A stretch of DNA of 64,000 nucleotides from Hyphomonadaceae bacterium (GTDB lineage: Bacteria; Pseudomonadota; Alphaproteobacteria; Caulobacterales; Aquidulcibacteraceae), in the NCBI GenBank assembly GCA_022841905.1, contig JALHQO010000006.1:1-64000 (forward strand). The letters are read 5' to 3'. Below the pieces are notes generated by a model that searched no databases, had not been told where the DNA came from, and worked only from the letters and a program-made list of their open reading frames with translations. The translations under genes and the position numbers were made by a program. Position 1 is the stretch's first letter, and each line of letters starts with the position of its first letter. Positions 1-64,000 of the stretch are shown piece after piece.

Positions 1-53
1 AGCTGGAAAACCGATTTCGCGATATCCAGCCCGATTGTAACTACGTTGCTCAT
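1..53 (-). CDS. IS110-family transposase, N-terminal fragment (cut by window edge)
   Basis: Only the first 17 codons are in the window. On the minus strand they read MSNVVTIGLDIAKSVFQ, the typical beginning of IS110-family DEDD transposases; the D of GLDIAK is the first acidic catalytic residue of the RuvC-like domain. A strong GGAGGAG ribosome binding site lies just upstream of the ATG (minus strand). The rest of the gene lies outside the window, so whether the element is intact cannot be told. Confidence 0.82.
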   Translation of the reverse strand, partial: MSNVVTIGLDIAKSVFQ

Positions 54-390
54 GGCTCTCCTCCGGCTCAAACCGGAAGCATACGCCGCCGGCGGGTAGG
101 AGAGCCGTCCACGGCATCGAAAGCGGACACTCAAAAAACCGATCGGGGACACCCGCGCGCAGCACAATCAGGCGAAGCTTGTCACCGGAAAAACGTGACG
201 ATGAACTCGACGCCAGACACGGCGTCATCATATCCGGACACATGTTGGATGTTGCCGCGGTGACCGTCGCTCGTCACGAGGCACTGAAAAGTGGGTGAGT
301 TTCGCCACCGGAAAAAGCTGTGATCTAAGACGTTCGCCGCAGAATGCGGCGGGATTGGATTCGAGCGGCGGGGGGCGTAACATTCTGCAA
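54..390. other. Noncoding stretch upstream of the IS110 transposase, with a hairpin over its ribosome binding site
   Basis: No convincing gene lies here. Immediately upstream of the transposase start, GGCTCTCCT (54-62) pairs perfectly with AGGAGAGCC (98-106), with an inner CCGG/CCGG stem. In the transposase transcript this hairpin would include the GGAGG ribosome binding site, a common way for insertion sequences to prevent translation from read-through transcripts. In IS110-group elements the noncoding end upstream of the transposase encodes the bridge RNA, so part of 54 to about 290 may do so. The outer element boundary was not found. Confidence 0.4.
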
Positions 391-537
391 ATGCAGCAGT
401 ATTGGCCCCCGCCAGAGGAACGCGAACGCGAGCGCCGCCGTCTGGACGCTATTCGGCCCTGGCATCGAGTCGCGTTTGTTGTGGCCGGCGTGTTCTTAGT
501 GATCGCACTTTATCTGCAATTTGCGAGCTTAGGCTAG
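391..537 (+). CDS. Possible small single-pass membrane protein
   Basis: A 48-residue open frame starting at ATG 391. It has a strongly charged N-terminal half (EERERERRRLD) followed by one hydrophobic segment at about residues 27-45 and only a few residues after it. A longer version from a GTG at 295 is possible, but that extension looks unlike protein. There is no clear ribosome binding site and no family is recognised. It sits between the insertion sequence end and the sugar-modification genes. Confidence 0.33.
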   Translation: MQQYWPPPEERERERRRLDAIRPWHRVAFVVAGVFLVIALYLQFASLG

Positions 538-765
538 CTCGCCTACGCGATTACCCTGCCGCCATTATCTGATGCTCGCGGCAGATATTGGAATTGTAAG
601 GAGTGCCTCGGCGCGCGAGATTGGTCCCTAGAGCGCGATGGCCGACGAGGGCTGTTTACGTATTTCCGTGGTTAGATGCATCTCGCATCGATAAGCGGGC
701 AGGCGGCTTAAGCAGGCCCGCCAATAGGCCTGCCGATGCGCAGGCGCTTCGATAGGGACACTCGG

Positions 766-1878
766 ATGATTTCCGTCTTCGGTTCGGACATTGGCGACGC
801 AGAGATCGCAGCCGTTACCGCTTGCATGAAGTCGCAGTGGTTGGGCTTCGGCAAGAAAGTCGAGGAATTTGAAGCCGCCTTCGCGGATAGGCTTAATCTG
901 CCCTCCTTCGTGATGGTCGATAGTGGCTCGAACGCCTTATACATGGCTCTCGTTCTCTTGGACCTGCCGCGCGGCTCTGAAGTCATTGTCCCATCCTTTA
1001 CTTGGGTCTCCTGCGCGCAAGCGGTCCTCCTGGCTGGTCTAAAGCCTGTGTTCTGCGATGTGGACGCCGACACAATGAACGCTCGCGACATCGATGTGGA
1101 AGCACGCATTAGCTCGAAAACCTCTGCGATCATGGTTGTTCATTATGCAGGATTGCCGGTGCAGATGGACGCCATCCTGCGCTTTGGCTTGCCTGTGATC
1201 GAAGACGCGGCGCACGCCGTCGATGCAAAGTGGCGAGGCCGGTCGTGCGGGAGCATAGGCGAGGTCGGAATCTATAGCTTCGATGCCGTGAAAAATCTCA
1301 CCGCGGGCGAGGGCGGGGGCATCACCGCCAAGGACGCGACCAAGAGCGCACGCGCTAAGCATCTGCGCTATTGCGGTATCGGCAAATCCGGCTTTGAGGC
1401 CGCGACGTCCGCGCCCTCGTTAGCTCGCTGGTGGGAATACGACATCAAAGAGCCGTTCATCAAAATGCTGCCCACCAATATCGCTGCGTCCATCGCTGCG
1501 GTGCAATTGTCTCGCCTCGACGACCTTCAAGCCCGCAGGCGCGCGATATGGGACAGATACGACGCCGAGCTTGGAGATCTTGGGGGATTGGTTCTGCCTA
1601 AGTCAGCGTCGCCAAGCGATCAGCATGGCTATTTCACCTATTGCGTACGCGCCAAAGAGCGGGACGCGCTCGCACGTGCGCTTCTCGAAGCGGGTATTTA
1701 TACCACGTTGCGCTATCATCCGTTGCATCTGAACAGGCTCTATGCCGAGACCGAACGCCGACTTCCAAATACTGAGCGGCTCAATGAGGAAGCCTTGTCG
1801 ATCCCGCTTCACCCTCGTCTCACTGATGACGATGTGACGAGGGTGATCGCGGGGATCAAGCGCTTCTATCGTCGCTGA
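766..1878 (+). CDS. DegT/DnrJ/EryC1-family sugar aminotransferase
   Basis: A 370-residue PLP-dependent fold-type I enzyme of the family that transfers an amino group from glutamate to keto-sugar nucleotides. Visible family features are the N-terminal DSGSNALYMAL helix, the IEDAAHAVDA motif with the ring-nitrogen Asp (about residue 147) and SFDAVKNLTAGEGG, whose Lys176 should form the Schiff base. The start at 766 is preferred because the homologous part begins with MISVFGSD; an in-frame ATG at 736 adds ten unlikely residues. Together with the convergent acyltransferase it could make an N-acylated amino sugar for a surface polysaccharide; the substrate is not determinable. Confidence 0.9.
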   Translation: MISVFGSDIGDAEIAAVTACMKSQWLGFGKKVEEFEAAFADRLNLPSFVMVDSGSNALYMALVLLDLPRGSEVIVPSFTWVSCAQAVLLAGLKPVFCDVDADTMNARDIDVEARISSKTSAIMVVHYAGLPVQMDAILRFGLPVIEDAAHAVDAKWRGRSCGSIGEVGIYSFDAVKNLTAGEGGGITAKDATKSARAKHLRYCGIGKSGFEAATSAPSLARWWEYDIKEPFIKMLPTNIAASIAAVQLSRLDDLQARRRAIWDRYDAELGDLGGLVLPKSASPSDQHGYFTYCVRAKERDALARALLEAGIYTTLRYHPLHLNRLYAETERRLPNTERLNEEALSIPLHPRLTDDDVTRVIAGIKRFYRR

Positions 1879-2432
1879 AGTCGGGCGGCGAGAGCCAGCA
1901 CACTGTCTCGATCGCGCGAGCCGGCACGGCGCGAGGGCGAGCCGACATTGATGGACCAAGGTTCGAGATGGTCTCTGACCAGAGCCAGCGCGCCGGTTAT
2001 TGCGCCTTCGCCTACGTGTACGCCGGGCAACACAATGCCTCCAGCGCCAATACACGCATGGGTGCCAAAGACAATGCGTCCTGCGTGAATGGCTCGGAGT
2101 TCGCGGGGCGCTTGCGACCCAATCAGCGCGCTCGCGGAGAGATCATCCGATTCGGAGAAGAGCCTTACGCCGTGGGATAGGCTGGTGAAGTCACCGATCG
2201 TGATGCCGGCGGCGCCGACCAAGCTGCAGTGCGACGCGATATGAACTGAGTTTCCGATGTTAAGACTGTCTCTCGCGGTGATCACGCAAAAAGGATCAAT
2301 GCGAACACGATCGCCGATGCTGATCTGCCCGGGGCCGACAAACACGCATGACGAGTGGATCTGAACACCGTCGCCAAGGCCCGCAAATCCAACGGCACGC
2401 AACGCGGCGTCGCTTAGGAATTGAGAATTCAT
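1866..2432 (-). CDS. Hexapeptide-repeat (left-handed beta-helix) O/N-acyltransferase
   Basis: A 188-residue protein built of imperfect hexapeptide repeats (for example IGDRVRIDPFCVI, IGNSVHIASHCSLV, VFGTHACIGAGGIVLPGV), the signature of trimeric left-handed parallel beta-helix acyltransferases of the WcaF/LacA/FdtC type. The ending NVGSPSRR resembles the usual C-terminal GxPAk motif of sugar acetyltransferases. Its 3-prime end overlaps the tail of the convergent DegT aminotransferase by 13 bases. A role in acetylating the amino sugar made by that neighbour is plausible but inferred. Confidence 0.85.
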   Translation of the reverse strand: MNSQFLSDAALRAVGFAGLGDGVQIHSSCVFVGPGQISIGDRVRIDPFCVITARDSLNIGNSVHIASHCSLVGAAGITIGDFTSLSHGVRLFSESDDLSASALIGSQAPRELRAIHAGRIVFGTHACIGAGGIVLPGVHVGEGAITGALALVRDHLEPWSINVGSPSRRAGSRDRDSVLALAARLQRR

Positions 2433-2445
2433 AGTCGGCCCGCGA

Positions 2446-2760
2446 TCACATTCTAATATAAAGCCAGCCGTCTCGCGATGGACACGGTTTTAAACTGCGA
2501 AGCCACCAACGCCCGGCGGCTTGGGTCTCCGGCGGCGAGGTTGTGGAGATGACGCCAAGCACGCCCTCCGGCGGGAAACGATGCGCCATGGTATCCAAGA
2601 ACGCCACGGGATCGGCCGCGCCAATGTCTGTGACGCCATAGCGGAAATGGGCTGGCGCTTGATCGGGGTGATCGAAGAATGAGATTTCGCTGTCGCGAAA
2701 ATCATACGTGTTCCAGGCGCGAAAAATCGCACGCCACGCATCTTTGTCTGCGTCGTTCAT
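2446..2760 (-). CDS. Hypothetical protein, 104 residues
   Basis: An open frame lying 13 bases upstream of the acyltransferase on the same strand, so possibly co-transcribed with it. No signal peptide, membrane segment or known motif is seen; the N-terminal half (DAWRAIFRAWNTYDFRDSE) looks like ordinary globular protein. The C-terminal third (PPETQAAGRWWLRSLKPCPS) has an unusual composition, and another frame stays open across the same stretch, so a frameshift near 2540 cannot be excluded. Confidence 0.45.
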   Translation of the reverse strand: MNDADKDAWRAIFRAWNTYDFRDSEISFFDHPDQAPAHFRYGVTDIGAADPVAFLDTMAHRFPPEGVLGVISTTSPPETQAAGRWWLRSLKPCPSRDGWLYIRM

Positions 2761-2876
2761 GGCCCCAAGGCTAAGTCTCGCCCTGCCTCATCGCAAGAGC
2801 CGGTTGCCCCGCGCGGCGCGATGGGCCCGTCCCGCGCAACTGGCGGGCTGAGGGGCGGGCATGATAAGGTCGGTTT

Positions 2877-3620
2877 ATGTCCAACGCAGACATCCCGATT
2901 TTCATCCTCGCTTGGGAACGGCCGATCTATCTTTGGGTTACGCTCGATAGCTTTTTTCGCCTGAGCCCGCCCAATGCGCGGTTCACCATCATCAATAACA
3001 ATTCCACGCATCCGATGGTCCGCCAAGTGATCCAGGGCTTCGAACGGCGGGGCATGTTCGATGAAGTCATCCATTGCGATGAAAACTCGCCAACCCGATT
3101 TCGCGACTTGATCGGCGAACGTCACGAGCGTTTGCCGGAATTCTTCGGCTACGTAGAAGGCGACGTCGAATTGCTGAAAGGGAACTGTGTCTGGTTAGAC
3201 GAAATGCTCGACATCATGGGCGCCAATCCCGATCTTGCCTATCTCGGTTCGCTGATTGATCCCTCTGACTTTGTCCCGCTGGAAGCCGGCGCGAGGTTGG
3301 GGTCTAAAATTCCTATTGGCCGCCTAGAGGCGTTGCTGAAAGCTCATAGCCCCGAGCGCAGTTATATCGATCGCGTGCAGGGCCGATATCAGCTGGGCTT
3401 GCAGCCGCCCGGACGTCTGACGCTGTTTCGTAAGTCCGCATTTCAGACTGTTCGCATCACGTGCGACGGGGTGATGACGAAGGATTTGTGCGCACAAGGA
3501 TGGCAGGTCGGCATCGCGACAAACGTTCGTCACCGGCACCTTAGTCTGCTGCACATTTTCGACGAGCCTGGTTACGACGTGGACGCCCGCAACGAGTTCG
3601 TCAATCGCATGATCGATTAG
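2877..3620 (+). CDS. Glycosyltransferase-like protein (GT-A fold, family 2-like)
   Basis: A 247-residue protein. The N-terminus IPIFILAWERPIYLWVTLDS followed by FTIINNNSTHP matches the nucleotide-binding beginning of GT-A glycosyltransferases that open with an (I/V)xxxxRxxxLxxxLxS pattern and an NNxS motif. EGDVELL at about residues 94-100 could serve as the DxD-type metal site. No membrane segment is visible, so it is probably cytosolic or membrane-peripheral. Flanking aminotransferase, acyltransferase and methyltransferase genes point to surface-glycan synthesis. Divergent family members make the exact donor and acceptor unknown. Confidence 0.68.
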   Translation: MSNADIPIFILAWERPIYLWVTLDSFFRLSPPNARFTIINNNSTHPMVRQVIQGFERRGMFDEVIHCDENSPTRFRDLIGERHERLPEFFGYVEGDVELLKGNCVWLDEMLDIMGANPDLAYLGSLIDPSDFVPLEAGARLGSKIPIGRLEALLKAHSPERSYIDRVQGRYQLGLQPPGRLTLFRKSAFQTVRITCDGVMTKDLCAQGWQVGIATNVRHRHLSLLHIFDEPGYDVDARNEFVNRMID

Positions 3621-3714
3621 CGAGGCGTTGCAGGCGAGCGAAGCCTCTTGTGTCTATCCGATCGCTCGACGCAGCGCCGGACGCCGAAGACGCCCGATGA
3701 TGAAGCGGGGCTGA

Positions 3715-3960
3715 TTAAGGACGTTGTAGCCGCGCCTGCGCATTGTGGGCGAGGTTGCCGAACATCCTGTCGCGGGCGCTTGGCAGCCCGGCCGCGCGGT
3801 CAAGCACATCACGAACGCGGCCGGTCTCCCGATCTGGCGCGCTAGCTCCATCAGCCAGTCATAGCCGGGGCCAAAGAGAAGGGCGATCACGTCTCAACGG
3901 CGGCGGCGGAACTACATCCTGCGGGCGCGGGCCTTCTGTCGCTTCAAGAGCATGTGCCAT
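3715..3960 (-). pseudogene. Possible decayed small gene with an in-frame stop
   Basis: On the minus strand an ATG at 3960 opens a frame of 82 codons ending at TAA 3715, interrupted by one TGA (3859-3861). The downstream part (DRETGRVRDVLDRAAGLPSA and RDRMFGNLAHNAQARLQRP) reads like amphipathic globular protein and not like chance translation. No family is recognised. It may be a leftover of the accessory region or simply noise. Confidence 0.2.
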
Positions 3961-4041
3961 ACCCCCAGTATAAAGTCCCTCTATTCGGAACGGGGCTTGC
4001 GGGGGTTTCAGGAACAACAGGGAGGCGCTAAGAGCATCACC

Positions 4042-4938
4042 ATGCCTGCGCTCTTGCAAACCCTGGAAGGCGAACTCGCGGGAATTGCTTTCCTGTGCGA
4101 GAACGGTCAACGCCGCCTGCTCATGGAGCCAGACCGCATTCCGCCGGAGACAGGGCTACGCTTTCCTGACAGCGTGATCACCGTGCCGAATGAAGTGCTA
4201 CTGTCGTTTGCCGCAGGGCCACGCCTGCCACGACGCTTCACAGCAAACGATCGAATGCATCCGCCAACGAACATCACCAGCGCACTGATGCGAGAGTTAG
4301 CGATTTCGCATCTGCGCGGACATGGCGTTGAGGTAGGCGCGCTCGCTGCACCGGCGCCGGTGCCATATGGCTGCAAGGTCAACTATGCCGACGTTTTGAG
4401 TTACGAAGAGATCAAAGAGCGCTTTCGCGGTGAACCACAGCACGACCTTGTGAGCCCGAGCCTGCGCACAACTTTTGAATCCTTGGAGGGCGTTGGCGAC
4501 AACAGCCAGGATTTCATCATCGCCTCGCACGTCATCGAACACACGCAAGATCCAATCGGCGCGATTGCGCGATCTTATGCGGCGTTGAGGCATGGCGGCT
4601 CCCTGGTGCTGATCGTGCCTGACAAAAGGCGCACCTTCGACCGCGATCGGGATTTGACCACCTTAGAGCATCTGATTGAAGACTACCGCGCGCCATCGCG
4701 TGAGCGTGACATCCCGCATTTCGTTGAGTTCTCCGAAAAGGCAGGCTTTGGCAACGACTGGCGCAAGCTTTGGGAACAGCAGCACCCGATCCACTATCAC
4801 GTCTGGATATATCAGACGTTCATGGAATTGATCGCCTGGATTAAGAACAACGCTGCGCCGTTTTCGTCGATCTGGTCACACCAGACACTGCCGCACGAAA
4901 CAGAAGATTTTGAGTTTTACGTCGTACTTACAAAATAA
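4042..4938 (+). CDS. Class I SAM-dependent methyltransferase
   Basis: A 298-residue protein with an N-terminal region of unknown function (about 1-95) and a Rossmann-type methyltransferase domain. GVEVGALAAPAP corresponds to SAM-binding motif I, FIIASHVIEHTQDP to the motif IV region and GGSLVLIVPDKRRTFD to post-motif IV. The start at 4042 is chosen because AAGAG lies seven bases upstream; an upstream in-frame ATG at 3952 has poor spacing. The next gene begins 10 bases downstream and encodes a clear paralogue of the catalytic domain. The substrate is unknown; context suggests a sugar or glycolipid. Confidence 0.82.
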   Translation: MPALLQTLEGELAGIAFLCENGQRRLLMEPDRIPPETGLRFPDSVITVPNEVLLSFAAGPRLPRRFTANDRMHPPTNITSALMRELAISHLRGHGVEVGALAAPAPVPYGCKVNYADVLSYEEIKERFRGEPQHDLVSPSLRTTFESLEGVGDNSQDFIIASHVIEHTQDPIGAIARSYAALRHGGSLVLIVPDKRRTFDRDRDLTTLEHLIEDYRAPSRERDIPHFVEFSEKAGFGNDWRKLWEQQHPIHYHVWIYQTFMELIAWIKNNAAPFSSIWSHQTLPHETEDFEFYVVLTK

Positions 4939-4948
4939 GGACACGCGC

Positions 4949-5683
4949 ATGGACCGCCGCGAAAGCCTGCTGCGCGATATTGATATCGATGCCATGACCG
5001 GGCTCGAAATTGGCCCGCTTTCAACGCCGATTATAGAGCGCACTCCGGGGCGCAACATCTACTATGCGGACTATGCCGATCGCGCGACCCTACAAGACCG
5101 ATCCCGCCACGATCCTCACGTCGACATAGAGGCTATTCCGGAGATCGATTTTATCATCGCGCCGCCTCCTGAAGCCCTCCCAGTGGCGTTCGATTACATC
5201 ATTGCATCTCATGTCATCGAGCACGTTCCAGATCCAATTCGCTGGCTCAACATAACCACTGGCTGGCTGAAGCCAGGGGGCCGACTAATCCTAGCCGTGC
5301 CAGATAAGCGTTATTGCTTCGATGCTTTGCGGCCCGCAAGCACCATTCACCAATGGTGGGGCGCCTACATGGACAAAAGGGAAAAGCCCACATTCAGCCA
5401 AGTCTTTGAAGCAGTGGCGTTGCACTCGAACTTTGGTCCCGCCGAGGCATGGGAGGGAGATACGCCAGGAGCCTTTGCATTCACGCGCGATACGGCGCTT
5501 AAGGCCGCAAATGCATCACTAGAGCGCTACGTAGATTGCCACTGCTGGGCGTTCACGTATCTAACCTTCAAGACGCTCATTCGGGAGGCGCGCGAGATTG
5601 GCCTGCTTAAGGCGCAGATTGCGTGGTCGGCGCCGCCAGTGCGGATGGCAAATGAGTTCCATGTCGCCATAGTCGCGGACTAG
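4949..5683 (+). CDS. Class I SAM-dependent methyltransferase, paralogue of the preceding gene
   Basis: A 244-residue protein made almost entirely of the methyltransferase domain. GLEIGPLSTPII is motif I, YIIASHVIEHVPDPIRWL and GGRLILAVPDKRYCFDALRP match the equivalent segments of the upstream neighbour, and both carry FxxD after PDKR. It starts 10 bases after the neighbour's stop with an AAGGACA ribosome binding site, so the two form an operon. Such LEIGP-type methyltransferases often sit in glycan clusters. Whether the two act sequentially or as a complex is not visible. Confidence 0.85.
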   Translation: MDRRESLLRDIDIDAMTGLEIGPLSTPIIERTPGRNIYYADYADRATLQDRSRHDPHVDIEAIPEIDFIIAPPPEALPVAFDYIIASHVIEHVPDPIRWLNITTGWLKPGGRLILAVPDKRYCFDALRPASTIHQWWGAYMDKREKPTFSQVFEAVALHSNFGPAEAWEGDTPGAFAFTRDTALKAANASLERYVDCHCWAFTYLTFKTLIREAREIGLLKAQIAWSAPPVRMANEFHVAIVAD

Positions 5684-5705
5684 GTATGCACGTTTAATTC
5701 GCACA

Positions 5706-6090
5706 TCAGATAATCCGGAAGTGGAAATAAAACGCTTGATTGGCGTTTGTGCCGCAAACAAAAAATACATCAGCACGATCGTTGCTGGAGTCGGCGCTGA
5801 TGCTGCCGTTTCCGTTCGTGCCGGCCTCGCTTACAATGCTGCCAGCGCAGTTTTGCGGGGCGCCTAAGTTGGAGGCGACCGGCAAAGAGATGCCAAGCTG
5901 AGTGATTCCAAGCCGGGTGACGGCGCCATGGGCAACGGCTGATAGCGGCGAAGCCGCGCCGTTTAATCGAGCAGGGCGCGAGCGTCTGGTTTGTGCCGAC
6001 TACGCCACCAGACGAAATCGGCGCTACATCTTGGGGTCGCCTTTCGCGGTCTGCTGGGCCGACATGTGGGCTTTGCAATCGTGTGCCAAG
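5706..6090 (-). pseudogene. Probable 3-prime remnant of a frameshifted gene
   Basis: On the minus strand, 5999-5706 is open for 98 codons but has no ATG. Its last ~65 codons read like real protein (ITQLGISLPVASNLGAPQNC, GSIVSEAGTNGNGSISADSS, DVFFVCGTNANQAFYFHFRII). Just upstream a second frame carries DVAPISSGGVVGTNQTLAP, which also looks coding. A frameshift around 5960-6000 would join them. The family is not recognised; composition suggests a secreted or tail-fibre/pilus-tip-like C-terminus. The remaining gap between 5684 and 6228 shows nothing else. Confidence 0.3.
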
Positions 6091-6228
6091 CGTTAGGTCG
6101 TTTGACCTGTGACACGGGCTCTTGGAGGGCGTCGGCAAAGCTGAGTGCTAGCGCGAATTTGCGAGAATGTTGGGTTTTCGCGTTTCGCGGTGCGAACCTG
6201 CACATAGTCGGACCAAACGGAGCGGCAA

Positions 6229-6771
6229 ATGAGCGGATGGGAAAAATCCCCAGACTACGGCGGCGGTTGGGGCGGCGGGTGGTCAACAGCAGCTGCGGCC
6301 GGGGTGATCGCCGCGATTGCGTTCGCGCTCGTGTCATGTTCGCAAGCCGCCCAGCCGCAACCAGCGCCAGAGTCCGCGGCCATCGCGCAGGAAACTCAGC
6401 AAGGCGTGGACAGCGACGCATGCACTGCGCCGCTTCCATTTGGGGCAGGCACCGAGTTCGCCGGCGTCGTGCGTTACGTGATCGATGGCGACAGCCTCTG
6501 CGTTGGCCCTGCCGATGGCGACGGTTCAACTTGGATTGAGATTCGGCTGATGGACTTCGATGCACCAGAAGCTCGGCAGCCCGGCGGTGCGGAGGCGGAG
6601 GCGACGCTTTCGCGGTTGGTGCTGAACCGCGAGGCGCATTGCACGGTCACGCGTAGCGATCGAAGTGGAGCAACGCGTTCGTATGATCGCGTTCATGCCA
6701 TCTGTCGCGTGAATGGGCAGACGATCGGTGACGGGATGCGGGCGGCGGGTGCGGCTGAAGGCGGAAACTGA
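6229..6771 (+). CDS. Thermonuclease-like (SNase) domain protein, membrane-anchored or secreted
   Basis: A 180-residue protein with one hydrophobic segment at about residues 18-38 (a signal anchor or lipoprotein-like signal with LVSCSQ) and a C-terminal staphylococcal-nuclease-like domain at about 78-178. Family landmarks are VIDGDSLCV (metal-binding VxDGDT), IRLMDFDAPEARQ (RLxGIDAPE), SYDRVHAICRV (YGRxLAxV) and GDGMRAAGAA (LVxxGxA). It probably acts outside the cytoplasm. The final loop is shorter than in secreted nucleases, so activity is uncertain. GGAGCGG precedes the ATG. Confidence 0.8.
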   Translation: MSGWEKSPDYGGGWGGGWSTAAAAGVIAAIAFALVSCSQAAQPQPAPESAAIAQETQQGVDSDACTAPLPFGAGTEFAGVVRYVIDGDSLCVGPADGDGSTWIEIRLMDFDAPEARQPGGAEAEATLSRLVLNREAHCTVTRSDRSGATRSYDRVHAICRVNGQTIGDGMRAAGAAEGGN

Positions 6772-6934
6772 CGGGGCTCTGTGGCGCAGGAAGAGCTAGG
6801 CTAATGTCTGGCCAATGGTGGCGTCACAGCTTTGCTCTCCCCTTACCGGCCCGCCTCTGTACCTATGGTGTACCTAAGAGATATATGCGGCGGGTGTGAA
6901 TCTGGACTCGGTCCTAGAAAGTTCTTCGGAAACA

Positions 6935-7011
6935 TGGTGGTGGCGGGTGGACTTGAACCACCTACCTTGGGGTTATGAATCCCACGCTCTAACCAGATGA
7001 GCTACGCCACC
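6935..7011 (-). tRNA. tRNA-Met (anticodon CAT), elongator type
   Basis: On the minus strand a 77-base cloverleaf with encoded CCA. The acceptor stem GGTGGCG pairs perfectly with CGCCACC, and the discriminator is A. The anticodon loop TTCATAA gives anticodon CAT, and the T-arm GGTGG TTCAAGT CCACC is standard. The G1-C72 pair argues for elongator tRNA-Met over initiator, which has an unpaired position 1-72. The anticodon stem has one mismatch next to the loop. Confidence 0.93.
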
Positions 7012-7056
7012 GACGGCGCGGAGATACGCGCGCTGCGGGTCCGGCGCAAGAGTCGG

Positions 7057-7218
7057 CTAGCCCGCGATGGCGGTGGTCACGAAGAAGGTGATGAGGCCAA
7101 CGGCAGCCAGGAAGCTGGAGACCGCCAGCACAGCCAGCACGTCCGCGCCACGCGGGCCTTGGCGCGCCTCGTCGGACTGGAAGTCCGTGTCGTCGTGGCT
7201 GGTGTCGTCTGACATCAT
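7057..7218 (-). CDS. Small single-pass membrane protein, 53 residues
   Basis: An ATG-ATG start at 7218 follows GGAGA with good spacing. The protein begins with an acidic tail (MMSDDTSHDDTDFQSDE) and ends with a hydrophobic helix at about residues 26-50 (LAVLAVSSFLAAVGLITFFV). The third-position GC bias matches real genes here. On the same strand GGAAC (7256-7260) and GGTT (7235-7238) are 17 bases apart, a one-mismatch version of the EcfG promoter, so a stress-induced membrane peptide is possible. Its function is unknown. Confidence 0.65.
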   Translation of the reverse strand: MMSDDTSHDDTDFQSDEARQGPRGADVLAVLAVSSFLAAVGLITFFVTTAIAG

Positions 7219-7330
7219 CGTTCTCCGCAAGGCCAACCAGGGAGCCCCGACCGAGGTTCCCTCGCCTCGTCAGGGAACTCCCATGTTGGGCAGATTCATT
7301 GGGGCAGGCCCCCAGTTGTCTTGGCAAAAC

Positions 7331-7359
7331 GTAAACACGGGCGCATGGTGGGGTATAAT
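7331..7359 (+). promoter_or_regulatory. Candidate promoter for the Lrp/AsnC gene
   Basis: A perfect TATAAT lies at 7354-7359. The hexamer at the proper -35 distance (7331-7336, GTAAAC) is weak. Transcription from here would start about 24 bases before the TTG at 7390 and downstream of the ATG at 7321, supporting the shorter protein start. Confidence 0.4.
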
Positions 7360-7389
7360 TTATCGCAAGAGCGCCCCTGGGAGGCAATT

Positions 7390-7881
7390 TTGTCCGTTGA
7401 GCTTGATGCCGTCGATCTGCGCATCCTCGATTTGCTGCAGCGGGACGCCAGCCTGTCGATCGCTGAGATCGCCGAGAAGGTGAACCTATCGTCCTCGCCG
7501 GCTTGGCGGCGGATCGAGCGGCTGAAGAAAGTCGGCGTCATCACCCGCCAAGTGACGCTGCTGGACTACGAAAAGCTGGGCCTGAACTTCGAGGTGTTCG
7601 CTTCGGTCAAGCTGCAGCTGCCGACCCGCGAGAATTTGGAAAAGTTCGAGCGCGCGGCGGCCGAATGGCCCGAGGTGGTTGAGTGCGCCACCGTCACCGG
7701 CGCGGTCGACTACATGCTGCGCGTCGTCACGCGCGACATGCATGCCTATGACGATTTCCTGCGTGACAAGATGTTGGCGCTGGGCCTCGTCTCTGACGTG
7801 CAGTCGCGCATCGTCATCCGCGTACCTAAGCGCACCACCGCTGCGCCACTTGAGCTGATGCCGCAATCCGACGCCGATTAA
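7390..7881 (+). CDS. Lrp/AsnC-family transcriptional regulator
   Basis: About 163 residues. The N-terminal helix-turn-helix (LDAVDLRILDLLQRDASLSI, then NLSSSPAWRRIERLKKVGVI) is followed by an AsnC/RAM ligand-sensing domain (VVECATVTGAVDYMLRVVTRDM). The TTG at 7390 is preferred as start because GGGAGG lies six bases upstream and the protein then begins LSVELDAVDLR, as Lrp proteins do. Its target is unknown; it converges on the peptidase gene, overlapping its stop codon. It is probably autoregulated, as is usual for the family. Confidence 0.92.
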   Translation: MSVELDAVDLRILDLLQRDASLSIAEIAEKVNLSSSPAWRRIERLKKVGVITRQVTLLDYEKLGLNFEVFASVKLQLPTRENLEKFERAAAEWPEVVECATVTGAVDYMLRVVTRDMHAYDDFLRDKMLALGLVSDVQSRIVIRVPKRTTAAPLELMPQSDAD

Positions 7882-8762
7882 CGCGCGTTGCGTTCGGCTT
7901 GGCGCAACAACTCGCCTGCGCGGACGCCGACGTATTTTTGCGGATTGGAAGGCGGCGTGAGGTTTTGCTCGCGCTCCCAGCGTTCGATCAGCGTTTTGGC
8001 GGAGTCGAAAGCGCTCAGCAGCGAGCCGCCATTGCGGACGCCTTGATTGAATAAGGCGTCGCCGAAGAACGTCCATTCGCGTTGCGGCAAGCAGCCAAAC
8101 GAGGTGCGGTCGTGCGCGGCAGCGGTCAGCACGATCGTGTTGTCATCCGCCAAAGGTGCAATGAAGGCGCCGGAATAGCAGGATGAAACGATGACCACGC
8201 GGTTGCGTATGCCTGCCGAGACAAGCATGTCGCGCAGATGCGTGGGGCGCATCGCGGCGGTCATGCGATTGTGCTCGCGCATCGCGATCGAGCCGTCGGC
8301 GGCGCCGTGGGAGGTCATGAAGATGACGACTAGGTCTTCGTTCGGGTCGATCAGCGATCCGACGCGGCCGATGGCGGCGGAGAGATTATCGGCTGTCGCG
8401 GCGGGATACGCGCGCGCGCCTTGGCCGCCCGCACTCAACACGATTGAGCGGCCGTCGACGCCGAGGTGATCGCGCATCAAGGCTTCGGCTTGCGTCGCTT
8501 CGCGTTCGAATACCGGATCGCCCCAGAGCGAGGCGGTGATCATGTAGACGTCGAGCTGGCCTGGCCGCTGCGGCTCGAGATTGTCGAGCGCATCGCCCAT
8601 CAGCCGCGCCAGGGCCGATGCTTCCGCCGGCGGGCGAACGAGTTCCATTGTGCCGAGCTGGCCGTTGAACGGATCGCGCTGCGGCATTGGCTGCTGCTGG
8701 GCCGAACCTGGTCCCGCCGCCAAAACCCACACCGCCGCGATCAGAATCCAAGCTCGCTTCAT
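7878..8762 (-). CDS. Secreted C13-family (legumain-like) cysteine peptidase
   Basis: A 294-residue protein with a cleavable signal peptide (about residues 1-21, ending AAGPGSA-QQ). The caspase-like fold is indicated by a hydrophobic strand ending in TSHG (His152) and a second strand ending in SSCYSG (Cys195), the C13/legumain catalytic dyad. TFFGDALFNQG further on matches the family's substrate-side region. It should act in the periplasm. It is divergent from the DUF3754 membrane protein across a 110-base gap and converges with the Lrp gene. The substrate is unknown. Confidence 0.82.
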   Translation of the reverse strand: MKRAWILIAAVWVLAAGPGSAQQQPMPQRDPFNGQLGTMELVRPPAEASALARLMGDALDNLEPQRPGQLDVYMITASLWGDPVFEREATQAEALMRDHLGVDGRSIVLSAGGQGARAYPAATADNLSAAIGRVGSLIDPNEDLVVIFMTSHGAADGSIAMREHNRMTAAMRPTHLRDMLVSAGIRNRVVIVSSCYSGAFIAPLADDNTIVLTAAAHDRTSFGCLPQREWTFFGDALFNQGVRNGGSLLSAFDSAKTLIERWEREQNLTPPSNPQKYVGVRAGELLRQAERNAR

Positions 8763-8872
8763 CAGCGCCCCTCAAGCCACCTGTTGCAGCGGAACAATTC
8801 CAGGCTGCGTCGCCGCCCGCAAGCCCGCAACCGCATAGCCGCCGCGCCTCGGCTGGGGTAGCACATGGGCCC

Positions 8873-10141
8873 ATGTCTGAGGGGACCGCACCGTCCGGGC
8901 GAACCGACGGATTCATCGCCGCACGTAAGGGCGAATTGGGTCGGGCCATAGCGGCTGAACCTGGCTTGCCGCCAGGGGATGGCGCCGCGATGCCGGCGCT
9001 GTTCGAACTCTATGGCGCATTGCTGCACCATGACGCTCATGCGCGCCTCGAGGCGCTGAAGGCGCTCTACGATCCGCTCGATCCCGACGCGCCGCCATCG
9101 CGCCGTAATGTCAGCGCCGCCGCCTTCGAGGCGTTCGAGACGGCGCTGACGCAATCTCTGACCAACGCCAATTTCACCGAGATCGATCCGGACTCTGTGC
9201 AAACGCGCGAGACAACGAAGCTCCTGACCGGTCTCGCCATCAAGCCTTCAGCCGCCGGCATTCGCCGCATTCGCTATTTCGCGCGCGGCGCGCGCCCTGA
9301 ACAGATCGTACGCAAGACTTGGTTCGGGCTGCGCCAACGCGTCATCGAAGCGCAAGTGATGAGCGACGTCATCGTGCTGGTCGGCTTCAAGGCGGAAGAC
9401 GAAATCCAGCGCGACGAGCGCCGTGGTTTTGCGCGCATGCGCCGGGGCGTCCGCCCGGGCGCGGCGCTGGTGAAGCACTTTCGCAATGTCGCCAATGCCG
9501 AGCTGGTAACGCTGCATCCGGGCGCTAGGCCAAGCATGTTGCGGCGCGACCAGTTCTTTCTGGCAGCACCAGCGATTGCCACAGGCGTGCCGGTGCTGCT
9601 CAATCTCTGGCCTGCGCTGACGGTGATCTTCGCGGTGCTGGCGGCGTATTTCGGTGCGCAGGGCGCGATCGAGGATGACGAACTAAAACGCGCTTTGGCG
9701 GCGGTGTCTGGCCTAGTGGCGGTCGGCGCCTTCGTGATGCGCCAGCGGCTGAAATACGAAGCGCAGACGTTGCGCTATCAGAAGCAACTTTCGGACACCG
9801 TCTACTTCCGCAATCTCGCGAATAACGCGGGCGTGCTTGATCTGTTGATCGGCGCGGGCGAGGAGCAGGACGTGAAGGAGGCGACCCTCGCTTACGGCAT
9901 CTTGCGTCGCTCTGACCATTCGCTCGCGAAAGGCGAGATCGACAATTTCGCAGAGGCTTTTCTGCGCGAACGCTTCGGGTTGGATATCGATTTCGAGATC
10001 CACGACGCGTTGGCGAAGCTTGAGCGGCTGGGCTTAGTGAATCGAAGCGGCGACGCTTATGTCGCGATCCCGCCGAACGAAGCTATCCTCAAGCTCGACG
10101 CGGCATGGGACGCCGTGTTCAATTTCTCGGCGCGGCGCTAG
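8873..10141 (+). CDS. TMEM143/DUF3754-family membrane protein
   Basis: A 422-residue protein starting at ATG 8873. The N-terminal two thirds are soluble; two hydrophobic segments follow at about residues 236-275 (FFLAAPAIATGVPVLLNLWP and LTVIFAVLAAYFGAQG) and a weaker one at about 285-300. The segment with YFARGARPEQIVRKTWFG and the C-terminal ETLRYQKQLSDTVYFRNLANN matches the DUF3754 (TMEM143) pattern. The biochemical role of this family is not known. The gene converges with the RND transporter and overlaps its stop by four bases. Confidence 0.78.
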   Translation: MSEGTAPSGRTDGFIAARKGELGRAIAAEPGLPPGDGAAMPALFELYGALLHHDAHARLEALKALYDPLDPDAPPSRRNVSAAAFEAFETALTQSLTNANFTEIDPDSVQTRETTKLLTGLAIKPSAAGIRRIRYFARGARPEQIVRKTWFGLRQRVIEAQVMSDVIVLVGFKAEDEIQRDERRGFARMRRGVRPGAALVKHFRNVANAELVTLHPGARPSMLRRDQFFLAAPAIATGVPVLLNLWPALTVIFAVLAAYFGAQGAIEDDELKRALAAVSGLVAVGAFVMRQRLKYEAQTLRYQKQLSDTVYFRNLANNAGVLDLLIGAGEEQDVKEATLAYGILRRSDHSLAKGEIDNFAEAFLRERFGLDIDFEIHDALAKLERLGLVNRSGDAYVAIPPNEAILKLDAAWDAVFNFSARR

Positions 10142-13100
10142 GCGGCGGCCTCTTCACGATCTTTCGGCGCCAGTAGCAGATACATGGACGGCGTCACGAT
10201 CCGCGCGATCAGCGTTGAGCTGATCAGTCCGCCGATCAGCACCATGGCGATGGGGGAGAAGAGCGGAGAATCTTCCAGCAGCAACGGCGTCATGCCGCCA
10301 ATGGCGGTGGCGCTCGTTAGCAGCACCGGTAGGAAGCGCACTTCGCCGGCGCGCTCGATGGCCTCGCGCAAAGGCACGCCCCGCTCGCGCAGCTGATTGG
10401 CGAACTCCACGAGCAGGATCGAGTTTTTGATCTCGATGCCGATCAGGGCGATGAAGCCGATCACCGCAGTAAACGAGAGCGCTTCGCCGCCGATCCACAG
10501 CGCGATCAACCCGCCCATAATCCCGAACGGAATTACGAACGCGACCACGGCCGTCACTGCGAAGGTACGGAATTCCAAGAGCAGCACCGCCATAATGCCG
10601 AAGATCGCGATCATGATGGCCGGCCCCAGGCCGCTGAAGCTGCGCTGCTGCGCTTCCGCTTCGCCGCCGAACGCCACGGCGTAACCAGGCGGCAGCGGCA
10701 GCGCTTCCAATCGCTCCGCGACATCTGCGGTGACGCCGCTGATGAGATAGCCCGGCCGCGTGTAGGCGCGCACCGTCACCGTGCGTTCGCGCTGCAGCCG
10801 GTCGATGGAAGCGGGTCCTGCCTCGAGGCGCGGCTCGGAGATTTCCGCCAGCGGCACAGCACCGCCTTGCCCATTCCAGACGAACAGTGAATCCAGCGCC
10901 GATACCGGCAACGCGTCTTCGCGCGGCGCGCGCAGCATGACGGGAAACGCATCACCCGCCGGGTCGCGGAATTGCGCCACGGGCAAGCCGCCGACGGCGA
11001 TGCGCAAGGTCTGATCGATCGCGCCAGCGGGCACGCCGCGCAGCGCCGCTTCCGCGTCGTTGATGTTGAGATCGAGATCAATCAGCCGCTCAGCCGCGGG
11101 GTTTGAAACGTCGCGCGTGCCTGGCGTCGCCAGAATGATGCGCTCCACTTCTGCAGAGATCTCGCCGATTGCCGCGAGATCAGGACCGCTCACACGCACG
11201 GCGATCGGCGCCTCGATCGGCGGGCCGTTGGTGAAGCGGCGTAGATTGATGCGCGCACCGGGATACTGATCGAGCTCAGCGCGAATTTCCTCGATCTTCG
11301 CCATGCCTTCCGTGCGATGCCATTCGCGGAAGCGCGCATAGACCTGGCCCAGGTTGGAAATCTGCTCGGGCGGAATCTCGTTGTAGTAGATTTGCGGATT
11401 GCCGCGGCCGCTATTGGAAAAGCGCCACTCGATCTCCGGATGGCGCGCGAGAACGCCGTCCACGAATTGCACCGCGCGGTCCGTCTCGCCCACTGATGCG
11501 CCTTGCGGTGTCTCGACATCGACCAGGAAGTACGGGCTGTCATTTTCCGGAAACAGGCTGAAGCCCAATTGCGGCACTAGGCCGAGCGAGAGGAAAAAGC
11601 CCATGAGCCCTGCGGCCACCGTCGCGCGCGGATGCGCCAGCGCGACGTGCAGGGCCGGGCGGTAAAGCGTGTGGATCGCGCCCATCACCGTATCCAGCAA
11701 TGGGTTCGACTTGCCGACCGATTGGCGCGGCAACATCTGGCTCGCCAGGAACGGAATGATCGTCAGCGCCACGAACAGCGACGCCGTGATCGTCGCCACC
11801 ACGGCAAGCGGCAGCGAGCGCACGAATGCGCCGGCGCCTTCGGGCAGCGCCATGATCGGCAGGAAGGCGAGCAGCAGCGTCGCTGTACAGCCGATCACCG
11901 CGATGTTGATCTCCTGCACGCCTGCGATCGCCGCTTCGCGCGGCTGCATGCCTTGCCGCAAATGGCGCGCGATGTTTTCGGTGACGACGATGCTGTCATC
12001 CACCAACAAGCCCAGCGCCAGCACGAAACCCGCGATCGAAAGCTGATTCAGCGAATAGCCCATCGCGTGCAGCACGACGACGCCGATAGCGAGCGAGAGC
12101 GGGATCGAGACCATCACCACAATCGACGCACGGAAGCCGAGCGGCAGCAGCGTCAGCAGCACGAGCAGAATGGCGATGGCGAAGTCGCGGCCCAAAGTGC
12201 CGAGGCGGTGGCTCACCGTCTCCGATTGGTCGAAGCCGCGATTGAGCGTGATGTTGTCGGGCAAGGTGGCTTCGAACGCGTCAATGCGCGCGCGAACGCC
12301 CTCAAGCACCGGGAAAATATCTTCTCCGAGCCGGGCGCGGGCGCTGATGAACACGGCGCGCTCGCCGTTGAAGCGGGTAATGTGCGGTCGCTGATCGTCG
12401 GCCCACGACACCTCCGCCACATCGCCGACCGTCACCAGCGAGCCGCCCTCGGCGCGCAGCGGAACGCGGCGGATTTCGTCCAAGCTGTCGAATGAGCCGG
12501 TGGCCTGCAGATTGAAGCGCCGCCCGTCCGCCTCGACCGCGCCGATCGGCGTGTCCACGCCCTCGCGCTGCAGCGCTTCCGCCACCGCCGTCAGCGGCAA
12601 ACGATAGGCGGCAAGACGTTCGATGTTGGCCGCGACGCGAACCTCCGCTGGCGGCGCGCCCCATACATCGGCTTGCTGAATGCCCGGCGCACGTTCGATC
12701 GAATCGCGCAGTGCTTTCGCGTACGCATCCATCTGCCGAAACGAGGCGTCGGGGCTGGTCAGCGCCAGCTGGACGACGCTGGTTACCGCCGGATTGAAGC
12801 GGCGTGAGCGGATGTCGATGATGCCGTCTGGTAAGCTGGGCCGGACGAGATTGACCTCGCGAATGACTTCGCCAAATTTCTCCTGCGGATCTACGCCCCA
12901 TTCGAACTCGACGTTCACAACCGCCAAGCCGGCGCGTGTTACCGAGCGGATGTCGCGGATGTCTTCGATGCTGTTGATGGCGTTTTCGAGCGGGATCGCG
13001 ACTAAGCGTTCCATTTGCTCCGCGTCAGCGCCGGGCAGAACGATGGTTGTGGAAACGCCCGGAAACTCTGTGATCGGGTCTTCCGATTTCGGGATCGCCA

Positions 13101-13191
13101 TCACCGCGCCTATGCCGAGCGCGATCAGCAGCAGGAAGAGAACGCCGGTGAACTGCCAACGATCGACGAAGAAGCGCGTGATCGCTTGCAT
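10138..13191 (-). CDS. RND-family efflux transporter, inner-membrane permease
   Basis: A 1017-residue proton-driven pump of the AcrB/HAE superfamily. It starts with a cytosolic stub and TM1 (GVLFLLLIALGIGAVMAIPK), followed by the two large periplasmic loops and two groups of transmembrane helices. GLLVDDSIVVTENIARHL in TM4 carries the conserved Asp pair of the proton relay, and GIEIKNSILLVEFANQLRER in TM10 is the matching family motif. The adaptor gene lies seven bases upstream, forming an adaptor-pump operon; no outer-membrane channel gene is in the window. The divergent TetR gene is a candidate regulator. Confidence 0.95.
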   Translation of the reverse strand: MQAITRFFVDRWQFTGVLFLLLIALGIGAVMAIPKSEDPITEFPGVSTTIVLPGADAEQMERLVAIPLENAINSIEDIRDIRSVTRAGLAVVNVEFEWGVDPQEKFGEVIREVNLVRPSLPDGIIDIRSRRFNPAVTSVVQLALTSPDASFRQMDAYAKALRDSIERAPGIQQADVWGAPPAEVRVAANIERLAAYRLPLTAVAEALQREGVDTPIGAVEADGRRFNLQATGSFDSLDEIRRVPLRAEGGSLVTVGDVAEVSWADDQRPHITRFNGERAVFISARARLGEDIFPVLEGVRARIDAFEATLPDNITLNRGFDQSETVSHRLGTLGRDFAIAILLVLLTLLPLGFRASIVVMVSIPLSLAIGVVVLHAMGYSLNQLSIAGFVLALGLLVDDSIVVTENIARHLRQGMQPREAAIAGVQEINIAVIGCTATLLLAFLPIMALPEGAGAFVRSLPLAVVATITASLFVALTIIPFLASQMLPRQSVGKSNPLLDTVMGAIHTLYRPALHVALAHPRATVAAGLMGFFLSLGLVPQLGFSLFPENDSPYFLVDVETPQGASVGETDRAVQFVDGVLARHPEIEWRFSNSGRGNPQIYYNEIPPEQISNLGQVYARFREWHRTEGMAKIEEIRAELDQYPGARINLRRFTNGPPIEAPIAVRVSGPDLAAIGEISAEVERIILATPGTRDVSNPAAERLIDLDLNINDAEAALRGVPAGAIDQTLRIAVGGLPVAQFRDPAGDAFPVMLRAPREDALPVSALDSLFVWNGQGGAVPLAEISEPRLEAGPASIDRLQRERTVTVRAYTRPGYLISGVTADVAERLEALPLPPGYAVAFGGEAEAQQRSFSGLGPAIMIAIFGIMAVLLLEFRTFAVTAVVAFVIPFGIMGGLIALWIGGEALSFTAVIGFIALIGIEIKNSILLVEFANQLRERGVPLREAIERAGEVRFLPVLLTSATAIGGMTPLLLEDSPLFSPIAMVLIGGLISSTLIARIVTPSMYLLLAPKDREEAAA

Positions 13192-13197
13192 GCGCGG

Positions 13198-14226
13198 TCA
13201 GCTGGCCGCTGCGACGCGTACAGGCTCGCCGTCGCGCACATAAGCTGCGCCAGCGGAGACCACGCGCTCGCCTGGATTGAGCCCTTCGACGATCAGCACG
13301 CCGTTCTGCGTCACGCCCGCCGTCCGCACCGAGCGCCGCCGCGCGACGCCTTCCGCGTCGATCACGAACACGACGCCTTGGTCAGCGCGCGCATCTAACA
13401 GCGCCAGCGCTGGCACGATGATGGCGTTCTCCGTCGCTGGTCCAGCCATGGCCGCGATCTCAACAATAGCGACCATGCCGCTGCGCAGGCCTTCGCTATT
13501 CGCGACTTCGATCTCAACTTCGAAGGCGCCCGTGCCGGAATCGCCTTGTCCGGCAATGCGCGAAACGCGGCCCTGGCGTGCTTCGCCGCCGAGGTCACTG
13601 ATCCGCACCAGAGCCGCATCGCCAACGCGCACACGCGCCGCCGAGCTCGACGCGACGGGCGCCCGTACGACGATGCCTGAACCCGTCTCGCCAAACGCCA
13701 CGATCGGCGTGCCAGCGGCAACCGATTGCGCCGGATCGACACGTCGACGCAGCACGATGCCGTCGGCCGGCGCCGTCAGCACCGAAGAATCGCGCGCGCG
13801 TTCTACCGCGAGCCGCGCATCCTCGAGCCGCGCTTCGCTGACGAAGCCGCGTTCGAACAATTCCTGCGTGCGCGCCAAATCGCGCTCTGCGTTGGCGCGT
13901 GCAAGCGCGGCTTCGTCCGCGTTGCTGCCGACACTGGTGCGCCGCAACGTCGCCAAGCGCTGCCCGCGTCGCACGACATCACCGGCGTCGACGTGCAACG
14001 TCGCCACCACGCCCGGCGCATTGAAGGAGAGATCGGCCTCGCGCTTGTAGCCAACGAGCCCGCTGGTCTGGACCGCGCCAGGCGCGGAGAGAGAGGCGGC
14101 TTCGACGACTTGAACCAGGGGTTGTTCTGTCGCTTGGCTGGGCTCGGCGTCGCCATTGGCCCCGCCGCAGCCCGCCAGCAGCAAGGCCAGCGCAAAAACG
14201 CCAACAAAATGAGCCTTCTGCCCCAT
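13198..14226 (-). CDS. RND efflux periplasmic adaptor subunit (membrane fusion protein), lipoprotein
   Basis: A 342-residue adaptor. A lipoprotein signal ends at LLLAGCGG (Cys about 20). A biotinyl-lipoyl-like half-motif (GVVATLHVDAGDVVRRGQRL), a short alpha hairpin (residues about 100-140) and the second half (SVLTAPADGIVLRRRVDPAQ) follow in the usual order, with beta-barrel and membrane-proximal domains. The hairpin is short, as in metal or small-molecule HlyD-type adaptors. It is the first gene of the operon with the RND pump, seven bases apart, and divergent from a TetR regulator. Confidence 0.92.
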   Translation of the reverse strand: MGQKAHFVGVFALALLLAGCGGANGDAEPSQATEQPLVQVVEAASLSAPGAVQTSGLVGYKREADLSFNAPGVVATLHVDAGDVVRRGQRLATLRRTSVGSNADEAALARANAERDLARTQELFERGFVSEARLEDARLAVERARDSSVLTAPADGIVLRRRVDPAQSVAAGTPIVAFGETGSGIVVRAPVASSSAARVRVGDAALVRISDLGGEARQGRVSRIAGQGDSGTGAFEVEIEVANSEGLRSGMVAIVEIAAMAGPATENAIIVPALALLDARADQGVVFVIDAEGVARRRSVRTAGVTQNGVLIVEGLNPGERVVSAGAAYVRDGEPVRVAAAS

Positions 14227-14391
14227 GGGACCCTCAATCGCCGTGAACGATATAGGAATTATTCAGCGATCACAATGCTCGGTGGAGCAATATTTTGTGT
14301 CAGCCGGAATACGCTGCGGTTGCCCACTCGGATCGCTCCCAAGCGACACCGTACTGGCACGCAAGGCCTTCAAGCCTGTAGCGTGGCGCCC

Positions 14392-14994
14392 ATGGCGCGC
14401 ACCAAGGCGGCAGAATACGACGAGAGGAAGCACGCCATCGTGGTGGCGGCGGCTTCGCTGTTTGCGTCCGAGGGTTTTGAAGGCGCGTCCGTGTCCGGCA
14501 TCGCCGAGCGCGGCAAGATCACCAAATCGCTGATCTATCACTACTACAAATCGAAGGAGGACATCCTCTACGACGTGATGATTAGCCACGTGCGCGATTT
14601 GGAGAACGCGGCGCACGAAGCCGTCGCCGAAAAAGATTGGTTGCCGGCGCGCAAACTGCGCGAACTCGCGCACCGCTTCATGGCGCTCTATGTCGGCGCC
14701 GCCGATCGTCACAAAGTGCTGCTCAACGATTTGAAGCGCCTACCGAAAGCGCGCCGTGCTGAAATCGTCGGCGTTCAACGCCGCTTGATCGAAACCGTGC
14801 AGAAGCTGCTGATCGAGATCGAGCCGTCGCTGAAGCACAAAGCCGGCAAGAGCTTTGCTGCCGCGATGTTATTCTTCGGCGCCATCAACTGGACCCACAC
14901 CTGGTTTGACCCCAAAGGCGCCGTCAGCGCCGGCGCGCTCGCGGAAATGGCTGTGGACTTGACGCTCGGCGGCATTGCCAAGGCGGCGGAATAG
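14392..14994 (+). CDS. TetR/AcrR-family transcriptional regulator
   Basis: A 200-residue protein with an N-terminal helix-turn-helix (IVVAAASLFASEGFEGASVS, GIAERGKITKSLIYHYYKSK), in which YHYYKSKEDIL is the TetR recognition-helix pattern, and a helical ligand domain. The start at 14392 begins directly before the HTH; longer upstream frames cross the divergent adaptor gene. Two targets are plausible: the divergent RND operon, or the paa genes downstream, since PaaR regulators of phenylacetate catabolism are also TetR-type and the paaA-paaG gap carries a palindrome. The sequence alone does not decide. Confidence 0.92.
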   Translation: MARTKAAEYDERKHAIVVAAASLFASEGFEGASVSGIAERGKITKSLIYHYYKSKEDILYDVMISHVRDLENAAHEAVAEKDWLPARKLRELAHRFMALYVGAADRHKVLLNDLKRLPKARRAEIVGVQRRLIETVQKLLIEIEPSLKHKAGKSFAAAMLFFGAINWTHTWFDPKGAVSAGALAEMAVDLTLGGIAKAAE

Positions 14995-14998
14995 GCCG

Positions 14999-15718
14999 CT
15001 ATCTAGGCTTCGCCCATTCCATCACCAAGAACCAAGGTGCGCGCCGATAGCGCTCTGCCTTAGGCTCCGGCGCGCCATGAATCGGTGCAGGCTCTTCGAA
15101 GTGCTTGAGCTGCAAGCCTTCGCCGATCAGCACCTGCATGTACGCCTGCAACGGCCGGTGGTGGTTGACGATCCGAATACCGCGCCATTCCGTCCAGAAT
15201 GCGCGCTCATCAAGATAATGGTCGACCGGATAGCAGAGAAGCTCACCACGCGCGTCGCGCAGCCAACCCGTCTCGGTCCCGGCTGTGTTGAATCCGTTAA
15301 GGCTGGCGATCAGCAGCGCGCCGCCTGGTTTCAACACGCGCGCCATCTCTGCGATGCCGGCGCGATAGTCGGGAATGTCGATCAGCGCGAGATAACTGAC
15401 GACGAGATCAAACGATGCGTCATCGAAAGGAAGCTGTTCGGCCGGCGCTTCGATATATGCGACTTGCGCCTCTGCTTCGCGCGCGTGTGCGATCAGCGCG
15501 GCCGTCGGATCAACGCCCGTCGCCGCAATCCCGTGCGCGCCCAGCATCCGGCAGAAGCGTCCTTCGCCGCATCCGACATCGAGGGCGTTCTTCGGCTTCA
15601 GCGCCAGCGCACGCGGCAACATTATCGGATCGAGCACATAGCGCCGGCCGAAATCGCCGTGTTCGCCCATGTCCGCGATCCATGCGGCCGCCGACGTTTC
15701 CCAACCGTTTTCAATCAT
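14999..15718 (-). CDS. Class I SAM-dependent methyltransferase (UbiE/Methyltransf_11 type)
   Basis: A 239-residue protein. ALDVGCGEGRFCRMLGAHG is SAM motif I, GVDPTAALI supplies the acidic end of beta 2, and FDLVVSYLALIDIPDYRAGI with EMARVLKPGGALLIAS are motifs II and III of the UbiE-like family. It lies three bases downstream of paaE on the same strand, so it may be the last gene of the paa transcript, but methylation is not a known step of phenylacetate breakdown. It converges with the TetR gene. Confidence 0.88.
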   Translation of the reverse strand: MIENGWETSAAAWIADMGEHGDFGRRYVLDPIMLPRALALKPKNALDVGCGEGRFCRMLGAHGIAATGVDPTAALIAHAREAEAQVAYIEAPAEQLPFDDASFDLVVSYLALIDIPDYRAGIAEMARVLKPGGALLIASLNGFNTAGTETGWLRDARGELLCYPVDHYLDERAFWTEWRGIRIVNHHRPLQAYMQVLIGEGLQLKHFEEPAPIHGAPEPKAERYRRAPWFLVMEWAKPR

Positions 15719-15721
15719 GAT

Positions 15722-16801
15722 TTAGGCGTCGTACGTCAGCGCCACGCCTTCTGTCACCGGCGTTGCTTGGCACGTCAGCACGTAGCCGTCGGCCAGCTCC
15801 TGCTCGGACAGCCCGTAATTCACTTTCATACTGACTTCGCCCGCCGTCACTTTGGCGCGACACGTGGCGCAGACGCCGCCTTTGCAGGCAAACGGCGCGG
15901 GCAGGCCGGCGGCGCGGACATTGTCGAGGATGGAGTGCTTGTCGGGGTCGAACGTGACGTTCATGCGGCGGCCATTGAGCGTCACGCTCATTTTGAGGCC
16001 CGCCGCTTTTTCTTCCAGCGCTCGCGCCGCCGCCGCTTGCGCAGCGGAGAGGGGCCCGGTGGTGAAGCGTTCGATCAGGATGCGCGATTTCTCGACGTTC
16101 TTGGCCAACAGCGCTGCTTCCGCCGCATCCATCATCGGCCCAGGCCCGCAAATGAAGAACGCGTCGACATGCTCCGGCTTCACCAAAGCCGTCAGCACAT
16201 GCTCTACCTTGTCGCGATCGAGGCGGCCATTGAAGAGATCGATCTCTTCTTCCTCGTCCTCCAAAAAATGAAACAGAGCGAGCCGGTCGAGATAGCGATC
16301 CTTCAGCGCCGCGATCTCCTCTAGGAACATCACGCCCATGGACGTGCGATTGCCGTAGAAGAGCGTGAAGCGCGAGCGCGGCTCCATCGCCAGCGCCGTT
16401 TTCATTAGCGACAGGATCGGCGTGATGCCAGAACCGCCCGCGAACGCCACGTATTCGCGACGCGCATCCGCATCGAAATTCCAGCAGAACGAGCCGTGCG
16501 GCGCAATCACGTCGAGTTCGTCGCCAGCCTCCAGCTCATCGTTGACCCAGCTCGAAAACGCGCCGCCAGCGATCTTCTTGACGCCAATCTTCAGCACGCC
16601 TTCGTTCGGCGAGACGCATACCGAATAGTTGCGCCGCACCTCTTCGCCGCCAATCTCGCGCCGGAAGGTGAGGTGTTGGCCTGCCTTGAACGTAAACGTC
16701 TCGCGCAAATGCTCGGGCAGATCGAAACGCACCGAGACCGCATCGGGCGTCTCGCGCTTCACTTCGGCCACGCGCAGCTTATGAAAATCGATGCTCGCCA
16801 T
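15722..16801 (-). CDS. paaE: Phenylacetyl-CoA epoxidase, reductase subunit PaaE
   Basis: A 359-residue electron-transfer protein that passes electrons from NADPH to the PaaA diiron centre. In order it has a ferredoxin-reductase FAD domain (RRNYSVCVSPNEG), an NAD(P) domain (VAFAGGSGITPILSLM, FICGPGPMMDAAE) and a C-terminal plant-type 2Fe-2S domain with CKGGVCATC and a later Cys in VLTCQATP. The start at 16801 (MASIDFHKLRV) is supported by the one-base overlap with the paaD stop; upstream in-frame codons belong to paaD in another frame. It is the last subunit of the paaABCDE operon. Confidence 0.95.
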   Translation of the reverse strand: MASIDFHKLRVAEVKRETPDAVSVRFDLPEHLRETFTFKAGQHLTFRREIGGEEVRRNYSVCVSPNEGVLKIGVKKIAGGAFSSWVNDELEAGDELDVIAPHGSFCWNFDADARREYVAFAGGSGITPILSLMKTALAMEPRSRFTLFYGNRTSMGVMFLEEIAALKDRYLDRLALFHFLEDEEEEIDLFNGRLDRDKVEHVLTALVKPEHVDAFFICGPGPMMDAAEAALLAKNVEKSRILIERFTTGPLSAAQAAAARALEEKAAGLKMSVTLNGRRMNVTFDPDKHSILDNVRAAGLPAPFACKGGVCATCRAKVTAGEVSMKVNYGLSEQELADGYVLTCQATPVTEGVALTYDA

Positions 16802-17274
16802 CAGTGACACTTGAACCAGTCGAATGGCTCCAGGCACGCCTTGCAGCGCCATAGCGCTTTGCAGGGTGTCGAGCCGAAGCGCGAAATTTCTTCGGTGTTG
16901 GATGAACCGCAGCGCGGGCACTCCGCCCCTTGCACGTTCTTCAACGCCGATGCAGCAGCGCCTTTCGGTGGCGGCGCGATGCCGTACGCGCGCAGCTTCT
17001 CGCGTCCTTCGTCGCTGATCCAATCGGTCGACCAAGGCGGGGAGAGCGTCGTCTCAATCGCAACATGCGCGAAGCCGCCGTCATCGAGCGCTTTGCGGAT
17101 CATCTGCTCGATCGCGAGCGTCGCCGGGCAGCCGGTGTAAGTCGGTGTGATGACGACGCGCTCTGCGCTGACCTCGCGGATGATGCCGAGATCGAGCACG
17201 GAGACCGCTGGGATTTCGGGGTCGGGGACGCTGGCGAGTATTTGAAAGAGTTGATCGAAGATCTCATCCGTCAT
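16801..17274 (-). CDS. paaD: Phenylacetyl-CoA epoxidase assembly protein PaaD (MIP18/SufT-like)
   Basis: A 157-residue protein thought to help iron-sulfur or diiron cofactor assembly of the PaaABCE complex. The N-terminal MIP18/DUF59 domain has SVPDPEIPAVSVLDLGIIRE and ITPTYTGCPATLAIE with the conserved Cys. The C-terminal zinc-ribbon-like part has CPRCGSSNT and CKACLEPF. Oddly, its ATG start lies inside the end of a ~102-bp palindromic element (17269-17370) and lacks a recognisable Shine-Dalgarno sequence, whereas the other paa genes here are tightly coupled. Translation may therefore be weak or may use a different mechanism. Confidence 0.93.
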   Translation of the reverse strand: MTDEIFDQLFQILASVPDPEIPAVSVLDLGIIREVSAERVVITPTYTGCPATLAIEQMIRKALDDGGFAHVAIETTLSPPWSTDWISDEGREKLRAYGIAPPPKGAAASALKNVQGAECPRCGSSNTEEISRFGSTPCKALWRCKACLEPFDWFKCH

Positions 17275-17370
17275 CCCGGACGCGCGAAGCGCGATCCGGG
17301 ACCCCGGGGCAAACGGTGCGGCCGTGGCTCCTGGGTCCCGGGTCTTCACTTCGTGAACCCCGGGATGACG
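17269..17370. repeat. Dispersed ~102-bp multi-hairpin palindromic element, copy A
   Basis: Terminal inverted repeats CGTCATCCCGG / CCGGGATGACG enclose two small hairpins and a central stem (GGGACCCCGGGGC against CTCCTGGGTCCC). Related copies lie at 24390-24490 and 38334-38437, sharing the termini, the central GGCAA block and the overall hairpin order but differing in loop sequence. Copy A fills most of the 110-base gap between paaC and paaD and contributes the ATG of paaD (CCGGG-ATG-ACG, minus strand). Confidence 0.88.
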
Positions 17371-17384
17371 GTGGTGTGTATTCG

Positions 17385-18134
17385 TCACCACGTCGCACCA
17401 GGATAGGCGCGCTGCAAAAACTGCATCTCGCTCAGCAAGTGTCCCAAATGCTCCGAGTGCCGCCCGCTTCGTCCGCCCAACACCGGGCGCCGCGCAGCAG
17501 GGCGCGGAAGCGTTGCCTCTGCCAGCACTGCGTCGACGCGTTGATCCCACGCCGCGCGCAGCGCCGCTTTATCAACGCCAACGCCCGCCTTGAGCGCCGC
17601 CGCATCGACTTCATCCGTCACGAACAACTCATCGACGAAGCGCCACATCCAATCGAGCCCGGCGATCATGCGCGCGCGGCTCTCCTCGGTGCCGTCACCC
17701 AGGCGCACGACCCAATCGCTCGCCAACGTCGCGTGATACGCCGTTTCCTTCACCGCTTTCGCCGCGATCGCTGCGAGCTGCGTATCTTTGGAAGCAGTCA
17801 GCGCCGTGAACAAAAGCTCTTGATAGTGCGCGAACAGAAACAGCCGCGCGATCGTCTGCGCAAAATCGCCGTTCGGCTGCTCAACGAGCACACAGTTGGT
17901 GAAATCCATCACATCGCGATGGAAGGCGAGTTTGTCGCCGTCGCGGCCTTCACCTTCGAGCGCGCCCGCCAGATTCAAAAAATGTGTCGCTTGCCCGATC
18001 TGATCGAGCGCGACGTTTGCCAACGATAGATCAACCTCCAGCGCCGGCGCGTGACCGCACCACTCGCCGAGCCGCTGGCCCAGAATGAGCGAATCGTCGC
18101 CCAGCCTGAGCGCGTATGTGGCGAGAGCGTCCAT
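17385..18134 (-). CDS. paaC: Phenylacetyl-CoA epoxidase structural subunit PaaC
   Basis: A 249-residue ferritin-like protein that binds PaaA and holds the complex together but lacks the diiron centre. ALRLGDDSLILGQRLGEWCG near the N-terminus, LANVALDQIGQATHFLNLAG and FLFAHYQELLFTALTASKD are typical. The start codon overlaps the paaB stop by one base (TGATG), implying translational coupling. Downstream, the gap to paaD is unusually long because a palindromic element sits there. Confidence 0.95.
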   Translation of the reverse strand: MDALATYALRLGDDSLILGQRLGEWCGHAPALEVDLSLANVALDQIGQATHFLNLAGALEGEGRDGDKLAFHRDVMDFTNCVLVEQPNGDFAQTIARLFLFAHYQELLFTALTASKDTQLAAIAAKAVKETAYHATLASDWVVRLGDGTEESRARMIAGLDWMWRFVDELFVTDEVDAAALKAGVGVDKAALRAAWDQRVDAVLAEATLPRPAARRPVLGGRSGRHSEHLGHLLSEMQFLQRAYPGATW

Positions 18135-18427
18135 CAGATGTGCGTAATGCCGTCAGGGATTTTGTAGAAGGTCGGGTGGCGATAGACTTTGTCCTCGGCT
18201 GGCTCGAACAGCGCCGCTGCGTCGCCCGGATCGGAGGAGGTGATCTGCGCCGACGGCAGCACCCAAAGGCTCACGCCTTCCATCCGCCGTGTGTAGGTAT
18301 CGCGCGCGTGCTCGATCGCCATCTTGGCGTCCGCCGCGTGCACGCTGCCGACATGGCGATGCGACAGCCCGCCCTTGCCGCGCACGAACACTTCCCACAG
18401 CGGCCATTCCTTCGATGCGTCGCTCAT
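18134..18427 (-). CDS. paaB: Phenylacetyl-CoA epoxidase subunit PaaB
   Basis: A 97-residue small subunit of the PaaABCE epoxidase. WPLWEVFVRGKGGLSHRHVG, HAADAKMAIEHARDTYTRR and EGVSLWVLPSAQI are characteristic of the family and span nearly its whole usual length. It begins four bases after the paaA stop and overlaps the paaC start by one base. PaaB is thought to bridge PaaAC units and assist electron transfer from PaaE. Confidence 0.96.
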   Translation of the reverse strand: MSDASKEWPLWEVFVRGKGGLSHRHVGSVHAADAKMAIEHARDTYTRRMEGVSLWVLPSAQITSSDPGDAAALFEPAEDKVYRHPTFYKIPDGITHI

Positions 18428-18431
18428 CGTC

Positions 18432-19430
18432 TCACTCCGCCGCCAGCTTCGCCGCCGCGCGCTTTTCAGCATGCACTCGCGCCGCATCGCGCACCCAAGC
18501 GCCGTTTTCCCACGCTTTCATACGCGCCTGCATGCGCTCTTTCGCGACCGGGCCTTCGCCTTTGACAACGGCGTAAAACTCTTCCCAATCGACTTCGCCG
18601 AAATCGTAGGCGCCGCGCTCTTCGTTCCACTTTAGCGCCGGGTCAGGGACAGTGAGCCCGATCGCTTCGGCTTGCGGCACGGTGATATCGACGAACTTCT
18701 GGCGCAGCTCGTCATTGGTGTCGCGCTTGATGCGCCAGCGCATGCTTTGTTCGGTGTTCGGCGACTTGTCGTCCGGCGGGCCGAACATCATCAGCGACGG
18801 CCACCACCAACGGTTCAGCGCATCTTGCGCCATGCGCCTTTGCGCCTCCGTGCCGGCCGCGAGATGCATCATGATCTCGTAGCCCTGGCGCTGGTGGAAG
18901 CTCTCTTCCTTGCAGATGCGCACCATCGCGCGCGCGTAAGGGCCATATGAGGTCCGCTGCAGCGGCACCTGGTTCATGATCGCCGCGCCGTCGACCAGCC
19001 AGCCGATGGCGCCGATGTCGGCCCAAGTGAGCGTCGGATAATTAAAGATGGTGGAGTATTTGGCTTTGCCGGAGAGCAGCGCCTCGGTCATTTCATCGCG
19101 CGACGTGCCCAGCGTCTCCGCCGCCGAGTAAAGGTAGAGCCCGTGACCGGCTTCATCCTGCACCTTCGCGAGCAGGATCGCCTTGCGGCGCAGGTTCGGC
19201 GCGCGCGTGATCCAGTTTCCCTCCGGCAGCATGCCGACGATTTCGCTGTGCGCGTGTTGCGACATCTGACGGACAAGCGTCTTGCGGTACGCTTCCGGCA
19301 TCCAATCCTTCGGCTCGATGAATTCGTCATTGGCGACGCGGGCCTCGAACGCAGCCACAAGGGCCGGATCTTCCGCGACCGCCGTTTCGGCCTTGCCTTT
19401 GACCTTACCGCTCAGATCGGTGGTGTACAT
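18432..19430 (-). CDS. paaA: Phenylacetyl-CoA epoxidase catalytic subunit PaaA
   Basis: A 332-residue diiron oxygenase subunit that forms ring-1,2-epoxyphenylacetyl-CoA from phenylacetyl-CoA and O2. Iron-binding helices are visible as [28 protein letters not shown] (an ExxH pair) and [15 protein letters not shown] (a second ExxH pair). It is first in the operon paaA-B-C-D-E and is transcribed away from paaG from a shared control region with a TTGACC -35 and a perfect palindrome in the promoter spacer. Confidence 0.97.
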
Positions 19431-19452
19431 GCGCGCCTCTAGGATTTAGCAG

Positions 19453-19496
19453 ACATTACCATTCACCGACCGATCGGTCAATTAATTACGTTGACC
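19453..19496. promoter_or_regulatory. Divergent paaA/paaG control region with palindromic operator
   Basis: On the minus strand TTGACC (19476-19481) and TAATGT (19453-19458) are separated by 17 bases, a good candidate paaA promoter. The perfect 12-base palindrome GACCGATCGGTC (19468-19479) overlaps its -35 box and spacer. A second inverted repeat GGTCAA-N9-TTGACC covers 19476-19496; its right half could be the -35 of a plus-strand promoter for paaG. The arrangement suggests repression of both arms by a dimeric regulator such as a TetR-type PaaR; this is inferred, not shown. Confidence 0.6.
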
Positions 19497-19545
19497 GCGC
19501 GGCGCCCCTAACTTACGCCAATTCCACGCGCGAAGGAGACTGCCA

Positions 19546-20337
19546 GTGGATTTTGAAACCATCCTCTTCAGCGTGGCCGACGGCGTAGCCCGGCTCACCC
19601 TCAACCGCCCCGATCGGCTAAACAGCTTCACCGTCCAAATGCACGATGAAGTCTCGCGCGCGCTGGAAAGCGTCGCGAAAGATGCCAGCGTTCGCGTGTT
19701 GGTTCTGACAGGCGCCGGGCGCGGCTTCTGCGCGGGGCAAGATTTGTCCGACCGCGCCGTGGCGCCAGGGGGCGAGGGCGTCGATCTCGGCGAGTCGCTG
19801 GAGAAGCGCTACAATCCGCTCATCCGCAGGCTGACCAGCTTGGAGATTCCAGTCATCTGCGCCGTCAACGGCGTCGCCGCCGGCGCTGGCGCCAACATCG
19901 CGTTGGCGTGCGATATCGTCATCGCCGCCAAGAGCGCGAAGTTCATTCAGAGCTTCGCGAATATTGGCCTCATCCCTGATAGCGGCGGCACTTGGACGTT
20001 GCCGCGCCTTGCCGGCCAAACCCGCGCCCTCGGCCTCGCGCTCACCGGCGAACCTTTGCTCGCCGAACGCGCCGAGGCCTGGGGCATGATCTGGAAGTGC
20101 GTCGAGGACGATCAGCTCGTCGCAGAAACAGATGCGCTCGCCGCCAAATTCGCCGCCGCGCCGACGCGAGGGCTCGCCATGACCAAGAAACTCATCCGCG
20201 AAAGCGGTGCGCGTTCGTTGTCCGATCAGCTTGAAGAGGAGCGTGACGCCCAACGCGCCCTGGGCCGAACCGCCGACTACAAAGAGGGCGTCGGCGCTTT
20301 CATGGAAAAGCGCACGCCGAAGTTTACGGGAAGCTGA
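19546..20337 (+). CDS. paaG: Ring-1,2-epoxyphenylacetyl-CoA isomerase PaaG
   Basis: A 263-residue crotonase-fold enzyme that converts the epoxide made by PaaABCE to oxepin-CoA. The oxyanion-hole segments are VLTGAGRGFCAGQDLSDR and INGVAAGAGANIALACDIVI-like AVNGVAAGAGANIALACD. FANIGLIPDSGGTWTLPRLA with Asp at the catalytic position and AEAWGMIWK are characteristic of PaaG among crotonases. The GTG start at 19546 follows AAGGAG. It is first in the paaG-paaZ operon, divergent from paaABCDE. Confidence 0.93.
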   Translation: MDFETILFSVADGVARLTLNRPDRLNSFTVQMHDEVSRALESVAKDASVRVLVLTGAGRGFCAGQDLSDRAVAPGGEGVDLGESLEKRYNPLIRRLTSLEIPVICAVNGVAAGAGANIALACDIVIAAKSAKFIQSFANIGLIPDSGGTWTLPRLAGQTRALGLALTGEPLLAERAEAWGMIWKCVEDDQLVAETDALAAKFAAAPTRGLAMTKKLIRESGARSLSDQLEEERDAQRALGRTADYKEGVGAFMEKRTPKFTGS

Positions 20338-20340
20338 GCC

Positions 20341-22359
20341 ATGAAGCCGATCACGCTCCAGAACTACGCCGAAGGTAAATGGATTGCGGGCACGGGCGGC
20401 ATGGCCGAACTCCGCTCGGCTATCAACGGCGATGTCGTGGCGCTCACCTCGTCGCAAGGGCTCGATTTCGGCGCGATGCTGAACTTCGCGCGCACGCACG
20501 GCGGCCCCGCACTCCGTGTGCTCACCTTCCACGACCGCGCCAAGCTCCTCAAGGCGCTCGCCGAAGCGCTCACGGCGCGAAAGGAAGAACTCTACGAACT
20601 GAGCTACAACACCGGCGCCACGCGCGCCGATAGCTGGATCGATATTGACGGCGGCATCGGCACGTTCGCCGTCTATCAGGGCAAAGGCCGCCGCGAGCTT
20701 CCAAATGAGCGCATCCTGATCGATGGCGCACTCGAAGCACTCTCGCGCAACGGTACGTTCCAGGGGCTACACGTCTACACGTCGCTGCAAGGCGCCGCCG
20801 TTCACATCAACGCCTTCAACTTTCCCGTCTGGGGCATGCTGGAAAAATTGGCGCCGACTTTCCTCGCCGGCGTGCCCGCGATCGTGAAGCCCGCCAGCGC
20901 GACGAGCTATCTCACCGAAGCGGCCGTGCGCATCATGCTGGAAGCCAACGTACTGCCGAAAGGTGCGCTGCAGCTTATTGTCGGCTCGACGGGCGATCTC
21001 TTCGATCATCTGACCTGCCAGGACGTCGTCTCTTTCACCGGCTCCGCGCAGACCGCCGCCAAGCTCAAGAGCCATCCCGTAATCCAGCGTGAAAGCGTGC
21101 GCTTTGTGGCGGAGCAGGACTCACTCAACGCCTCCGTACTCGGCCCCGATGTAACGCCTGACGTGCCCGAGTTCGATCTCTTCGTGAAAGAAGTCGTGCG
21201 CGAAATGACGGCGAAGGCCGGCCAAAAATGCACCGCCATCCGCCGCGCGCTCATGCCCGCCGGGCTGCTCGACGCCGTGCAATCCGCGCTCATTGCGCGT
21301 TTGGAAAAGACCACGCCCGGCGATCCGCGCGACGAAACCGCGCGCATGGGCGCGCTCGTCAGTGTCAGCCAACGCGAAGACGTCCGCGCTAGAATCCTTG
21401 AACTCGCGCGCGATGCGTCGATTGTGTTTGGCGATCCAAATGCATCGCCCGTCAACGAGAAGGGCGCCTTCATGTCGCCGGTTTTGCTGCGTTGTGAGCG
21501 CCCGTGGGAAGCGCGCGCCGTGCATGACGTTGAAGCCTTCGGCCCGGTCTCGACGCTCGTGCCGTACAAGGATGGCGTCGACGCCATCGCGCTGGCCAAT
21601 CGCGGCAAGGGTTCATTGGTGATGAGCGTGTTCACGTACGACACCGAGTTCGCGCGTGACGTCGTCCTGGGCTCAGGCGCGTATCACGGCCGCATCGCCC
21701 TTATCGACCGCGATAGCGCCGAGGAATCGACCGGACATGGCTCACCGATGCCGCACATGATCCACGGTGGCCCCGGCCGCGCCGGTGGTGGCGAAGAGAT
21801 GGGCGGCATTCGCGGCGTCACGCATTACATGCAGCGCAGCGCACTGCAGGGAAATCCGCGCGTTCTGAGCGCTATCGTCAATCGCTACGTCGCGGGCATG
21901 CCGGTTGAAGAGGCGACGCAACACCCGTTCCGCCGCAAATTCCACGATCTGCCGATCGGCTATCAACTCAAAACCAAAGCCCGCGAAATCACACTCGAAG
22001 ACATCGAGCACTTCGCGCATTTCACCGGCGACACCTTTTACGCGCACATGGACGACGTTGCCGCCGCCGCCAATCCGCTGTTCGGCGGTCGCGTCGCGCA
22101 CGGCTATCTCATCCTCGCATTCGCCGCCGGTCTCTTCGTCGATCCCGACCCCGGTCCGGTGCTCGCGAACTACGGGCTCGACAATCTGCGCTTCGTCAAA
22201 CCAGTGAAGCCCGGCGACGCCATCCAAGTTGCGCTCACCGTGAAAGACAAAACGCTTCGTAAGCCCGATCAAGGCGAGGTGCGCTGGGATGTCGTGGTCA
22301 CCAATCGCGACGGCGACACCGTCGCCGCCTACGATCTGCTGACGATGAACGCGGCTTAA
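20341..22359 (+). CDS. paaZ: Bifunctional oxepin-CoA hydrolase / 3-oxo-5,6-dehydrosuberyl-CoA semialdehyde dehydrogenase PaaZ
   Basis: A 672-residue fusion. Residues about 1-520 are an NADP-dependent aldehyde dehydrogenase with [10 protein letters not shown] holding the catalytic Cys and [11 protein letters not shown] at the cofactor site. Residues about 530-672 are a MaoC-type R-hydratase with [13 protein letters not shown], the Asp/His pair that opens the oxepin ring. It begins three bases after paaG and ends overlapping, tail to tail, the aminotransferase stop by three to four bases. Later pathway enzymes (paaF, paaH, paaJ, paaK) are absent from the window. Confidence 0.96.
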
Positions 22360-23516
22360 GCGACGGCCTTCAGCGCTTCGACGAAACGCGGAATGTCCGC
22401 CTCGCGAAGGCCGGCAACGTTAATCCGCGCCGCATCCGTCATGTAGATGCCGTGCACCTCGCGCAGCGCCACCACTTGCGCTTCGGTAAGCGGCAGTGTC
22501 GAGAACATGCCCTTTTGCGCCGCGATCTGGTGCATCGGCAGCGAGTTCACTCGCTCCGCCGCCAAAGCCGCGCGCGTGCGCTTGATGTGTGCGCGGATTT
22601 CGTCGAGCTCGTCGCGCCACGATTGGCGCAGCGCTTCGTCAGCCAGCACTTCGCGCACGATCGCCGCGCCGTGATCCGGCGGCATCGAATAATTTGCGCG
22701 CGCGATCGCCGCGAGATTGCTCATCACCGCCGGCCGCGCATTCTCGGCGGCCTTCACATAAAGCGCGCCGACGCGCTCGCGATAAATCCCGAAGCTCTTG
22801 GCTTCCGACACCGCGATCACCGCCTCCGGCACATGTTCCACGATGGCGCGCAAGCCGGCGACATCTTCGTCTATGCCGTCGCCGAAGCCCTGATAGGCCA
22901 GATCGAGGAAAGGGATGATGCCGCGCGCGTTCAGCGCATCCGCCAGCGCAATCCACTGATCCATAGAGAAGTCTGCGCCGAGCGGATTGTGGCAGCACGC
23001 CTGCAGGATCACTGCATCGCCGCGCTCAACTGTGTCGAACGTCGCGATCAGCGCATCCAGATCAATGCGCTGTTCAGAAATGTTGAAGAACGGTGAGTCA
23101 ACCGACTCAAGCCGCGCCGCGCGCACGATCGACGGATGGTTCGGCCAGCACGGCTGCGGCAACACGATGCGCTTTGCGCCACTTTCGCGGAGCAGATCGC
23201 AACCCAAGCGCAACGCACCGGTGCCGCCCACCGCTTGGATCGAAACCATGTCGCGCCCGACTGTGCCGAAGACGAGCTGGCCGACAAGCTTCAGAAAGTC
23301 CACGTCGCCTTGTTGGCCGACATATGTCTTCGTCTTCTGCGTCGCCAGCAGCAGTGCTTCGGCGTCTTTTACCGCGCGCATCACCGGCGTGTTGCCCGAT
23401 GCATCTTTGTAAACGCCGACGCCAAGATCAATCTTATCTGTCCGCGGATCTTCGCGGTACATCTTGATGATCTTGAGGAGCGGATCGGGCGCCTTCGGCG
23501 CGAGAGCTTCGATCAT
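22356..23516 (-). CDS. Aromatic/aspartate-type amino acid aminotransferase
   Basis: A 386-residue class I PLP aminotransferase of the AspC/TyrB group. Landmarks are VGVYKDASGNTPVMRAV, QAVGGTGALRLG, QACCHNPLGADFS with the conserved Asn, DLAYQGFGDG and AVSEAKSFGIYRERVG, whose Lys aligns with the Schiff-base lysine although the usual SKNFG reads AKSFG. The ending RINVAGL supplies the substrate-binding Arg region. The start at 23516 lies one base after the E2 stop, so it is co-transcribed with the 2-oxoacid dehydrogenase genes. A role transaminating aromatic or branched-chain amino acids into that complex or the paa pathway is plausible. Confidence 0.9.
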   Translation of the reverse strand: MIEALAPKAPDPLLKIIKMYREDPRTDKIDLGVGVYKDASGNTPVMRAVKDAEALLLATQKTKTYVGQQGDVDFLKLVGQLVFGTVGRDMVSIQAVGGTGALRLGCDLLRESGAKRIVLPQPCWPNHPSIVRAARLESVDSPFFNISEQRIDLDALIATFDTVERGDAVILQACCHNPLGADFSMDQWIALADALNARGIIPFLDLAYQGFGDGIDEDVAGLRAIVEHVPEAVIAVSEAKSFGIYRERVGALYVKAAENARPAVMSNLAAIARANYSMPPDHGAAIVREVLADEALRQSWRDELDEIRAHIKRTRAALAAERVNSLPMHQIAAQKGMFSTLPLTEAQVVALREVHGIYMTDAARINVAGLREADIPRFVEALKAVA

Positions 23517-23517
23517 T

Positions 23518-24735
23518 TCAATCTTCCAGCGGCCAAGTTTCAAGGACTTCGACAAAACGCGTAAGCCAGGCATTGGTCTGGTGCCCGTCGAGCACGCGGT
23601 GGTCGATGGTAAGCGATACGTACGCCATCGGCTTGATCACCATCGCATCGGCGCCGCCCACGCTGCGCACGACAACGCGCTTCTCCAGCTTGCCGACGCC
23701 AAGGATCGCCGATTGCGGCTGATTGATAATGATCGGTGCCGCAACGAGCGAGCCGGAGACGCCGTGATTGGAAATCGAAAATGTGCCGCCTTGCACATCC
23801 GCCGGCTTCAACGCGTTCTTGCGCGCGCGTTCGGTGACATCCGTCAGCGCCGTCGCCGTTTCCTTGAGCGTCAGCGCCTGCGCGCGCTTGATCACAGGAA
23901 CAATGAGTCCTTTGTCGCCGAGCGCTACGCCCATGCCGATGTTCGCGTCTTCGAACACTTCGAGGAAATCGTCATGCCAGCGTGCATTGACGTTCGGCGA
24001 AGCCTTCATCGCCTCCGCCGCCGCGCGCACGATGTAAGCGGAGAATGTGAGCTGCGCGCCGCTCTTGGCGTATGTGTCCTTGTGCTTGGCGCGGTGCGCC
24101 ATGATCGCGGAAAAATCCGCCTCAAAAACCGCGGTCACATGCGGGGCGATGGCAACCGAACGCGACATGTGTTCAGCGATGGAGCGCCGCATAGCATCGT
24201 GGGGAATCTTGCCGCCTTTCACGGGCGCAGTAGGCGCCGCCGGTTTCGCCGGCCCACGCGCGATGTGATCTTCAACGTCCTTGTGGGTGATCCGCCCATC
24301 GCGGCCCGTGCCGGCGATGTCGGTTGCATCGAGACGGTGATCCGACAGCAACCGCTTCACTAGCGGAGAGAGGCGCTGCTCTGTTCCACCGTCATTCCGG
24401 GCGGAGCGAAGCGAAGACCCGGAACCCAGGGCAACCGGCGCGATGCTTGCCCCTGGGTCCCGGACCGCGCTCCGCGCGTTCGGGAGGACGGAGGTATTGA
24501 GCGAAAGGACACCCAATGTCGCCCCCGGCGCCGCTTCATCGCCTTCGCCGAGCGCGATCGACGTCAACACGCCATCCGCCGGCGCCGGCACCTCTACCGC
24601 GACCTTATCCGTCTCCAACTCAACGATCGGCTCGTCCTGCTTCACCGCGTCGCCGATCTTCTTCAGCCACGCGCGCACGACCGACTTGGAGCCCTCTTGC
24701 TCCAACGGCATGACGATGTTCATCGCGTCGGCCAT
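23518..24735 (-). CDS. Dihydrolipoamide acyltransferase (E2) of a branched-chain 2-oxoacid dehydrogenase complex
   Basis: A 405-residue E2 core protein. The lipoyl domain (about 3-78) has ELETDKVAVEV with lipoyl Lys44; the peripheral-subunit-binding domain (about 119-160) has SPLVKRLLSDHRLDATDIAG; the acyltransferase domain (about 175-405) ends with TIDHRVLDGHQ, holding the catalytic His and Asp. The linker is odd: residues about 82-116 are encoded by a ~101-bp palindromic element (24390-24490) inserted in frame. It overlaps the E1 stop by one base. The absence of an E3 gene nearby is normal. Confidence 0.93.
   Translation of the reverse strand: MADAMNIVMPLEQEGSKSVVRAWLKKIGDAVKQDEPIVELETDKVAVEVPAPADGVLTSIALGEGDEAAPGATLGVLSLNTSVLPNARSAVRDPGASIAPVALGSGSSLRSARNDGGTEQRLSPLVKRLLSDHRLDATDIAGTGRDGRITHKDVEDHIARGPAKPAAPTAPVKGGKIPHDAMRRSIAEHMSRSVAIAPHVTAVFEADFSAIMAHRAKHKDTYAKSGAQLTFSAYIVRAAAEAMKASPNVNARWHDDFLEVFEDANIGMGVALGDKGLIVPVIKRAQALTLKETATALTDVTERARKNALKPADVQGGTFSISNHGVSGSLVAAPIIINQPQSAILGVGKLEKRVVVRSVGGADAMVIKPMAYVSLTIDHRVLDGHQTNAWLTRFVEVLETWPLED
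24390..24490. repeat. Dispersed palindromic element, copy B, inside the E2 coding sequence
   Basis: It has the same architecture as the copies at 17269-17370 and 38334-38437: terminus CGTCATTCCGG, central stem GGAACCCAGGGC / GCCCCTGGGTCC and a mutated right terminus (CGGGAGGACG). It lies wholly within the E2 gene and is translated (minus strand) into about 35 residues rich in Ser, Arg, Ala and Gly between the lipoyl and subunit-binding domains, where flexible linkers tolerate extra sequence. It is comparable in concept to Rickettsia palindromic elements. Confidence 0.88.
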
Positions 24736-26813
24736 CAGAACGCGACCTGCTCTTGCATCTTCGCCGCGAGGCGCTCGACCGAAGGCAGCGCCCACTCCAT
24801 CAGCTCGGGATGGTGCGGAGAGGGGATGTCCGGCATCGTCATGCGCGCGATTGGCGCGTCGAGATCGAGGAATGCGCGATCCGCAACGACGGCCGCGATC
24901 TCGGCGCCGAAGCCTGCTGTGCCGATATCTTCGTGCACGATGAAGCAGCGATGCGTGCGCTTGACGGACGCGAGCACCGCGTCGCTGTCCCACGGCGCGA
25001 GCGTGCGCAGGTCGATGATATCGGCGCTGACGCCAGCCGCGTCCGCCGCCGCCTCGCAGCGTTCGACCATGGCGCCCCAAGCGACGACGGTGATGTCGCT
25101 GCCCTCACGCACGCGCTTAGCGACGCCGAACGGCAGCGCGAAATCATCGCCCGGATAAGGGCGGCGCGCGCTGGCGGCGTCGAGCATGTTGCGGTGTTCG
25201 AGGAACATCACCGGGTCGTTGCCGCGCAGGGCTGTGCGCAGCAAACCGACTGCGTCCTCTGCGTTCGACGGGCACGCCACGCGCCAGCCCGGCGCGTGCA
25301 CGAATTGCACTTCGTTGGTCTGCGAATGCCAAGGATCGCCGCACTTGAAGAAGCCGACCGGCATGCGCACCACCATCGGCGCCGCGAACCGGTTGGCTGT
25401 GCGCCAGCGCATGGTGCCGCAATCATTGATCTGCTCGCATGCCGGATCGGCGTACTTACGGAACTGAATTTCCGGTACCGGCATCAGCCCGGCAATCGCC
25501 ATGCCGACGGCGCGGCCGATAATGCCTTCCTCGGAGAGCGAGGTATCGAACACGCGGCCTTCGCCATACTTCTCCTGCAAGCCGAGCGTCACGCCATGCA
25601 CGCCGCCCTTGGGGCCGACGTCCTCGCCGAAAATCAGTACGCGCGGATTGACTGCAAGCTCATGATCCAACGTGCGCCGGATCGCGGTGATCATATTGAT
25701 GCGTGCGCCTTCCGGCTTCGGCGTGTCGCTGGCGCGCGGCGCGTTATAGCCGCTGTTCCAGAGGCCGCCTTCATCTTGTAGCGCGCCGTCTTCGCTAAAC
25801 ACGAAGCGCGTCACCAGTGTGGGGTCGGAGACTGGGCGCTGATCGGCGATCTGCGCCGCCCGCGCGACGCGCTCTTTGGCCTGCTCTTCGAGCGCCGCCC
25901 ACTCTTTTTCGCTCAGCAGCGAAGGCACGACGTGCGCTTTCAGCTTCGGCAGCGGATCGCGCGCCCATTCGGCGTCGACGACATCTTTGCTCTTGTAAGC
26001 CTGCGTGTCCTGAAACGAGTGCCCCTGCAGGCGCGGCACTGTGAGGTGTAGCAACGCTGGCCCATTACCGCCGCGCACGTGCGAGACCGCTTCTCCAATC
26101 AGAGACGCTGCTTCTTCGGGATCCGTGCCGTCACCGTCGAGAACTTTCAGACCTTGGAAGCTCGCGAGATTGGCGGCGATGTTGCAGCCGGGCGTTTGCA
26201 GCCAGCTTGGCGTTGAGATGCCGTAGCCGTTATCTTCGACGTAGAAGAGCATGGGCAGCTTCAAAGTCGTCGCCATCGTTAGCGCGGCCCAGAAGCCGTT
26301 TGTCGCAACGGAAGCATCGCCGCCGAGGACGACGCCGATCGCACCGTCGTAGGCGCGATCGCCCAGAACATTCTTGTGATACTCGATCGCCTGCGCGTAG
26401 CCGGCGGTTGGCGTGTATTGCGCGCCGACACCGCCGCACATGGGCAGCGCTGAGGCGCCGTTGGCATTGGGATAGTTGAACACAACGCCGATATCGCGCC
26501 CGTCGCTATAGCCGCCGGCGCGGCCCATCGCTGAACCCAGCGCGTCTTCGAGTGCGACTCCAAGCGAGAGCAGAATCGGACGCGAGCGGTAGTAGCCGCA
26601 CACGGCGTCCTTCGGGTGCGTGAGGTCTAAGCCGAGCAGCACTTGCGCCATGTCGTGGCCGCGGGCGCTGAACTGGTAGAAAATCTTCTTGCCCGGGACG
26701 AGCGTGGTTTCCTCGATCGCGTCCATGGCCCGCGAGCAGTGGACGAGTTCGGCGACCCGGCGCCAATCGGTCTCGACGGCGGGGCGGGGGGCTGACTTGG
26801 GTTTGGCGCTCAT
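24735..26813 (-). CDS. Branched-chain 2-oxoacid dehydrogenase E1, alpha and beta subunits fused
   Basis: A 692-residue thiamine diphosphate enzyme. The alpha half (about 1-340) has GVVLGGDASVATNGFWAALT, the ThDP/Mg GDG-type motif, and EDNGYGISTPS. The beta half (about 365-692) has VLIFGEDVGPKGGVHGVTLG, DTSLSEEGIIGRAVGMAIAG and RMPVGFFKCGDPWHSQ. Two-chain E1 enzymes are usual for this complex; the fusion is a known variant. The start at 26813 (MSAKPKS) is preferred over an ATG seven codons upstream. It is first in the E1-E2-aminotransferase operon and divergent from an Lrp/AsnC gene, the usual regulator of such operons. Confidence 0.93.
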   Translation of the reverse strand: MSAKPKSAPRPAVETDWRRVAELVHCSRAMDAIEETTLVPGKKIFYQFSARGHDMAQVLLGLDLTHPKDAVCGYYRSRPILLSLGVALEDALGSAMGRAGGYSDGRDIGVVFNYPNANGASALPMCGGVGAQYTPTAGYAQAIEYHKNVLGDRAYDGAIGVVLGGDASVATNGFWAALTMATTLKLPMLFYVEDNGYGISTPSWLQTPGCNIAANLASFQGLKVLDGDGTDPEEAASLIGEAVSHVRGGNGPALLHLTVPRLQGHSFQDTQAYKSKDVVDAEWARDPLPKLKAHVVPSLLSEKEWAALEEQAKERVARAAQIADQRPVSDPTLVTRFVFSEDGALQDEGGLWNSGYNAPRASDTPKPEGARINMITAIRRTLDHELAVNPRVLIFGEDVGPKGGVHGVTLGLQEKYGEGRVFDTSLSEEGIIGRAVGMAIAGLMPVPEIQFRKYADPACEQINDCGTMRWRTANRFAAPMVVRMPVGFFKCGDPWHSQTNEVQFVHAPGWRVACPSNAEDAVGLLRTALRGNDPVMFLEHRNMLDAASARRPYPGDDFALPFGVAKRVREGSDITVVAWGAMVERCEAAADAAGVSADIIDLRTLAPWDSDAVLASVKRTHRCFIVHEDIGTAGFGAEIAAVVADRAFLDLDAPIARMTMPDIPSPHHPELMEWALPSVERLAAKMQEQVAF

Positions 26814-26874
26814 GGAATGCGAGAATACTGGCATTCCAGCGCAATATCTGCGACATTACGGTCATATTTGTCGC
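26814..26874. promoter_or_regulatory. Inverted repeats in the E1/Lrp divergent gap
   Basis: The 77-base gap holds two dyads: GGAATGC (26814-26820) with GCATTCC (26831-26837), and GCGACA (26850-26855) with TGTCGC (26869-26874). The second encloses AT-rich sequence containing TCATAT. Lrp/AsnC regulators bind such imperfect dyads and typically control their divergent neighbour and themselves, so these are candidate operators. No binding consensus was tested. Confidence 0.42.
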
Positions 26875-26890
26875 TATCGGCGCACGGAAT

Positions 26891-27397
26891 ATGCGCCACG
26901 GAGCGAATGTGCGCATGAAACATGAGCGCCCTGTCCTGGACGCCGCCGACCGTCGCTTGCTGCGCGCCTTGCAGGAGGACGCCGCCGTCTCGCAAGCGGA
27001 ACTGGCGGAGGTCACCGGCGTATCGCCGAGCCAAGTCTCGCGCCGCATGAGCCGTCTCAGGGAGGTCGGCGTGTTGCGCGGCATTGTCGGCCTCATCGAC
27101 GCTGACGCTGCGGGCCTGACATGCTCGGCCATCATCCGCGTGCGTCTCAAGGATCACACCGCTGCGCACGTCAAAGCCTTCCGCGACATGGTCACTCGCA
27201 TGGACGAGGCGACGCTCTGTGTGATGATCACGGGGGAGGCGGACTATCTCGTAAAAATCGTCGCGCGCGACTTGCCGCACTTTCAGGAGATCGTGCAGTC
27301 GAAGCTGCTCCGCTGTGGCGCCATCGCCCATATGGAAAGCTCGATCGTGTTGGAGCACTTGAAGGACACGAGGGCATTGCCGCTCGACGCCGACTAG
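26891..27397 (+). CDS. Lrp/AsnC-family transcriptional regulator (likely BkdR-like)
   Basis: About 160-168 residues. The HTH (LDAADRRLLRALQEDAAVSQ and GVSPSQVSRRMSRLREVGVL) is followed by a RAM domain (EATLCVMITGEADYLVKIVA). ATGs at 26891 and 26915 are both possible; the second begins MKHERPVLDAADR, nearer to family starts. It is divergent from the E1-E2-aminotransferase operon, as BkdR is from bkd genes in other proteobacteria, so leucine/valine-responsive control of that operon is the likely job. It ends overlapping the EAL-protein stop codon. Confidence 0.92.
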   Translation: MRHGANVRMKHERPVLDAADRRLLRALQEDAAVSQAELAEVTGVSPSQVSRRMSRLREVGVLRGIVGLIDADAAGLTCSAIIRVRLKDHTAAHVKAFRDMVTRMDEATLCVMITGEADYLVKIVARDLPHFQEIVQSKLLRCGAIAHMESSIVLEHLKDTRALPLDAD

Positions 27398-29754
27398 GCG
27401 CGCTTGGTGTCGGTCACGACTGTCGGCGCAGAGCCTGGCGCAGCAGCGGCGGTCTGCTGATAAAAGCGCATGCGCCGCTCGTCGCCGAGGATGGCGACCA
27501 GTTCTTGAATCGTCGTCGGGCGCGAGACGATATAGCCCTGCGCCATGTCGCAGCGCATCGACGCCAGCAGCGCAAACACCGCCGGCGTTTCAACGCCCTC
27601 CGCCACCACCGCCATGCCAAGCCCATGCGCTAAATCGATAGTGGAGCGCACCAGCAAAGCGTCGCGCTGATCGGTGTTGATATTTTGGATGAACACCTTG
27701 TCGATCTTCAATTCGTGCGCCGGCAATTGCTTGAGATAGGCGAGCGAAGAGACACCCGAGCCGTAATCGTCGATGGAGATTTTGATGCCGGCGGCTGTGA
27801 ACATTTCGATGTGTTCGAGCGCCTGTTTCGGATTGTCCATCACCGCGGTTTCGGTGATTTCAAAGGCGATGGCGTGCGGCGCCTCGCGTACGCAGGCGAT
27901 GGCGCTCTTGGCGAAGTCGGGATCGCTTAGCAAGCGGGCGGAAATGTTGACTGCCAGCGTCAGTGGCCAACCGGCGGCGCTTAGCTTCTTTTGATCCGCC
28001 ACCGCCGCGCGCAACACCCACTCAGTCAGCGCGCGAATGTGCCCGGTTTCTTCCGCCATCGGCACGAACAGGTCCGGCGGGATCATGCCGCGGCTCGGAT
28101 GGCGCCAGCGCACCAGCACTTCGGCGCTCTCGATGCGTCCGCTGCGGAAATTGTACTTCGGCTGATGCAGCAGCGAGATGTGGCCCGCTTCGAGCGCGCG
28201 CCGCATGTCGCCCATCAGAGAAAGATTGAGCGCCGGATCGCCATAAGCGCCGTGATCGAACAGCGCCACTTTTTGCCCTGTCGCGCGCGCTTGATCGAGC
28301 GCGATGCTCGCGCGTTCGATCATCCGCGCTGGTGGCTCGCCCTTCGGGCGGGGCTGCGCCACACCGATGCTGACATTGACATCGACATTCTGGCCCTCAA
28401 GCGACATCGTCTCTTCGAGATTGGCGATCCAGGCTTCGCCGCGTTTCTTCGCATCGGCTTCGTCGTTTGCCAGGAACGCCACACACATCACATCGCTCGA
28501 AAGCCGCGCCACGGGTGCGTTTGGCGCCATATGCGAAAGCCGCGCGCCCAATGTCCGCATCATCGCGCCGGTGAGCGCATAGCCGATGGCGCCGCGCACA
28601 TGCGCAAAGCGGTCGACGCCGATGGCGGCGAGGTAGAGCCGCTCAGGCTGTGTCGTCGCGGTCAGCCGGCGCTCGACAGCGACCCGGTTCGGCAATCGCG
28701 TTTCGGCGTCATAATAGGCGAGCTGCGATATGCGCCGTTCGCGCTCCTTGATCGCCTCGGTCATGGCGTTGAAGCTCTCGGCCAAGCGCGAAAGCTCATC
28801 GTTGGTGCGCACTTTCACCGTGTCGTAAACGCCCTCGCGCAGGTGTTTTGCTGCTTCTTCCAGCGTCGAGAGCGGCTGCGTGATGCCGCGCGCCAAAAAC
28901 CAGGTGCCGATAATGAGACCGAGTAAGCCGATCAGGCCGATGGCGAAGAGCGAGCTAAACAGCGTGCGGTACGGCGAAAGCGCGCTCGACAGAGAATAGC
29001 GCAGTAGCAGCACGCTGCGTGTGCCGTCCAAGGCCGGCAGGGGCATTGCGAGCGCGATGGAATCGCCGCTCGGCGCTTCGAACTCGCGCGCCCGCGGCTG
29101 CGCCGAGGCGAGCGAGAGATCGATGAATGCGTTGAGCGCCGCGAAATCGGCTGCCGCTGCATCGCCCCAGCCCTGATCCGCGCGCGCCAGAATGCTGGCG
29201 TTGATCGGCAGCGCGGTGAGGTCTTCCAGCGCGGCGAGCCCGTCATTGTCGAGCCGGGCGCCTAGTACGAGCCAGCCGCCGTTGAGCGGCAATTGCGCGA
29301 TTGTCGTTTGGTAGAGCGTATCGCCAGAGCGCACGATGCCGCGTGTGGTGTCTTCGCGGTTGAGCGCCATTTGCAGGCCAGGCGACACCGACGCGCTTGC
29401 GTCGCTGTGCTCGCCCACGATCAGGCCTTCTGCTGTGACAAAGAAGCCAAGGTCGGCGCCGGTGCGGCGGCGCAGATCGAGCAGCAGGCTGCGCATCGCC
29501 GCGTCGTCGCGCGACTGGGCGGCGCTTAGCGCATCGGTGGAAGCAGCGGCGTTGAAGGCGCTGTCTTGCAGGTGGTCGAGACGCAGCGCCCAGGTGCGAT
29601 TGAAGACGCTGCCGGCGCTGACCAATTGTTCGCGCGCTAGCTGATTGGTGGCGCCGGCGATCACGGCATAAGCCGTTGCGCCAATGACCAGCAGCGCCGC
29701 GCAGAACAGCCCCGCATAAAGCACCGTGAGTTTGACGCGCAGGTGCCGGAACAT
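27394..29754 (-). CDS. Membrane GGDEF/EAL protein: degenerate cyclase with probable c-di-GMP phosphodiesterase
   Basis: A 786-residue protein with TM1 at about 9-32, a periplasmic sensor (about 33-255), TM2 at about 262-288, HAMP (about 289-340), GGDEF domain (about 345-500) and EAL domain (about 515-760). The cyclase signature reads SSDVM (419-423) in place of GGDEF, so that domain is probably inactive or GTP-sensing. The EAL domain keeps EVLVRW (545-550), NISARLL, ETAVMD, DDYGSG (662-667), LKIDKVFI and AEGVE, so c-di-GMP hydrolysis is likely. The periplasmic ligand is unknown. The gene stands alone. Confidence 0.93.
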   Translation of the reverse strand: MFRHLRVKLTVLYAGLFCAALLVIGATAYAVIAGATNQLAREQLVSAGSVFNRTWALRLDHLQDSAFNAAASTDALSAAQSRDDAAMRSLLLDLRRRTGADLGFFVTAEGLIVGEHSDASASVSPGLQMALNREDTTRGIVRSGDTLYQTTIAQLPLNGGWLVLGARLDNDGLAALEDLTALPINASILARADQGWGDAAAADFAALNAFIDLSLASAQPRAREFEAPSGDSIALAMPLPALDGTRSVLLLRYSLSSALSPYRTLFSSLFAIGLIGLLGLIIGTWFLARGITQPLSTLEEAAKHLREGVYDTVKVRTNDELSRLAESFNAMTEAIKERERRISQLAYYDAETRLPNRVAVERRLTATTQPERLYLAAIGVDRFAHVRGAIGYALTGAMMRTLGARLSHMAPNAPVARLSSDVMCVAFLANDEADAKKRGEAWIANLEETMSLEGQNVDVNVSIGVAQPRPKGEPPARMIERASIALDQARATGQKVALFDHGAYGDPALNLSLMGDMRRALEAGHISLLHQPKYNFRSGRIESAEVLVRWRHPSRGMIPPDLFVPMAEETGHIRALTEWVLRAAVADQKKLSAAGWPLTLAVNISARLLSDPDFAKSAIACVREAPHAIAFEITETAVMDNPKQALEHIEMFTAAGIKISIDDYGSGVSSLAYLKQLPAHELKIDKVFIQNINTDQRDALLVRSTIDLAHGLGMAVVAEGVETPAVFALLASMRCDMAQGYIVSRPTTIQELVAILGDERRMRFYQQTAAAAPGSAPTVVTDTKRA

Positions 29755-29847
29755 CGCTACTCTACCTTCGCGGGCAGATTAGAAGCGTCGGCTGAGTCGC
29801 GCATCAGCAACGCGCATAGCGGTTGCGCCTGAAGTGAGCGTTAACTC

Positions 29848-30318
29848 TTAGTGACTGGCGCCATGCGCAGCGGCGCGGCGCACCGGCAGGTTGATATCCA
29901 CAGGGCCGGCCCGCTCAAATTGCAGGCGCACCGAAACGGTTTGGCCGTCGGTGAATGGCTCGGCGACCTCGTAGAACATGAGATGCGCGCCGCCGGGGGA
30001 GAGGCTTGCGGTTTCGCCCGCGCCGATTTCGAGCGCTTGAATCGGGCGCATCTGCATCACCGCGCCGTCCATGATCATCTCGTGCACTTCGACGCGGCCG
30101 GCGCGCGTGCTTTCTGCGCCGATCAGTCTGTCGGCTTCGTTGCCGCCATTGATGATGGTCAGATACCCGGCTGAGACGTTGACGCCGTTCGGCGTCGGGG
30201 CCGCCCAGGCGTCGCGGACTTCCAATCGTCCCGCCGGCGCTACGGTGGCGTCGGTTTGCTCGGGGGCGGGGGTGCAGGCGGCGCAGGCCAGCGCCAGGGC
30301 AAAGAAAAAGCCTCGCAT
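29848..30318 (-). CDS. PCu(A)C-family periplasmic copper chaperone, lipoprotein
   Basis: A 156-residue protein. A lipoprotein signal (MRGFFFALALACAAC) is followed by the PCu(A)C fold with VHEMIMDGAVMQMRP and, 21 residues on, GGAHLMFYEV, giving the H-M...M...H-x-M copper(I) site. It should deliver copper to the CuA or CuB centre of cytochrome oxidase in the periplasm. The start at 30318 immediately precedes the signal peptide; an upstream in-frame ATG would put 18 polar residues before it. No partner (Sco, oxidase) is nearby. Confidence 0.92.
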   Translation of the reverse strand: MRGFFFALALACAACTPAPEQTDATVAPAGRLEVRDAWAAPTPNGVNVSAGYLTIINGGNEADRLIGAESTRAGRVEVHEMIMDGAVMQMRPIQALEIGAGETASLSPGGAHLMFYEVAEPFTDGQTVSVRLQFERAGPVDINLPVRRAAAHGASH

Positions 30319-30411
30319 GTTGCGAGTCTTTCCGTACGGCGGAGGACTTGTCACGCCGCACCATTGCCGCACCCCTACGCGCCGTTAGCGCGCAGGGTCG
30401 CGGGTGGCTTG

Positions 30412-30582
30412 TTACGGCGTATTCGGGTTGCCGTCGTTGGTTTCTTGCGCGGTCTCTTCGATCGCTTGGCCAGCGTTTTGGATATCTTCGCCAGCGCCTT
30501 CAACCGTGTTGCAGGCGGTGAGGCCAGCGGCGCCAACCAGCGCGGTCAGCGCGATGAGCGGTGCAGTAAACTTGCGGGACAT
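30412..30582 (-). CDS. Entericidin A/B-family small lipoprotein
   Basis: A 56-residue lipoprotein. The signal MSRKFTAPLIALTALVGAAG ends at the lipobox LTAC, followed by NTVEGAGEDIQNAGQAIEET, the characteristic Entericidin pattern. GGAG lies six bases before the ATG. An exact EcfG-type promoter (GGAAC-N16-CGTT, minus strand) lies about 50-70 bases upstream, so it is probably induced by the general stress response. Entericidins are small envelope lipoproteins linked to stationary-phase lysis or envelope stress; the role here is unknown. Confidence 0.88.
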   Translation of the reverse strand: MSRKFTAPLIALTALVGAAGLTACNTVEGAGEDIQNAGQAIEETAQETNDGNPNTP

Positions 30583-30628
30583 ATGCGACTCCATTTGTGG
30601 GCGCCGCCCCAAGCGGCGCGCGTTGGTG

Positions 30629-30653
30629 AACGCCGCGCCGCTTGAGCTGTTCC
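30629..30653 (-). promoter_or_regulatory. EcfG-type promoter of the entericidin gene
   Basis: Minus strand: GGAAC (30653-30649), 16-base spacer, CGTT (30632-30629), a perfect match to the alphaproteobacterial EcfG consensus. The leader to the ATG at 30582 is about 40 bases. Confidence 0.78.
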
Positions 30654-30660
30654 ATTTTTC

Positions 30661-31449
30661 TTAGTTCAGGGAACCGGTGCTCTCGAAAAAGAGCGCCTGG
30701 CTTACGGCCGCGCGCACCATGTCCGGTGAATACGGTTTGGTGATCAGGAATGTCGGCTCCGGCCGCTCGCCGGTGAGCAGGCGATCAGGGAATGCCGTAA
30801 TGAAGATCACCGGCACGTCGAACGACGACAGGATCTCCTTCACCGCATCGATGCCGGACGAACCATCCGCCAATTGAATGTCGGCAAGCACGAGATCGGG
30901 ACGCTCGCGCTTGGCCGCAGCGACGGCCGTCGATGCAGTCGCTTCCACCGCGCACACAGAGTGGCCGGCGCCAGTGACGAGATCGCTCAAATCCATTGCA
31001 ATGACAGCTTCGTCTTCAATGATGAGGATGCGTGCTTTGGTCTGACGATCGAGCTCTTCGAGCGCGTCGTCGATCAACGCGTTCACTTCGTCGGTCGAGC
31101 GGCCGAGAATTTCGCCTGTCTCTTGCACGGTGAAATTTTCGAGCGTGGTGAGCAGCAGCGCTTGGCGCGTCAGCGGGGATAGGGTGCGCAGGCGCTCTTG
31201 CGCCTTGGCCGCGCCGCGCGTCGTCTCTTCGGCTTCAACCTCGATGTTGCCGCTCGACCAGATGCGATGAAAAACGAGGTAAAGACCGGCGCGCGGATCG
31301 ACGCTGCGCGGAAACTCCTCGGGCCTGGCGACGATCGCCTCCAGCGTTGCGGCCACAAACGCGTCGCCGCTGGGCTGGGCGCCTGTTAAAGCGCGGGCGT
31401 AGCGGCGTAAAAGCGGCAGATGAGGCGCGATTTCTCTTGCCAGAGACAT
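30661..31449 (-). CDS. phyR: General stress response regulator PhyR (sigma-like domain plus receiver)
   Basis: A 262-residue protein. The N-terminal part (about 1-130) mimics an ECF sigma factor (HLPLLRRYARALTG, QETGEILGRSTDEVNALIDDAL); the C-terminal part (about 138-258) is a receiver with ILIIEDEAVIAMD, VLADIQLADG (phospho-Asp), ITAFPDRL and ITKPYS. On phosphorylation PhyR binds NepR and releases EcfG. The start at 31449 (MSLAREIAPHLP) fits the family and has AAGGG upstream; an ATG at 31503 with a strong GGGAG site would add 18 residues. It is divergent from nepR-ecfG and has its own EcfG-type promoter. Confidence 0.96.
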   Translation of the reverse strand: MSLAREIAPHLPLLRRYARALTGAQPSGDAFVAATLEAIVARPEEFPRSVDPRAGLYLVFHRIWSSGNIEVEAEETTRGAAKAQERLRTLSPLTRQALLLTTLENFTVQETGEILGRSTDEVNALIDDALEELDRQTKARILIIEDEAVIAMDLSDLVTGAGHSVCAVEATASTAVAAAKRERPDLVLADIQLADGSSGIDAVKEILSSFDVPVIFITAFPDRLLTGERPEPTFLITKPYSPDMVRAAVSQALFFESTGSLN

Positions 31450-31533
31450 ATAAGAACCCTTGTTTTCACTCGATTTTTGTGGCTCAGCCGCGTGCACGGT
31501 CATATCATTCTCCCATCCCGAAGAGGTAGGGAA

Positions 31534-31558
31534 AACGTAAACAGCTGAAAAAAGTTCC
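31534..31558 (-). promoter_or_regulatory. EcfG-type promoter of phyR
   Basis: Minus strand: GGAAC (31558-31554), 16-base spacer, CGTT (31537-31534). It points at phyR, predicting positive feedback by EcfG. It lies back to back with the nepR promoter, only 8 bases separating the two GGAAC boxes. Confidence 0.85.
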
Positions 31559-31566
31559 GCAGAACC

Positions 31567-31591
31567 GGAACAGGTTGCCACCCTGGGCGTT
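31567..31591 (+). promoter_or_regulatory. EcfG-type promoter of nepR-ecfG
   Basis: Plus strand: GGAAC (31567-31571), 16-base spacer, CGTT (31588-31591). Expected start of transcription is near 31597, about 48 bases before the nepR ATG. Together with the phyR promoter it predicts autoregulation of the whole module. Confidence 0.85.
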
Positions 31592-31644
31592 TTTGACCTT
31601 GCGGTTGTTCGGACTTCTCCGAGCTCCTGGGGACGACAGGCAAC

Positions 31645-31857
31645 ATGCGGCGGAAAGACGATATGGAGACCTTGGTGTCAAAGAAGCCCCCCCACGACGG
31701 AGGCGCAAAGCCCCCGAAGGGGACAGCAGCGACCCACAAGGCGCTGATCACCCGCAACCTTCGCCTTGCTTATGGTGAAGTGGCGAGTGAGTCCGTGCCC
31801 GATCGCTTCCTCGATTTGCTCGGCCAGTTGGATCAAGCTGAGGGCAAAAAGCAATGA
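31645..31857 (+). CDS. nepR: Anti-sigma factor NepR
   Basis: A 70-residue protein that holds EcfG inactive until phosphorylated PhyR takes it away. The conserved core HKALITRNLRLAYGEVASES and VPDRFLDLLGQLDQAE is present, with the two short helices that wrap the sigma factor. The N-terminal 30 residues are polar and probably disordered, as usual. A start at 31663 is also possible. Its stop overlaps the ecfG start by four bases (ATGA), so the inhibitor and sigma factor are translationally coupled. Confidence 0.94.
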   Translation: MRRKDDMETLVSKKPPHDGGAKPPKGTAATHKALITRNLRLAYGEVASESVPDRFLDLLGQLDQAEGKKQ

Positions 31858-32399
31858 CCCAGCTTGCCGCGTTCAAATCCGAATTGATCGAGTTGTTGCC
31901 CAGCCTGCGCGCGTTTGCGCGGTCGCTGGCCCACAACCCGACCCACGCTGACGATCTGGTGCAAGATACGCTGGTGAAAGCGCTCGCGAACGTTGAGCGT
32001 TTCGAGCCTGGCACCAATCTGCGCGCTTGGCTCTTCACCATTTTGCGCAACCACTATTATTCGCAGCTTCGCAAGTCGAAGCGCGAAGTTGAAGACGCGG
32101 ACGGCAAGTTCGCTGCGCGCCTCTCGTCGCGTCCTGAGCAAGACGGCTCGGTCGATCTTGAAGACTTCAAGGTCGCGTTCGCCAAGCTTGCGCCGGATCA
32201 CCGCGAAGTGCTGACGCTCGTCGGCGCCTCGGGCTGCTCGTATGAAGAAGCCGCGCAAATTTGCGGCTGCGCCGTCGGCACGATTAAGAGCCGCGTCAAT
32301 CGCGCACGTAAGCGCTTGTCTGACCTGCTCGGTCTGGACGAAGACGAAACCACCATCCCGGCTGACGGGCGCATGATCGAGGACACGGCGAACGTGTGA
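31854..32399 (+). CDS. ecfG: General stress response ECF sigma factor EcfG
   Basis: A 181-residue sigma factor of the ECF15 group. Region 2 has SLRAFARSLAHNPTHADDLV and QDTLVKALAN with the DDLVQDT core; region 4 has FAKLAPDHREVLTLVGASGC, SYEEAAQICGCAVGTIKSRV and NRARKRL. It recognises GGAAC-N16/17-CGTT, several examples of which lie nearby. It is between nepR and the histidine kinase, overlapping both by four bases, giving the canonical nepR-ecfG-kinase order. Confidence 0.96.
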   Translation: MTQLAAFKSELIELLPSLRAFARSLAHNPTHADDLVQDTLVKALANVERFEPGTNLRAWLFTILRNHYYSQLRKSKREVEDADGKFAARLSSRPEQDGSVDLEDFKVAFAKLAPDHREVLTLVGASGCSYEEAAQICGCAVGTIKSRVNRARKRLSDLLGLDEDETTIPADGRMIEDTANV

Positions 32400-34099
32400 T
32401 TTCCGGGGGCGAAAGGCGATTTAGCTTCTGGCCCCGTGCATTATCGTTGCGATCAATGCGCGGGCGGATGGCGGTTTTGCTCGGCTTGGCGATGCTGCCA
32501 GCCGGCGCAATCGCGATGCAAGTCGGTCTGAACGCAGTCTCCGCGCGGCAAGAAGCGTTCCGGGAAGAACTGAGCCGCCGCGCACTTCAGTCCATCACCG
32601 ATGAACGCCAGATTATCGACCAGACGCGCGAAATGTTGCGCGTTTTGGCGTCGAGCCCCGAGCTTCGCGACATCAACGCGCCTGACTGCCGGATGTGGCT
32701 GAGCGGCGTCGTCCAGCGCTATCGCAATTTGGCGTCGATCTCCGTGATCTCTAATGATGGCGTCGTGCGCTGCAGCGTGCCTTCGGTGGCGCCAGGATTT
32801 CGCGCGCCACCTTCCGACTTGCGCGACCGTGCCGCGTCTCTCGATACATTCGCGGTGGGGTTTGTCGCGCGCGGCCAGATTACCGGCCGCCCTGTGTTGG
32901 CCGCGGTCGAGCCACTTCGTGATGCTAACGGACGCCGCGTCGGCTTTGTCGGCGCGTCGATCGCGTTGTCTGATTTGCGCGAGGCGCTTGATGCGGGGCG
33001 ATCTCGTGACGGCGCGCGCTCCGCCATTGTCGATATGGACGGCCGCGTCGTGGCGGAATCGTCGTTTGATCCAAGCGACGAGAACACGCCAGGCCTGCCG
33101 AGCGCCGACGAAATTCGCAGCATGCTCGGTTCTGAGCCACGCTTCATCGAAGTCGAGAACGGCGACGCCGTGATCGTGCCGTTGCATGAGCCGGATCTTT
33201 ACGCCGTGATGTCGTGGCCATCAGGCCGCGCGCCCTGGCGCGAAGCGGTGGACGTCACGGCCTCGATCGCGGCTCCGCTGCTGATCTGGCTGTTGGCGAT
33301 CGCAGCAGGCTGGTTCGCCATCGAGATTTTCGTGGCGCGACCACTTTCGACACTGGAATCCGCAGCCCGCGGATTTGCCCGCGGCGAAGACGTTGGCGAG
33401 ACGCCCGAAATGGCGAGCGCGCCGGATGAAATCCGCGCCTTGCGCCGAACCTTGGCCGCCATGGCCAAGACACTGCGAGGTCGCGAACAGCGCCTGGTGG
33501 AGACGCTCGGCGAAGAGCGCGCGCTGCTGCGCGAAGTTCACCACCGGGTGAAGAACAATCTGCAGATGGTCGCCAGCTTGCTCAACATTCAGGCCCGCGC
33601 CGCCGCGGACGAGTCCGAGGCGCGCGGCCTGGCGCGGGCGCATGATCGCGTCCAGCTCATGGCGCTCGTGCATCAGCGCATCTACGCCTCGGGCGAGGTC
33701 CGCCTCCTGCGGCTCGATGAATTGGCCGCCGAAATCGCCCGCCAATTGCTGCAATCGCGCGGCGCTGCGGCCAAGGACATCAATCTAAAGCTTGATCTGG
33801 GTGAAGCCCGGGTCGACGTCGATCGCGCCGTGCCGGCGGCGTTCCTGATCGGCGAAGCCATGTCGAACGCGCTGGACGCGCTAGCCGATGCAACAGCCGA
33901 GCTGACGCTGGCTTTGCGCGAAGATGAAAACGGTGAAATTCGCATCACGCTCGAAGGCGAGGGCGGTGGCGAGACGACGAGCCCCAGCGCGCGCCTGATC
34001 GATGCCTTCGCACGGCAATTGGGCGCTGCGATCGGTCGAGATCCGCAGCGCCCTTATGCAATCTGGGTGCGGCTGCCGCCGATGGCGACGGCGCACTGA
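32396..34099 (+). CDS. Sensor histidine kinase, HisKA_2/HWE type (PhyK/PhyT-like)
   Basis: A 567-residue membrane kinase with TM1 at about 25-45, a periplasmic sensor (about 46-275), TM2 at about 282-305, HAMP, a HisKA_2 dimerisation domain with LLREVHHRVKNNLQMVASLL (phospho-His in the HHRVKNN motif) and an ATPase domain. The N box reads GEAMSNALDAL; the region after it (EGEGGGETTSPSARL) is short and lacks a clear G1 DxGxG motif, so ATP binding may be altered. Its GTG start overlaps ecfG by four bases, and it is the likely phosphodonor or phosphatase for PhyR. Confidence 0.9.
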   Translation: MISGGERRFSFWPRALSLRSMRGRMAVLLGLAMLPAGAIAMQVGLNAVSARQEAFREELSRRALQSITDERQIIDQTREMLRVLASSPELRDINAPDCRMWLSGVVQRYRNLASISVISNDGVVRCSVPSVAPGFRAPPSDLRDRAASLDTFAVGFVARGQITGRPVLAAVEPLRDANGRRVGFVGASIALSDLREALDAGRSRDGARSAIVDMDGRVVAESSFDPSDENTPGLPSADEIRSMLGSEPRFIEVENGDAVIVPLHEPDLYAVMSWPSGRAPWREAVDVTASIAAPLLIWLLAIAAGWFAIEIFVARPLSTLESAARGFARGEDVGETPEMASAPDEIRALRRTLAAMAKTLRGREQRLVETLGEERALLREVHHRVKNNLQMVASLLNIQARAAADESEARGLARAHDRVQLMALVHQRIYASGEVRLLRLDELAAEIARQLLQSRGAAAKDINLKLDLGEARVDVDRAVPAAFLIGEAMSNALDALADATAELTLALREDENGEIRITLEGEGGGETTSPSARLIDAFARQLGAAIGRDPQRPYAIWVRLPPMATAH

Positions 34100-34109
34100 A
34101 GTTTGTCGC

Positions 34110-34427
34110 TTAGCGGCGCGACAAAAGCAGGCCAAGCAGCAAGCCCGCGCCGACCGAGATGCCGATCGCAGCGCCCGGATGCTCGCGCACTTTGTCGGCG
34201 GCGAGGCTGACGCTTTCCGTTGCGCGCGTGCGGACATCGGTCGAGATGCCATTGAAGCGCTTGGCAGCGTGCTTGGCTTCTTCACGCGCCGCTTTGTTCG
34301 CGGCTTCGGCAAGACGGTTAACGTCTTTGCGAAGTTCTGCGAAATCATCAAGCACGTCCGTGGCGCGCGCCTTCAATGCCGCACGTGCAGCGCCATTCTT
34401 GCGCCCTTCTAATTGAGCTTGAGCCAT
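34110..34427 (-). CDS. DUF883/ElaB-YqjD-like C-tail-anchored membrane protein
   Basis: A 105-residue protein: a helical, Ala/Lys/Arg-rich body (LKARATDVLDDFAELRKDVN, KAAREEAKHAAKRF) followed by one C-terminal hydrophobic segment (AAIGISVGAGLLLGLLLSRR), the layout of the ElaB/YgaM/YqjD family, whose E. coli members tether ribosomes to the inner membrane in stationary phase. AAGGA precedes the ATG at 34427. A one-mismatch EcfG site (GGAAC-N16-GGTT, minus strand, in 34476-34500) lies upstream, consistent with stress induction but not strong evidence. Confidence 0.82.
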   Translation of the reverse strand: MAQAQLEGRKNGAARAALKARATDVLDDFAELRKDVNRLAEAANKAAREEAKHAAKRFNGISTDVRTRATESVSLAADKVREHPGAAIGISVGAGLLLGLLLSRR

Positions 34428-34513
34428 GAGTTTTCCTTCGTTGCATTGCAGCGACGAATGCCGCCTACCGGTTCCAACCCATTTCACGCTGCAAAGTTCC
34501 CGCGCGTTCCGCA

Positions 34514-34539
34514 CAGGAACTGCCGCCGCCGCCGCAGCG
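34514..34539 (+). promoter_or_regulatory. EcfG-type promoter of the first DUF1328 gene
   Basis: Plus strand: GGAAC (34514-34518), 17-base GC-rich spacer, CGTT (34536-34539). The DUF1328 start follows about 30 bases on. Confidence 0.75.
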
Positions 34540-34567
34540 TTGCTCTGAGCAATATGAATGGAGTTAC

Positions 34568-34747
34568 ATGATGTTAGGTTGGGCGCTGGTCTTCTTATTG
34601 CTGGCGATCGTCGCTGGCGTGTTGGGATTCTTCGCGCTTGTCGGCATCGCCGCCAGCATCGCCAAAATCCTCTTTTTGGGTTTTCTCGCGGTGCTGGTGA
34701 TCCACTTCGTCATGCGCGCCGTTCGCGGCCGCTCGGAGACTCAATGA
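34568..34747 (+). CDS. DUF1328 small membrane protein (YtjA-like), copy 1
   Basis: About 58 residues, two hydrophobic segments: GWALVFLLLAIVAGVLGFFA and ASIAKILFLGFLAVLVIHFV, with the GWAL...AGxLGF and AKILF features of DUF1328. ATGs at 34568 and 34571 are both possible. The upstream EcfG-type promoter marks it as a probable general stress gene; a second copy at 35911 also has one. The stop overlaps the next gene's ATG (ATGA). The molecular role of DUF1328 proteins is unknown. Confidence 0.88.
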   Translation: MMLGWALVFLLLAIVAGVLGFFALVGIAASIAKILFLGFLAVLVIHFVMRAVRGRSETQ

Positions 34748-35193
34748 ATCTGTTCACGCTTGTCTTCGGCGAAAAGCCGCGCCGCCTCATCACGGCGCCG
34801 CCGTCAAACGCGTCTTGGAAGAACGTACGTGCGACTGCCGATCATATGCCGGTGCGCGCTCGCCGCGCGGAAGCCGATTGCGTGACGGAGACCGGGAAGG
34901 GGCGACTCAAAGCGCGCGGCGGCGAGGATTACATCATCTCCTATGGCCCTCAGGACCATGCGGTTATCCGCAAAGATGTTTTCGAAGCCACCTACGAACC
35001 CGTCGGCGAGGACCTATATCGTAAGCGCACGGATGTTGTGTTTCGCTACTTCACGCTGCCCTATGCCTGCACTGTAAAGACCCTGGAGGGTCCGCAGCAG
35101 GCCAAGCCCGGTGATTGGATCATGCAGGGCGTTGAGGGTGAACTCTGGCCGATCCCGGCCGAGAAAGCGGAGACGAAATACGATCCTGCCTGA
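34744..35193 (+). CDS. PGDYH-domain-like hypothetical protein
   Basis: A 149-residue soluble protein translationally coupled to the DUF1328 gene (4-base overlap), so in the same stress operon. The C-terminal GPQQAKPGDWIMQGVEGELW resembles the PGDYH motif seen in small phage- and stress-associated proteins. EDYIISYGPQDHAVIRKDVF may form the preceding beta strands. No signal peptide or membrane segment is present. The function is unknown. Confidence 0.72.
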   Translation: MNLFTLVFGEKPRRLITAPPSNASWKNVRATADHMPVRARRAEADCVTETGKGRLKARGGEDYIISYGPQDHAVIRKDVFEATYEPVGEDLYRKRTDVVFRYFTLPYACTVKTLEGPQQAKPGDWIMQGVEGELWPIPAEKAETKYDPA

Positions 35194-35220
35194 TGCAAGT
35201 TTCACGCTGAGAGGATACGT

Positions 35221-35853
35221 ATGTTCAAGCTCCCGGAATTGCCCTTCGCCATCGATGCGCTCGAGCCGCTCATGTCGAAGACCACGCTCGAAACCCACCA
35301 CGGCAAACACCACGCCGCCTACATCAAAAACATGAACGCCATTCTGGCCGAACGCGCCGATGCGCCGGCGATTTTGGAAGAGGTGGTCGAACTCTCCGTG
35401 CGCGAGAACAACAAGAAGCTGTTCAACAACGCCGCTCAATCCTGGAATCATGCCTTCTTCTGGGAAAGCCTCACGCCCACGCCGCAAAATCCTGAAGGCG
35501 CGCTGAAGAGCGCGATTGAAACGGCGTTCGGCTCCGTTGATGGCTTCCGCGAAAAGTTCACCGCCGCAGGTGTGGGCCACTTCGCATCCGGTTGGGCCTG
35601 GCTCGTCGCCGATAGCGCCGGCGCCGTGAAGATCATCGATACGCACGACGCCGCCACCGCCCTCACCGAAGCGGGCGTCACGCCGCTGCTCGTCTCCGAC
35701 GTCTGGGAGCACGCTTATTACATCGACTTCAAAAACGATCGCGCCGCGTTCTTGGAAGGCTTCGTCGAGAAGCTCGCCAATTGGCGTTTTGCCGAGAAGC
35801 AGTACGAGGCAGCGCGGAATGGCGGCGCCGGTGCGTGGCGGTTTCCAAGCTAG
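35221..35853 (+). CDS. sodB: Superoxide dismutase, Fe/Mn family
   Basis: A 210-residue cytosolic enzyme that dismutates superoxide. Metal ligands are visible in KTTLETHHGKHHAAYIKNMN (first His), AAQSWNHAFFWESL (second His) and DVWEHAYYIDFKN (Asp and His). GVGHFASGWAWLV is the family signature, with HF before ASG as in Fe-type enzymes. It lies 27 bases after the PGDYH-like gene without a clear EcfG promoter of its own, so it could be read through from the DUF1328 promoter. The metal is probably iron. Confidence 0.95.
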   Translation: MFKLPELPFAIDALEPLMSKTTLETHHGKHHAAYIKNMNAILAERADAPAILEEVVELSVRENNKKLFNNAAQSWNHAFFWESLTPTPQNPEGALKSAIETAFGSVDGFREKFTAAGVGHFASGWAWLVADSAGAVKIIDTHDAATALTEAGVTPLLVSDVWEHAYYIDFKNDRAAFLEGFVEKLANWRFAEKQYEAARNGGAGAWRFPS

Positions 35854-35856
35854 AAC

Positions 35857-35881
35857 GGAACCTGGATTAGGCGTCCGCGTT
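35857..35881 (+). promoter_or_regulatory. EcfG-type promoter of the second DUF1328 gene
   Basis: Plus strand: GGAAC (35857-35861), 16-base spacer, CGTT (35878-35881), starting three bases after the sodB stop. The DUF1328 ATG is at 35911. Confidence 0.8.
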
Positions 35882-35910
35882 CTCCAACCAGTTCAATCTG
35901 GAGAAACGTC

Positions 35911-36075
35911 ATGCTCTCTTGGGCGCTCATCTTTTTCGTCGTGGCCATCATCGCGGCCGTGTTTGGTTTCGGCGGCATCGCTTCGGCGTCCGCTGGCATC
36001 GCGCAAATCCTGTTCTTCCTTTTCCTCGTCCTGTTCGTGGTGTCCTTGATCATGGGCATGGCGCGACGAGGGTAA
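35911..36075 (+). CDS. DUF1328 small membrane protein, copy 2
   Basis: A 54-residue protein with two hydrophobic segments ([20 protein letters not shown] and [20 protein letters not shown]). GGAGAAACGTC precedes the ATG at 35911. It is a paralogue of the protein at 34568, keeps the conserved I(A/L)xILFxxFLVLF pattern, and has its own perfect EcfG-type promoter. Two stress-promoter-driven DUF1328 genes flanking sodB suggest an envelope-protective role, which is inference. Confidence 0.9.
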
Positions 36076-36166
36076 CGGGTCGCGGCAGCCCACATCGGCG
36101 CGGCATTGTCCCGGCTCGCATTTGACGCCATAAGAGCGGCATATTCCGATCCGGGAGGCCCCGCCG

Positions 36167-37663
<1,497 letters not shown>

Positions 37664-37675
37664 TTTTTGCACGCG

Positions 37676-38307
37676 ATGCTCGAACAAGAAGGGCGCGTCT
37701 GGTTTAGGCGAGCCCTGTCTGTTGAATGTTTGGCTGCGCTAGACGCGAAGGCGAGCATCGAAGGAAGGCCTGGCGAAAGGATCATCGCGTTGCCGCATAT
37801 CGAGGCGGTGAGTGCATTTGCAACCGAGCTTTTGCCAGGAGCACGCGCCGTCCGTGTTGTTGCCTTCAACAAGACAGAGGCCAGCAACTGGACGCTCCCC
37901 TGGCGCCTCGATGCGTTCGCGGAGCGCGATGACGCGAACGCATCGAGGCGCCAGGCTACACCAACTGGACCAACAAGGCCGGCATTTGGCATGCTGAGCC
38001 ACCGATCGAGTTCCTGCAACGCATGCTCTTTGCTCGCATTCACCTCGATCCGGCGGATGAGGAGAATGGCTGTCTCCAACTCGCGCTCGGCACACACACG
38101 TGCGGAAAGATCGCCTCCGCTGGCGCCGACGCCATCGCGAACGCAACACAGATTGAAAACTGTATCGCGGCCCGCGGCGACGTGCTGTTCGCGAAAGCGC
38201 TCATTCTCCACCGTTCGGCGCCCTCGCGCACCAATGCAAGTCGCCGAGCGATTCGGATTGACCACTGCGCCGAGCGACTACCGCTCCCGCTCGCATGGGC
38301 CGCTTGA
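37676..38307 (+). pseudogene. Phytanoyl-CoA dioxygenase (PhyH)-like gene broken by a perfect hairpin
   Basis: Frame 1 (from 37676) encodes a PhyH-like N-terminal part ending VVAFNKTEASNWTLPW. Directly at 37899-37955 lies a perfect 22-bp inverted repeat. After it the homologous reading continues in another frame from 37954: GYTNWTNKAGIWHAEPPIEF, then LQRMLFARIHLDPADEENGC, LQLALGTHTCGK and ALILHRSAPSRTNASRRAIRI. Intact relatives read ...PWHQD at the point of breakage, where His and Asp bind iron; here it reads PWRLD. The distal His (GTH) and Arg (SR) remain. It lies between mmsA and the hydrolase. Confidence 0.8.
37899..37955. repeat. Perfect 22-bp inverted repeat with 13-base loop
   Basis: Left arm 37899-37920, loop 37921-37933, right arm 37934-37955; all 22 positions pair. 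It sits in the PhyH-like gene, destroys the expected HxD metal site and shifts the frame. No other copy was seen in the window. Confidence 0.92.
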
Positions 38308-38333
38308 TAGGTTTAGTCAGAACGATAAAAGCT

Positions 38334-38437
38334 CGTCATTCCGGGGCATCGCGCAGCGATGAGCCCGGAACCCAGGGGCAAACGATGTGCTGGCGGCCCC
38401 TGGGTTCCGGATCGCGCTTCGCGCGTCCGGAATGACG
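38334..38437. repeat. Dispersed palindromic element, copy C
   Basis: It has intact termini CGTCATTCCGG / CCGGAATGACG and a long central stem (CCGGAACCCAGGGGC with GCCCCTGGGTTCCGG), plus two small outer hairpins. It ends 20 bases before the GTG of the hydroxyisobutyryl-CoA hydrolase, so it lies in that gene's leader. It is the best-preserved of the three copies. Confidence 0.9.
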
Positions 38438-38457
38438 AAGATGGAGGAAGGCGCATA

Positions 38458-39525
38458 GTGTCGGACGTTCTAACAAATTCGGCCAACGGCCTCGCGCACA
38501 TCACGCTAAACCGCCCAGCCGCGCTGCACGCGCTCAACACGCCTATGTGCGCCGCGATGATCGAAGCGCTCGTTGCATGGCGCGACGATGCAAGCGTCCA
38601 CGCCATCCTGCTCGATCATGCACCTGGCACCCGCGGTTTCTGCGCGGGCGGCGATATTCGCATGATCGCCGAGAGCGGCGCGGGTGATGGCCGCCAAGCG
38701 CGCGCGTTCTTTCACACCGAATATCGTCTCAACCATCTGCTCTTCCATTATCCCAAACCCATCGTCGCACTGATCGACGGCGTCACCATGGGCGGCGGCG
38801 TCGGCATTTCGATGCCCGCGCGCTTCCGCATCGCCACCGAGAACACCACGTACGCCATGCCGGAAACCGGCATCGGCTTGTTTCCCGATGTCGGCGGTGG
38901 CTGGTATCTGCCGCGCAAGCCCGGCGCGATCGGCATGTGGTTGGCGCTCACCGGCGCACGCTTGAAAGCCGCCGATTGCCTCATCGCAGGCATCGCCACG
39001 CATTTCATGCCGACCGAAATCCTCGCCGCCGCACGCGCGCAGATCGCCGGCGCCGCGCAAACGCATGACGCGACGCGCGCGCTGGAAAGCGGCCTGGAAG
39101 CGCTCAGCGAATCCGCCGGAAAGCCGAAAGCACTGACCCCCGAAAACATCGAGCGCATCAACCGCATCTTCTCGCAAGACAGCGTCGAGGCGATCTTGGC
39201 CGCGCTTGGCGGAGATATGTCCGAGTGGGCGCACGGCCAGCTTGCCACGTTGAGCACGAAGTCGCCGCAAGCGCTGAAGGTCAGCTTCCGCCAGATGCGC
39301 GAAGGCGCAGCAATGGCGAGCTTCACCGACGAAATGCGCAGCGAGTATCGCATCGCGTCGCGCGTCTGCGCGCTGCATGATTTTCAGGAAGGCGTCCGCG
39401 CCTTGATCGTCGACAAGGATAACAGCCCGGTTTGGAAGCCGGCGACGCTCGATGGCGTCACCCACGCGCTGCTCGATGAAATCTTCGCGCCGCTGCCGGA
39501 CGGCGAGGAATGGTCGCCGCTCTAG
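38458..39525 (+). CDS. 3-hydroxyisobutyryl-CoA hydrolase (crotonase family)
   Basis: A 355-residue valine-pathway enzyme that releases 3-hydroxyisobutyrate from its CoA ester. HAILLDHAPGTRGFCAGGDI and PKPIVALIDGVTMGGGVGIS form the oxyanion hole, and YAMPETGIGLFPDVGGGWYL holds the catalytic Glu and Asp typical of the hydrolase. The C-terminal extension with SLKVSFRQMREG-like ALKVSFRQMREGAAM separates it from ordinary enoyl-CoA hydratases. The GTG start at 38458 has GGAGGAAGG six bases upstream. A palindromic element lies just before it. Confidence 0.92.
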   Translation: MSDVLTNSANGLAHITLNRPAALHALNTPMCAAMIEALVAWRDDASVHAILLDHAPGTRGFCAGGDIRMIAESGAGDGRQARAFFHTEYRLNHLLFHYPKPIVALIDGVTMGGGVGISMPARFRIATENTTYAMPETGIGLFPDVGGGWYLPRKPGAIGMWLALTGARLKAADCLIAGIATHFMPTEILAAARAQIAGAAQTHDATRALESGLEALSESAGKPKALTPENIERINRIFSQDSVEAILAALGGDMSEWAHGQLATLSTKSPQALKVSFRQMREGAAMASFTDEMRSEYRIASRVCALHDFQEGVRALIVDKDNSPVWKPATLDGVTHALLDEIFAPLPDGEEWSPL

Positions 39526-39529
39526 GTCT

Positions 39530-39623
39530 GGACCGCGGCGCCCTCGCCGGCATCGGTCGATTGAGCTAAGTGGTCATCAAACGAAGCGCCCGCCGCACCA
39601 GCCGGCGAGGGCGCCGGCGGTCC
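39530..39623. repeat. Large imperfect inverted repeat between hydrolase and mmsB
   Basis: The arm 39530-39551 pairs with 39601-39623 with a single bulged base over 22-23 positions, around a 49-base loop. It fills most of the 115-base gap. The right arm ends 17 bases before the mmsB ATG. It could act as a transcription attenuator or be another mobile palindrome; the stem is not followed by a T run. Confidence 0.75.
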
Positions 39624-39640
39624 ATATCAGGAGCACACCC

Positions 39641-40525
39641 ATGACCCGCGTTGCATTCATTGGCCTCGGCAATATGGGCTCCGGCATGGCCGCCAACCAA
39701 GCCAAGGCTGGCCGTGAGGTTGTCGCCTTCGATCTCAGCGCCGACGCGCTCGCCCGCGCCAAAGAGCAGGGCATGACGCCAGCGGCCAGCGCCGCAGAGG
39801 CGGTGAAGGACGCCAACATCGTCATCACCATGCTGCCCGCCGGCCAGCACGTGCGCGAAATCTACATGGAGGCGATCCTGCCCAACGCGCCGAAGGATGC
39901 GCTGCTGATCGATTGCTCCACCATCGATGTCGATAGCGCCCGCACCGTCGCGCGCGACGCGTCGATGCAAGGCTTCCGTGCTGCTGACGCGCCGGTCTCT
40001 GGCGGCACGGCTGCGGCGGCGGGCGGCACGCTCACCTTCATGGTCGGCTGTCGCGAGCAGGACTTCGCCGACGTCGAGGAAGCGTTGAAGCCGATGTCGA
40101 AAGCCACCATCCACGCTGGCGACAGCGGCGCGGGCCAGGCGGCGAAGATCTGTAACAACATGCTGCTCGGCATTTCCATGATCGCCACCAGCGAAGCGTT
40201 CGCGTTGGCTGACGCGCTTGGGCTCGATGCGCAAAAATTCTACGACATTGCTTCGAAGGCGTCCGGCCAGTGCTGGTCGCTGACCTCGTATTGCCCTTGG
40301 CCGGGGCCCGTGCCGGCAGCGCCCTCGAACCGCGAGTACGAGGGCGGGTTCGCCGCCGCTATGATGCTGAAGGATCTGAAGCTCGCCCAGGACGCCGCTG
40401 AAACCTCAGGCGCGCCGACGCCGCTCGGCGGCGCGGCCGAGGCGCTCTACAGCGAACTCGTCGAGCGCGGCCATGGCCAGAAGGATTTCTCCGCCATCCT
40501 GCAAATGCTGCGCGGGCGCCTCTAA
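39641..40525 (+). CDS. mmsB: 3-hydroxyisobutyrate dehydrogenase
   Basis: A 294-residue NAD-dependent beta-hydroxyacid dehydrogenase that oxidises 3-hydroxyisobutyrate to methylmalonate semialdehyde, the MmsA substrate. TRVAFIGLGNMGSGMAANQA is the nucleotide-binding motif, DAPVSGGTAAAAGGTLTFMV the substrate-binding signature, GQAAKICNNMLLGISM carries the catalytic Lys, and FAAAMMLKDLKLAQDAA is the C-terminal signature. CAGGAG precedes the ATG. It converges with, and overlaps by four bases, a response regulator gene. Confidence 0.95.
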   Translation: MTRVAFIGLGNMGSGMAANQAKAGREVVAFDLSADALARAKEQGMTPAASAAEAVKDANIVITMLPAGQHVREIYMEAILPNAPKDALLIDCSTIDVDSARTVARDASMQGFRAADAPVSGGTAAAAGGTLTFMVGCREQDFADVEEALKPMSKATIHAGDSGAGQAAKICNNMLLGISMIATSEAFALADALGLDAQKFYDIASKASGQCWSLTSYCPWPGPVPAAPSNREYEGGFAAAMMLKDLKLAQDAAETSGAPTPLGGAAEALYSELVERGHGQKDFSAILQMLRGRL

Positions 40526-40902
40526 GCGCTGAAAAGTTTTTCGATCTCGGCCAGTAGAGCGCGCGGCGAGACTGGCTTGGCGAGCGCAGCGTCGGCGCCC
40601 GAGGCGATGGCCGCATCGCGCGCTGGCCCGTCCATCGCGCCGCTGATCATAATGATGCGTGTAGCGGCGCAAGCGTCGTTCGCCCGCACGCGGGCGACTA
40701 ACGCCGGGCCGTCCATGACTGGCATGCGCTGATCGACAAGGATGAGCGACGGCGGCGCCTCGGCGATCATCGCCAGTGCCTCTGCGCCGCTGGCCGCATC
40801 ACGCACCCGCGCCCCGCCCGCACGCTCTAGGATCGTCCGCAACAGCACGCGCATGCCTTCGTGGTCATCCACGATCAGAACGTCGAGCAGGGGCTTCGTC
40901 AT
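40522..40902 (-). CDS. Single-domain response regulator (CheY-like)
   Basis: A 126-residue receiver. DVLIVDDHEGMRVLL carries the acidic pocket, ILVDQRMPVMDG the phospho-Asp, IIMISGAMDGPARD the Thr/Ser position and DAALAKPVSPRAL the conserved Lys. No output domain is present, so it acts by protein interaction. No kinase is adjacent. It lies downstream of the TonB receptor on the same strand but beyond that gene's terminator. Confidence 0.93.
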   Translation of the reverse strand: MTKPLLDVLIVDDHEGMRVLLRTILERAGGARVRDAASGAEALAMIAEAPPSLILVDQRMPVMDGPALVARVRANDACAATRIIMISGAMDGPARDAAIASGADAALAKPVSPRALLAEIEKLFSA

Positions 40903-40938
40903 GTGCCGCGCTTAAGCGCCGTTGCGCACAAAAGCAAA

Positions 40939-40969
40939 CGGCCGGAGCTTTCGCTCCGGCCGCCGCATT
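40939..40969 (-). terminator. Intrinsic terminator of the TonB receptor gene
   Basis: A perfect 10-bp stem CGGCCGGAGC / GCTCCGGCCG with a four-base loop (40939-40962) lies about 26 bases after the receptor stop codon. On the minus strand it is followed by a moderately T-rich stretch (TTTGCTTTTG). Confidence 0.72.
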
Positions 40970-40988
40970 TTCAGTCTGTGCTGAGCGC

Positions 40989-43586
40989 TTAGTAGCGCGC
41001 GCGCAGCGTGACGCCGTAGGTTTGCGGCTCGTTCGTGTACGCGCCGATCGTGCCCGTTTGCAGCGGGGCGCCGAAGCCGCCCGCGATGAACTCGTCGGTG
41101 AGGTTGCGGCCCCACACTTCGATGCTCCAGTTTTGGTTCGGGCTGCCGAGGCCGACGCGGCCGTTCAGCACAACCGTTTCCGGTTGATCCGAGATCGGGT
41201 TACGGCCGAGCGCCTGCGTGCGGTACTCGCTGTCGTAACGGCCATCCAGGTAGAAGCGGGCCATCAGGTCTTCGTTGATCGGCAGCTCATAGGTGACCGA
41301 CGCGGTGACCGAGATTTCCGGCGCTTGGATCAGCGGATCGCCGGAGAAGATCGTATCGCCTGCCGACGGGGAGAACGACACCGTCGAGTCGTTATAGGCG
41401 TCGGTGTAGTTGATGCCGCCTTGGATCGTCAGATGATCCGTGAGGCGCGACAGGATGTCGATTTCGACACCTTGGCTGATCGCTTCGGGCACGTTGCGGG
41501 TGATGAACGCCGTACCGTTGAACGCGTTCAGCTGATAGTCGTGCAGCTGGGCGTGGAACAGCGTGACGTTGAAGAACGTGCCGCCGCCGAGAAGCGTGGC
41601 GCGCATGCCGAGTTCGTAGGAGTCCACGAATTCGGGCTCGAAGCCAATGCTCGCTGGGTTGATCGCCAGCAGTCCGGTTCTGGCCTGCGACACGGTCATG
41701 CCTGGGAAAATGCCGGCGAAGCTCGAACGGTCGAGGTTAAAACCGCCAGCCTTATAACCGCGCGAGTAACCTCCGTAGAACATAAGGTCTTCGGTGGCTT
41801 CGAAGCGCAACGAGGCCGTGCCGGTCCACGCTTCTTCATCGCGTGAAGAGGTCCAGCGCCCGTCAAGCGCCGTGTTGGCTTGCGGTGCGCAGGTGAGCGC
41901 CAACAACTGGCGGAGGCCCTGGGCGGACGCGCTGCCGGCGTTGGCGTTGGCGTTCAGACCCGAGAACAAGGGGGCGACGAATGCTTCGATGTTCTGCATG
42001 GAATCGCAGCTCGGGCTCGAGGCATCGAGGTTGGCATCGTACTCTTTTTCGGATTGGCTGTAGCGCAGGCCAACCGTCAGCGTGAGCGCGTCGGTCAAGC
42101 TGAATTCGTTGTGCGTGAAAAACGCGATGTCGGTGCCGTCTTGGGTCCAATTGTCCGCTACTTGACCGTCGCCGTTTCCGTTCGGCGTCAGATAGACTTG
42201 GTTGAACCCGGCATTGATCGCGCCAAGAATTGAGGGGACAGGGTCGACGCCGCCGAAGATACCCGCGTCCTGTCCAGCGGTGGTGTTGTCGAACAATTCG
42301 CGTGTTCCAAGGGTTTGGCCGAAGATGACTGCGTCAGCGTAGTCGGCCGCTTGCGCGCCGAAGCGGATGCGGTCGGTCGTATCGATGTCTTCTTCCGAAT
42401 AGAACATGCCAACGAGCCAGTTCAGGCGGCCCGATTCACCCTGCAGTCGGAACTCTTGGGTGAAGTTGTCGATGTCGACGGTGAGGCCGTCACGATAAAA
42501 CAGGTCGGCTTGGTTGAAGTCGACGTCCTGGCCACGGACGGCTTCCCAACCCCGAAAAGCGGTGATCGAGGTAAAGTTCAGGCCGCCAATGTCCCAATCG
42601 AGTTGGGCAGAGATGCCGCTGTCTTGGACTTGCTCAAGATAATCGCGACCCGGCGTCACCGAAACTTGACGCGCATCCGGATTGTTCACGACGCCGGCCG
42701 TGTTCGGCAAGCTGGTGACGCCGAACGACGGCAGGAACGGAGCGTACGGGTTTCCGATCAAATAGGTGCCGTTGAGGATGCTCTGAGCCGAACCATATCT
42801 ATAGATCGTGGCGGCGCAGCAATCTTCGTCGGTTTGCGAGTAGTCGGCGATGACGCGGAGCGAAGCGTTTGTGTTGATGTCCCACAACGCTTGGCCGCGG
42901 ACCGAGTAACGGTCCTGCGTATTGTAGTCTTGACCGGTAAGCAGGTCGGTCATGTAGCCGTCGCGGGCGCGCAGCGAACCGTCAAAGCGGAACGACAGAT
43001 CGTCGCTGGCGGGCAAGTCGAAGCCAGCGCGCAGGGCGCCGTAATTCAGATCGCCAGCGCCAGCCTCGATCCAAGCGCCAGGCTCAAAGCCTGGGCCCGC
43101 GGTCGTGATGCTGATCGCGCCGGACGAGGTGTTGCGTCCGTAGAGCGTGCCTTGCGGGCCGCGCAGAACTTCGATGCGCTCCACCTCGGGGAGGTCCGAA
43201 ATGGCGATGCCCGCGCGAGCGCGGAAGACGCCGTCGATGAAGAAGCCGACGGCCGATTCAAAGCCTGGGTTGTCGCCGCCGGTGCCGAGAGCGCGGATAC
43301 GCGCTGTGGTGCCGAGCGAGGTGGATTGACCCGTGCCGATGCGAAGGCTGGGGGCGAGCTGCTGCAGATCGAGCAAGTTCTCGACGCCAGCGTCTTCGAT
43401 GGTTTCGCCGCTGATGGCGGTCACCGCGATCGGAACGTCCTGGATCGCCGCGGTACGGCCCGTCGCCGTCACGACGATTTCGTCAGACACGTCGTCATCC
43501 TGCGCGAATGCAGGGCTGGCCGCGCCCATCGCTGCGAGCGAAGCGCCCGTCAGCAGAATCCAACCCAACTTCGATTTGCTTTTCAT
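40989..43586 (-). CDS. TonB-dependent outer-membrane receptor
   Basis: An 865-residue outer-membrane active transporter. A signal peptide (about 1-28, ending SPAFA-Q) precedes a TonB-box-like stretch EIVVTATG, the plug domain (ETIEDAGVENLLDLQQLAPS to about 165, including RIEVLRGPQGTLYGRNTSSG) and a 22-strand barrel ending with LTDEFIAGGFGAPLQTG and a C-terminal aromatic-type strand (TYGVTLRARY). RNTSSGAI is typical of the large proteobacterial receptor group for siderophores, vitamins or plant compounds. The ligand is not determinable. It is monocistronic, with a terminator after it. Confidence 0.95.
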   Translation of the reverse strand: MKSKSKLGWILLTGASLAAMGAASPAFAQDDDVSDEIVVTATGRTAAIQDVPIAVTAISGETIEDAGVENLLDLQQLAPSLRIGTGQSTSLGTTARIRALGTGGDNPGFESAVGFFIDGVFRARAGIAISDLPEVERIEVLRGPQGTLYGRNTSSGAISITTAGPGFEPGAWIEAGAGDLNYGALRAGFDLPASDDLSFRFDGSLRARDGYMTDLLTGQDYNTQDRYSVRGQALWDINTNASLRVIADYSQTDEDCCAATIYRYGSAQSILNGTYLIGNPYAPFLPSFGVTSLPNTAGVVNNPDARQVSVTPGRDYLEQVQDSGISAQLDWDIGGLNFTSITAFRGWEAVRGQDVDFNQADLFYRDGLTVDIDNFTQEFRLQGESGRLNWLVGMFYSEEDIDTTDRIRFGAQAADYADAVIFGQTLGTRELFDNTTAGQDAGIFGGVDPVPSILGAINAGFNQVYLTPNGNGDGQVADNWTQDGTDIAFFTHNEFSLTDALTLTVGLRYSQSEKEYDANLDASSPSCDSMQNIEAFVAPLFSGLNANANAGSASAQGLRQLLALTCAPQANTALDGRWTSSRDEEAWTGTASLRFEATEDLMFYGGYSRGYKAGGFNLDRSSFAGIFPGMTVSQARTGLLAINPASIGFEPEFVDSYELGMRATLLGGGTFFNVTLFHAQLHDYQLNAFNGTAFITRNVPEAISQGVEIDILSRLTDHLTIQGGINYTDAYNDSTVSFSPSAGDTIFSGDPLIQAPEISVTASVTYELPINEDLMARFYLDGRYDSEYRTQALGRNPISDQPETVVLNGRVGLGSPNQNWSIEVWGRNLTDEFIAGGFGAPLQTGTIGAYTNEPQTYGVTLRARY

Positions 43587-43881
43587 AGCCGTCCTCCCAG
43601 TGCGTCGGACGCTTTCTTACGCGCGTCGTCGGCAAACAATCGGCATGTCGGGCTGGCGAGCGGGTGCTCCCCCCGCGCCCTACCTGTCCAGTGTGCTATA
43701 GCAGGCCTCCACCCCATCCATGTCAACGGTGTGGAACGGGATAACTTGACGCTCGCGTCATAGCGCCTCCAGCCTGCGGCGGGCGAGCCACAGTTACGCT
43801 GCGTATGGCTCCCAATTTCGAACCGCTTCCGCTACGGAAGCCCGTGTGTGCAAGTGCGAAGAGATACGTTAAAACAACATC

Positions 43882-44583
43882 ATGAGTTCTGCATCTGCCC
43901 TCGTCCTGTTTTCAGCCGGGCAAGATTCGGCGACCTGCCTGGCCTGGGCGCTCGAGCGATTCGAACGGGTCGAGACCATCGGCTTCGACTACGGCCAGCG
44001 TCATGCGATCGAACTGGCGCAGCGCGCGCCGCTGCGCGGCGCCATCGCGGGGCTCAACTCAAATTGGGCGGAGCGCCTCGGCGGCGACCAGCTTGTGGAC
44101 GTCTCGGGTTATGGCGCGCTGGCTGAAAGCGCGCTGACCTCGGATCGCGCCATCGAGATCGCCGCCAGCGGCCTGCCGACGACCTTCGTGCCTGGCCGCA
44201 ATCTTGTGTTCCTCACCGTGGCCGCCGCCCATGGCTATCGGCGCGGGATCGATACGCTCGTGGGCGGCATGTGCGAGACCGATTATTCGGGCTATCCCGA
44301 TTGCCGGCGCGAGACCTTGGACGCGCAACAGCAAGCGCTGGCGCTTGGTCTGGATCGCCCGATCCGCGTTGAGACGCCGCTCATGCATTTGACCAAGGCT
44401 GATACTTGGGCGCTCGCGCATGCGCTTGGCGGCGATGCGCTCGTTACGACCATCGTTGAGTACAGTCACACGTGCTACGAAGGTGATCGCATCCATCGTC
44501 ACGACTGGGGCTACGGTTGCAACGCGTGCCCAGCCTGCGATTTGCGCGCCAAAGGCTGGCAGGAGTGGCGCGGTCGCGGCTGA
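43882..44583 (+). CDS. queC: 7-cyano-7-deazaguanine synthase QueC
   Basis: A 233-residue ATP-dependent enzyme of queuosine synthesis that converts 7-carboxy-7-deazaguanine to preQ0. [20 protein letters not shown] is the PP-loop (usually SGGxDS, here SAGQDS). [13 protein letters not shown] and [20 protein letters not shown] are characteristic. The zinc-binding cysteines are in HTCYEG and [13 protein letters not shown]. The gene stands alone between the receptor and a strong terminator; queD and queE are not in the window. The 295 bases before it contain no other gene that I can see. Confidence 0.95.
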
Positions 44584-44592
44584 CCGGAAATG

Positions 44593-44627
44593 AGAACAGC
44601 TCCCCAGGAGGGGAGCTGTTCTGTTTT
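44593..44627 (+). terminator. Intrinsic terminator after queC
   Basis: A perfect 13-bp stem (44593-44605 with 44610-44622) and four-base loop, followed by GTTTTAG, ten bases after the queC stop. It may also serve the converging gene at 44669-45178. Confidence 0.88.
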
Positions 44628-44668
44628 AGAGCGATCAAGCTGAGCGAGACGCCGTCTCTGCGCCTTCG

Positions 44669-45178
44669 TTAGCTGGCGCTCTCGACGTACGCGTCGGCGA
44701 CTTTGCGCGCGAACTGGTTGATTGCCCGGCGCGCGGCCTGCCATGTATCGGGCGGGCCGAGGATGTCGGCTAAGCTATGGTCGTATCGGCGGTGTGTGAC
44801 TTCCGAGAGCACGCGCCCGTCGCTGCTGCGCAGCACCGCTTGCAACTCAGCGCCGCCGATCGAGACGGAGCGAAGGCCATCGAGCCCGAGATTTTGCGAT
44901 TGCTGCGTCATCGTCGGCCGATTGGGATCGGCGTCGATGATAGAGATTTCTATGGTCACGTTGGCGCTTTGCCCGACGGCGACGCCGCGTTGCGCGAGTG
45001 CGGCGGCGACGCGTTGGGTGACGGTCTCACGCAAGTAGACGCCTTCGCGCGCGCCGAGTTCTTCGTCGACGAGCACCTGGAATTCGGGGGAGAAGGCGAC
45101 CGGCGAAATGGTCTGGGCGTGCGCCGTGTGCGCGAACGCGAGCACCGCTAAGCTGCAAAAGGCAGAGATAAAGCGCAT
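44669..45178 (-). CDS. Periplasmic hypothetical protein with signal peptide
   Basis: A 169-residue protein starting at 45178 (MRFISAFCSLAVLAFAHTAH-AQ signal peptide). The mature part has mixed alpha/beta composition: LRETVTQRVAAALAQRGVAV, NVTIEISIIDADPNRPTM, AELQAVLRSSDGRVLSEVTH. The pattern (multi-copy strands around a helix that says 'make a value from arguments of a variable') resembles small periplasmic DUF4410/LptE-like folds but no family can be named. It lies just downstream of a small Gly/Ala-repeat lipoprotein on the same strand. Confidence 0.72.
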   Translation of the reverse strand: MRFISAFCSLAVLAFAHTAHAQTISPVAFSPEFQVLVDEELGAREGVYLRETVTQRVAAALAQRGVAVGQSANVTIEISIIDADPNRPTMTQQSQNLGLDGLRSVSIGGAELQAVLRSSDGRVLSEVTHRRYDHSLADILGPPDTWQAARRAINQFARKVADAYVESAS

Positions 45179-45255
45179 GGAGGCTCCCTTCAGCGTTTTG
45201 CTGAGCATGATGCCGAATCCGCCCCGAAGCCAGTCACGATCCCGTAACTTCGCGC

Positions 45256-45456
45256 TCAATCGTCGTCTTCATCATCATCGTCGCCAGGGATGGCGGCGTC
45301 GACGACCGCGCCCGTGGTTTTGACGGCTGCGCCCGCGACGGCGCCGGTGACGCCCACCGCAGCGCCGATCACTGCGCCGGTCGCTCCAACCGCTGCGCCG
45401 ACAAGGCAGCCGCCGAGCGGCGCTAGAAGCAGCGCGAGTGCGAGTATTCGGTTCAT
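45256..45456 (-). CDS. Small lipoprotein with three 11-residue Gly/Ala repeats and an acidic tail
   Basis: A 66-residue protein. The signal MNRILALALLLAPLGG ends at the lipobox Cys17. Three tandem hendecads follow: VGAAVGATGAV, IGAAVGVTGAV, AGAAVKTTGAV. The C-terminus is GDDDDEDDD. Gly-zipper repeats of this kind pack helices tightly and occur in outer-membrane lipoproteins and some bacteriocin-like peptides. The DNA repeats are imperfect, so the periodicity is kept at protein level. No family is recognised. Confidence 0.78.
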   Translation of the reverse strand: MNRILALALLLAPLGGCLVGAAVGATGAVIGAAVGVTGAVAGAAVKTTGAVVDAAIPGDDDDEDDD

Positions 45457-45522
45457 GTCAGTTTCCCGCCTGATGGGAACATTTTGCGCGACGCCCCGCG
45501 CGCCGGCAAGCCGGCGCCGCAG

Positions 45523-46062
45523 TCAGGCGCGCCAGCGCTCGTCATCAACATCGACCGTGTCCATCAGATTGGGACGTCCGTCGGACTCGCGCCGGAAGGG
45601 GCCGGCGTAATCCTGGCATTGCGCGTGGCGCCGATCTGGGCCGATGAAGTCGGCGGTGCGGATAATCATGCGTGTGTCGGTGAGCACGAACGTCATGCGC
45701 TCGAACAGAATGCGCGCGCTGATCGGCTTGCGGATAAAGCCGCTGACGCCCGCATCGCGCGCCGCAGCCACGCGCGATGCTTCGGTGTGGGCGGTCAGCA
45801 TTAGCAGTGGCACGTACGGGTTCGGGCTTTTCCAGTCCCAACGCACCATGCGCGTAAACTCGAGCCCATCCACCGGCCGCATCATCCAGTCGACGATAAC
45901 AAGATCGACAGGCCGCACGCGCATCAAATCGAAGGCGTGCTCGGCGTTGTCGGCTTCAGTGACGTCGGTGACGCCGCCCGCGCGCAGCAGGCAGCGCAGC
46001 AGAAATCGCATCTGCCGGTTGTCGTCGACGACCAATACGTGAATGTCGCTGACCGATGTCAT
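45523..46062 (-). CDS. Response regulator, receiver domain with short C-terminal tail
   Basis: A 179-residue protein. The receiver (about 6-128) has HVLVVDDNRQMRFLLRCLLR, LVIVDWMMRPVDGLEFTRMV (phospho-Asp), LLMLTAHTEASRVAAA and GFIRKPISARIL. The tail (about 130-179) with FIGPDRRHAQ and RRESDGRPN is typical of small alphaproteobacterial receivers with a FxGPDRR motif but has no output domain. The start at 46062 removes an upstream extension with no homology. No kinase is nearby. Confidence 0.9.
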   Translation of the reverse strand: MTSVSDIHVLVVDDNRQMRFLLRCLLRAGGVTDVTEADNAEHAFDLMRVRPVDLVIVDWMMRPVDGLEFTRMVRWDWKSPNPYVPLLMLTAHTEASRVAAARDAGVSGFIRKPISARILFERMTFVLTDTRMIIRTADFIGPDRRHAQCQDYAGPFRRESDGRPNLMDTVDVDDERWRA

Positions 46063-46207
46063 CTGTCCCGCCCTTCGCCCTAGGAACGGCGCCAACAGCA
46101 AACAGACAGTAAATTTTGAGTATCGGGAACAATTCATGCCGCCAGCCGAATGCGCCACCGGTGACAATCTACCGTAAGCGCATCCGACCTGAAGTTGGAC
46201 TCAAGTC

Positions 46208-46912
46208 TTACGGCGCATCGACTAAGACGATTTCCGCATCGGCGCTCGCTTCCACCCGAAGCTCGGCTTCGTCTCTTATGGCTGCGCCGTCGCGTGGCCC
46301 GAGCGTAACGCCGTTTACAGTCGCCTCGCCTTGCGCGACCGCCAGATAGAGATGTCGGCCCGGCGCGGGCGCGTAAGCAACGCTTTGGCCCTTCTGCAAC
46401 GTAGCCGCGAGCACACGCGCGTCCTGCCGGATCGGCAGCGCGCCAGCTTCCTGCTCGTCATCGAACCCCGATGCCAGCGTGACCAGCGCGCCGGAGCGAT
46501 CGCCCTTCGGAAACTTGGCCGCGCCCCAATGCGGTTTGCCGCCGCGCTCCTTGGGAACGATCCAGATCTGATAGATCGTCGTCGCTTCGTCTTCGAGATT
46601 GTATTCGGCGTGGGTGACGCCTGAGCCTGCGCTCATCACTTGCACGTCGCCGGCTTCGGTGCGGCCGCGATTGCCGAGCGAGTCCTGGTGCGTAATCGCG
46701 CCGGAGCGGACGTAGGTGATGATTTCCATGTCCGAGTGCGGATGCGGTGGAAAGCCCGTCTTCGGCTGGATGGTGTCGTCATTCCAAACGCGTAACGCGC
46801 CCCAATGCACGCGTTCGGGATCGTGATAACCGGAAAAGCTGAAATGGTAGCGGGCGGCGAGCCAATCGGCGTCGTGCCGGCCCAAACTGTCGAACGGACG
46901 TTTCTCAATCAT
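46208..46912 (-). CDS. Pirin-family bicupin
   Basis: A 234-residue protein. GFPPHPHSDMEIITYVRSGA carries the metal-binding His residues of the N-terminal cupin, and GDVQVMSAGSGVTHAEYNLE the remaining His/Glu ligands. IYQIWIVPKERGGKPHW and HLYLAVAQGEATVNG belong to the pirin core and second cupin. Bacterial pirins bind iron and some act as quercetinases or enzyme regulators; the role here is unknown. It is divergent from the lipoprotein gene at 47046. Confidence 0.94.
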   Translation of the reverse strand: MIEKRPFDSLGRHDADWLAARYHFSFSGYHDPERVHWGALRVWNDDTIQPKTGFPPHPHSDMEIITYVRSGAITHQDSLGNRGRTEAGDVQVMSAGSGVTHAEYNLEDEATTIYQIWIVPKERGGKPHWGAAKFPKGDRSGALVTLASGFDDEQEAGALPIRQDARVLAATLQKGQSVAYAPAPGRHLYLAVAQGEATVNGVTLGPRDGAAIRDEAELRVEASADAEIVLVDAP

Positions 46913-47045
46913 GGCAAACCTCTTCGCCGACCAATGTGGCGCCGCGTTTTGGGGCTGCAAGGCACATGTCTGACACCGTCCGCCGTCGCCCGGAGCTTGA
47001 CGCGGGCCCCGCATGCGAGTGGAACAGCGGCAAGGGAGGGACCCA

Positions 47046-47522
47046 ATGAAACATATTCTTCTAGTTACAGCCGCCTTCGCGCTGGTCGCCTGCGGACAAT
47101 CCACAGCACCGGTCGAAGAAGCGCCGCCCGCCGCACAGAGCCTGATGGAGCAGGTGCAGGGGATGGGCGCTGAAGAGCAGCTTGTCTGGGCGGTGACGAC
47201 CTTGGGCGAATTGCAACGCGCCGATCCGGCGCTGCAGCCGCCGTGCGTCAATGTGCGCGGCACGGAATCGCGCGGCGTCATTCCCGCCAATGTCGATCCG
47301 CAAAGCCTCTACGCCGCTCACGCGGGCGCGCTGGTGCTTTCGGTTCAGTGCGGCAACCTCGTCAGCCGCGAGCGTTTCGATCCGAATGAGCACTGGTTGC
47401 TGGTGATCGCACCGGGCGCCACTGCCGCGTCAGTGGTGAACTGCGCCAACGCCCGCGGTCAGGATGATTGCCCGCGTGTCGTGCCGGTTGTCGAGGCCGC
47501 GCCCGCGCCGGCGACGCCGTAA
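47046..47522 (+). CDS. Hypothetical lipoprotein
   Basis: A 158-residue protein. GGGAGG precedes the ATG, and the signal MKHILLVTAAFALVAC ends at the lipobox Cys16. The mature protein starts with a Pro/Ala linker and has four further cysteines (PPCVNVRG, VQCGN, NCANARGQDDCPR), which could form periplasmic disulfides. No family is recognised. It converges with the META-domain gene, three bases apart. Confidence 0.75.
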   Translation: MKHILLVTAAFALVACGQSTAPVEEAPPAAQSLMEQVQGMGAEEQLVWAVTTLGELQRADPALQPPCVNVRGTESRGVIPANVDPQSLYAAHAGALVLSVQCGNLVSRERFDPNEHWLLVIAPGATAASVVNCANARGQDDCPRVVPVVEAAPAPATP

Positions 47523-47525
47523 GCG

Positions 47526-47930
47526 TCAATTACGATTGAAGCGCGCGATCACGGTCTGCTGCGCGTCCAGGAGTACTAGAGCGTCCTGGTCGTAGTGGCC
47601 GTATCGCGTGGCTTCGAGCACGGCGAGAAAATTGCGCTCGGTGTCTCGCTGCATCAGCGTTGGGCACGCCATGCGCGTCATTCCGATGGCGCCGAAGCGT
47701 AGCGCTTCGCCGTTATGCGTCACGCTCGCGAACCAGCGATTGCACCCGGTGTAGCCGGAGGCGCCGTCATCGGCGAACTCCAATAGCGCGCCATGCGGGT
47801 TGGCGTTCTCATCGTCGATGCGCAGCCAGCTCGTGCCGGCGAGATAGCTTGTGGCCGGGCCTGGCGCCGGCGCCGGGGTTTGCGCACACGCCGCAAGCAG
47901 CATCGCCAGCAGAAGAGAGCGTCGCTTCAT
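47526..47930 (-). CDS. META-domain (HslJ-like) lipoprotein
   Basis: A 134-residue protein. The signal MKRRSLLLAMLLAAC ends at a lipobox. LAGTSWLRIDDENA, ASGYTGCNRWFASVTHNGEA, GAIGMTRMACPTLMQRDTER and FLAVLEATRYGH are the META pattern (GCNxxxGxY, TxMAC). In E. coli HslJ this domain is linked to novobiocin resistance and envelope stress. The start codon overlaps the SDR stop by one base, suggesting co-transcription. Confidence 0.88.
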   Translation of the reverse strand: MKRRSLLLAMLLAACAQTPAPAPGPATSYLAGTSWLRIDDENANPHGALLEFADDGASGYTGCNRWFASVTHNGEALRFGAIGMTRMACPTLMQRDTERNFLAVLEATRYGHYDQDALVLLDAQQTVIARFNRN

Positions 47931-48847
47931 CACACTGGATCCCACGGAAACACCGAGGCGCTGGCGCCGACATCGGTGTAGTTGGCTTTCATCGCTGGCA
48001 GCGCGTGCTCGATAATGCTCGACGGGGACCAGCCTTCGAGTCGCGCCATGCCGCGCACTGGCCGCGGCTGGTTGAACAGAAACACTTCGTTGCCGCGCAC
48101 CGCGAATATCTGCCCGGTAGTGTCCTTGGCCCCGCCAGCGCACAACGCCACCGCAACTTGCGCCACTTGATCGGCCCGCATCGAGCGCTTGAACCGCTCC
48201 ACGCGCGCAGCACTCGCTTCATCCTTCACCGGGATGGACGCGATCATGCGCGTCCACGCAAATGGCGCGATAATGTTGGAGCGCACGTTCTTGGCGGCGT
48301 TCTCCATGGCGACGATACGCGACAGGCCCATCACGCCGAGCTTCGCCGCCGCATAATTCGCTTGGCCGATATTGCCGATCAGGCCCGACGTCGAGGTGAA
48401 TAGTACGTAGGCGCCGTCTTGCTGCTCGCGGAAGAACTCGATCGAGGCGCGCGTGACGTTGAAGGCGCCGTGCAAATGCACGTCGATCACCGCGCGCCAA
48501 TCCTCCGGCGCCATTTTGTGGAACATGCCGTCGCGCAAGATGCCGGCTGGATTGATGATGGCGTTCAGCCCGCCGAACTCCTTCTTCGCCTGCTCGCACA
48601 TGGCGACGACGGCGTCGTAATCGGAAACGCTGTCGGAGTTGAAGATCGCCTTGCCGCCGGCGGCGCGAATTTCCTGCGCCACTTGTTCGGCGGGGCCGGC
48701 AGAGCCTGCATCTTCGCCCTTCAGTCCGCCGCCCAGATCATTGACCAGCACGCTGGCGCCTTCGCGCGCGGCCAGTAGGGCGCACTCTTTGCCGATGCCA
48801 TTGCCGCCGCCGGTGACGATGACGACCTTTCCGTCCAACACGCCCAT
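47930..48847 (-). CDS. Short-chain dehydrogenase/reductase (MFE-2-like hydroxyacyl-CoA dehydrogenase)
   Basis: A 305-residue classical SDR. GKVVIVTGGGNGIGKECALL is the cofactor motif, INPAGILRDGMFHKMAPEDW replaces NNAGxLRD, and TSGLIGNIGQANYAAAKLGV has the catalytic Tyr-x-x-x-Lys. The LRDxxFHKM motif, GGGLKGEDAG insertion and C-terminal tail match the dehydrogenase part of peroxisomal multifunctional enzyme 2, so a beta-oxidation type substrate is likely. INPAG replaces the usual NNAG, a mild oddity at the active-site Asn region. Confidence 0.9.
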   Translation of the reverse strand: MGVLDGKVVIVTGGGNGIGKECALLAAREGASVLVNDLGGGLKGEDAGSAGPAEQVAQEIRAAGGKAIFNSDSVSDYDAVVAMCEQAKKEFGGLNAIINPAGILRDGMFHKMAPEDWRAVIDVHLHGAFNVTRASIEFFREQQDGAYVLFTSTSGLIGNIGQANYAAAKLGVMGLSRIVAMENAAKNVRSNIIAPFAWTRMIASIPVKDEASAARVERFKRSMRADQVAQVAVALCAGGAKDTTGQIFAVRGNEVFLFNQPRPVRGMARLEGWSPSSIIEHALPAMKANYTDVGASASVFPWDPV

Positions 48848-48949
48848 ATGTGTTTCCTCCGTTGCGTCCGCTTTAGCGCCTCCTTTTAGCGCGTGCCAGC
48901 GTTGCGCGCCGCTTGACGTTGCGGCGTCGCGTGAGGGAGTTTGGCGCGC

Positions 48950-49354
48950 ATGCTGGGCATATTCGGCGCGATCGGCGGCTTCATCGGCTCTCTGTGGCGG
49001 ACTGCGAAGTTCTGGCGCATCTCGCCGATCGAGGGCGTCCGCACCGGCAGCACGTTGGCCGGCGGGCTGATGTTCCTGGTGATGATCTTCGCGATCATCG
49101 GCGTCATCCTGGTGACATTCGGGTTTGACCTGAACGACGTTGATCTTTGGTTGGACGCGCAAGGCGGTTGGCTTGATGCGTTGGGCAAGCTCGCCATCCG
49201 CGTCGTGCTCGGCTTCATTCTGCTGATCTGCGCCGCAATCGTGATCGCGTTCTTCTTCGATCGCTCCAATCCCGAAAAGCCCGGCTGGGGCATGCTCATC
49301 GGCGCGCTGATTGTCGCCTATTTCTGCGGCGTCAATATTTTCGCGCCGCTCTGA
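48950..49354 (+). CDS. Integral membrane protein, three to four hydrophobic segments
   Basis: A 134-residue protein. Hydrophobic stretches lie at about 35-58 (LAGGLMFLVMIFAIIGVILV), 82-106 (AIRVVLGFILLICAAIVIAF) and 113-132 (GWGMLIGALIVAYFCGVNIF). The ATG at 48950 has GGGAG upstream; a TTG at 48941 is too close to it. No family is recognised. Its last 37 bases overlap the convergent MFS gene. Confidence 0.7.
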   Translation: MLGIFGAIGGFIGSLWRTAKFWRISPIEGVRTGSTLAGGLMFLVMIFAIIGVILVTFGFDLNDVDLWLDAQGGWLDALGKLAIRVVLGFILLICAAIVIAFFFDRSNPEKPGWGMLIGALIVAYFCGVNIFAPL

Positions 49355-50613
49355 GGGCCGTCCATTGGTTCGAACCCATCCGCCTTCGCCAGCGCCGGGA
49401 AAAGCCGCATCCACCAGACCGACGCCATCACCGCGCCGACACCGCCGATCACCACCGCCGCCACCGGCCCGAAGATGCGCGCCATGACGCCGGCTTCAAA
49501 GTCGCCGAACTCATTCGAGGCCGAGATGAACACGAAGCTCACCGCCGCCACCCGTCCGCGCATCGCGTCCGGCGTCGCAAGCTGAATCAAGCTTTGCCGC
49601 ACATAGACTGAGATCATGTCGACGCCGCCCGCGATCGCCAGCGCCAGCGCCGTCAGCCACAAATATTCCGACAGCCCGAACACGATCGTCGCCAAGCCGA
49701 ACACGATGGTCGAGCCGAACATCCACATTCCGACGCGTTGCTGCAGCGGCTTCACCGCCAGCCATAGCGCCACCGTCGCAGCGCCCACGCCCATGGCGGA
49801 ACGCAGCACCCCAAGTTCGCTTGGCCCCGCGTGCAGAATGTCTCGTGCAAACACTGGCAGCAGCGCCACCGCGCCCGCCAGCAGCACCACGACGAGATCG
49901 AGCGAGATCGCGCCCAGCACGATCTTGTTGCTCCAAACGTAGCGCAGCCCCTCCATGATCATGCCGACAGTGCGCGCATCTTTCACCGGCTCCTGCGCCG
50001 GTGGCTTCAGCGCAAATAGCAAAGCTGCGGAGATAACCAGCAGCACGAACGCGGTCGAGTAGGGCGCCGCTGGTCCGAACGCGTAGAGCAAGCCGCCGAT
50101 CGCCGGCCCGATGATCAGCGCCGATTGAAACGCCAGTGACGACCACGCAATGCCTTGCGGCAGCTCATCGCGCGGGATCAACATCGGCAGCAGCGCGCTC
50201 GCGGCGGGAGGAAGGAACGAATTGATGATGCCTGCTGTAATCGCAGCGGCGAATACGGCCGGGATCACAATCTCCGGCCCCATGCCTGATGCAATCACCA
50301 GCCCAAGCAAAATGCCCGCCTTGGCGACGATGCACGCGGTCATGATCAGCCGCCGATTGTAACGGTCCGCAGCTTGGCCGCCGAAGAGCGAGAGCACAAG
50401 CAACGGCAAGAATTGCGCGAGCCCTACCAAGCCCAGCACGAACGCAGACTCGGCGATGCTCTGGCCGTGCGCGCGGGCCGAGTCGTAGACTTGCCAGCCC
50501 ATCGCCGTGGCCTGAATTTGAATAGCCAGCGTCGCGAACCAGCGCGCGCCCCAGAATTGGGCGAACAGCCGATGGCGGAAAATGTCGAGCGAGGGGATGC
50601 GGAGGGAGGCCAA
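49318..50613 (-). CDS. MFS transporter (EntS-like MFS_3 group)
   Basis: A 431-residue exporter with 12 predicted helices. The N-terminus FRHRLFAQFWGARWFATLAI and QIQATAMGWQVYD is typical of the MFS_3 group, SLFGGQAADRYNRRLIM is the loop 2-3 motif, and IAGGVDMISVYVRQSLIQLA and RGRVAAVSFVFISASNEFGD belong to the C-terminal half. Such proteins export siderophores or drugs; the substrate is not known. The gene is divergent from a GNAT gene. Confidence 0.93.
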   Translation of the reverse strand: MASLRIPSLDIFRHRLFAQFWGARWFATLAIQIQATAMGWQVYDSARAHGQSIAESAFVLGLVGLAQFLPLLVLSLFGGQAADRYNRRLIMTACIVAKAGILLGLVIASGMGPEIVIPAVFAAAITAGIINSFLPPAASALLPMLIPRDELPQGIAWSSLAFQSALIIGPAIGGLLYAFGPAAPYSTAFVLLVISAALLFALKPPAQEPVKDARTVGMIMEGLRYVWSNKIVLGAISLDLVVVLLAGAVALLPVFARDILHAGPSELGVLRSAMGVGAATVALWLAVKPLQQRVGMWMFGSTIVFGLATIVFGLSEYLWLTALALAIAGGVDMISVYVRQSLIQLATPDAMRGRVAAVSFVFISASNEFGDFEAGVMARIFGPVAAVVIGGVGAVMASVWWMRLFPALAKADGFEPMDGPQSGAKILTPQK

Positions 50614-50706
50614 GCGCGCCGCTTATGGACCCGCGCCGGGGCGGGGAGCAACTATGACACGAGCGCGATTGACGTGAGCTGCGCCGCCGCTTAAGCGCGC
50701 GCCTCC

Positions 50707-51204
50707 ATGGCCGTTACCTTCTCCGCCGAAAAGCCCGGGCACGCAGCCCAGATCGAGGCTGTGCTCAACCGCGCCTTCGGCCCCGGCCGCTTCGCCAAGA
50801 CCAGCGAGCGCGTGCGTGAGCGCGGCGCGCGCCATGAACTGGCGCTATCGCGCGTCGGGCTGAACGAGGCGGGCGAAGTAGTCGGCGTCTGCCGCATCTA
50901 TGCGGTTCACGCCGGCGCGCCGATCTTCTTTCTTGGTCCGCTGGCCGTCGATCCGCGCGCCCAGCAAGCCGGGCTCGGCCTTGCGCTGGTGCGCGAGTGC
51001 ATTACCGCGTGCCGCGCTGGCGGCAGCGCCCCGATCGTGCTCGTCGGCGCCGAAAGTTTCTTCCGTCCCGCCGGCTTCAGCGTTGTTCCAAAAGATCGCG
51101 TCAGCCTCCCCGGTCCCGTCGATCCAGCCCGCCTGCTCTGGCTCGAGCTAAGGCCGGGCGGTCTCGACAAAGTGCAAGGCGAAGTCACCGCGCCGTTGCG
51201 GTGA
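50707..51204 (+). CDS. GNAT-family N-acetyltransferase (YhbS-like)
   Basis: A 165-residue acetyltransferase. FFLGPLAVDPRAQQAGLGLA carries the acetyl-CoA-binding motif (Q/RxxGxG/A, here QQAGLG). LVGAESFFRPAGFSVVPKDR is the YhbS-type segment after it. The substrate is unknown. It ends directly adjacent to the stop of the convergent metalloprotease-like gene. Confidence 0.9.
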   Translation: MAVTFSAEKPGHAAQIEAVLNRAFGPGRFAKTSERVRERGARHELALSRVGLNEAGEVVGVCRIYAVHAGAPIFFLGPLAVDPRAQQAGLGLALVRECITACRAGGSAPIVLVGAESFFRPAGFSVVPKDRVSLPGPVDPARLLWLELRPGGLDKVQGEVTAPLR

Positions 51205-52929
51205 TCACTCAGGCAAACGCCGCGACTCGCGCGTGAAGGTGTGCGTCATCGGCCCGCCGCGTTCCATTGGCTGCGACGTGAAAAATGTGGTGTCGGTGCA
51301 CGTGTAAGTGGTTGACCCGCTTGCGCCGAATGGTCCGGGTGAAGCGTAAGGCGCCGTTCCGCGTATGCCCTCCGATTCCACCGTGGCCGTGCCGCTGGTC
51401 GCGCCGCCGCCATCGGTGCAGCCATAAAGCCGGCCGCGCTCTGCGCCCCAACGGCCGTTCGTCGGCTGCGTGGCGGCCTGACCTTCACCGGCGGAATCGG
51501 GATACTGGACCCGGAAGTCGAAGTTGAATCCCTCGGTCGTGTAGGTGCCGTCTTCGTTGATGATTAGCGTGAACGGGCTGATGTTCATGCGTGTGAACGG
51601 GATGCCTTGGCGCTGCATCCACTCGCCCGGCCCGCCGCCGGTCAGGCGCCAGCGTCCGAGCATACAACGGTCGATCGTCGCCACCGCGAGGCACGAGCCG
51701 CACGCCGCAGTGCGGTTGTGGCGCACGCGCAGTTCGATGTTGTCATCGCCTGTATGGAAGGCGAGGCTGCGATAGCGTGCGCCGCCAGAATCGCGCGCAT
51801 TGGTTTCCGTTGGCCAATCACCCCAACTCCCGCCGCGTTCATCGCGGACGCGCATGTTGGCGTCGCTGACGGTGTTTTCCCAATTGGCGCAAGCGTAATC
51901 GGCCCAGCCCGGCATGATCACGAACGGCTTTAGCGTGCGCTGCTGCGAGCCGGTGTTGGCGATCGCCCAGGTTTCGCCGTCCAGACGCGCGCCGAAGAGC
52001 AGCGGCCGTCCGCTCGGAAACCGGATCGTGCGCTCGTCATAGGCTTGTGCGAAATCCAAGAATTCAGAGTTTGACGTCGTCGCACGCAGCGCGCCGCGTT
52101 GCGCTGCTTCGCTCGGGCTCCCGGCCATGGAGCGCAAGAACGGCATCAAGGCGCCGAGGCCTTCCCGTTGATGCTGCCAGTAGAAGAAGACCGATGCTTC
52201 GTACGTCATCGCATAGAGCGGGCGTTCGTTGGCGACGGCGCCGTCGAAGTCCGAGGCGTTATTCCAACGGCTCTGTTCGCCGACAGCCGCCGCCGCGAAC
52301 ACTTCCGCCGAACCTTCGATCCACCACAGCCCATAGCCCGCCGATGAGGTGTTCTGCGCTTCCGAAAGACTTGCGAGTTGCACGCAGTGAAACAGTTCGT
52401 GCGCGACGATGTACTGCATCTCGCCGCTGGTGTTGTAGTCATCCATCAAGAACAGGGTGACGTGGCACTTCGATGTCTCCGGTCCTTGCCCCGGCATCGT
52501 CCACCCAGAGGCCTGACCTTCCTTGCGTTCCGTCGCCAACGGCTCTGACGTTGAGAACGTGATCAGGATCGTGGTGTTGTCAAAGCGATAGTCGCCGAGC
52601 CCGTCCATGCGCTGCGATGCTAACCGCGCGCCTTCTTCGACGGCCTGGATCGCGCCTGGCGCCAGCAGGCGATCGACGTTCACATCGCCAATGCCGCGTA
52701 TCCAGCGCGTGCCAGCCGGCGTCTCGAAGCTCAGCCGAAAATACTCGACGCACTCGATCGTGCCGGCCGACCAGGCCGGGTCATCGCCGTACGCCGCCAC
52801 ATCGAAGGTGCGGACATAATCGGGATTGCATTCGGCAAATTGCGCTCGTGACGGCGCGATGTTCAGCATCGACGTTGTCAGCAAGACGAACATGAGGAAT
52901 AGGGCTCGGCGCATCGCCGTCCTCCGCAC
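51205..52929 (-). CDS. Secreted zinc metalloprotease-like protein (gluzincin type)
   Basis: A 574-residue protein with a signal peptide (about 1-29, ending APSRA-Q). IVAHELFHCVQ (His177-His181) is an HExxH zinc motif, and WWIEGSAEVF supplies the third ligand Glu about 24 residues on, as in gluzincins (basic-secretory or M1-like collagenase-type peptidases). The C-terminal half, with several Cys residues (ACGSCLAVATIDRCMLG, YGCTDGGG), looks like beta-rich accessory domains. It is probably periplasmic or extracellular. No family name is certain, and its substrate is unknown. Confidence 0.72.
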   Translation of the reverse strand: MRRTAMRRALFLMFVLLTTSMLNIAPSRAQFAECNPDYVRTFDVAAYGDDPAWSAGTIECVEYFRLSFETPAGTRWIRGIGDVNVDRLLAPGAIQAVEEGARLASQRMDGLGDYRFDNTTILITFSTSEPLATERKEGQASGWTMPGQGPETSKCHVTLFLMDDYNTSGEMQYIVAHELFHCVQLASLSEAQNTSSAGYGLWWIEGSAEVFAAAAVGEQSRWNNASDFDGAVANERPLYAMTYEASVFFYWQHQREGLGALMPFLRSMAGSPSEAAQRGALRATTSNSEFLDFAQAYDERTIRFPSGRPLLFGARLDGETWAIANTGSQQRTLKPFVIMPGWADYACANWENTVSDANMRVRDERGGSWGDWPTETNARDSGGARYRSLAFHTGDDNIELRVRHNRTAACGSCLAVATIDRCMLGRWRLTGGGPGEWMQRQGIPFTRMNISPFTLIINEDGTYTTEGFNFDFRVQYPDSAGEGQAATQPTNGRWGAERGRLYGCTDGGGATSGTATVESEGIRGTAPYASPGPFGASGSTTYTCTDTTFFTSQPMERGGPMTHTFTRESRRLPE

Positions 52930-53002
52930 TGTGGCCCCTCAACGGAACGCTAGAACGCAGTTTGTCGTCGAGTCGCGCGCAACGACGCGAAACTCAGAGA
53001 TT

Positions 53003-55048
53003 TCACAAACTCTCGCGCCGCCAGCCGAGCATTAGCAGCGCCAAGCCCAGAAACGCCCATGCCCATCCGGGCCCCAGCGGCGTCGCTTGCGCAGCGCGCA
53101 CGACATAGGCGCCGTTGCGCTCGATGCCGATCCAGCCATTGCCGCCTGCATTGGCGCCACCGTCGACGCGCCGCACCTCCGGCAAGCGCGAGCCATCTTC
53201 GCCGGTGAGCACGACGCTGCCGCCCGTCGCTTGCGCAAACGGGCGCAAGATTTCCGGCGTCGCCGCCAGTGCCGCTGCTTCGCGCGGATTGAGCGGACCT
53301 ACTGCGGCAAACGCGCGCAAATTCCCGCTGCGCGCTTCGTACAAGCCTTGCTCCACCGCCGCACCTTCGCCGCGATACAAACCCGGCGCTGCTTCACCCA
53401 GCACGATCGCGCTCGTTTCACCCGACGGCGCGATGATCTGCACCGCACCCGGCGCGTCACCTAACGTGCTGCGTTCCACTTCCAAGCCGCGCGGGCCGGC
53501 ATCGAGCGTCAGCCGCTCGTCTTCCAACTCTGGCTCTTGCATCAGCCAGTGTGCTAGCCGGCGCAGCAGCTCGCCGTGCGGCCCGCCGCCATCGTAACCG
53601 CGCGCCCACAACCACGGTTGATCCGACCACAATTGCGCAACGCGCCCGTCGCCAGCGCGATCCAGCACAAGCAACGGCCGCCCATCGGCGCCGGAGAGCA
53701 AGGTTTGCCCCGCGCTCGCATTCGCTTCGACTTGCCGCGTCCAACGTCCCCAACGCTCTGGCATCGGCAGCGTGCGCACCACCGGATGGCGCCGCCCCAA
53801 CGCTGTTGGCGTCGGCCGATACGGGCGTGAGATCACATTGCCTGTCGGTTGCGACGGCAAGATGCCCGCAAGCGACGTGCGATAAAGCCCGTCCAATCCC
53901 GCTTCCGCTTCCCCCGCTGTGATCAACAATGCGCCGCCTTCCTCGATGCGGCGCGCGATCGAAGAGAAATAGTAGGACTGCAAAATGCCGCGCTGCGGCG
54001 CGCGGTCGAAGATGATGAGATCGAACTCGCCGAGGCGGCGCTCGAACAATTCTTCGGTCGGGAAGGGGATCAGCGCCAGCTCGTGCAGCGGCGTGAAATC
54101 CTGCTTGTCCGGCGGACGCAGGATCGAGAAGTGAACCACGTCGACGGCCGGATCGGACTTCAAGAGATTGCGCCACACCCGCGCGCCGGCATGCGGCTCG
54201 CCCGTGATCAGCAGCACCCGCAACCGGTCGCGTACGCCATTGGCGGCGAAGGCGGCGCGGTTGTTGGAGAGCGTGATCTCCTGCGCGCCCGCCGCGGCCT
54301 CGACGATCACCATGTTGCGCCCGCGCCGCGGCAGGCTGACCGACAGAGTGAACTCGCGATTGGCGCGCACCAAGCTTTGCGAAACGCGCCGCCCATCAAT
54401 GCTCACAGTCAGCGCGACTTGCGCGTTGCCGCTATCATCTATCACACGGCCAGTGATCTGCATCGGCTCGTTGACGATGCCGAACGTCGGCGCCGAGATC
54501 AGCTCCAAGCGCCGGTCGCCGCGCTCTGGATCGCCGACGATCAGCACGTGCGTGGGCCCGAGATCGCGTAAACGGTTCGGCTCTGGCGGCGGATCGACGG
54601 CTTGCCCATCCGTCACCACGATCACGCCGCCAATGCGATCGCGCGCAACGTCGGAGAGCGCATCTTCGATCACTGCGGTTATCAGCGTGCCATCCGGCCC
54701 GCCGCGCGCTTCGCGCATGCGCACGTCGAGGCCTTGCTCGCGCGACAGCCGTTCCGCGATCGCATCGCCCGCCGCGCGCGCGGCTTCGCGCCGTCCCGCT
54801 AGCGCCAGGCTTTCGCTTTGATCAACCACCACGAGTGCGACATCGTCGGCCGGTTCGCGCGTCTCGCGCACCCATTGCGGTTGCATCAGGCCGATGAACA
54901 AAAGCGCCAAACCCGCCGCGCGCCACAGCGTCGCGCCGCCGCCGCGCCACGCATAAAACGCAAGCACCAGCACGGAAAGCACGCCGAGCACGATCATCAC
55001 GCTCCACGGCAGCGCCGGATCGAAGCCGATGCGCGCACCAGCGATCAT
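53003..55048 (-). CDS. Membrane protein with VWA-like and glutamine-amidotransferase-like domains (MoxR operon, gene 4)
   Basis: A 681-residue protein with two N-terminal TM segments (about 14-34 and 40-58), a VWA-like part with VALVVVDQSESLALAGRREA (a DxSxS variant) and GGVIVVTDGQAVDP, CARDB/beta-sandwich-like middle, a class I amidotransferase-like segment (DLIIFDRAPQRGILQSYYFS) lacking the catalytic Cys, and a C-terminal TM (about 658-678). It overlaps the DUF4159 gene by four bases. By analogy with the Bat aerotolerance operons it should work in the inner membrane with MoxR, but its function is not established. Confidence 0.82.
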   Translation of the reverse strand: MIAGARIGFDPALPWSVMIVLGVLSVLVLAFYAWRGGGATLWRAAGLALLFIGLMQPQWVRETREPADDVALVVVDQSESLALAGRREAARAAGDAIAERLSREQGLDVRMREARGGPDGTLITAVIEDALSDVARDRIGGVIVVTDGQAVDPPPEPNRLRDLGPTHVLIVGDPERGDRRLELISAPTFGIVNEPMQITGRVIDDSGNAQVALTVSIDGRRVSQSLVRANREFTLSVSLPRRGRNMVIVEAAAGAQEITLSNNRAAFAANGVRDRLRVLLITGEPHAGARVWRNLLKSDPAVDVVHFSILRPPDKQDFTPLHELALIPFPTEELFERRLGEFDLIIFDRAPQRGILQSYYFSSIARRIEEGGALLITAGEAEAGLDGLYRTSLAGILPSQPTGNVISRPYRPTPTALGRRHPVVRTLPMPERWGRWTRQVEANASAGQTLLSGADGRPLLVLDRAGDGRVAQLWSDQPWLWARGYDGGGPHGELLRRLAHWLMQEPELEDERLTLDAGPRGLEVERSTLGDAPGAVQIIAPSGETSAIVLGEAAPGLYRGEGAAVEQGLYEARSGNLRAFAAVGPLNPREAAALAATPEILRPFAQATGGSVVLTGEDGSRLPEVRRVDGGANAGGNGWIGIERNGAYVVRAAQATPLGPGWAWAFLGLALLMLGWRRESL

Positions 55049-57702
55049 CGTTCGTCGCCCATGCGCTCAAGCAGCGCCGGCACGTGCACTTGGTCGGCTT
55101 TGTAGTTTCCAGTGAGCGCCACCATGACGAGGTTGACGCCAAAGCGCAGCGCCATTTCGCGCTGCCGATCACCCACACCGCCACTGCCAGCCCACGCCGC
55201 CGCCCAATCGCCGTTGCCAATAAAGAGCGAGGCCACGCCATCGCGCGCCGATGCGGCGGACGCGCTCTCGGCCCACAATTGCGTCGATTGCGTGCGGCCC
55301 GGGAAGGAGCGCATCAGATAGAAGGCGCGTGTCAGCACATGCTCGGCGCCGACCAACTCAAGCGGCGGCACGTCCACGCCCGCCAACATTTGCACAGCAG
55401 GCCGCGAACCCGAAGCGCCCGCGTCGCGCGTGTCGACAAGCAGCAGCCCGCCGACAGCAAGATAGCGATCGAGATTGGCGAGCGCTTCATCCGACAACCG
55501 CCGCGGCGACGTCGGCGCTGGCCAGTACAAAAACGGATAAACCGAAAGGTCGTCGCGCGCGAGATCGATGCCGACCGGTGAGCCGGGCTCAACCGATGTG
55601 CGCGCCGTCAGCACGTCGCTCAGCGCCGCCAAGCCTTGCTCCGAAGCGCGATCGATGCGCGCATCGCCGGTGCGCACATAAGCGAGGCGTAAGTTCTGTG
55701 TCGGATCGTTGATGTTCTGCGCCTGCGCTTCGTGCGCGCCGAACACGGTGAGCGCCGCCAGCGCCGCCAGCGCTGCTGCGCCCGCGCGTGCGAAGCGCGG
55801 CAAGCGGCCCGCGAGCATGAGCGCAACTAGCAAATCGATCGCCAGCAACAACGCCGCTGCGCCGAACAGCCACCCAGACAAGGGCCGCTCGATCGTCGCG
55901 CCCAAACCAGCGCGTTCGATTCCAGCGGGCAGGGCTAGAGGTTCAAGTGTCTCCGCCGCATTCGCCGCATCGATCGCCGCCGACACCCCGGCGCGCTCGT
56001 ACAAACCGGGCGGCGTCACCGGCGAAGCGCGCGCCGCGCCGAACGCTTCCGCCAGAATTGGCGTCGCATCGGGCGCCGCCAGCGCGAGCGATCCGTAGCC
56101 ATCGAGCAAGCGCGTCGGCGCGTACGGCCCGCCCGCAATCTCGCGCTCGCCGGCGCCATCGCTGCGCGCTGCAAACGCTAATGTCCGGCGCAGTAGTTCA
56201 ACGAACAGCCCCGAGAGCGGCACGTCCGACCATTCGGGCCCGGCGCTCACATGATAGAGCACAATGAGTCCGCGTCCGCGCGGCTGCGCCGTGATCAGCG
56301 GCGAGTTGTCCGAGAGCGTCGCCCACACGCGCGCTTCTTCGAGCGATGCGGGCTCCGCCAAAACTTGCCGGCGCACGCTCACATCTGCTGGCGCGGCGAT
56401 GCCGGCGAACGGCGAGTCCGCTGGAAATTCGCCAATACCGAGCGGCGTCTCCCAGGCGAGCGCGCTGCCCAAAGTGCGCGTGCCGGGGCGCAACCGCACC
56501 GGCATGAATTCATCGGCATCGTTTGCCAGACGCGGTCCTGCGAAGCGCACAAGCAAGCCGCCATCATCGAGCCAGCGCTCCAGCGCCGCGCGATCGGTCG
56601 GCGCGATGTGGCTCGCATCCGGCAGAATAAGCGCCTGCGCGCGCGCGTCGATCAACGCCGCGATTCCACCGCGCTGCAGGCTGGCATAAGGCTGCAGCGC
56701 GCGATCGACGTAGAACAATTCCGAAAGCAGCGGCTGCCCTGCGCCGCCGGGATCGACCAAGCCGACAAACGGACGCCCTGCACCCGCCGGCAACAGGCGC
56801 ACGGCGCCCGCGCCTTGCTCGCCGACAATGCGCACCCGGGCCGCGCGCGCCGCGATCTCGGGCGGCAACTCGATGCGGCCCGTTGCTGTCAACGCGTCGC
56901 CGCTGAAGGTGATCTCGCCTGCGCCAAGCGAGCGCCCTTCCGCCGTCTCAGCTGCAATCGCCGCAACGCCAACGCCCGTCGTCGCGCGCCGCAGCTCCGC
57001 TATCACGCCTTGCGGCGTCACCGATGCGGAGACGATGGCGCGCGCTGTGCTCGGCGGCACGCGTGCGGTCACCGACCCGCGCCGCTGCAACTCCGCAGCC
57101 AAAGCTTCGGCGCCGGCGTCGTTCAGGCCGTCGCTGATCCAGGCGATGCGATCGAAATTGCCGCGCGTTTGTGCGAGGCGCCGCGCCGCATCGGCGCGAT
57201 CCGGCCGCCACGGTTGCGGCTCCAGCCGGCCGATGCGCGCTTTCGCATCCGCCGCCGTCAGCGCTTCGCCCGGATCGCGGGCGGGGATCGCCGGCGCTGT
57301 CAGCAGCAGAAACACCGGCGCCTGCGCGCGCTCGGCTTGCGACGCCGCCGCAATCGCCGCCGCGCGCGTGTCGCTCCAAAAGGGCGCTGAGGTCCAGCCA
57401 TCATCGATCACGATCAACGTGCGGCCGCCTTGCGCGCTTTCGACCGCACTCGGCGCCAAGCTTGGTTTCGCGAACGCCAGGATCAGCAGCGCCGCCGCCA
57501 GCATGCGGAAGAGCACCAGCCACAACGGCGCGCGTTCGCGGCTTTGTTCTTCGGTGCGCAAGCCTTCGAGTAGGCGCGTCGGCGGAAACTGCGCGCGCTG
57601 CGGGGCAGGCGGCGTTGCGCGCATGATGAAGAAGAGCGCCGGCAGTGCGGCAAGCGCCAGCAGCGCCCATGGTGCGCCAAACAGGAACGGCCCAAAGCTC
57701 AC
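55045..57702 (-). CDS. DUF4159-domain membrane protein with BatA-like N-terminus
   Basis: An 885-residue protein. The N-terminus GPFLFGAPWALLALAALPAL with PPTRLLEGLRTEEQSRERAP is the BatA/aerotolerance signature with two TM segments. A long periplasmic or cytosolic VWA-like stretch (TLIVIDDGWTSAPFWSD, IAWISDGLNDAGAEAL) follows, then one TM at about 640-660 and a C-terminal DUF4159 domain (about 690-885; LLVDTRDAGASGSR, YLMRSFPGR, ALRFGVNLVMVALTGNYKAD). It is gene 3 of the MoxR operon, overlapping both neighbours by four bases. Confidence 0.92.
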   Translation of the reverse strand: MSFGPFLFGAPWALLALAALPALFFIMRATPPAPQRAQFPPTRLLEGLRTEEQSRERAPLWLVLFRMLAAALLILAFAKPSLAPSAVESAQGGRTLIVIDDGWTSAPFWSDTRAAAIAAASQAERAQAPVFLLLTAPAIPARDPGEALTAADAKARIGRLEPQPWRPDRADAARRLAQTRGNFDRIAWISDGLNDAGAEALAAELQRRGSVTARVPPSTARAIVSASVTPQGVIAELRRATTGVGVAAIAAETAEGRSLGAGEITFSGDALTATGRIELPPEIAARAARVRIVGEQGAGAVRLLPAGAGRPFVGLVDPGGAGQPLLSELFYVDRALQPYASLQRGGIAALIDARAQALILPDASHIAPTDRAALERWLDDGGLLVRFAGPRLANDADEFMPVRLRPGTRTLGSALAWETPLGIGEFPADSPFAGIAAPADVSVRRQVLAEPASLEEARVWATLSDNSPLITAQPRGRGLIVLYHVSAGPEWSDVPLSGLFVELLRRTLAFAARSDGAGEREIAGGPYAPTRLLDGYGSLALAAPDATPILAEAFGAARASPVTPPGLYERAGVSAAIDAANAAETLEPLALPAGIERAGLGATIERPLSGWLFGAAALLLAIDLLVALMLAGRLPRFARAGAAALAALAALTVFGAHEAQAQNINDPTQNLRLAYVRTGDARIDRASEQGLAALSDVLTARTSVEPGSPVGIDLARDDLSVYPFLYWPAPTSPRRLSDEALANLDRYLAVGGLLLVDTRDAGASGSRPAVQMLAGVDVPPLELVGAEHVLTRAFYLMRSFPGRTQSTQLWAESASAASARDGVASLFIGNGDWAAAWAGSGGVGDRQREMALRFGVNLVMVALTGNYKADQVHVPALLERMGDER

Positions 57703-58538
57703 GCGAACCGCTCCGCCACCAGCGAAATCAGCATGGCGAGCGCGGGTGCGGCGCCATGATCGGTGCGGTGCAAAAGCGCCGGAAAGCCAAACTCGGCGCC
57801 GAGCGCGCGAATAGCGCGGCGATGCGTCTCCAGCCGGTCGGCATAAATTTCACGCGCAGCTTCCGCACGGCCCAGCAACATTTCGCGCCGCCCGCCTGGC
57901 TCGAGAAACAGCGTCCGCCCGCGGAACGGAAAATCTTCCTCCGTCGGATCGGCCACCAACACCAGCGCCCCCGACGCGCCCGCATCGGCGCACGCGGTCA
58001 GCCGATCGCGCCAAGTTTCCACCGGCGCGTAAAAGTCAGAGAGAAAAATGATGCAGCTGCGCGGCGGTGGCGGCGCTTCGCGTGCGGGCGTGGTGAAATC
58101 CAACGCCAAGCGCTCCACCGCGCGCTGTCCCGCGCGCGGCGCAACGCCGATCGCGCCGACGCGTTCGCCGCCGCGCGTCAGCAAAGTCGCGAGCGCAAGT
58201 GCGATCGTTTGCGCGCGGCGCAGCTTGGTCGTGCGTGCCGGGTCGCTGGTCCAGTTGAAGCCGGCGTCGGGATCCATCCAGAACCACGCCGTCTGCGACG
58301 CTTCGCGTTCACGCTCGCGCACGAAATAGCGATCGCCGCGCGCCGAGCGGCGCCAGTCGACCATGCGCGCGCCATCCTCGGCGCGGTGATCGCGATATTG
58401 CCAGAACGCTTCGCCCTGGCCGCTGCGCCGCCGCCCATGCACGCCCGGCGCACTCGCTGCGAGGCGCTTGGCGTCGAGCAACACGCCCGGCAGATCGCCC
58501 GCGAGCGCGAGCGCGTCGAGGCGCGCTTGCTGGCTCAA
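57699..58538 (-). CDS. DUF58-domain protein (MoxR operon, gene 2)
   Basis: A 279-residue protein of the DUF58 family. GVHGRRRSGQGEAFWQYRDH, RMVDWRRSARGDRYFVRERE is the family signature (RxYxxGDxxRxIDWxxxAR), and SCIIFLSDFYAPVETWRD is part of its VWA-like fold. No TM segment is seen. Its start overlaps the MoxR stop by four bases. DUF58 proteins are thought to be clients or partners of MoxR ATPases. Confidence 0.95.
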   Translation of the reverse strand: MSQQARLDALALAGDLPGVLLDAKRLAASAPGVHGRRRSGQGEAFWQYRDHRAEDGARMVDWRRSARGDRYFVREREREASQTAWFWMDPDAGFNWTSDPARTTKLRRAQTIALALATLLTRGGERVGAIGVAPRAGQRAVERLALDFTTPAREAPPPPRSCIIFLSDFYAPVETWRDRLTACADAGASGALVLVADPTEEDFPFRGRTLFLEPGGRREMLLGRAEAAREIYADRLETHRRAIRALGAEFGFPALLHRTDHGAAPALAMLISLVAERFA

Positions 58539-59536
58539 GCCGCTTTCTCAGCCAGATCGTCAACCAGCGAGTCGATGTCCAACCCTTCCGCACGCGCGCC
58601 GAAACTCAGCTGCATGCGGTGCACCAGAGCCGGCCGCGCCAGTGCAGCGACATCGTCCACAGCCGGCGCCAAGCGGCCGCGCAGCAGTGCTCGTGCGCGC
58701 ACGGCCAGCATGAGCGCTTGCCCCGCGCGCGGGCCTGGCCCCCACGCGACGTGTTGGTTCACGCGCGGATCGTGGCTCGACCCTGGCCGCGCCGAGCGCA
58801 CCAGTTCCAAAATCGCCGCCAGCACTTTTTCGCCGACAGGCATGCGCCGCACCAATTCCTGCAAGCGCATCAACGCCGCGCCGTTCAACACCGCTTGCGG
58901 TTGCTGATCGCCGAGGCCGGTCGTCTCGATCAAAATCTTTCGTTCGATCTCGGCGTCCGGGTAGGGCACATCGACTTGCAGTAGGAAGCGATCGAGCTGT
59001 GCTTCCGGCAACGGATAGGCGCCTTCATGCTCGATCGGGTTTTGTGTTGCGAGCACATGGAATGGGCGCGGCACGTCGTAGCCGACGCCGGCCACCGTCA
59101 CATGATATTCCTGCATCGCTTGCAGCAGCGCCGATTGCGTACGCGGCGATGCGCGGTTGATTTCATCGGCCATCAAAAGCTGCGTGAAGATCGGACCCTT
59201 CACGAAGCGGAAGTGCCGCCGCCCCGCATCGTCCTGATCCAGAACTTCCGAGCCCAGAATATCCGCCGGCATCAGGTCCGGCGTGAACTGGACGCGCGCC
59301 CAGTCGAGCCCCAGCACACGCGCCATCGCTTCGACCAATCGCGTCTTCGCCAAGCCCGGCGCGCCGACCAGCAGCACGTGGCCTCCAGCGAGCACCGCCG
59401 CCAGCGTCAGTTCGATCACCCGTTCCTGCCCGAACACGGCTTTGGCGATCTCGGCCCGCACCCGCGCCAAGGTTTCGCCCGCCTGTTCCGCCTCGCCGAC
59501 CAGGGCTGCCGCCAACTCTCTGTCCGAATTGCTCAT
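58535..59536 (-). CDS. MoxR-family AAA+ ATPase (operon gene 1)
   Basis: A 333-residue ATPase. LLVGAPGLAKTRLVEAMARV is Walker A, LLMADEINRASPRTQSALLQ Walker B with the MoxR DEINRA motif, and VLATQNPIEHEGAYPLPEAQ and LDRFLLQVDVPYPD are sensor 1 and following motifs. MoxR proteins act as chaperone-like assemblers with VWA partners; the downstream DUF58, DUF4159 and VWA-like genes complete the set. It is divergent from the DUF1285 gene with only 32 bases between, so promoters must overlap. Confidence 0.96.
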   Translation of the reverse strand: MSNSDRELAAALVGEAEQAGETLARVRAEIAKAVFGQERVIELTLAAVLAGGHVLLVGAPGLAKTRLVEAMARVLGLDWARVQFTPDLMPADILGSEVLDQDDAGRRHFRFVKGPIFTQLLMADEINRASPRTQSALLQAMQEYHVTVAGVGYDVPRPFHVLATQNPIEHEGAYPLPEAQLDRFLLQVDVPYPDAEIERKILIETTGLGDQQPQAVLNGAALMRLQELVRRMPVGEKVLAAILELVRSARPGSSHDPRVNQHVAWGPGPRAGQALMLAVRARALLRGRLAPAVDDVAALARPALVHRMQLSFGARAEGLDIDSLVDDLAEKAA

Positions 59537-59568
59537 GGGGCGAAGCTCGCTTAGTTGGGGGCTGAATT

Positions 59569-60135
59569 ATGACCAGCCCTGAAAACACCTCGTCCCTGGA
59601 GCAATTGCTGGCTGCGCTCAAGCAGCAAGCGGCGTCCGGCGACAAAAGCCTGCCGCCTGTCGACAAATGGAACCCGGCCCATTGCGGCGATATCGGCATG
59701 GAAATCCTGGCCGACGGCACATGGAAGCACGAGGGCGCACGCATCACGCGCGAGTCGCTGGTGCGGCTTTTCGCGTCGATCCTGCGCAAGGACGAAGACG
59801 GCCAAACCTATCTCGTGACGCCGGGCGAAAAGATCGTCGTGAAAGTGCAGGACGCACCCTTCATCGCCATCCGCGCCGATCGGCATGGGCAAGGCCCCGA
59901 TCAAACCATCGTCTTCACCACCAACGTCGGCGACATCGTCACCGCCGGCCCCGCCAACCCGATCCGCGTAGAGCGCCACGGCGAAGAACCGCGCCCGTAC
60001 GTGCTCGTGCGCGGACGGCTGGAGGCGCGAATACTGCGCGCACCGTTTTATGAGCTGGTGGAGTGGAGTGAAGCGCGGGAGGGGAAGCTTGGTCTGTGGA
60101 GCGGGGGTGAGTGGTGGGAGTTGGGAGCCCCATAG
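59569..60135 (+). CDS. DUF1285 protein
   Basis: A 188-residue protein. PPVDKWNPAHCGDIGMEILA, GTWKHEGARITRESLVRLFA, SILRKDEDGQTYLVTPGEKI and VEDAPF-like VKVQDAPFIAIRADRHGQG are the DUF1285 landmarks; the central H-E-G-x-x-I stretch is typical. The fold is known but the function is not. In related bacteria this gene is directly followed by a Nudix CoA pyrophosphatase and a CCA transferase; here about 1.3 kb of other DNA intervenes. Confidence 0.92.
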   Translation: MTSPENTSSLEQLLAALKQQAASGDKSLPPVDKWNPAHCGDIGMEILADGTWKHEGARITRESLVRLFASILRKDEDGQTYLVTPGEKIVVKVQDAPFIAIRADRHGQGPDQTIVFTTNVGDIVTAGPANPIRVERHGEEPRPYVLVRGRLEARILRAPFYELVEWSEAREGKLGLWSGGEWWELGAP

Positions 60136-60160
60136 AGATCGTCAGACGGGGGTGCTGCAG

Positions 60161-61385
60161 ATGTACGAGGACAATTCCGGTTGGCTAGTTCTGATCGCCC
60201 TCGCGATCGGGCTCTATCTCTTCATTCGCGTCAACGTGTGGAAGGCACGTGCCGGCGGAGTTCGCGACGTGGAGCAGTTCCGCAGGGAGATGGAGGGCAT
60301 TCAAAGGAGGAAGGATGAAGAAGCCGAGAAGTTACGAAGTGCGGTGGAGAAGGAACGGCGCCAGTTGACTCACACTACAACAGCGTTTCGCGCTGGTCCT
60401 AACTGAGGCCAATCGCAAGTATCCGTGGGTGACCACCATACATACTGATCTTCTCACCGCCGAAGCCGAGAGTCTGAGCAGACAACTTGAAAGAAAAAAG
60501 CACCCAGCGCTGAAAGCAGCAGATGAGGTGCGCAAGTTCAAGGATGGCATCGCGGACACGCTTGGGCGCCTCAAGTACGCGCATTACAAAGCCGCGATCT
60601 ATGAAGCGGCTTTTCCGTTCTTAATCGACCTTGTTGAAGGTGCGCCAGTCGAGAATTTAACGGCGCCGATCGCTCGCGGAGAGCGATCAGACGATCCAGC
60701 TCGTCAGTTTTTGACGGAGGTGGAGTACACGAAGCTCTCGAGCGCTGAGAAGTCGCAGCTTGCTCTTGAGCGATACAAGCGTCGGGGAAAAAGCAATTGG
60801 GAAATAGGCCGCGACTACGAACGCTTCATTGGCTATCAATAAGAGAAGCTTGGCTGGGCCGTGGAGTTTCACGGCGCAACGATGGGATTTGACGATCTCG
60901 GTCGCGATCTAATCGCTCGACGCCCGGGACAAACTCTAATCATTCAGTGCAAATACTGGGCGCAGTGGAAAGACATTCACGAAAGTGCCGTGTTGCAGCT
61001 CTTCGGTTCCGTGGTGGACTATCTGGTCGAACAACGATTGTTGGGGCAAGCGTCCTCTTTCTTGCCCGACGACCAGGACGTTTTTTCTTCCATGAAGCGA
61101 AACGGTGTTAGCGCGGTCTTTGTGACATCTACACAAATGTCTCCGCGTGCACTCATGGCGTGTGATGCTCTGAAGATCAGGGCGGATACATCCATTCCGA
61201 TTGGTGAGTATCCAATGATCAAATGCAATGTCGGTCGAGAGGGCGAGCGCCTTTATCACTTACCGTTTGATCATCGAGTGAAGATTGAACCGGAGAAGGG
61301 CGAGTTTTATGCCGCGACTGCCGCCGAGGCGGAGCAGCGAGGTTTTCGTAGGGCGTTTCGGTGGCGCTCTGCTCCTAGCAGCTAA
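60161..61385 (+). pseudogene. Membrane-anchored Mrr-like restriction endonuclease, broken by a frameshift and a nonsense codon
   Basis: From ATG 60161 the protein begins with one TM (SGWLVLIALAIGLYLFIRVN) and a coiled coil (REMEGIQRRKDEEAEKLRSA). Near 60369 the frame must shift by one base to continue LQQRFALVLTEANRKYPWVT and then the long helical stretch. At 60840-60842 TAA interrupts NWEIGRDYERFIGYQ / EKLGWAVEFHGATMGFDDLG, where relatives have Tyr. The nuclease motif then reads GFDDLGRDLIARRPGQTLII-QCKYW (D...QxK). Base composition is less GC-rich than its neighbours, and it splits a commonly conserved gene group, so it was probably acquired and then inactivated. Confidence 0.8.
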
Positions 61386-61448
61386 GCTTCTTTAGCGGCT
61401 GAGCGAGCGTCGATTGCACGCGCATCTCTCTGCGACTAACTCAATCTA

Positions 61449-62063
61449 ATGTCCGCCGCCTTCGAACTCCTTCTCCGCCAGCGCCTGGACCCGCTCTCCG
61501 CAGTCGCGCAGGAATCCTCGCGCACGCGGAGCGACAACGATCTCAATCCCGATTGGGACAATCACCCCGAAACGCGTCCCGCCGCAGTGCTTGCGCCGAT
61601 CATCAAGCGCGCGGGCGGGTGGACGATGCTCTTTACCGAACGCTCGGTGGAGACGCCGGCGCATCCGGGGCAAATCTCATTTCCCGGCGGGCGCGTGCAG
61701 GCGAGCGACGCCGACGCCGTCGACACAGCGCTGCGCGAAACCTTCGAGGAGATCGGGCTTGCGCGCAGCTTCATCGAGCCCATCGGCGCCTGGGATCGCT
61801 ACGACACCATCACCGGCTATCGCGTCACCCCGATTGTCGCTCTGGTTGAGCCCGGTTTCGATCTCAAACTCGACCCGCGCGAAGTGGCGAGCGTGTTCGA
61901 AGCGCCGCTCGATTTCCTGTTTGACCCCGCCAACCACGAAAAACGCGAAGCCCAATGGCAAGGCCGCACCCGCTACTATTACGCCATCCCCTGGAGCGGC
62001 CATAACATCTGGGGCGCGACAGCGGGCATGGTGCGCGCGTTGTGGGAGCGGTTGTATCTCTAG
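61449..62063 (+). CDS. Nudix CoA pyrophosphatase (NudL/Nudt7-like)
   Basis: A 204-residue Nudix hydrolase that splits coenzyme A into phosphopantetheine and 3',5'-ADP. TPAHPGQISFPGGRVQASDA is the CoA-pyrophosphatase UPF0035 signature, and GGRVQ...ALRETFEEIGL is the Nudix box. RYYYAIPWSGHNIWGATAGM near the end is typical of the family. The first conserved Glu of the box (GX5E) is Asp or shifted here, a frequent variant. It is normally next to DUF1285 and the CCA transferase. Confidence 0.93.
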   Translation: MSAAFELLLRQRLDPLSAVAQESSRTRSDNDLNPDWDNHPETRPAAVLAPIIKRAGGWTMLFTERSVETPAHPGQISFPGGRVQASDADAVDTALRETFEEIGLARSFIEPIGAWDRYDTITGYRVTPIVALVEPGFDLKLDPREVASVFEAPLDFLFDPANHEKREAQWQGRTRYYYAIPWSGHNIWGATAGMVRALWERLYL

Positions 62064-62066
62064 AAC

Positions 62067-62204
62067 CCCCTCCCCTTGAGGGGAGGGGGCAGGGGGCGGG
62101 GTGAAGCGCTGCGCGTTCAATGCTAGCGACAGAATGACATGCGCGAACTCACAAACATCGAGCGTCACCCCACCCCCCAACCCCCTCCTCTCGAGAGGAG
62201 GGGG
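62067..62204. repeat. Nested palindromic element between Nudix and AraC genes
   Basis: CCCCCTCCCC-TTGA-GGGGAGGGGG (62067-62090) follows the Nudix stop at once and can act as its terminator. A perfect 24-base palindrome lies at 62181-62204. GGGGGCGGGGTGA (about 62093-62105) pairs 12 of 13 with TCACCCCACCCCC (62165-62177). The whole thus folds as a cross with two terminal hairpins. The right palindrome's GGAGGGGG serves as the apparent ribosome binding site of the AraC gene. Confidence 0.72.
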
Positions 62205-62209
62205 AGTTA

Positions 62210-62680
62210 GTGCCGTCTCAAGACCCGGCACTCCTCCGCCGTCTCCTGCGCGCCAAAGATCGCATGGACGCCGCGTCGCACGAGGATTGGCCGGTCGAGC
62301 GCTTGGCTTCCGTCAGCGGCGTTTCCGAAGCGCATTTTGCACGCTCGTTCAAAGACGCCTTCGGCACGCCGCCGCATCGCTATCTGCTGACGCGCCGCAT
62401 CGAGCGCGCCAAGGCGTTGCTGCGCGATACCGATATGCCGATCCTCGACATCGCACTCGAAACCGGCTGGCAAAGCCTCGGCACCTTCGGTCGCGTCTTC
62501 CGCGACATCACAGGCGAAAGCCCCAGCGCGCTCCGCGCCCGCGAGCAGGCCAGCGCGCATGCGCTCGCCCACGTCCCGCATTGTTTCGTCAGCGCCGCTC
62601 ACCGTCCCAACCTCAAGTCCGCAGTTTCGGAGAAGCGCCGCCAGGAGGCCGCGGTTAAGAAGGCCGTCGAAGACAAATAG
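62210..62680 (+). CDS. AraC-family transcriptional regulator (short, DNA-binding domain only)
   Basis: A 156-residue protein with a GTG start five bases after a palindromic element. Two helix-turn-helix motifs are present: VERLASVSGVSEAHFARSFK and the second with DMPILDIALETGWQSLGTFG, then RVFRDITGESPSALRA, the AraC signature. There is no N-terminal sensor domain, so regulation may be by expression level or a partner. The C-terminal Lys/Ala-rich tail is unusual. The VOC protein gene begins 16 bases downstream, probably in the same operon. Confidence 0.92.
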   Translation: MPSQDPALLRRLLRAKDRMDAASHEDWPVERLASVSGVSEAHFARSFKDAFGTPPHRYLLTRRIERAKALLRDTDMPILDIALETGWQSLGTFGRVFRDITGESPSALRAREQASAHALAHVPHCFVSAAHRPNLKSAVSEKRRQEAAVKKAVEDK

Positions 62681-62696
62681 CTCTGAGGAGGCGGCA

Positions 62697-63101
62697 ATGA
62701 TCAAAGGCATCAACGTGATCGGGCTCTATGTGCACGATCAGGACGAGGCGGTCGATTTCTACGTCAACAAGCTGGGCTTCGAAGTCCACGCCGACGTGAA
62801 GAACGGCCCGTTCCGCTGGCTGACGGTGAAACACGCGAGCCAACCCGGCTTCGAACTCGGCTTATTCGAGCCGCAAGAACCGGCGCTCGACTCCGCCACC
62901 GCGCAAACGATGCGTGAAATGGTGGCCAAGGGCGCGATGCCGCCTTTGGTTTTCGTGGTCGAAGATTGCCGCGCCGCATACGAGGCGCTGAAGGCCAAGG
63001 GCGTGGAGTTCACACAAGAACCGATCGCGCGCTTCGGCAGCGTCGACGCCAATCTCCGCGATCCTTCCGGCAACGCCTGGAAAATGGTGCAAGACCGCTA
63101 A
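62697..63101 (+). CDS. VOC-family (glyoxalase/bleomycin-resistance-like) protein
   Basis: A 134-residue metal-dependent fold protein with paired beta-alpha-beta-beta-beta modules. NVIGLYVHDQDEAVDFYVNK and LGFEVHADVKNG make module 1; LVFVVEDCRAAYEALKAKGV and DANLRDPSGNAWKMVQ module 2. The potential metal residues are fewer than in true glyoxalase I. GAGGAGG precedes the ATG. It is likely regulated by the AraC gene just upstream; the substrate is unknown. Confidence 0.9.
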   Translation: MIKGINVIGLYVHDQDEAVDFYVNKLGFEVHADVKNGPFRWLTVKHASQPGFELGLFEPQEPALDSATAQTMREMVAKGAMPPLVFVVEDCRAAYEALKAKGVEFTQEPIARFGSVDANLRDPSGNAWKMVQDR

Positions 63102-63139
63102 TGTACGCGCAGTTTTATGCTGCTTCGAAGGAGGCCCGC

Positions 63140-63343
63140 GTGAGCAAATTCATCCGCACGTTTCACCGCTGGACGTCGATCGCGTTCACATTGGTCGTCG
63201 CCGCTATTTTTGTCGTTCTGGCCCTCGGCCAGCAACCGGCGCGGTGGATTTATTATCTGCCGCTGTTGCCGCTGTTTTTTCTGATGCTGACGGGACTTTA
63301 TCTTTTCGCGTTGCCATATTTTTCGAAACGCGAGACGGGGTGA
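63140..63343 (+). CDS. Small two-pass membrane protein
   Basis: A 67-residue protein: TM1 at about 13-32 (IAFTLVVAAIFVVLALGQ) and TM2 at about 37-57 (WIYYLPLLPLFFLMLTGLYL). The GTG at 63140 has a strong AAGGAGG site; an ATG at 63101 overlapping the VOC stop would add 13 residues. The ending PYFSKRE is cytosolic and basic. It overlaps the next ATG by one base, so it lies within the AraC-VOC-DUF1801 operon. Confidence 0.72.
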   Translation: MSKFIRTFHRWTSIAFTLVVAAIFVVLALGQQPARWIYYLPLLPLFFLMLTGLYLFALPYFSKRETG

Positions 63344-63807
63344 TGCAAATGGCAAAGAAGGCCGTGAAGAAAAAGGCGCCAGCGAAAAAAGCGCCGGCGA
63401 AGAAGGCTAAGCCGAAATTGCTCTCCGGCGGCAATCCGCAGATCGCCAAGGGCTACGGCGATGCGCCGGTGAAGGCCTACATCGCGGCGATCCCGGAATG
63501 GAAGAAGGACGTCGGCAAGCGCATCAACGCTATCGTCTCTGAGGTCGTGCCGGGCGTGAAGAAAGCGGTGAAGTGGAACACGCCGCTTTACGGCGTTGAG
63601 GAGGGGCGCTGGTTCCTCGCCTTCCACGTCTTCACGCGCTACGTGAAAGTGACGTTCTTCGACGGCGTCGACTTGAAACCCCCGCCCGAAGGCAAGTCGA
63701 AGTCGCCGCGGGTGCGCTATTACGACATCCACGAAGGCGCCTTCGACGAAGCGCAGTTCACCAAATGGGTCAAACAAGCCGTGAAGCTGCCCGGCGAGAA
63801 GATGTGA
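63343..63807 (+). CDS. DUF1801 (YdhG-like) protein with histone-like Lys/Ala N-terminus
   Basis: A 154-residue protein. The first ~22 residues (KKAVKKKAPAKKAPAKKAKP) resemble histone H1/HU tails and are probably nucleic-acid binding. The rest is DUF1801: VKAYIAAIPEWKKDVGKRIN, AVKWNTPLYGVEEGRWFLAF, HVFTRYVKVTFFDGVDLKPP and RYYDIHEGAFDEAQFTKWVK. ATGs at 63343 and 63349 are both possible. Family function is unknown. Confidence 0.9.
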   Translation: MQMAKKAVKKKAPAKKAPAKKAKPKLLSGGNPQIAKGYGDAPVKAYIAAIPEWKKDVGKRINAIVSEVVPGVKKAVKWNTPLYGVEEGRWFLAFHVFTRYVKVTFFDGVDLKPPPEGKSKSPRVRYYDIHEGAFDEAQFTKWVKQAVKLPGEKM

Positions 63808-63870
63808 GAGGTCGGCGCCGTAGCGTCCCTGCCATTGAGCGCGCGCGCGAACTGCGCGAAGAGTAGGCGA

Positions 63871-64000
63871 ATGACCGCGATCACCCACGCCGCTTGGCTC
63901 AAAGCCGCCGAAACTCAAAAGCTGATCGCAGCGCTCGAAGCGGCGCGCGCTGGCGGCTCGCGTTTCGTCGGCGGCTGTGTGCGTAATACTTTGATGGGCC
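63871..64000 (+). CDS. CCA tRNA nucleotidyltransferase, N-terminal part (cut by window edge)
   Basis: The ATG at 63871 opens a frame running off the end. The translated part (MTAITHAAWLKAAETQKLIA, then ARAGGSRFVGGCVRNTLMG) shows the FVGGCVRN motif, the nucleotide-binding GG motif of class II CCA-adding enzymes. This matches the common DUF1285-Nudix-CCA gene neighbourhood, here spread over more than 4 kb. Completeness cannot be judged. Confidence 0.87.
   Translation, partial: MTAITHAAWLKAAETQKLIAALEAARAGGSRFVGGCVRNTLMG

Follow-up and report, generated by a model that had tools for sequence, protein, structure and literature searches.

Palindromic repeats of several families lie in frame in an E2 linker and a TrmFO loop of one Caulobacterales genus

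We found two protein sites in one Caulobacterales genus, the first linker of a 2-oxoacid dehydrogenase E2 acyltransferase and a loop of TrmFO, that are each occupied in frame by palindromic repeats of more than one family. The stretch of DNA that was analysed (the window, 64,000 nucleotides) lies in the genome called G000, whose sister is G001, and its E2 gene holds a 101-bp quasi-palindrome that is CGTC-tagged and REP-dimer-like. The best explanation as a whole, to which we give a probability of about 0.8, is that this element is a short non-autonomous palindromic repeat dispersed through the genus, that it was captured in frame in the E2 linker before G000 and G001 split, that different families have entered tolerant sites at different times, and that the alleles have been exchanged by recombination. 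Neither intragenic REPs nor the protein-coding palindromes of Rickettsia, described long ago, are new; what is new here is that two fixed protein sites are each filled by unrelated families. The features of the window are as follows.

23518 to 24735, minus strand: E2 acyltransferase gene, 405 aa, with lipoyl, E3-binding and catalytic domains and the element in its first linker
24735 to 26834, minus strand: fused E1 ORF directly upstream of E2, whose C-terminal part went into one tree together with the E2 domains
24390 to 24490, unstranded: class A CGTC-tagged palindromic element, 101 bp, its minus-strand reading giving E2 residues 82-116
17269 to 17370, unstranded: second class A copy in the window, between called genes
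38334 to 38437, unstranded: third class A copy in the window, where an enoyl-CoA hydratase ORF begins

On the minus strand the E2 gene runs from an ATG at 24735 to a stop that ends at 23518. The element, with ends taken from an alignment, is bounded on the plus strand by CGTC...GACG at exactly 24390-24490 and covers codons 82-116, leaving the reading frame open. In a query that starts one codon before the ATG, Pfam placed the lipoyl domain at residues 12-77 and the E3-binding domain at 123-156, and the element therefore lies in the linker between them, which is 44 aa long in G000. An earlier note on this DNA had described three related copies in the window, one of them encoding E2 residues 82-116 in frame between the lipoyl and subunit-binding domains, and these observations all held. 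In the enoyl-CoA hydratase ORF the Pfam match starts only at residue 42-46, so the true start codon probably lies downstream of that copy.

The fold of the E2 copy has an energy of -67.1 kcal/mol, with z -4.5 relative to dinucleotide shuffles, and the copies at 17269-17370 and 38334-38437 reach z values of -7.5 and -7.4 by the same measure. A consensus structure from nine copies has an outer arm of 11 pairs and an inner arm of 15, with 5 of 33 pairs changed on both sides. Rfam gave no family at threshold at the element and one tRNA in the window. GC-rich linkers generally fold well, and the palindrome could in principle have arisen by chance in an ordinary linker or through misassembly; these ideas are refuted by the fold shuffles, by 28 further places in the genome and by the same element in the separate assembly of G001, and we give them practically no credence.

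A blastn search of G000 with the element returned 35 matches, some places being counted on both strands, and a covariance model built from nine own-genome copies, including that in E2, gave 54 strand-matches at no fewer than 29 distinct places, a lower bound given that 150 of 1348 first-look candidates were scored. Among the 29 places listed, two are inside genes (E2 and trmFO), two overlap the end of an ORF and 25 lie between called genes, 20 of these no more than 50 bases from the boundary of a called gene; the gene caller is rough, having missed E2 through its overlap rule, and E2 was added to the intragenic count by hand. The earlier note had proposed a dispersed palindromic family, with a covariance search for intragenic copies as the check and a family confined to the window trio as the finding that would speak against it. 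The search bore the proposal out, with at least 29 places in G000 and with E2 and trmFO as the intragenic copies. There was no bias of class A toward open frames, 9 to 18 of the 29 copies being open per frame where about 14 are expected from mononucleotide shuffles. Class A was present in all 30 congeneric genomes, with 2 to 131 strand-matches each among the 132 candidates scored per genome.

Most G000 copies (24/29, that in E2 included) start with CGTC, and the E2 copy, which alone was scored for this trait, has a CCA tail after the stem, CCCGGAACCCAGGG. Class A thus shares with the CGTC superfamily a stem-loop ending in CGTC, the CCA tail and a head-to-head dimer with a structured spacer; like the superfamily it is seen without a dedicated transposase as far as the Y1 family goes, PF01797 not being found in G000. 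Passages of Di Nocera, De Gregorio and Rocco 2013 (PMC3733652) describe CGTC-tagged REPs as mostly intergenic, with some wholly inside ORFs, as found chiefly in Alphaproteobacteria and as having no association with a transposase. The end tag, the CCA after the first stem and the spaced head-to-head dimer of class A match that description, whereas its unit loop exceeds the 4-5 nt given in those passages for families 1-4. Class A belongs to none of CGTC-1 to CGTC-4, which have a stem of 8-9 bp, complementary AT at the first two positions and a loop of 4-5 nt: its units have a longer loop and their first A stands opposite C.

An E2 or a paralogue was found in all 61 genomes searched, and linkers were compared in 28 orthologues from the 30 congeneric genomes and in two outgroups, leaving out G002, where no E2 orthologue was found, and G014, whose E2 (L112) is frame-broken in the assembly. 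By eye, the G014 E2 shows no palindrome. The linker carries a palindromic repeat in 22 of the 28 congeners, with class A in nine, class B in nine, class C in four and none in six. Six of the class A copies have the G000 orientation and three (G010, G011, G012) are reversed. Class B linkers read GGACCGCCGGCTTCCAGCCGGC...inverted copy and class C linkers TTGGACCGCCGGCGTCCTCGCCGGC...inverted copy, each with variants (n=9 and n=4); both have the core GGACCGCCGGC and may be branches of one family. These labels were assigned by eye before the fold test, in which, with dinucleotide shuffles, all 22 repeat linkers gave z values of -2.0 or lower and the six other congeners and two outgroups -1.0 or higher. 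The genomes searched contain 6 to 68 matches each to class B and 48 to 116 to class C, counting both strands and single arms at E values up to 0.1.

Mean linker length is 41.5 aa in the 22 congeners with a repeat and 38.2 aa in the six that lack one, and the range is 33-49 aa whatever the family. Linkers are hardly longer with a repeat than without one; the repeats have therefore displaced linker sequence and not lengthened it by some 33 residues, and deletion or recombination probably restored the length. The earlier note had expected element-free relatives to have a linker about 35 residues shorter, yet the linkers of the six palindrome-free congeners are unrelated and 36-41 aa long, where that of G000 has 44. 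Two of these non-palindromic linkers, in G004 and G029, end in ARND and SRND. The second E2 linker, which joins the E3-binding domain to the catalytic domain, is extended to 38-77 aa in L030 (G006), L033 (G011), L037 (G009) and L038 (G028), in some with peptides resembling repeats, such as RPLSHAARDSS and PPLAGEV.

The constant length could also mean that the repeats are adaptive, ready-made linker segments kept by selection for length and flexibility, and the class C arms, which read GPPxxxPA in four E2 linkers, a hydantoinase ORF, an RsmE-type gene and the start of a transposase ORF, would suit such a role. We regard this as quite unlikely: the class B arms (mostly DRRLPAG) and class A arms (VIPDARSAI or alike) are not ideal linkers, and six of the 28 congeners do without a repeat.

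The E2 element is not recent in G000, because the E2 of sister G001 carries the same class A element. A 19.9-kb comparison with G001, G019, G004 and G029, made to look for empty sites in the window, included one G001 match spanning both the E2 copy and that at 38334. The earlier note had suggested checking whether close relatives lack the segment, and sister G001 does not; most simply, the capture in frame predates the split of G000 and G001. No empty E2 site in a sister with the remaining linker unchanged was found among the congeners compared, and insertion into E2 is for that reason inferred.

Trees were built from E2 domains, or from E1 and E2 domains, with the linkers excluded; many branches are weak. 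Two sister pairs differ in family, namely G012 (class A) and G013 (class B), with support of 100/100 in the E1 and E2 tree and 85/81 from the E2 domains alone, and G011 (class A) and G028 (class C), with 100/95 and 94/85. Within these pairs the linker DNA is 35% and 32% identical, respectively, against 77-84% for the domains. Conversely, the class C linkers of G021 and G028 are 94% identical in DNA where the lipoyl domains reach 75%, which we read as pointing to allele transfer. The trees require 14 changes among the five E2 labels, where shuffled labels average 17.6 and 17.7, so the labels are somewhat clustered; the starred branches alone force only 1 to 3 changes per label. Such label changes would overcount insertions if alleles are exchanged, as G021 and G028 suggest, and recombination between species keeps insertion events from being counted on the trees.

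The second intragenic class A copy of G000 lies in trmFO (PF01134, E 2.4e-98), where the insert peptide SVIPDAQSAIRDPG...SGRDDE is followed by the conserved ATGPLTS. This loop is occupied in 12 of the 24 assessable congeners (25 were searched), as listed here.

Class A inserts in trmFO: G000 and G020 in one 5' frame; G007, G012 and G013 in another 5' frame
Class E inserts in trmFO: G005, G003, G006 and G023; E-like in G022
Class F inserts in trmFO: G021 and G017
Empty trmFO loops: 11 read with 49-residue spacing, sister G001 included; G011 inferred empty

In this count G011 was scored empty from abutting matches without a locus, the truncated G015 trmFO was dropped and the frame-broken G023 trmFO was entered as occupied only. 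The reading frames of G014 (L112) and G023 (L135) are probably broken by assembly errors. Three or more families (A in two 5' frames, E, E-like and F) thus stand at one turn. Class E gave 3 to 26 matches per genome over six genomes, and class F 42 in G017, 34 in G021 and one weak match in G000. Judged by sequence alone, the kinds present are class A in two orientations and a second group with B and C variants in E2, and A, E, E-like and F in trmFO, where a relationship between E and E-like is possible. There may have been more insertion events than these kinds.

Outside this set the loop is mostly plain. The six outgroup genomes read have a trmFO without insert (ten further outgroup TrmFO matches were left out of the reading), and the spacing is 45-46 aa in 78 of 80 loci of named genomes. 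In L228, from the alphaproteobacterium isolate STD2_20, it is 53, seven residues above the usual. L158, from Caulobacterales bacterium UWPOB_CAULO3, has a 64-residue TrmFO sequence identical to that of G005, and this identity is our ground for assigning the genus to Caulobacterales. In a model of the L158 protein, residues 131-147, which belong to the class E insert, have pLDDT below 50. In an alignment with Thermus TrmFO (3g5q) the insert site is a gap before the strand leading to ATGPLTS. The empty loop of G002 also folds well (z -2.2).

The trmFO copy is present in G000 and absent in sister G001, which indirectly bears out the earlier note's proposal of a mobile element. In 30-nt windows the trmFO genes of G000 and G001 are 86-96% identical at residues 71-110 and 90-100% at 181-230, with dips to 73% at 111-120, 40% at 121-130 and 63% at 171-180; in the dips G000 and G020 share 90%, 83% and 80%, respectively, and through the insert 76-100%. 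These windows around the insert, like G020 and unlike G001, look as if the insert had been imported into G000 by recombination in a G020-like tract of about 200 bp. In a trmFO tree bearing family labels and built without the frame-broken G023, G000 and G001 are sisters (96/83), as are the empty G008 and the filled G017 (98/91), and the labels need 10 changes against 10.4 when shuffled, hardly fewer. An upstream Gln (DQLL or HQLL) stands in all five class A trmFO inserts and in no other TrmFO read, so that the five may stem from one insertion that spread and was partly re-framed. The class E inserts of G005, G003, G006 and G023 and the class F inserts of G017 and G021 may each go back to one insertion too. 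Independent insertion of every class A trmFO copy, which was also considered, is weakened by the shared Gln codon.

A single origin might extend further, the families at a site being one sequence that has diverged, with intermediates expected. The class A frame in E2 is identical at both ends in all nine cases, the class A trmFO alleles have flanking codons in common, and the ARND and SRND linker ends of G004 and G029 could be a decayed class A end. We nevertheless hold this to be very unlikely: the arms of A, B/C, E and F differ and each class matches many places in the genomes concerned, class A stands in E2 in both orientations, and trmFO lacks an insert in the eleven congeners and six outgroup genomes read.

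Other linkers served as controls in 20 regions of E2 paralogues, 15 putatively SucB (2-oxoglutarate dehydrogenase E2) and five PDH, names that are our reading of their sequences; the PDH locus L239 did not parse. The SucB linker is also Ala/Pro-rich, and no pattern of class A, B/C, E or F was found in it in 15 of 15 congeneric genomes, its fold z with codon shuffles being -0.7 to 1.8 in 14 of them and -2.2 in the repeat-free G010. In L257 a class B/C repeat lies about 11 bases past the end of SucB. Among the PDH E2 linkers, those of G007 (L244) and G025 (L247) are strongly self-complementary (z -3.9 and -5.9, or -5.0 and -7.5 on a longer stretch), that of G020 (L241) encodes a similar-looking peptide at z -1.2, and nothing was seen in G019 or, from the longer stretch only, in G000. 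With SucB linkers empty and PDH E2 linkers mixed, flexibility alone does not decide occupancy. The earlier note had held the element to be tolerated because it falls in a flexible linker; its location stands, while the explanation is incomplete, given a SucB linker empty in 15/15 and a turn in folded TrmFO filled in 12/24.

Occupancy of some sites and not others could instead reflect true target hot spots, where the linker or loop DNA itself attracts a transposase or a recombination process and tolerance by the protein comes second. Both intragenic class A copies of G000 are at sites used elsewhere by other families, the SucB linkers are unoccupied (15/15), and G025 has a Y1 transposase gene flanked by class C. 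We consider such hot spots unlikely, since one site is used by families with different ends, no Y1_Tnp gene was found in G000, and dispensability of the host enzymes might also explain the choice of genes.

The Y1 transposase family (PF01797) occurs in 16 of the 30 genus genomes, against 30 of 30 for class A. In G025 (L157) a Y1 ORF at 1207-1845 on the plus strand (PF01797, E 1.1e-11) has class C repeats on both sides of its domain, while L156, the other of the two Y1 loci read, has none of the patterns sought. Both ends of the L157 ORF are class C repeats that are open in frame, and the RsmE-type gene beside it (308-1147, minus strand; PF04452) contains a class C dimer in frame. A further in-frame class C repeat lies in an ORF of G000 (L083, C13:30307-30381), between the hydantoinase A and B domain matches. 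With respect to RAYT-associated REPs, class C thus flanks a Y1 gene at one of two loci and lacks the GTAG tag, ending in TTGGACCGCC... instead. Set beside such REPs as PMC3733652 describes them, the flanking of the Y1 domain in L157 is a likeness and the TTGGACC... ends in place of GTAG are a difference; for the CGTC class no association of this kind was seen. The transposase link holds for class C and not for class A.

In our preferred reading of capture at tolerant sites, it is probably survival, not target preference, that makes the E2 and trmFO sites recurrent. The E2 linker and the TrmFO loop would be sites where insertions survive, families entering at different times, and the reading frame and protein function would filter which inserts stay. 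Insert-bearing alleles would move between species through short-tract homologous recombination, and the E2 repeat would end up replacing older linker sequence, so that the length stays near 40 residues. The repeat-bearing protein is presumably made and working. In 22 of the 28 genomes compared, repeat DNA accounts for the greater part of the interdomain linker of a conserved enzyme. That one linker or loop is filled by different families in different species suggests that mobile repeats are a continuing source of new protein segments in the genus.

Comparable sites have been described elsewhere. Passages of PMC3733652 propose that REPs might land neutrally in flexible linkers or loops and report different REPs at about the same site in recB of two Xanthomonas; relative to these, the present genus adds several families per site across its members, an empty sister and a recombination-like tract. 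The same passages place RPE-4 and RPE-6 in the CGTC superfamily, and it is on this assignment that the earlier note's likeness to Rickettsia elements now rests. RPE-4, RPE-6 and RPE-7 are described in parts of PMC3767692 as in-frame and solvent-exposed, with different groups at one orthologue site; by that description our repeats are alike. The authors offer two explanations, hot spots that took up insertions of different origin or a single insertion that has diverged; they lean to a single origin and report an insert in all Rickettsia orthologues compared. The genus studied here has empty orthologues and families with different arms, unlike those Rickettsia sets, and for these reasons it favours separate origins of the inserts at a shared site. 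As far as those parts of PMC3767692 go, the choice between hot spots and one old insertion was left undecided, and this genus can test it directly: about 30 genomes provide empty, occupied and differently occupied orthologues, empty sister sites and signs of allele transfer. Small variable segments in frame are described from E. coli and others (passages of PMC2884548), with dimorphic loci read as an insertion hot spot or as replacement of an ancestral segment; they too are intragenic and keep the frame, but here dispersed palindromic families fill one protein site. A guanylate kinase with a palindromic insert is active, as summarised in part of PMC2229807.

A bolder version, which we entertain only tentatively, is that a few linkers and loops in the genus are sites for interchangeable cassettes, where REP families replace one another serially in frame, alleles are traded between species through short-tract recombination, and selection for length makes the repeat the linker. 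If so, the swinging arm of E2 would consist of mobile repeat DNA in most species of the genus, with one REP family served by a Y1 transposase and one apparently not. Ogata and others reportedly described, in 2000 and 2002, RPE-1 and other protein-coding palindromes of about 105-146 bp in frame; the E2 element resembles RPE-1 by description alone, in its size range and in-frame position.

The class A covariance model also picked up variant palindromes in G000, with CCCATTCCCGGGG ends and an TTTATGGG inner arm. The related forms with CCCATTCCCGGGG ends are the following.

G000 C2:151764-151891 (L062): related form, from the covariance model
G000 C6:111665-111765 (L065): related form, from the covariance model
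G000 C11:129366-129508 (L067): related form, from the covariance model
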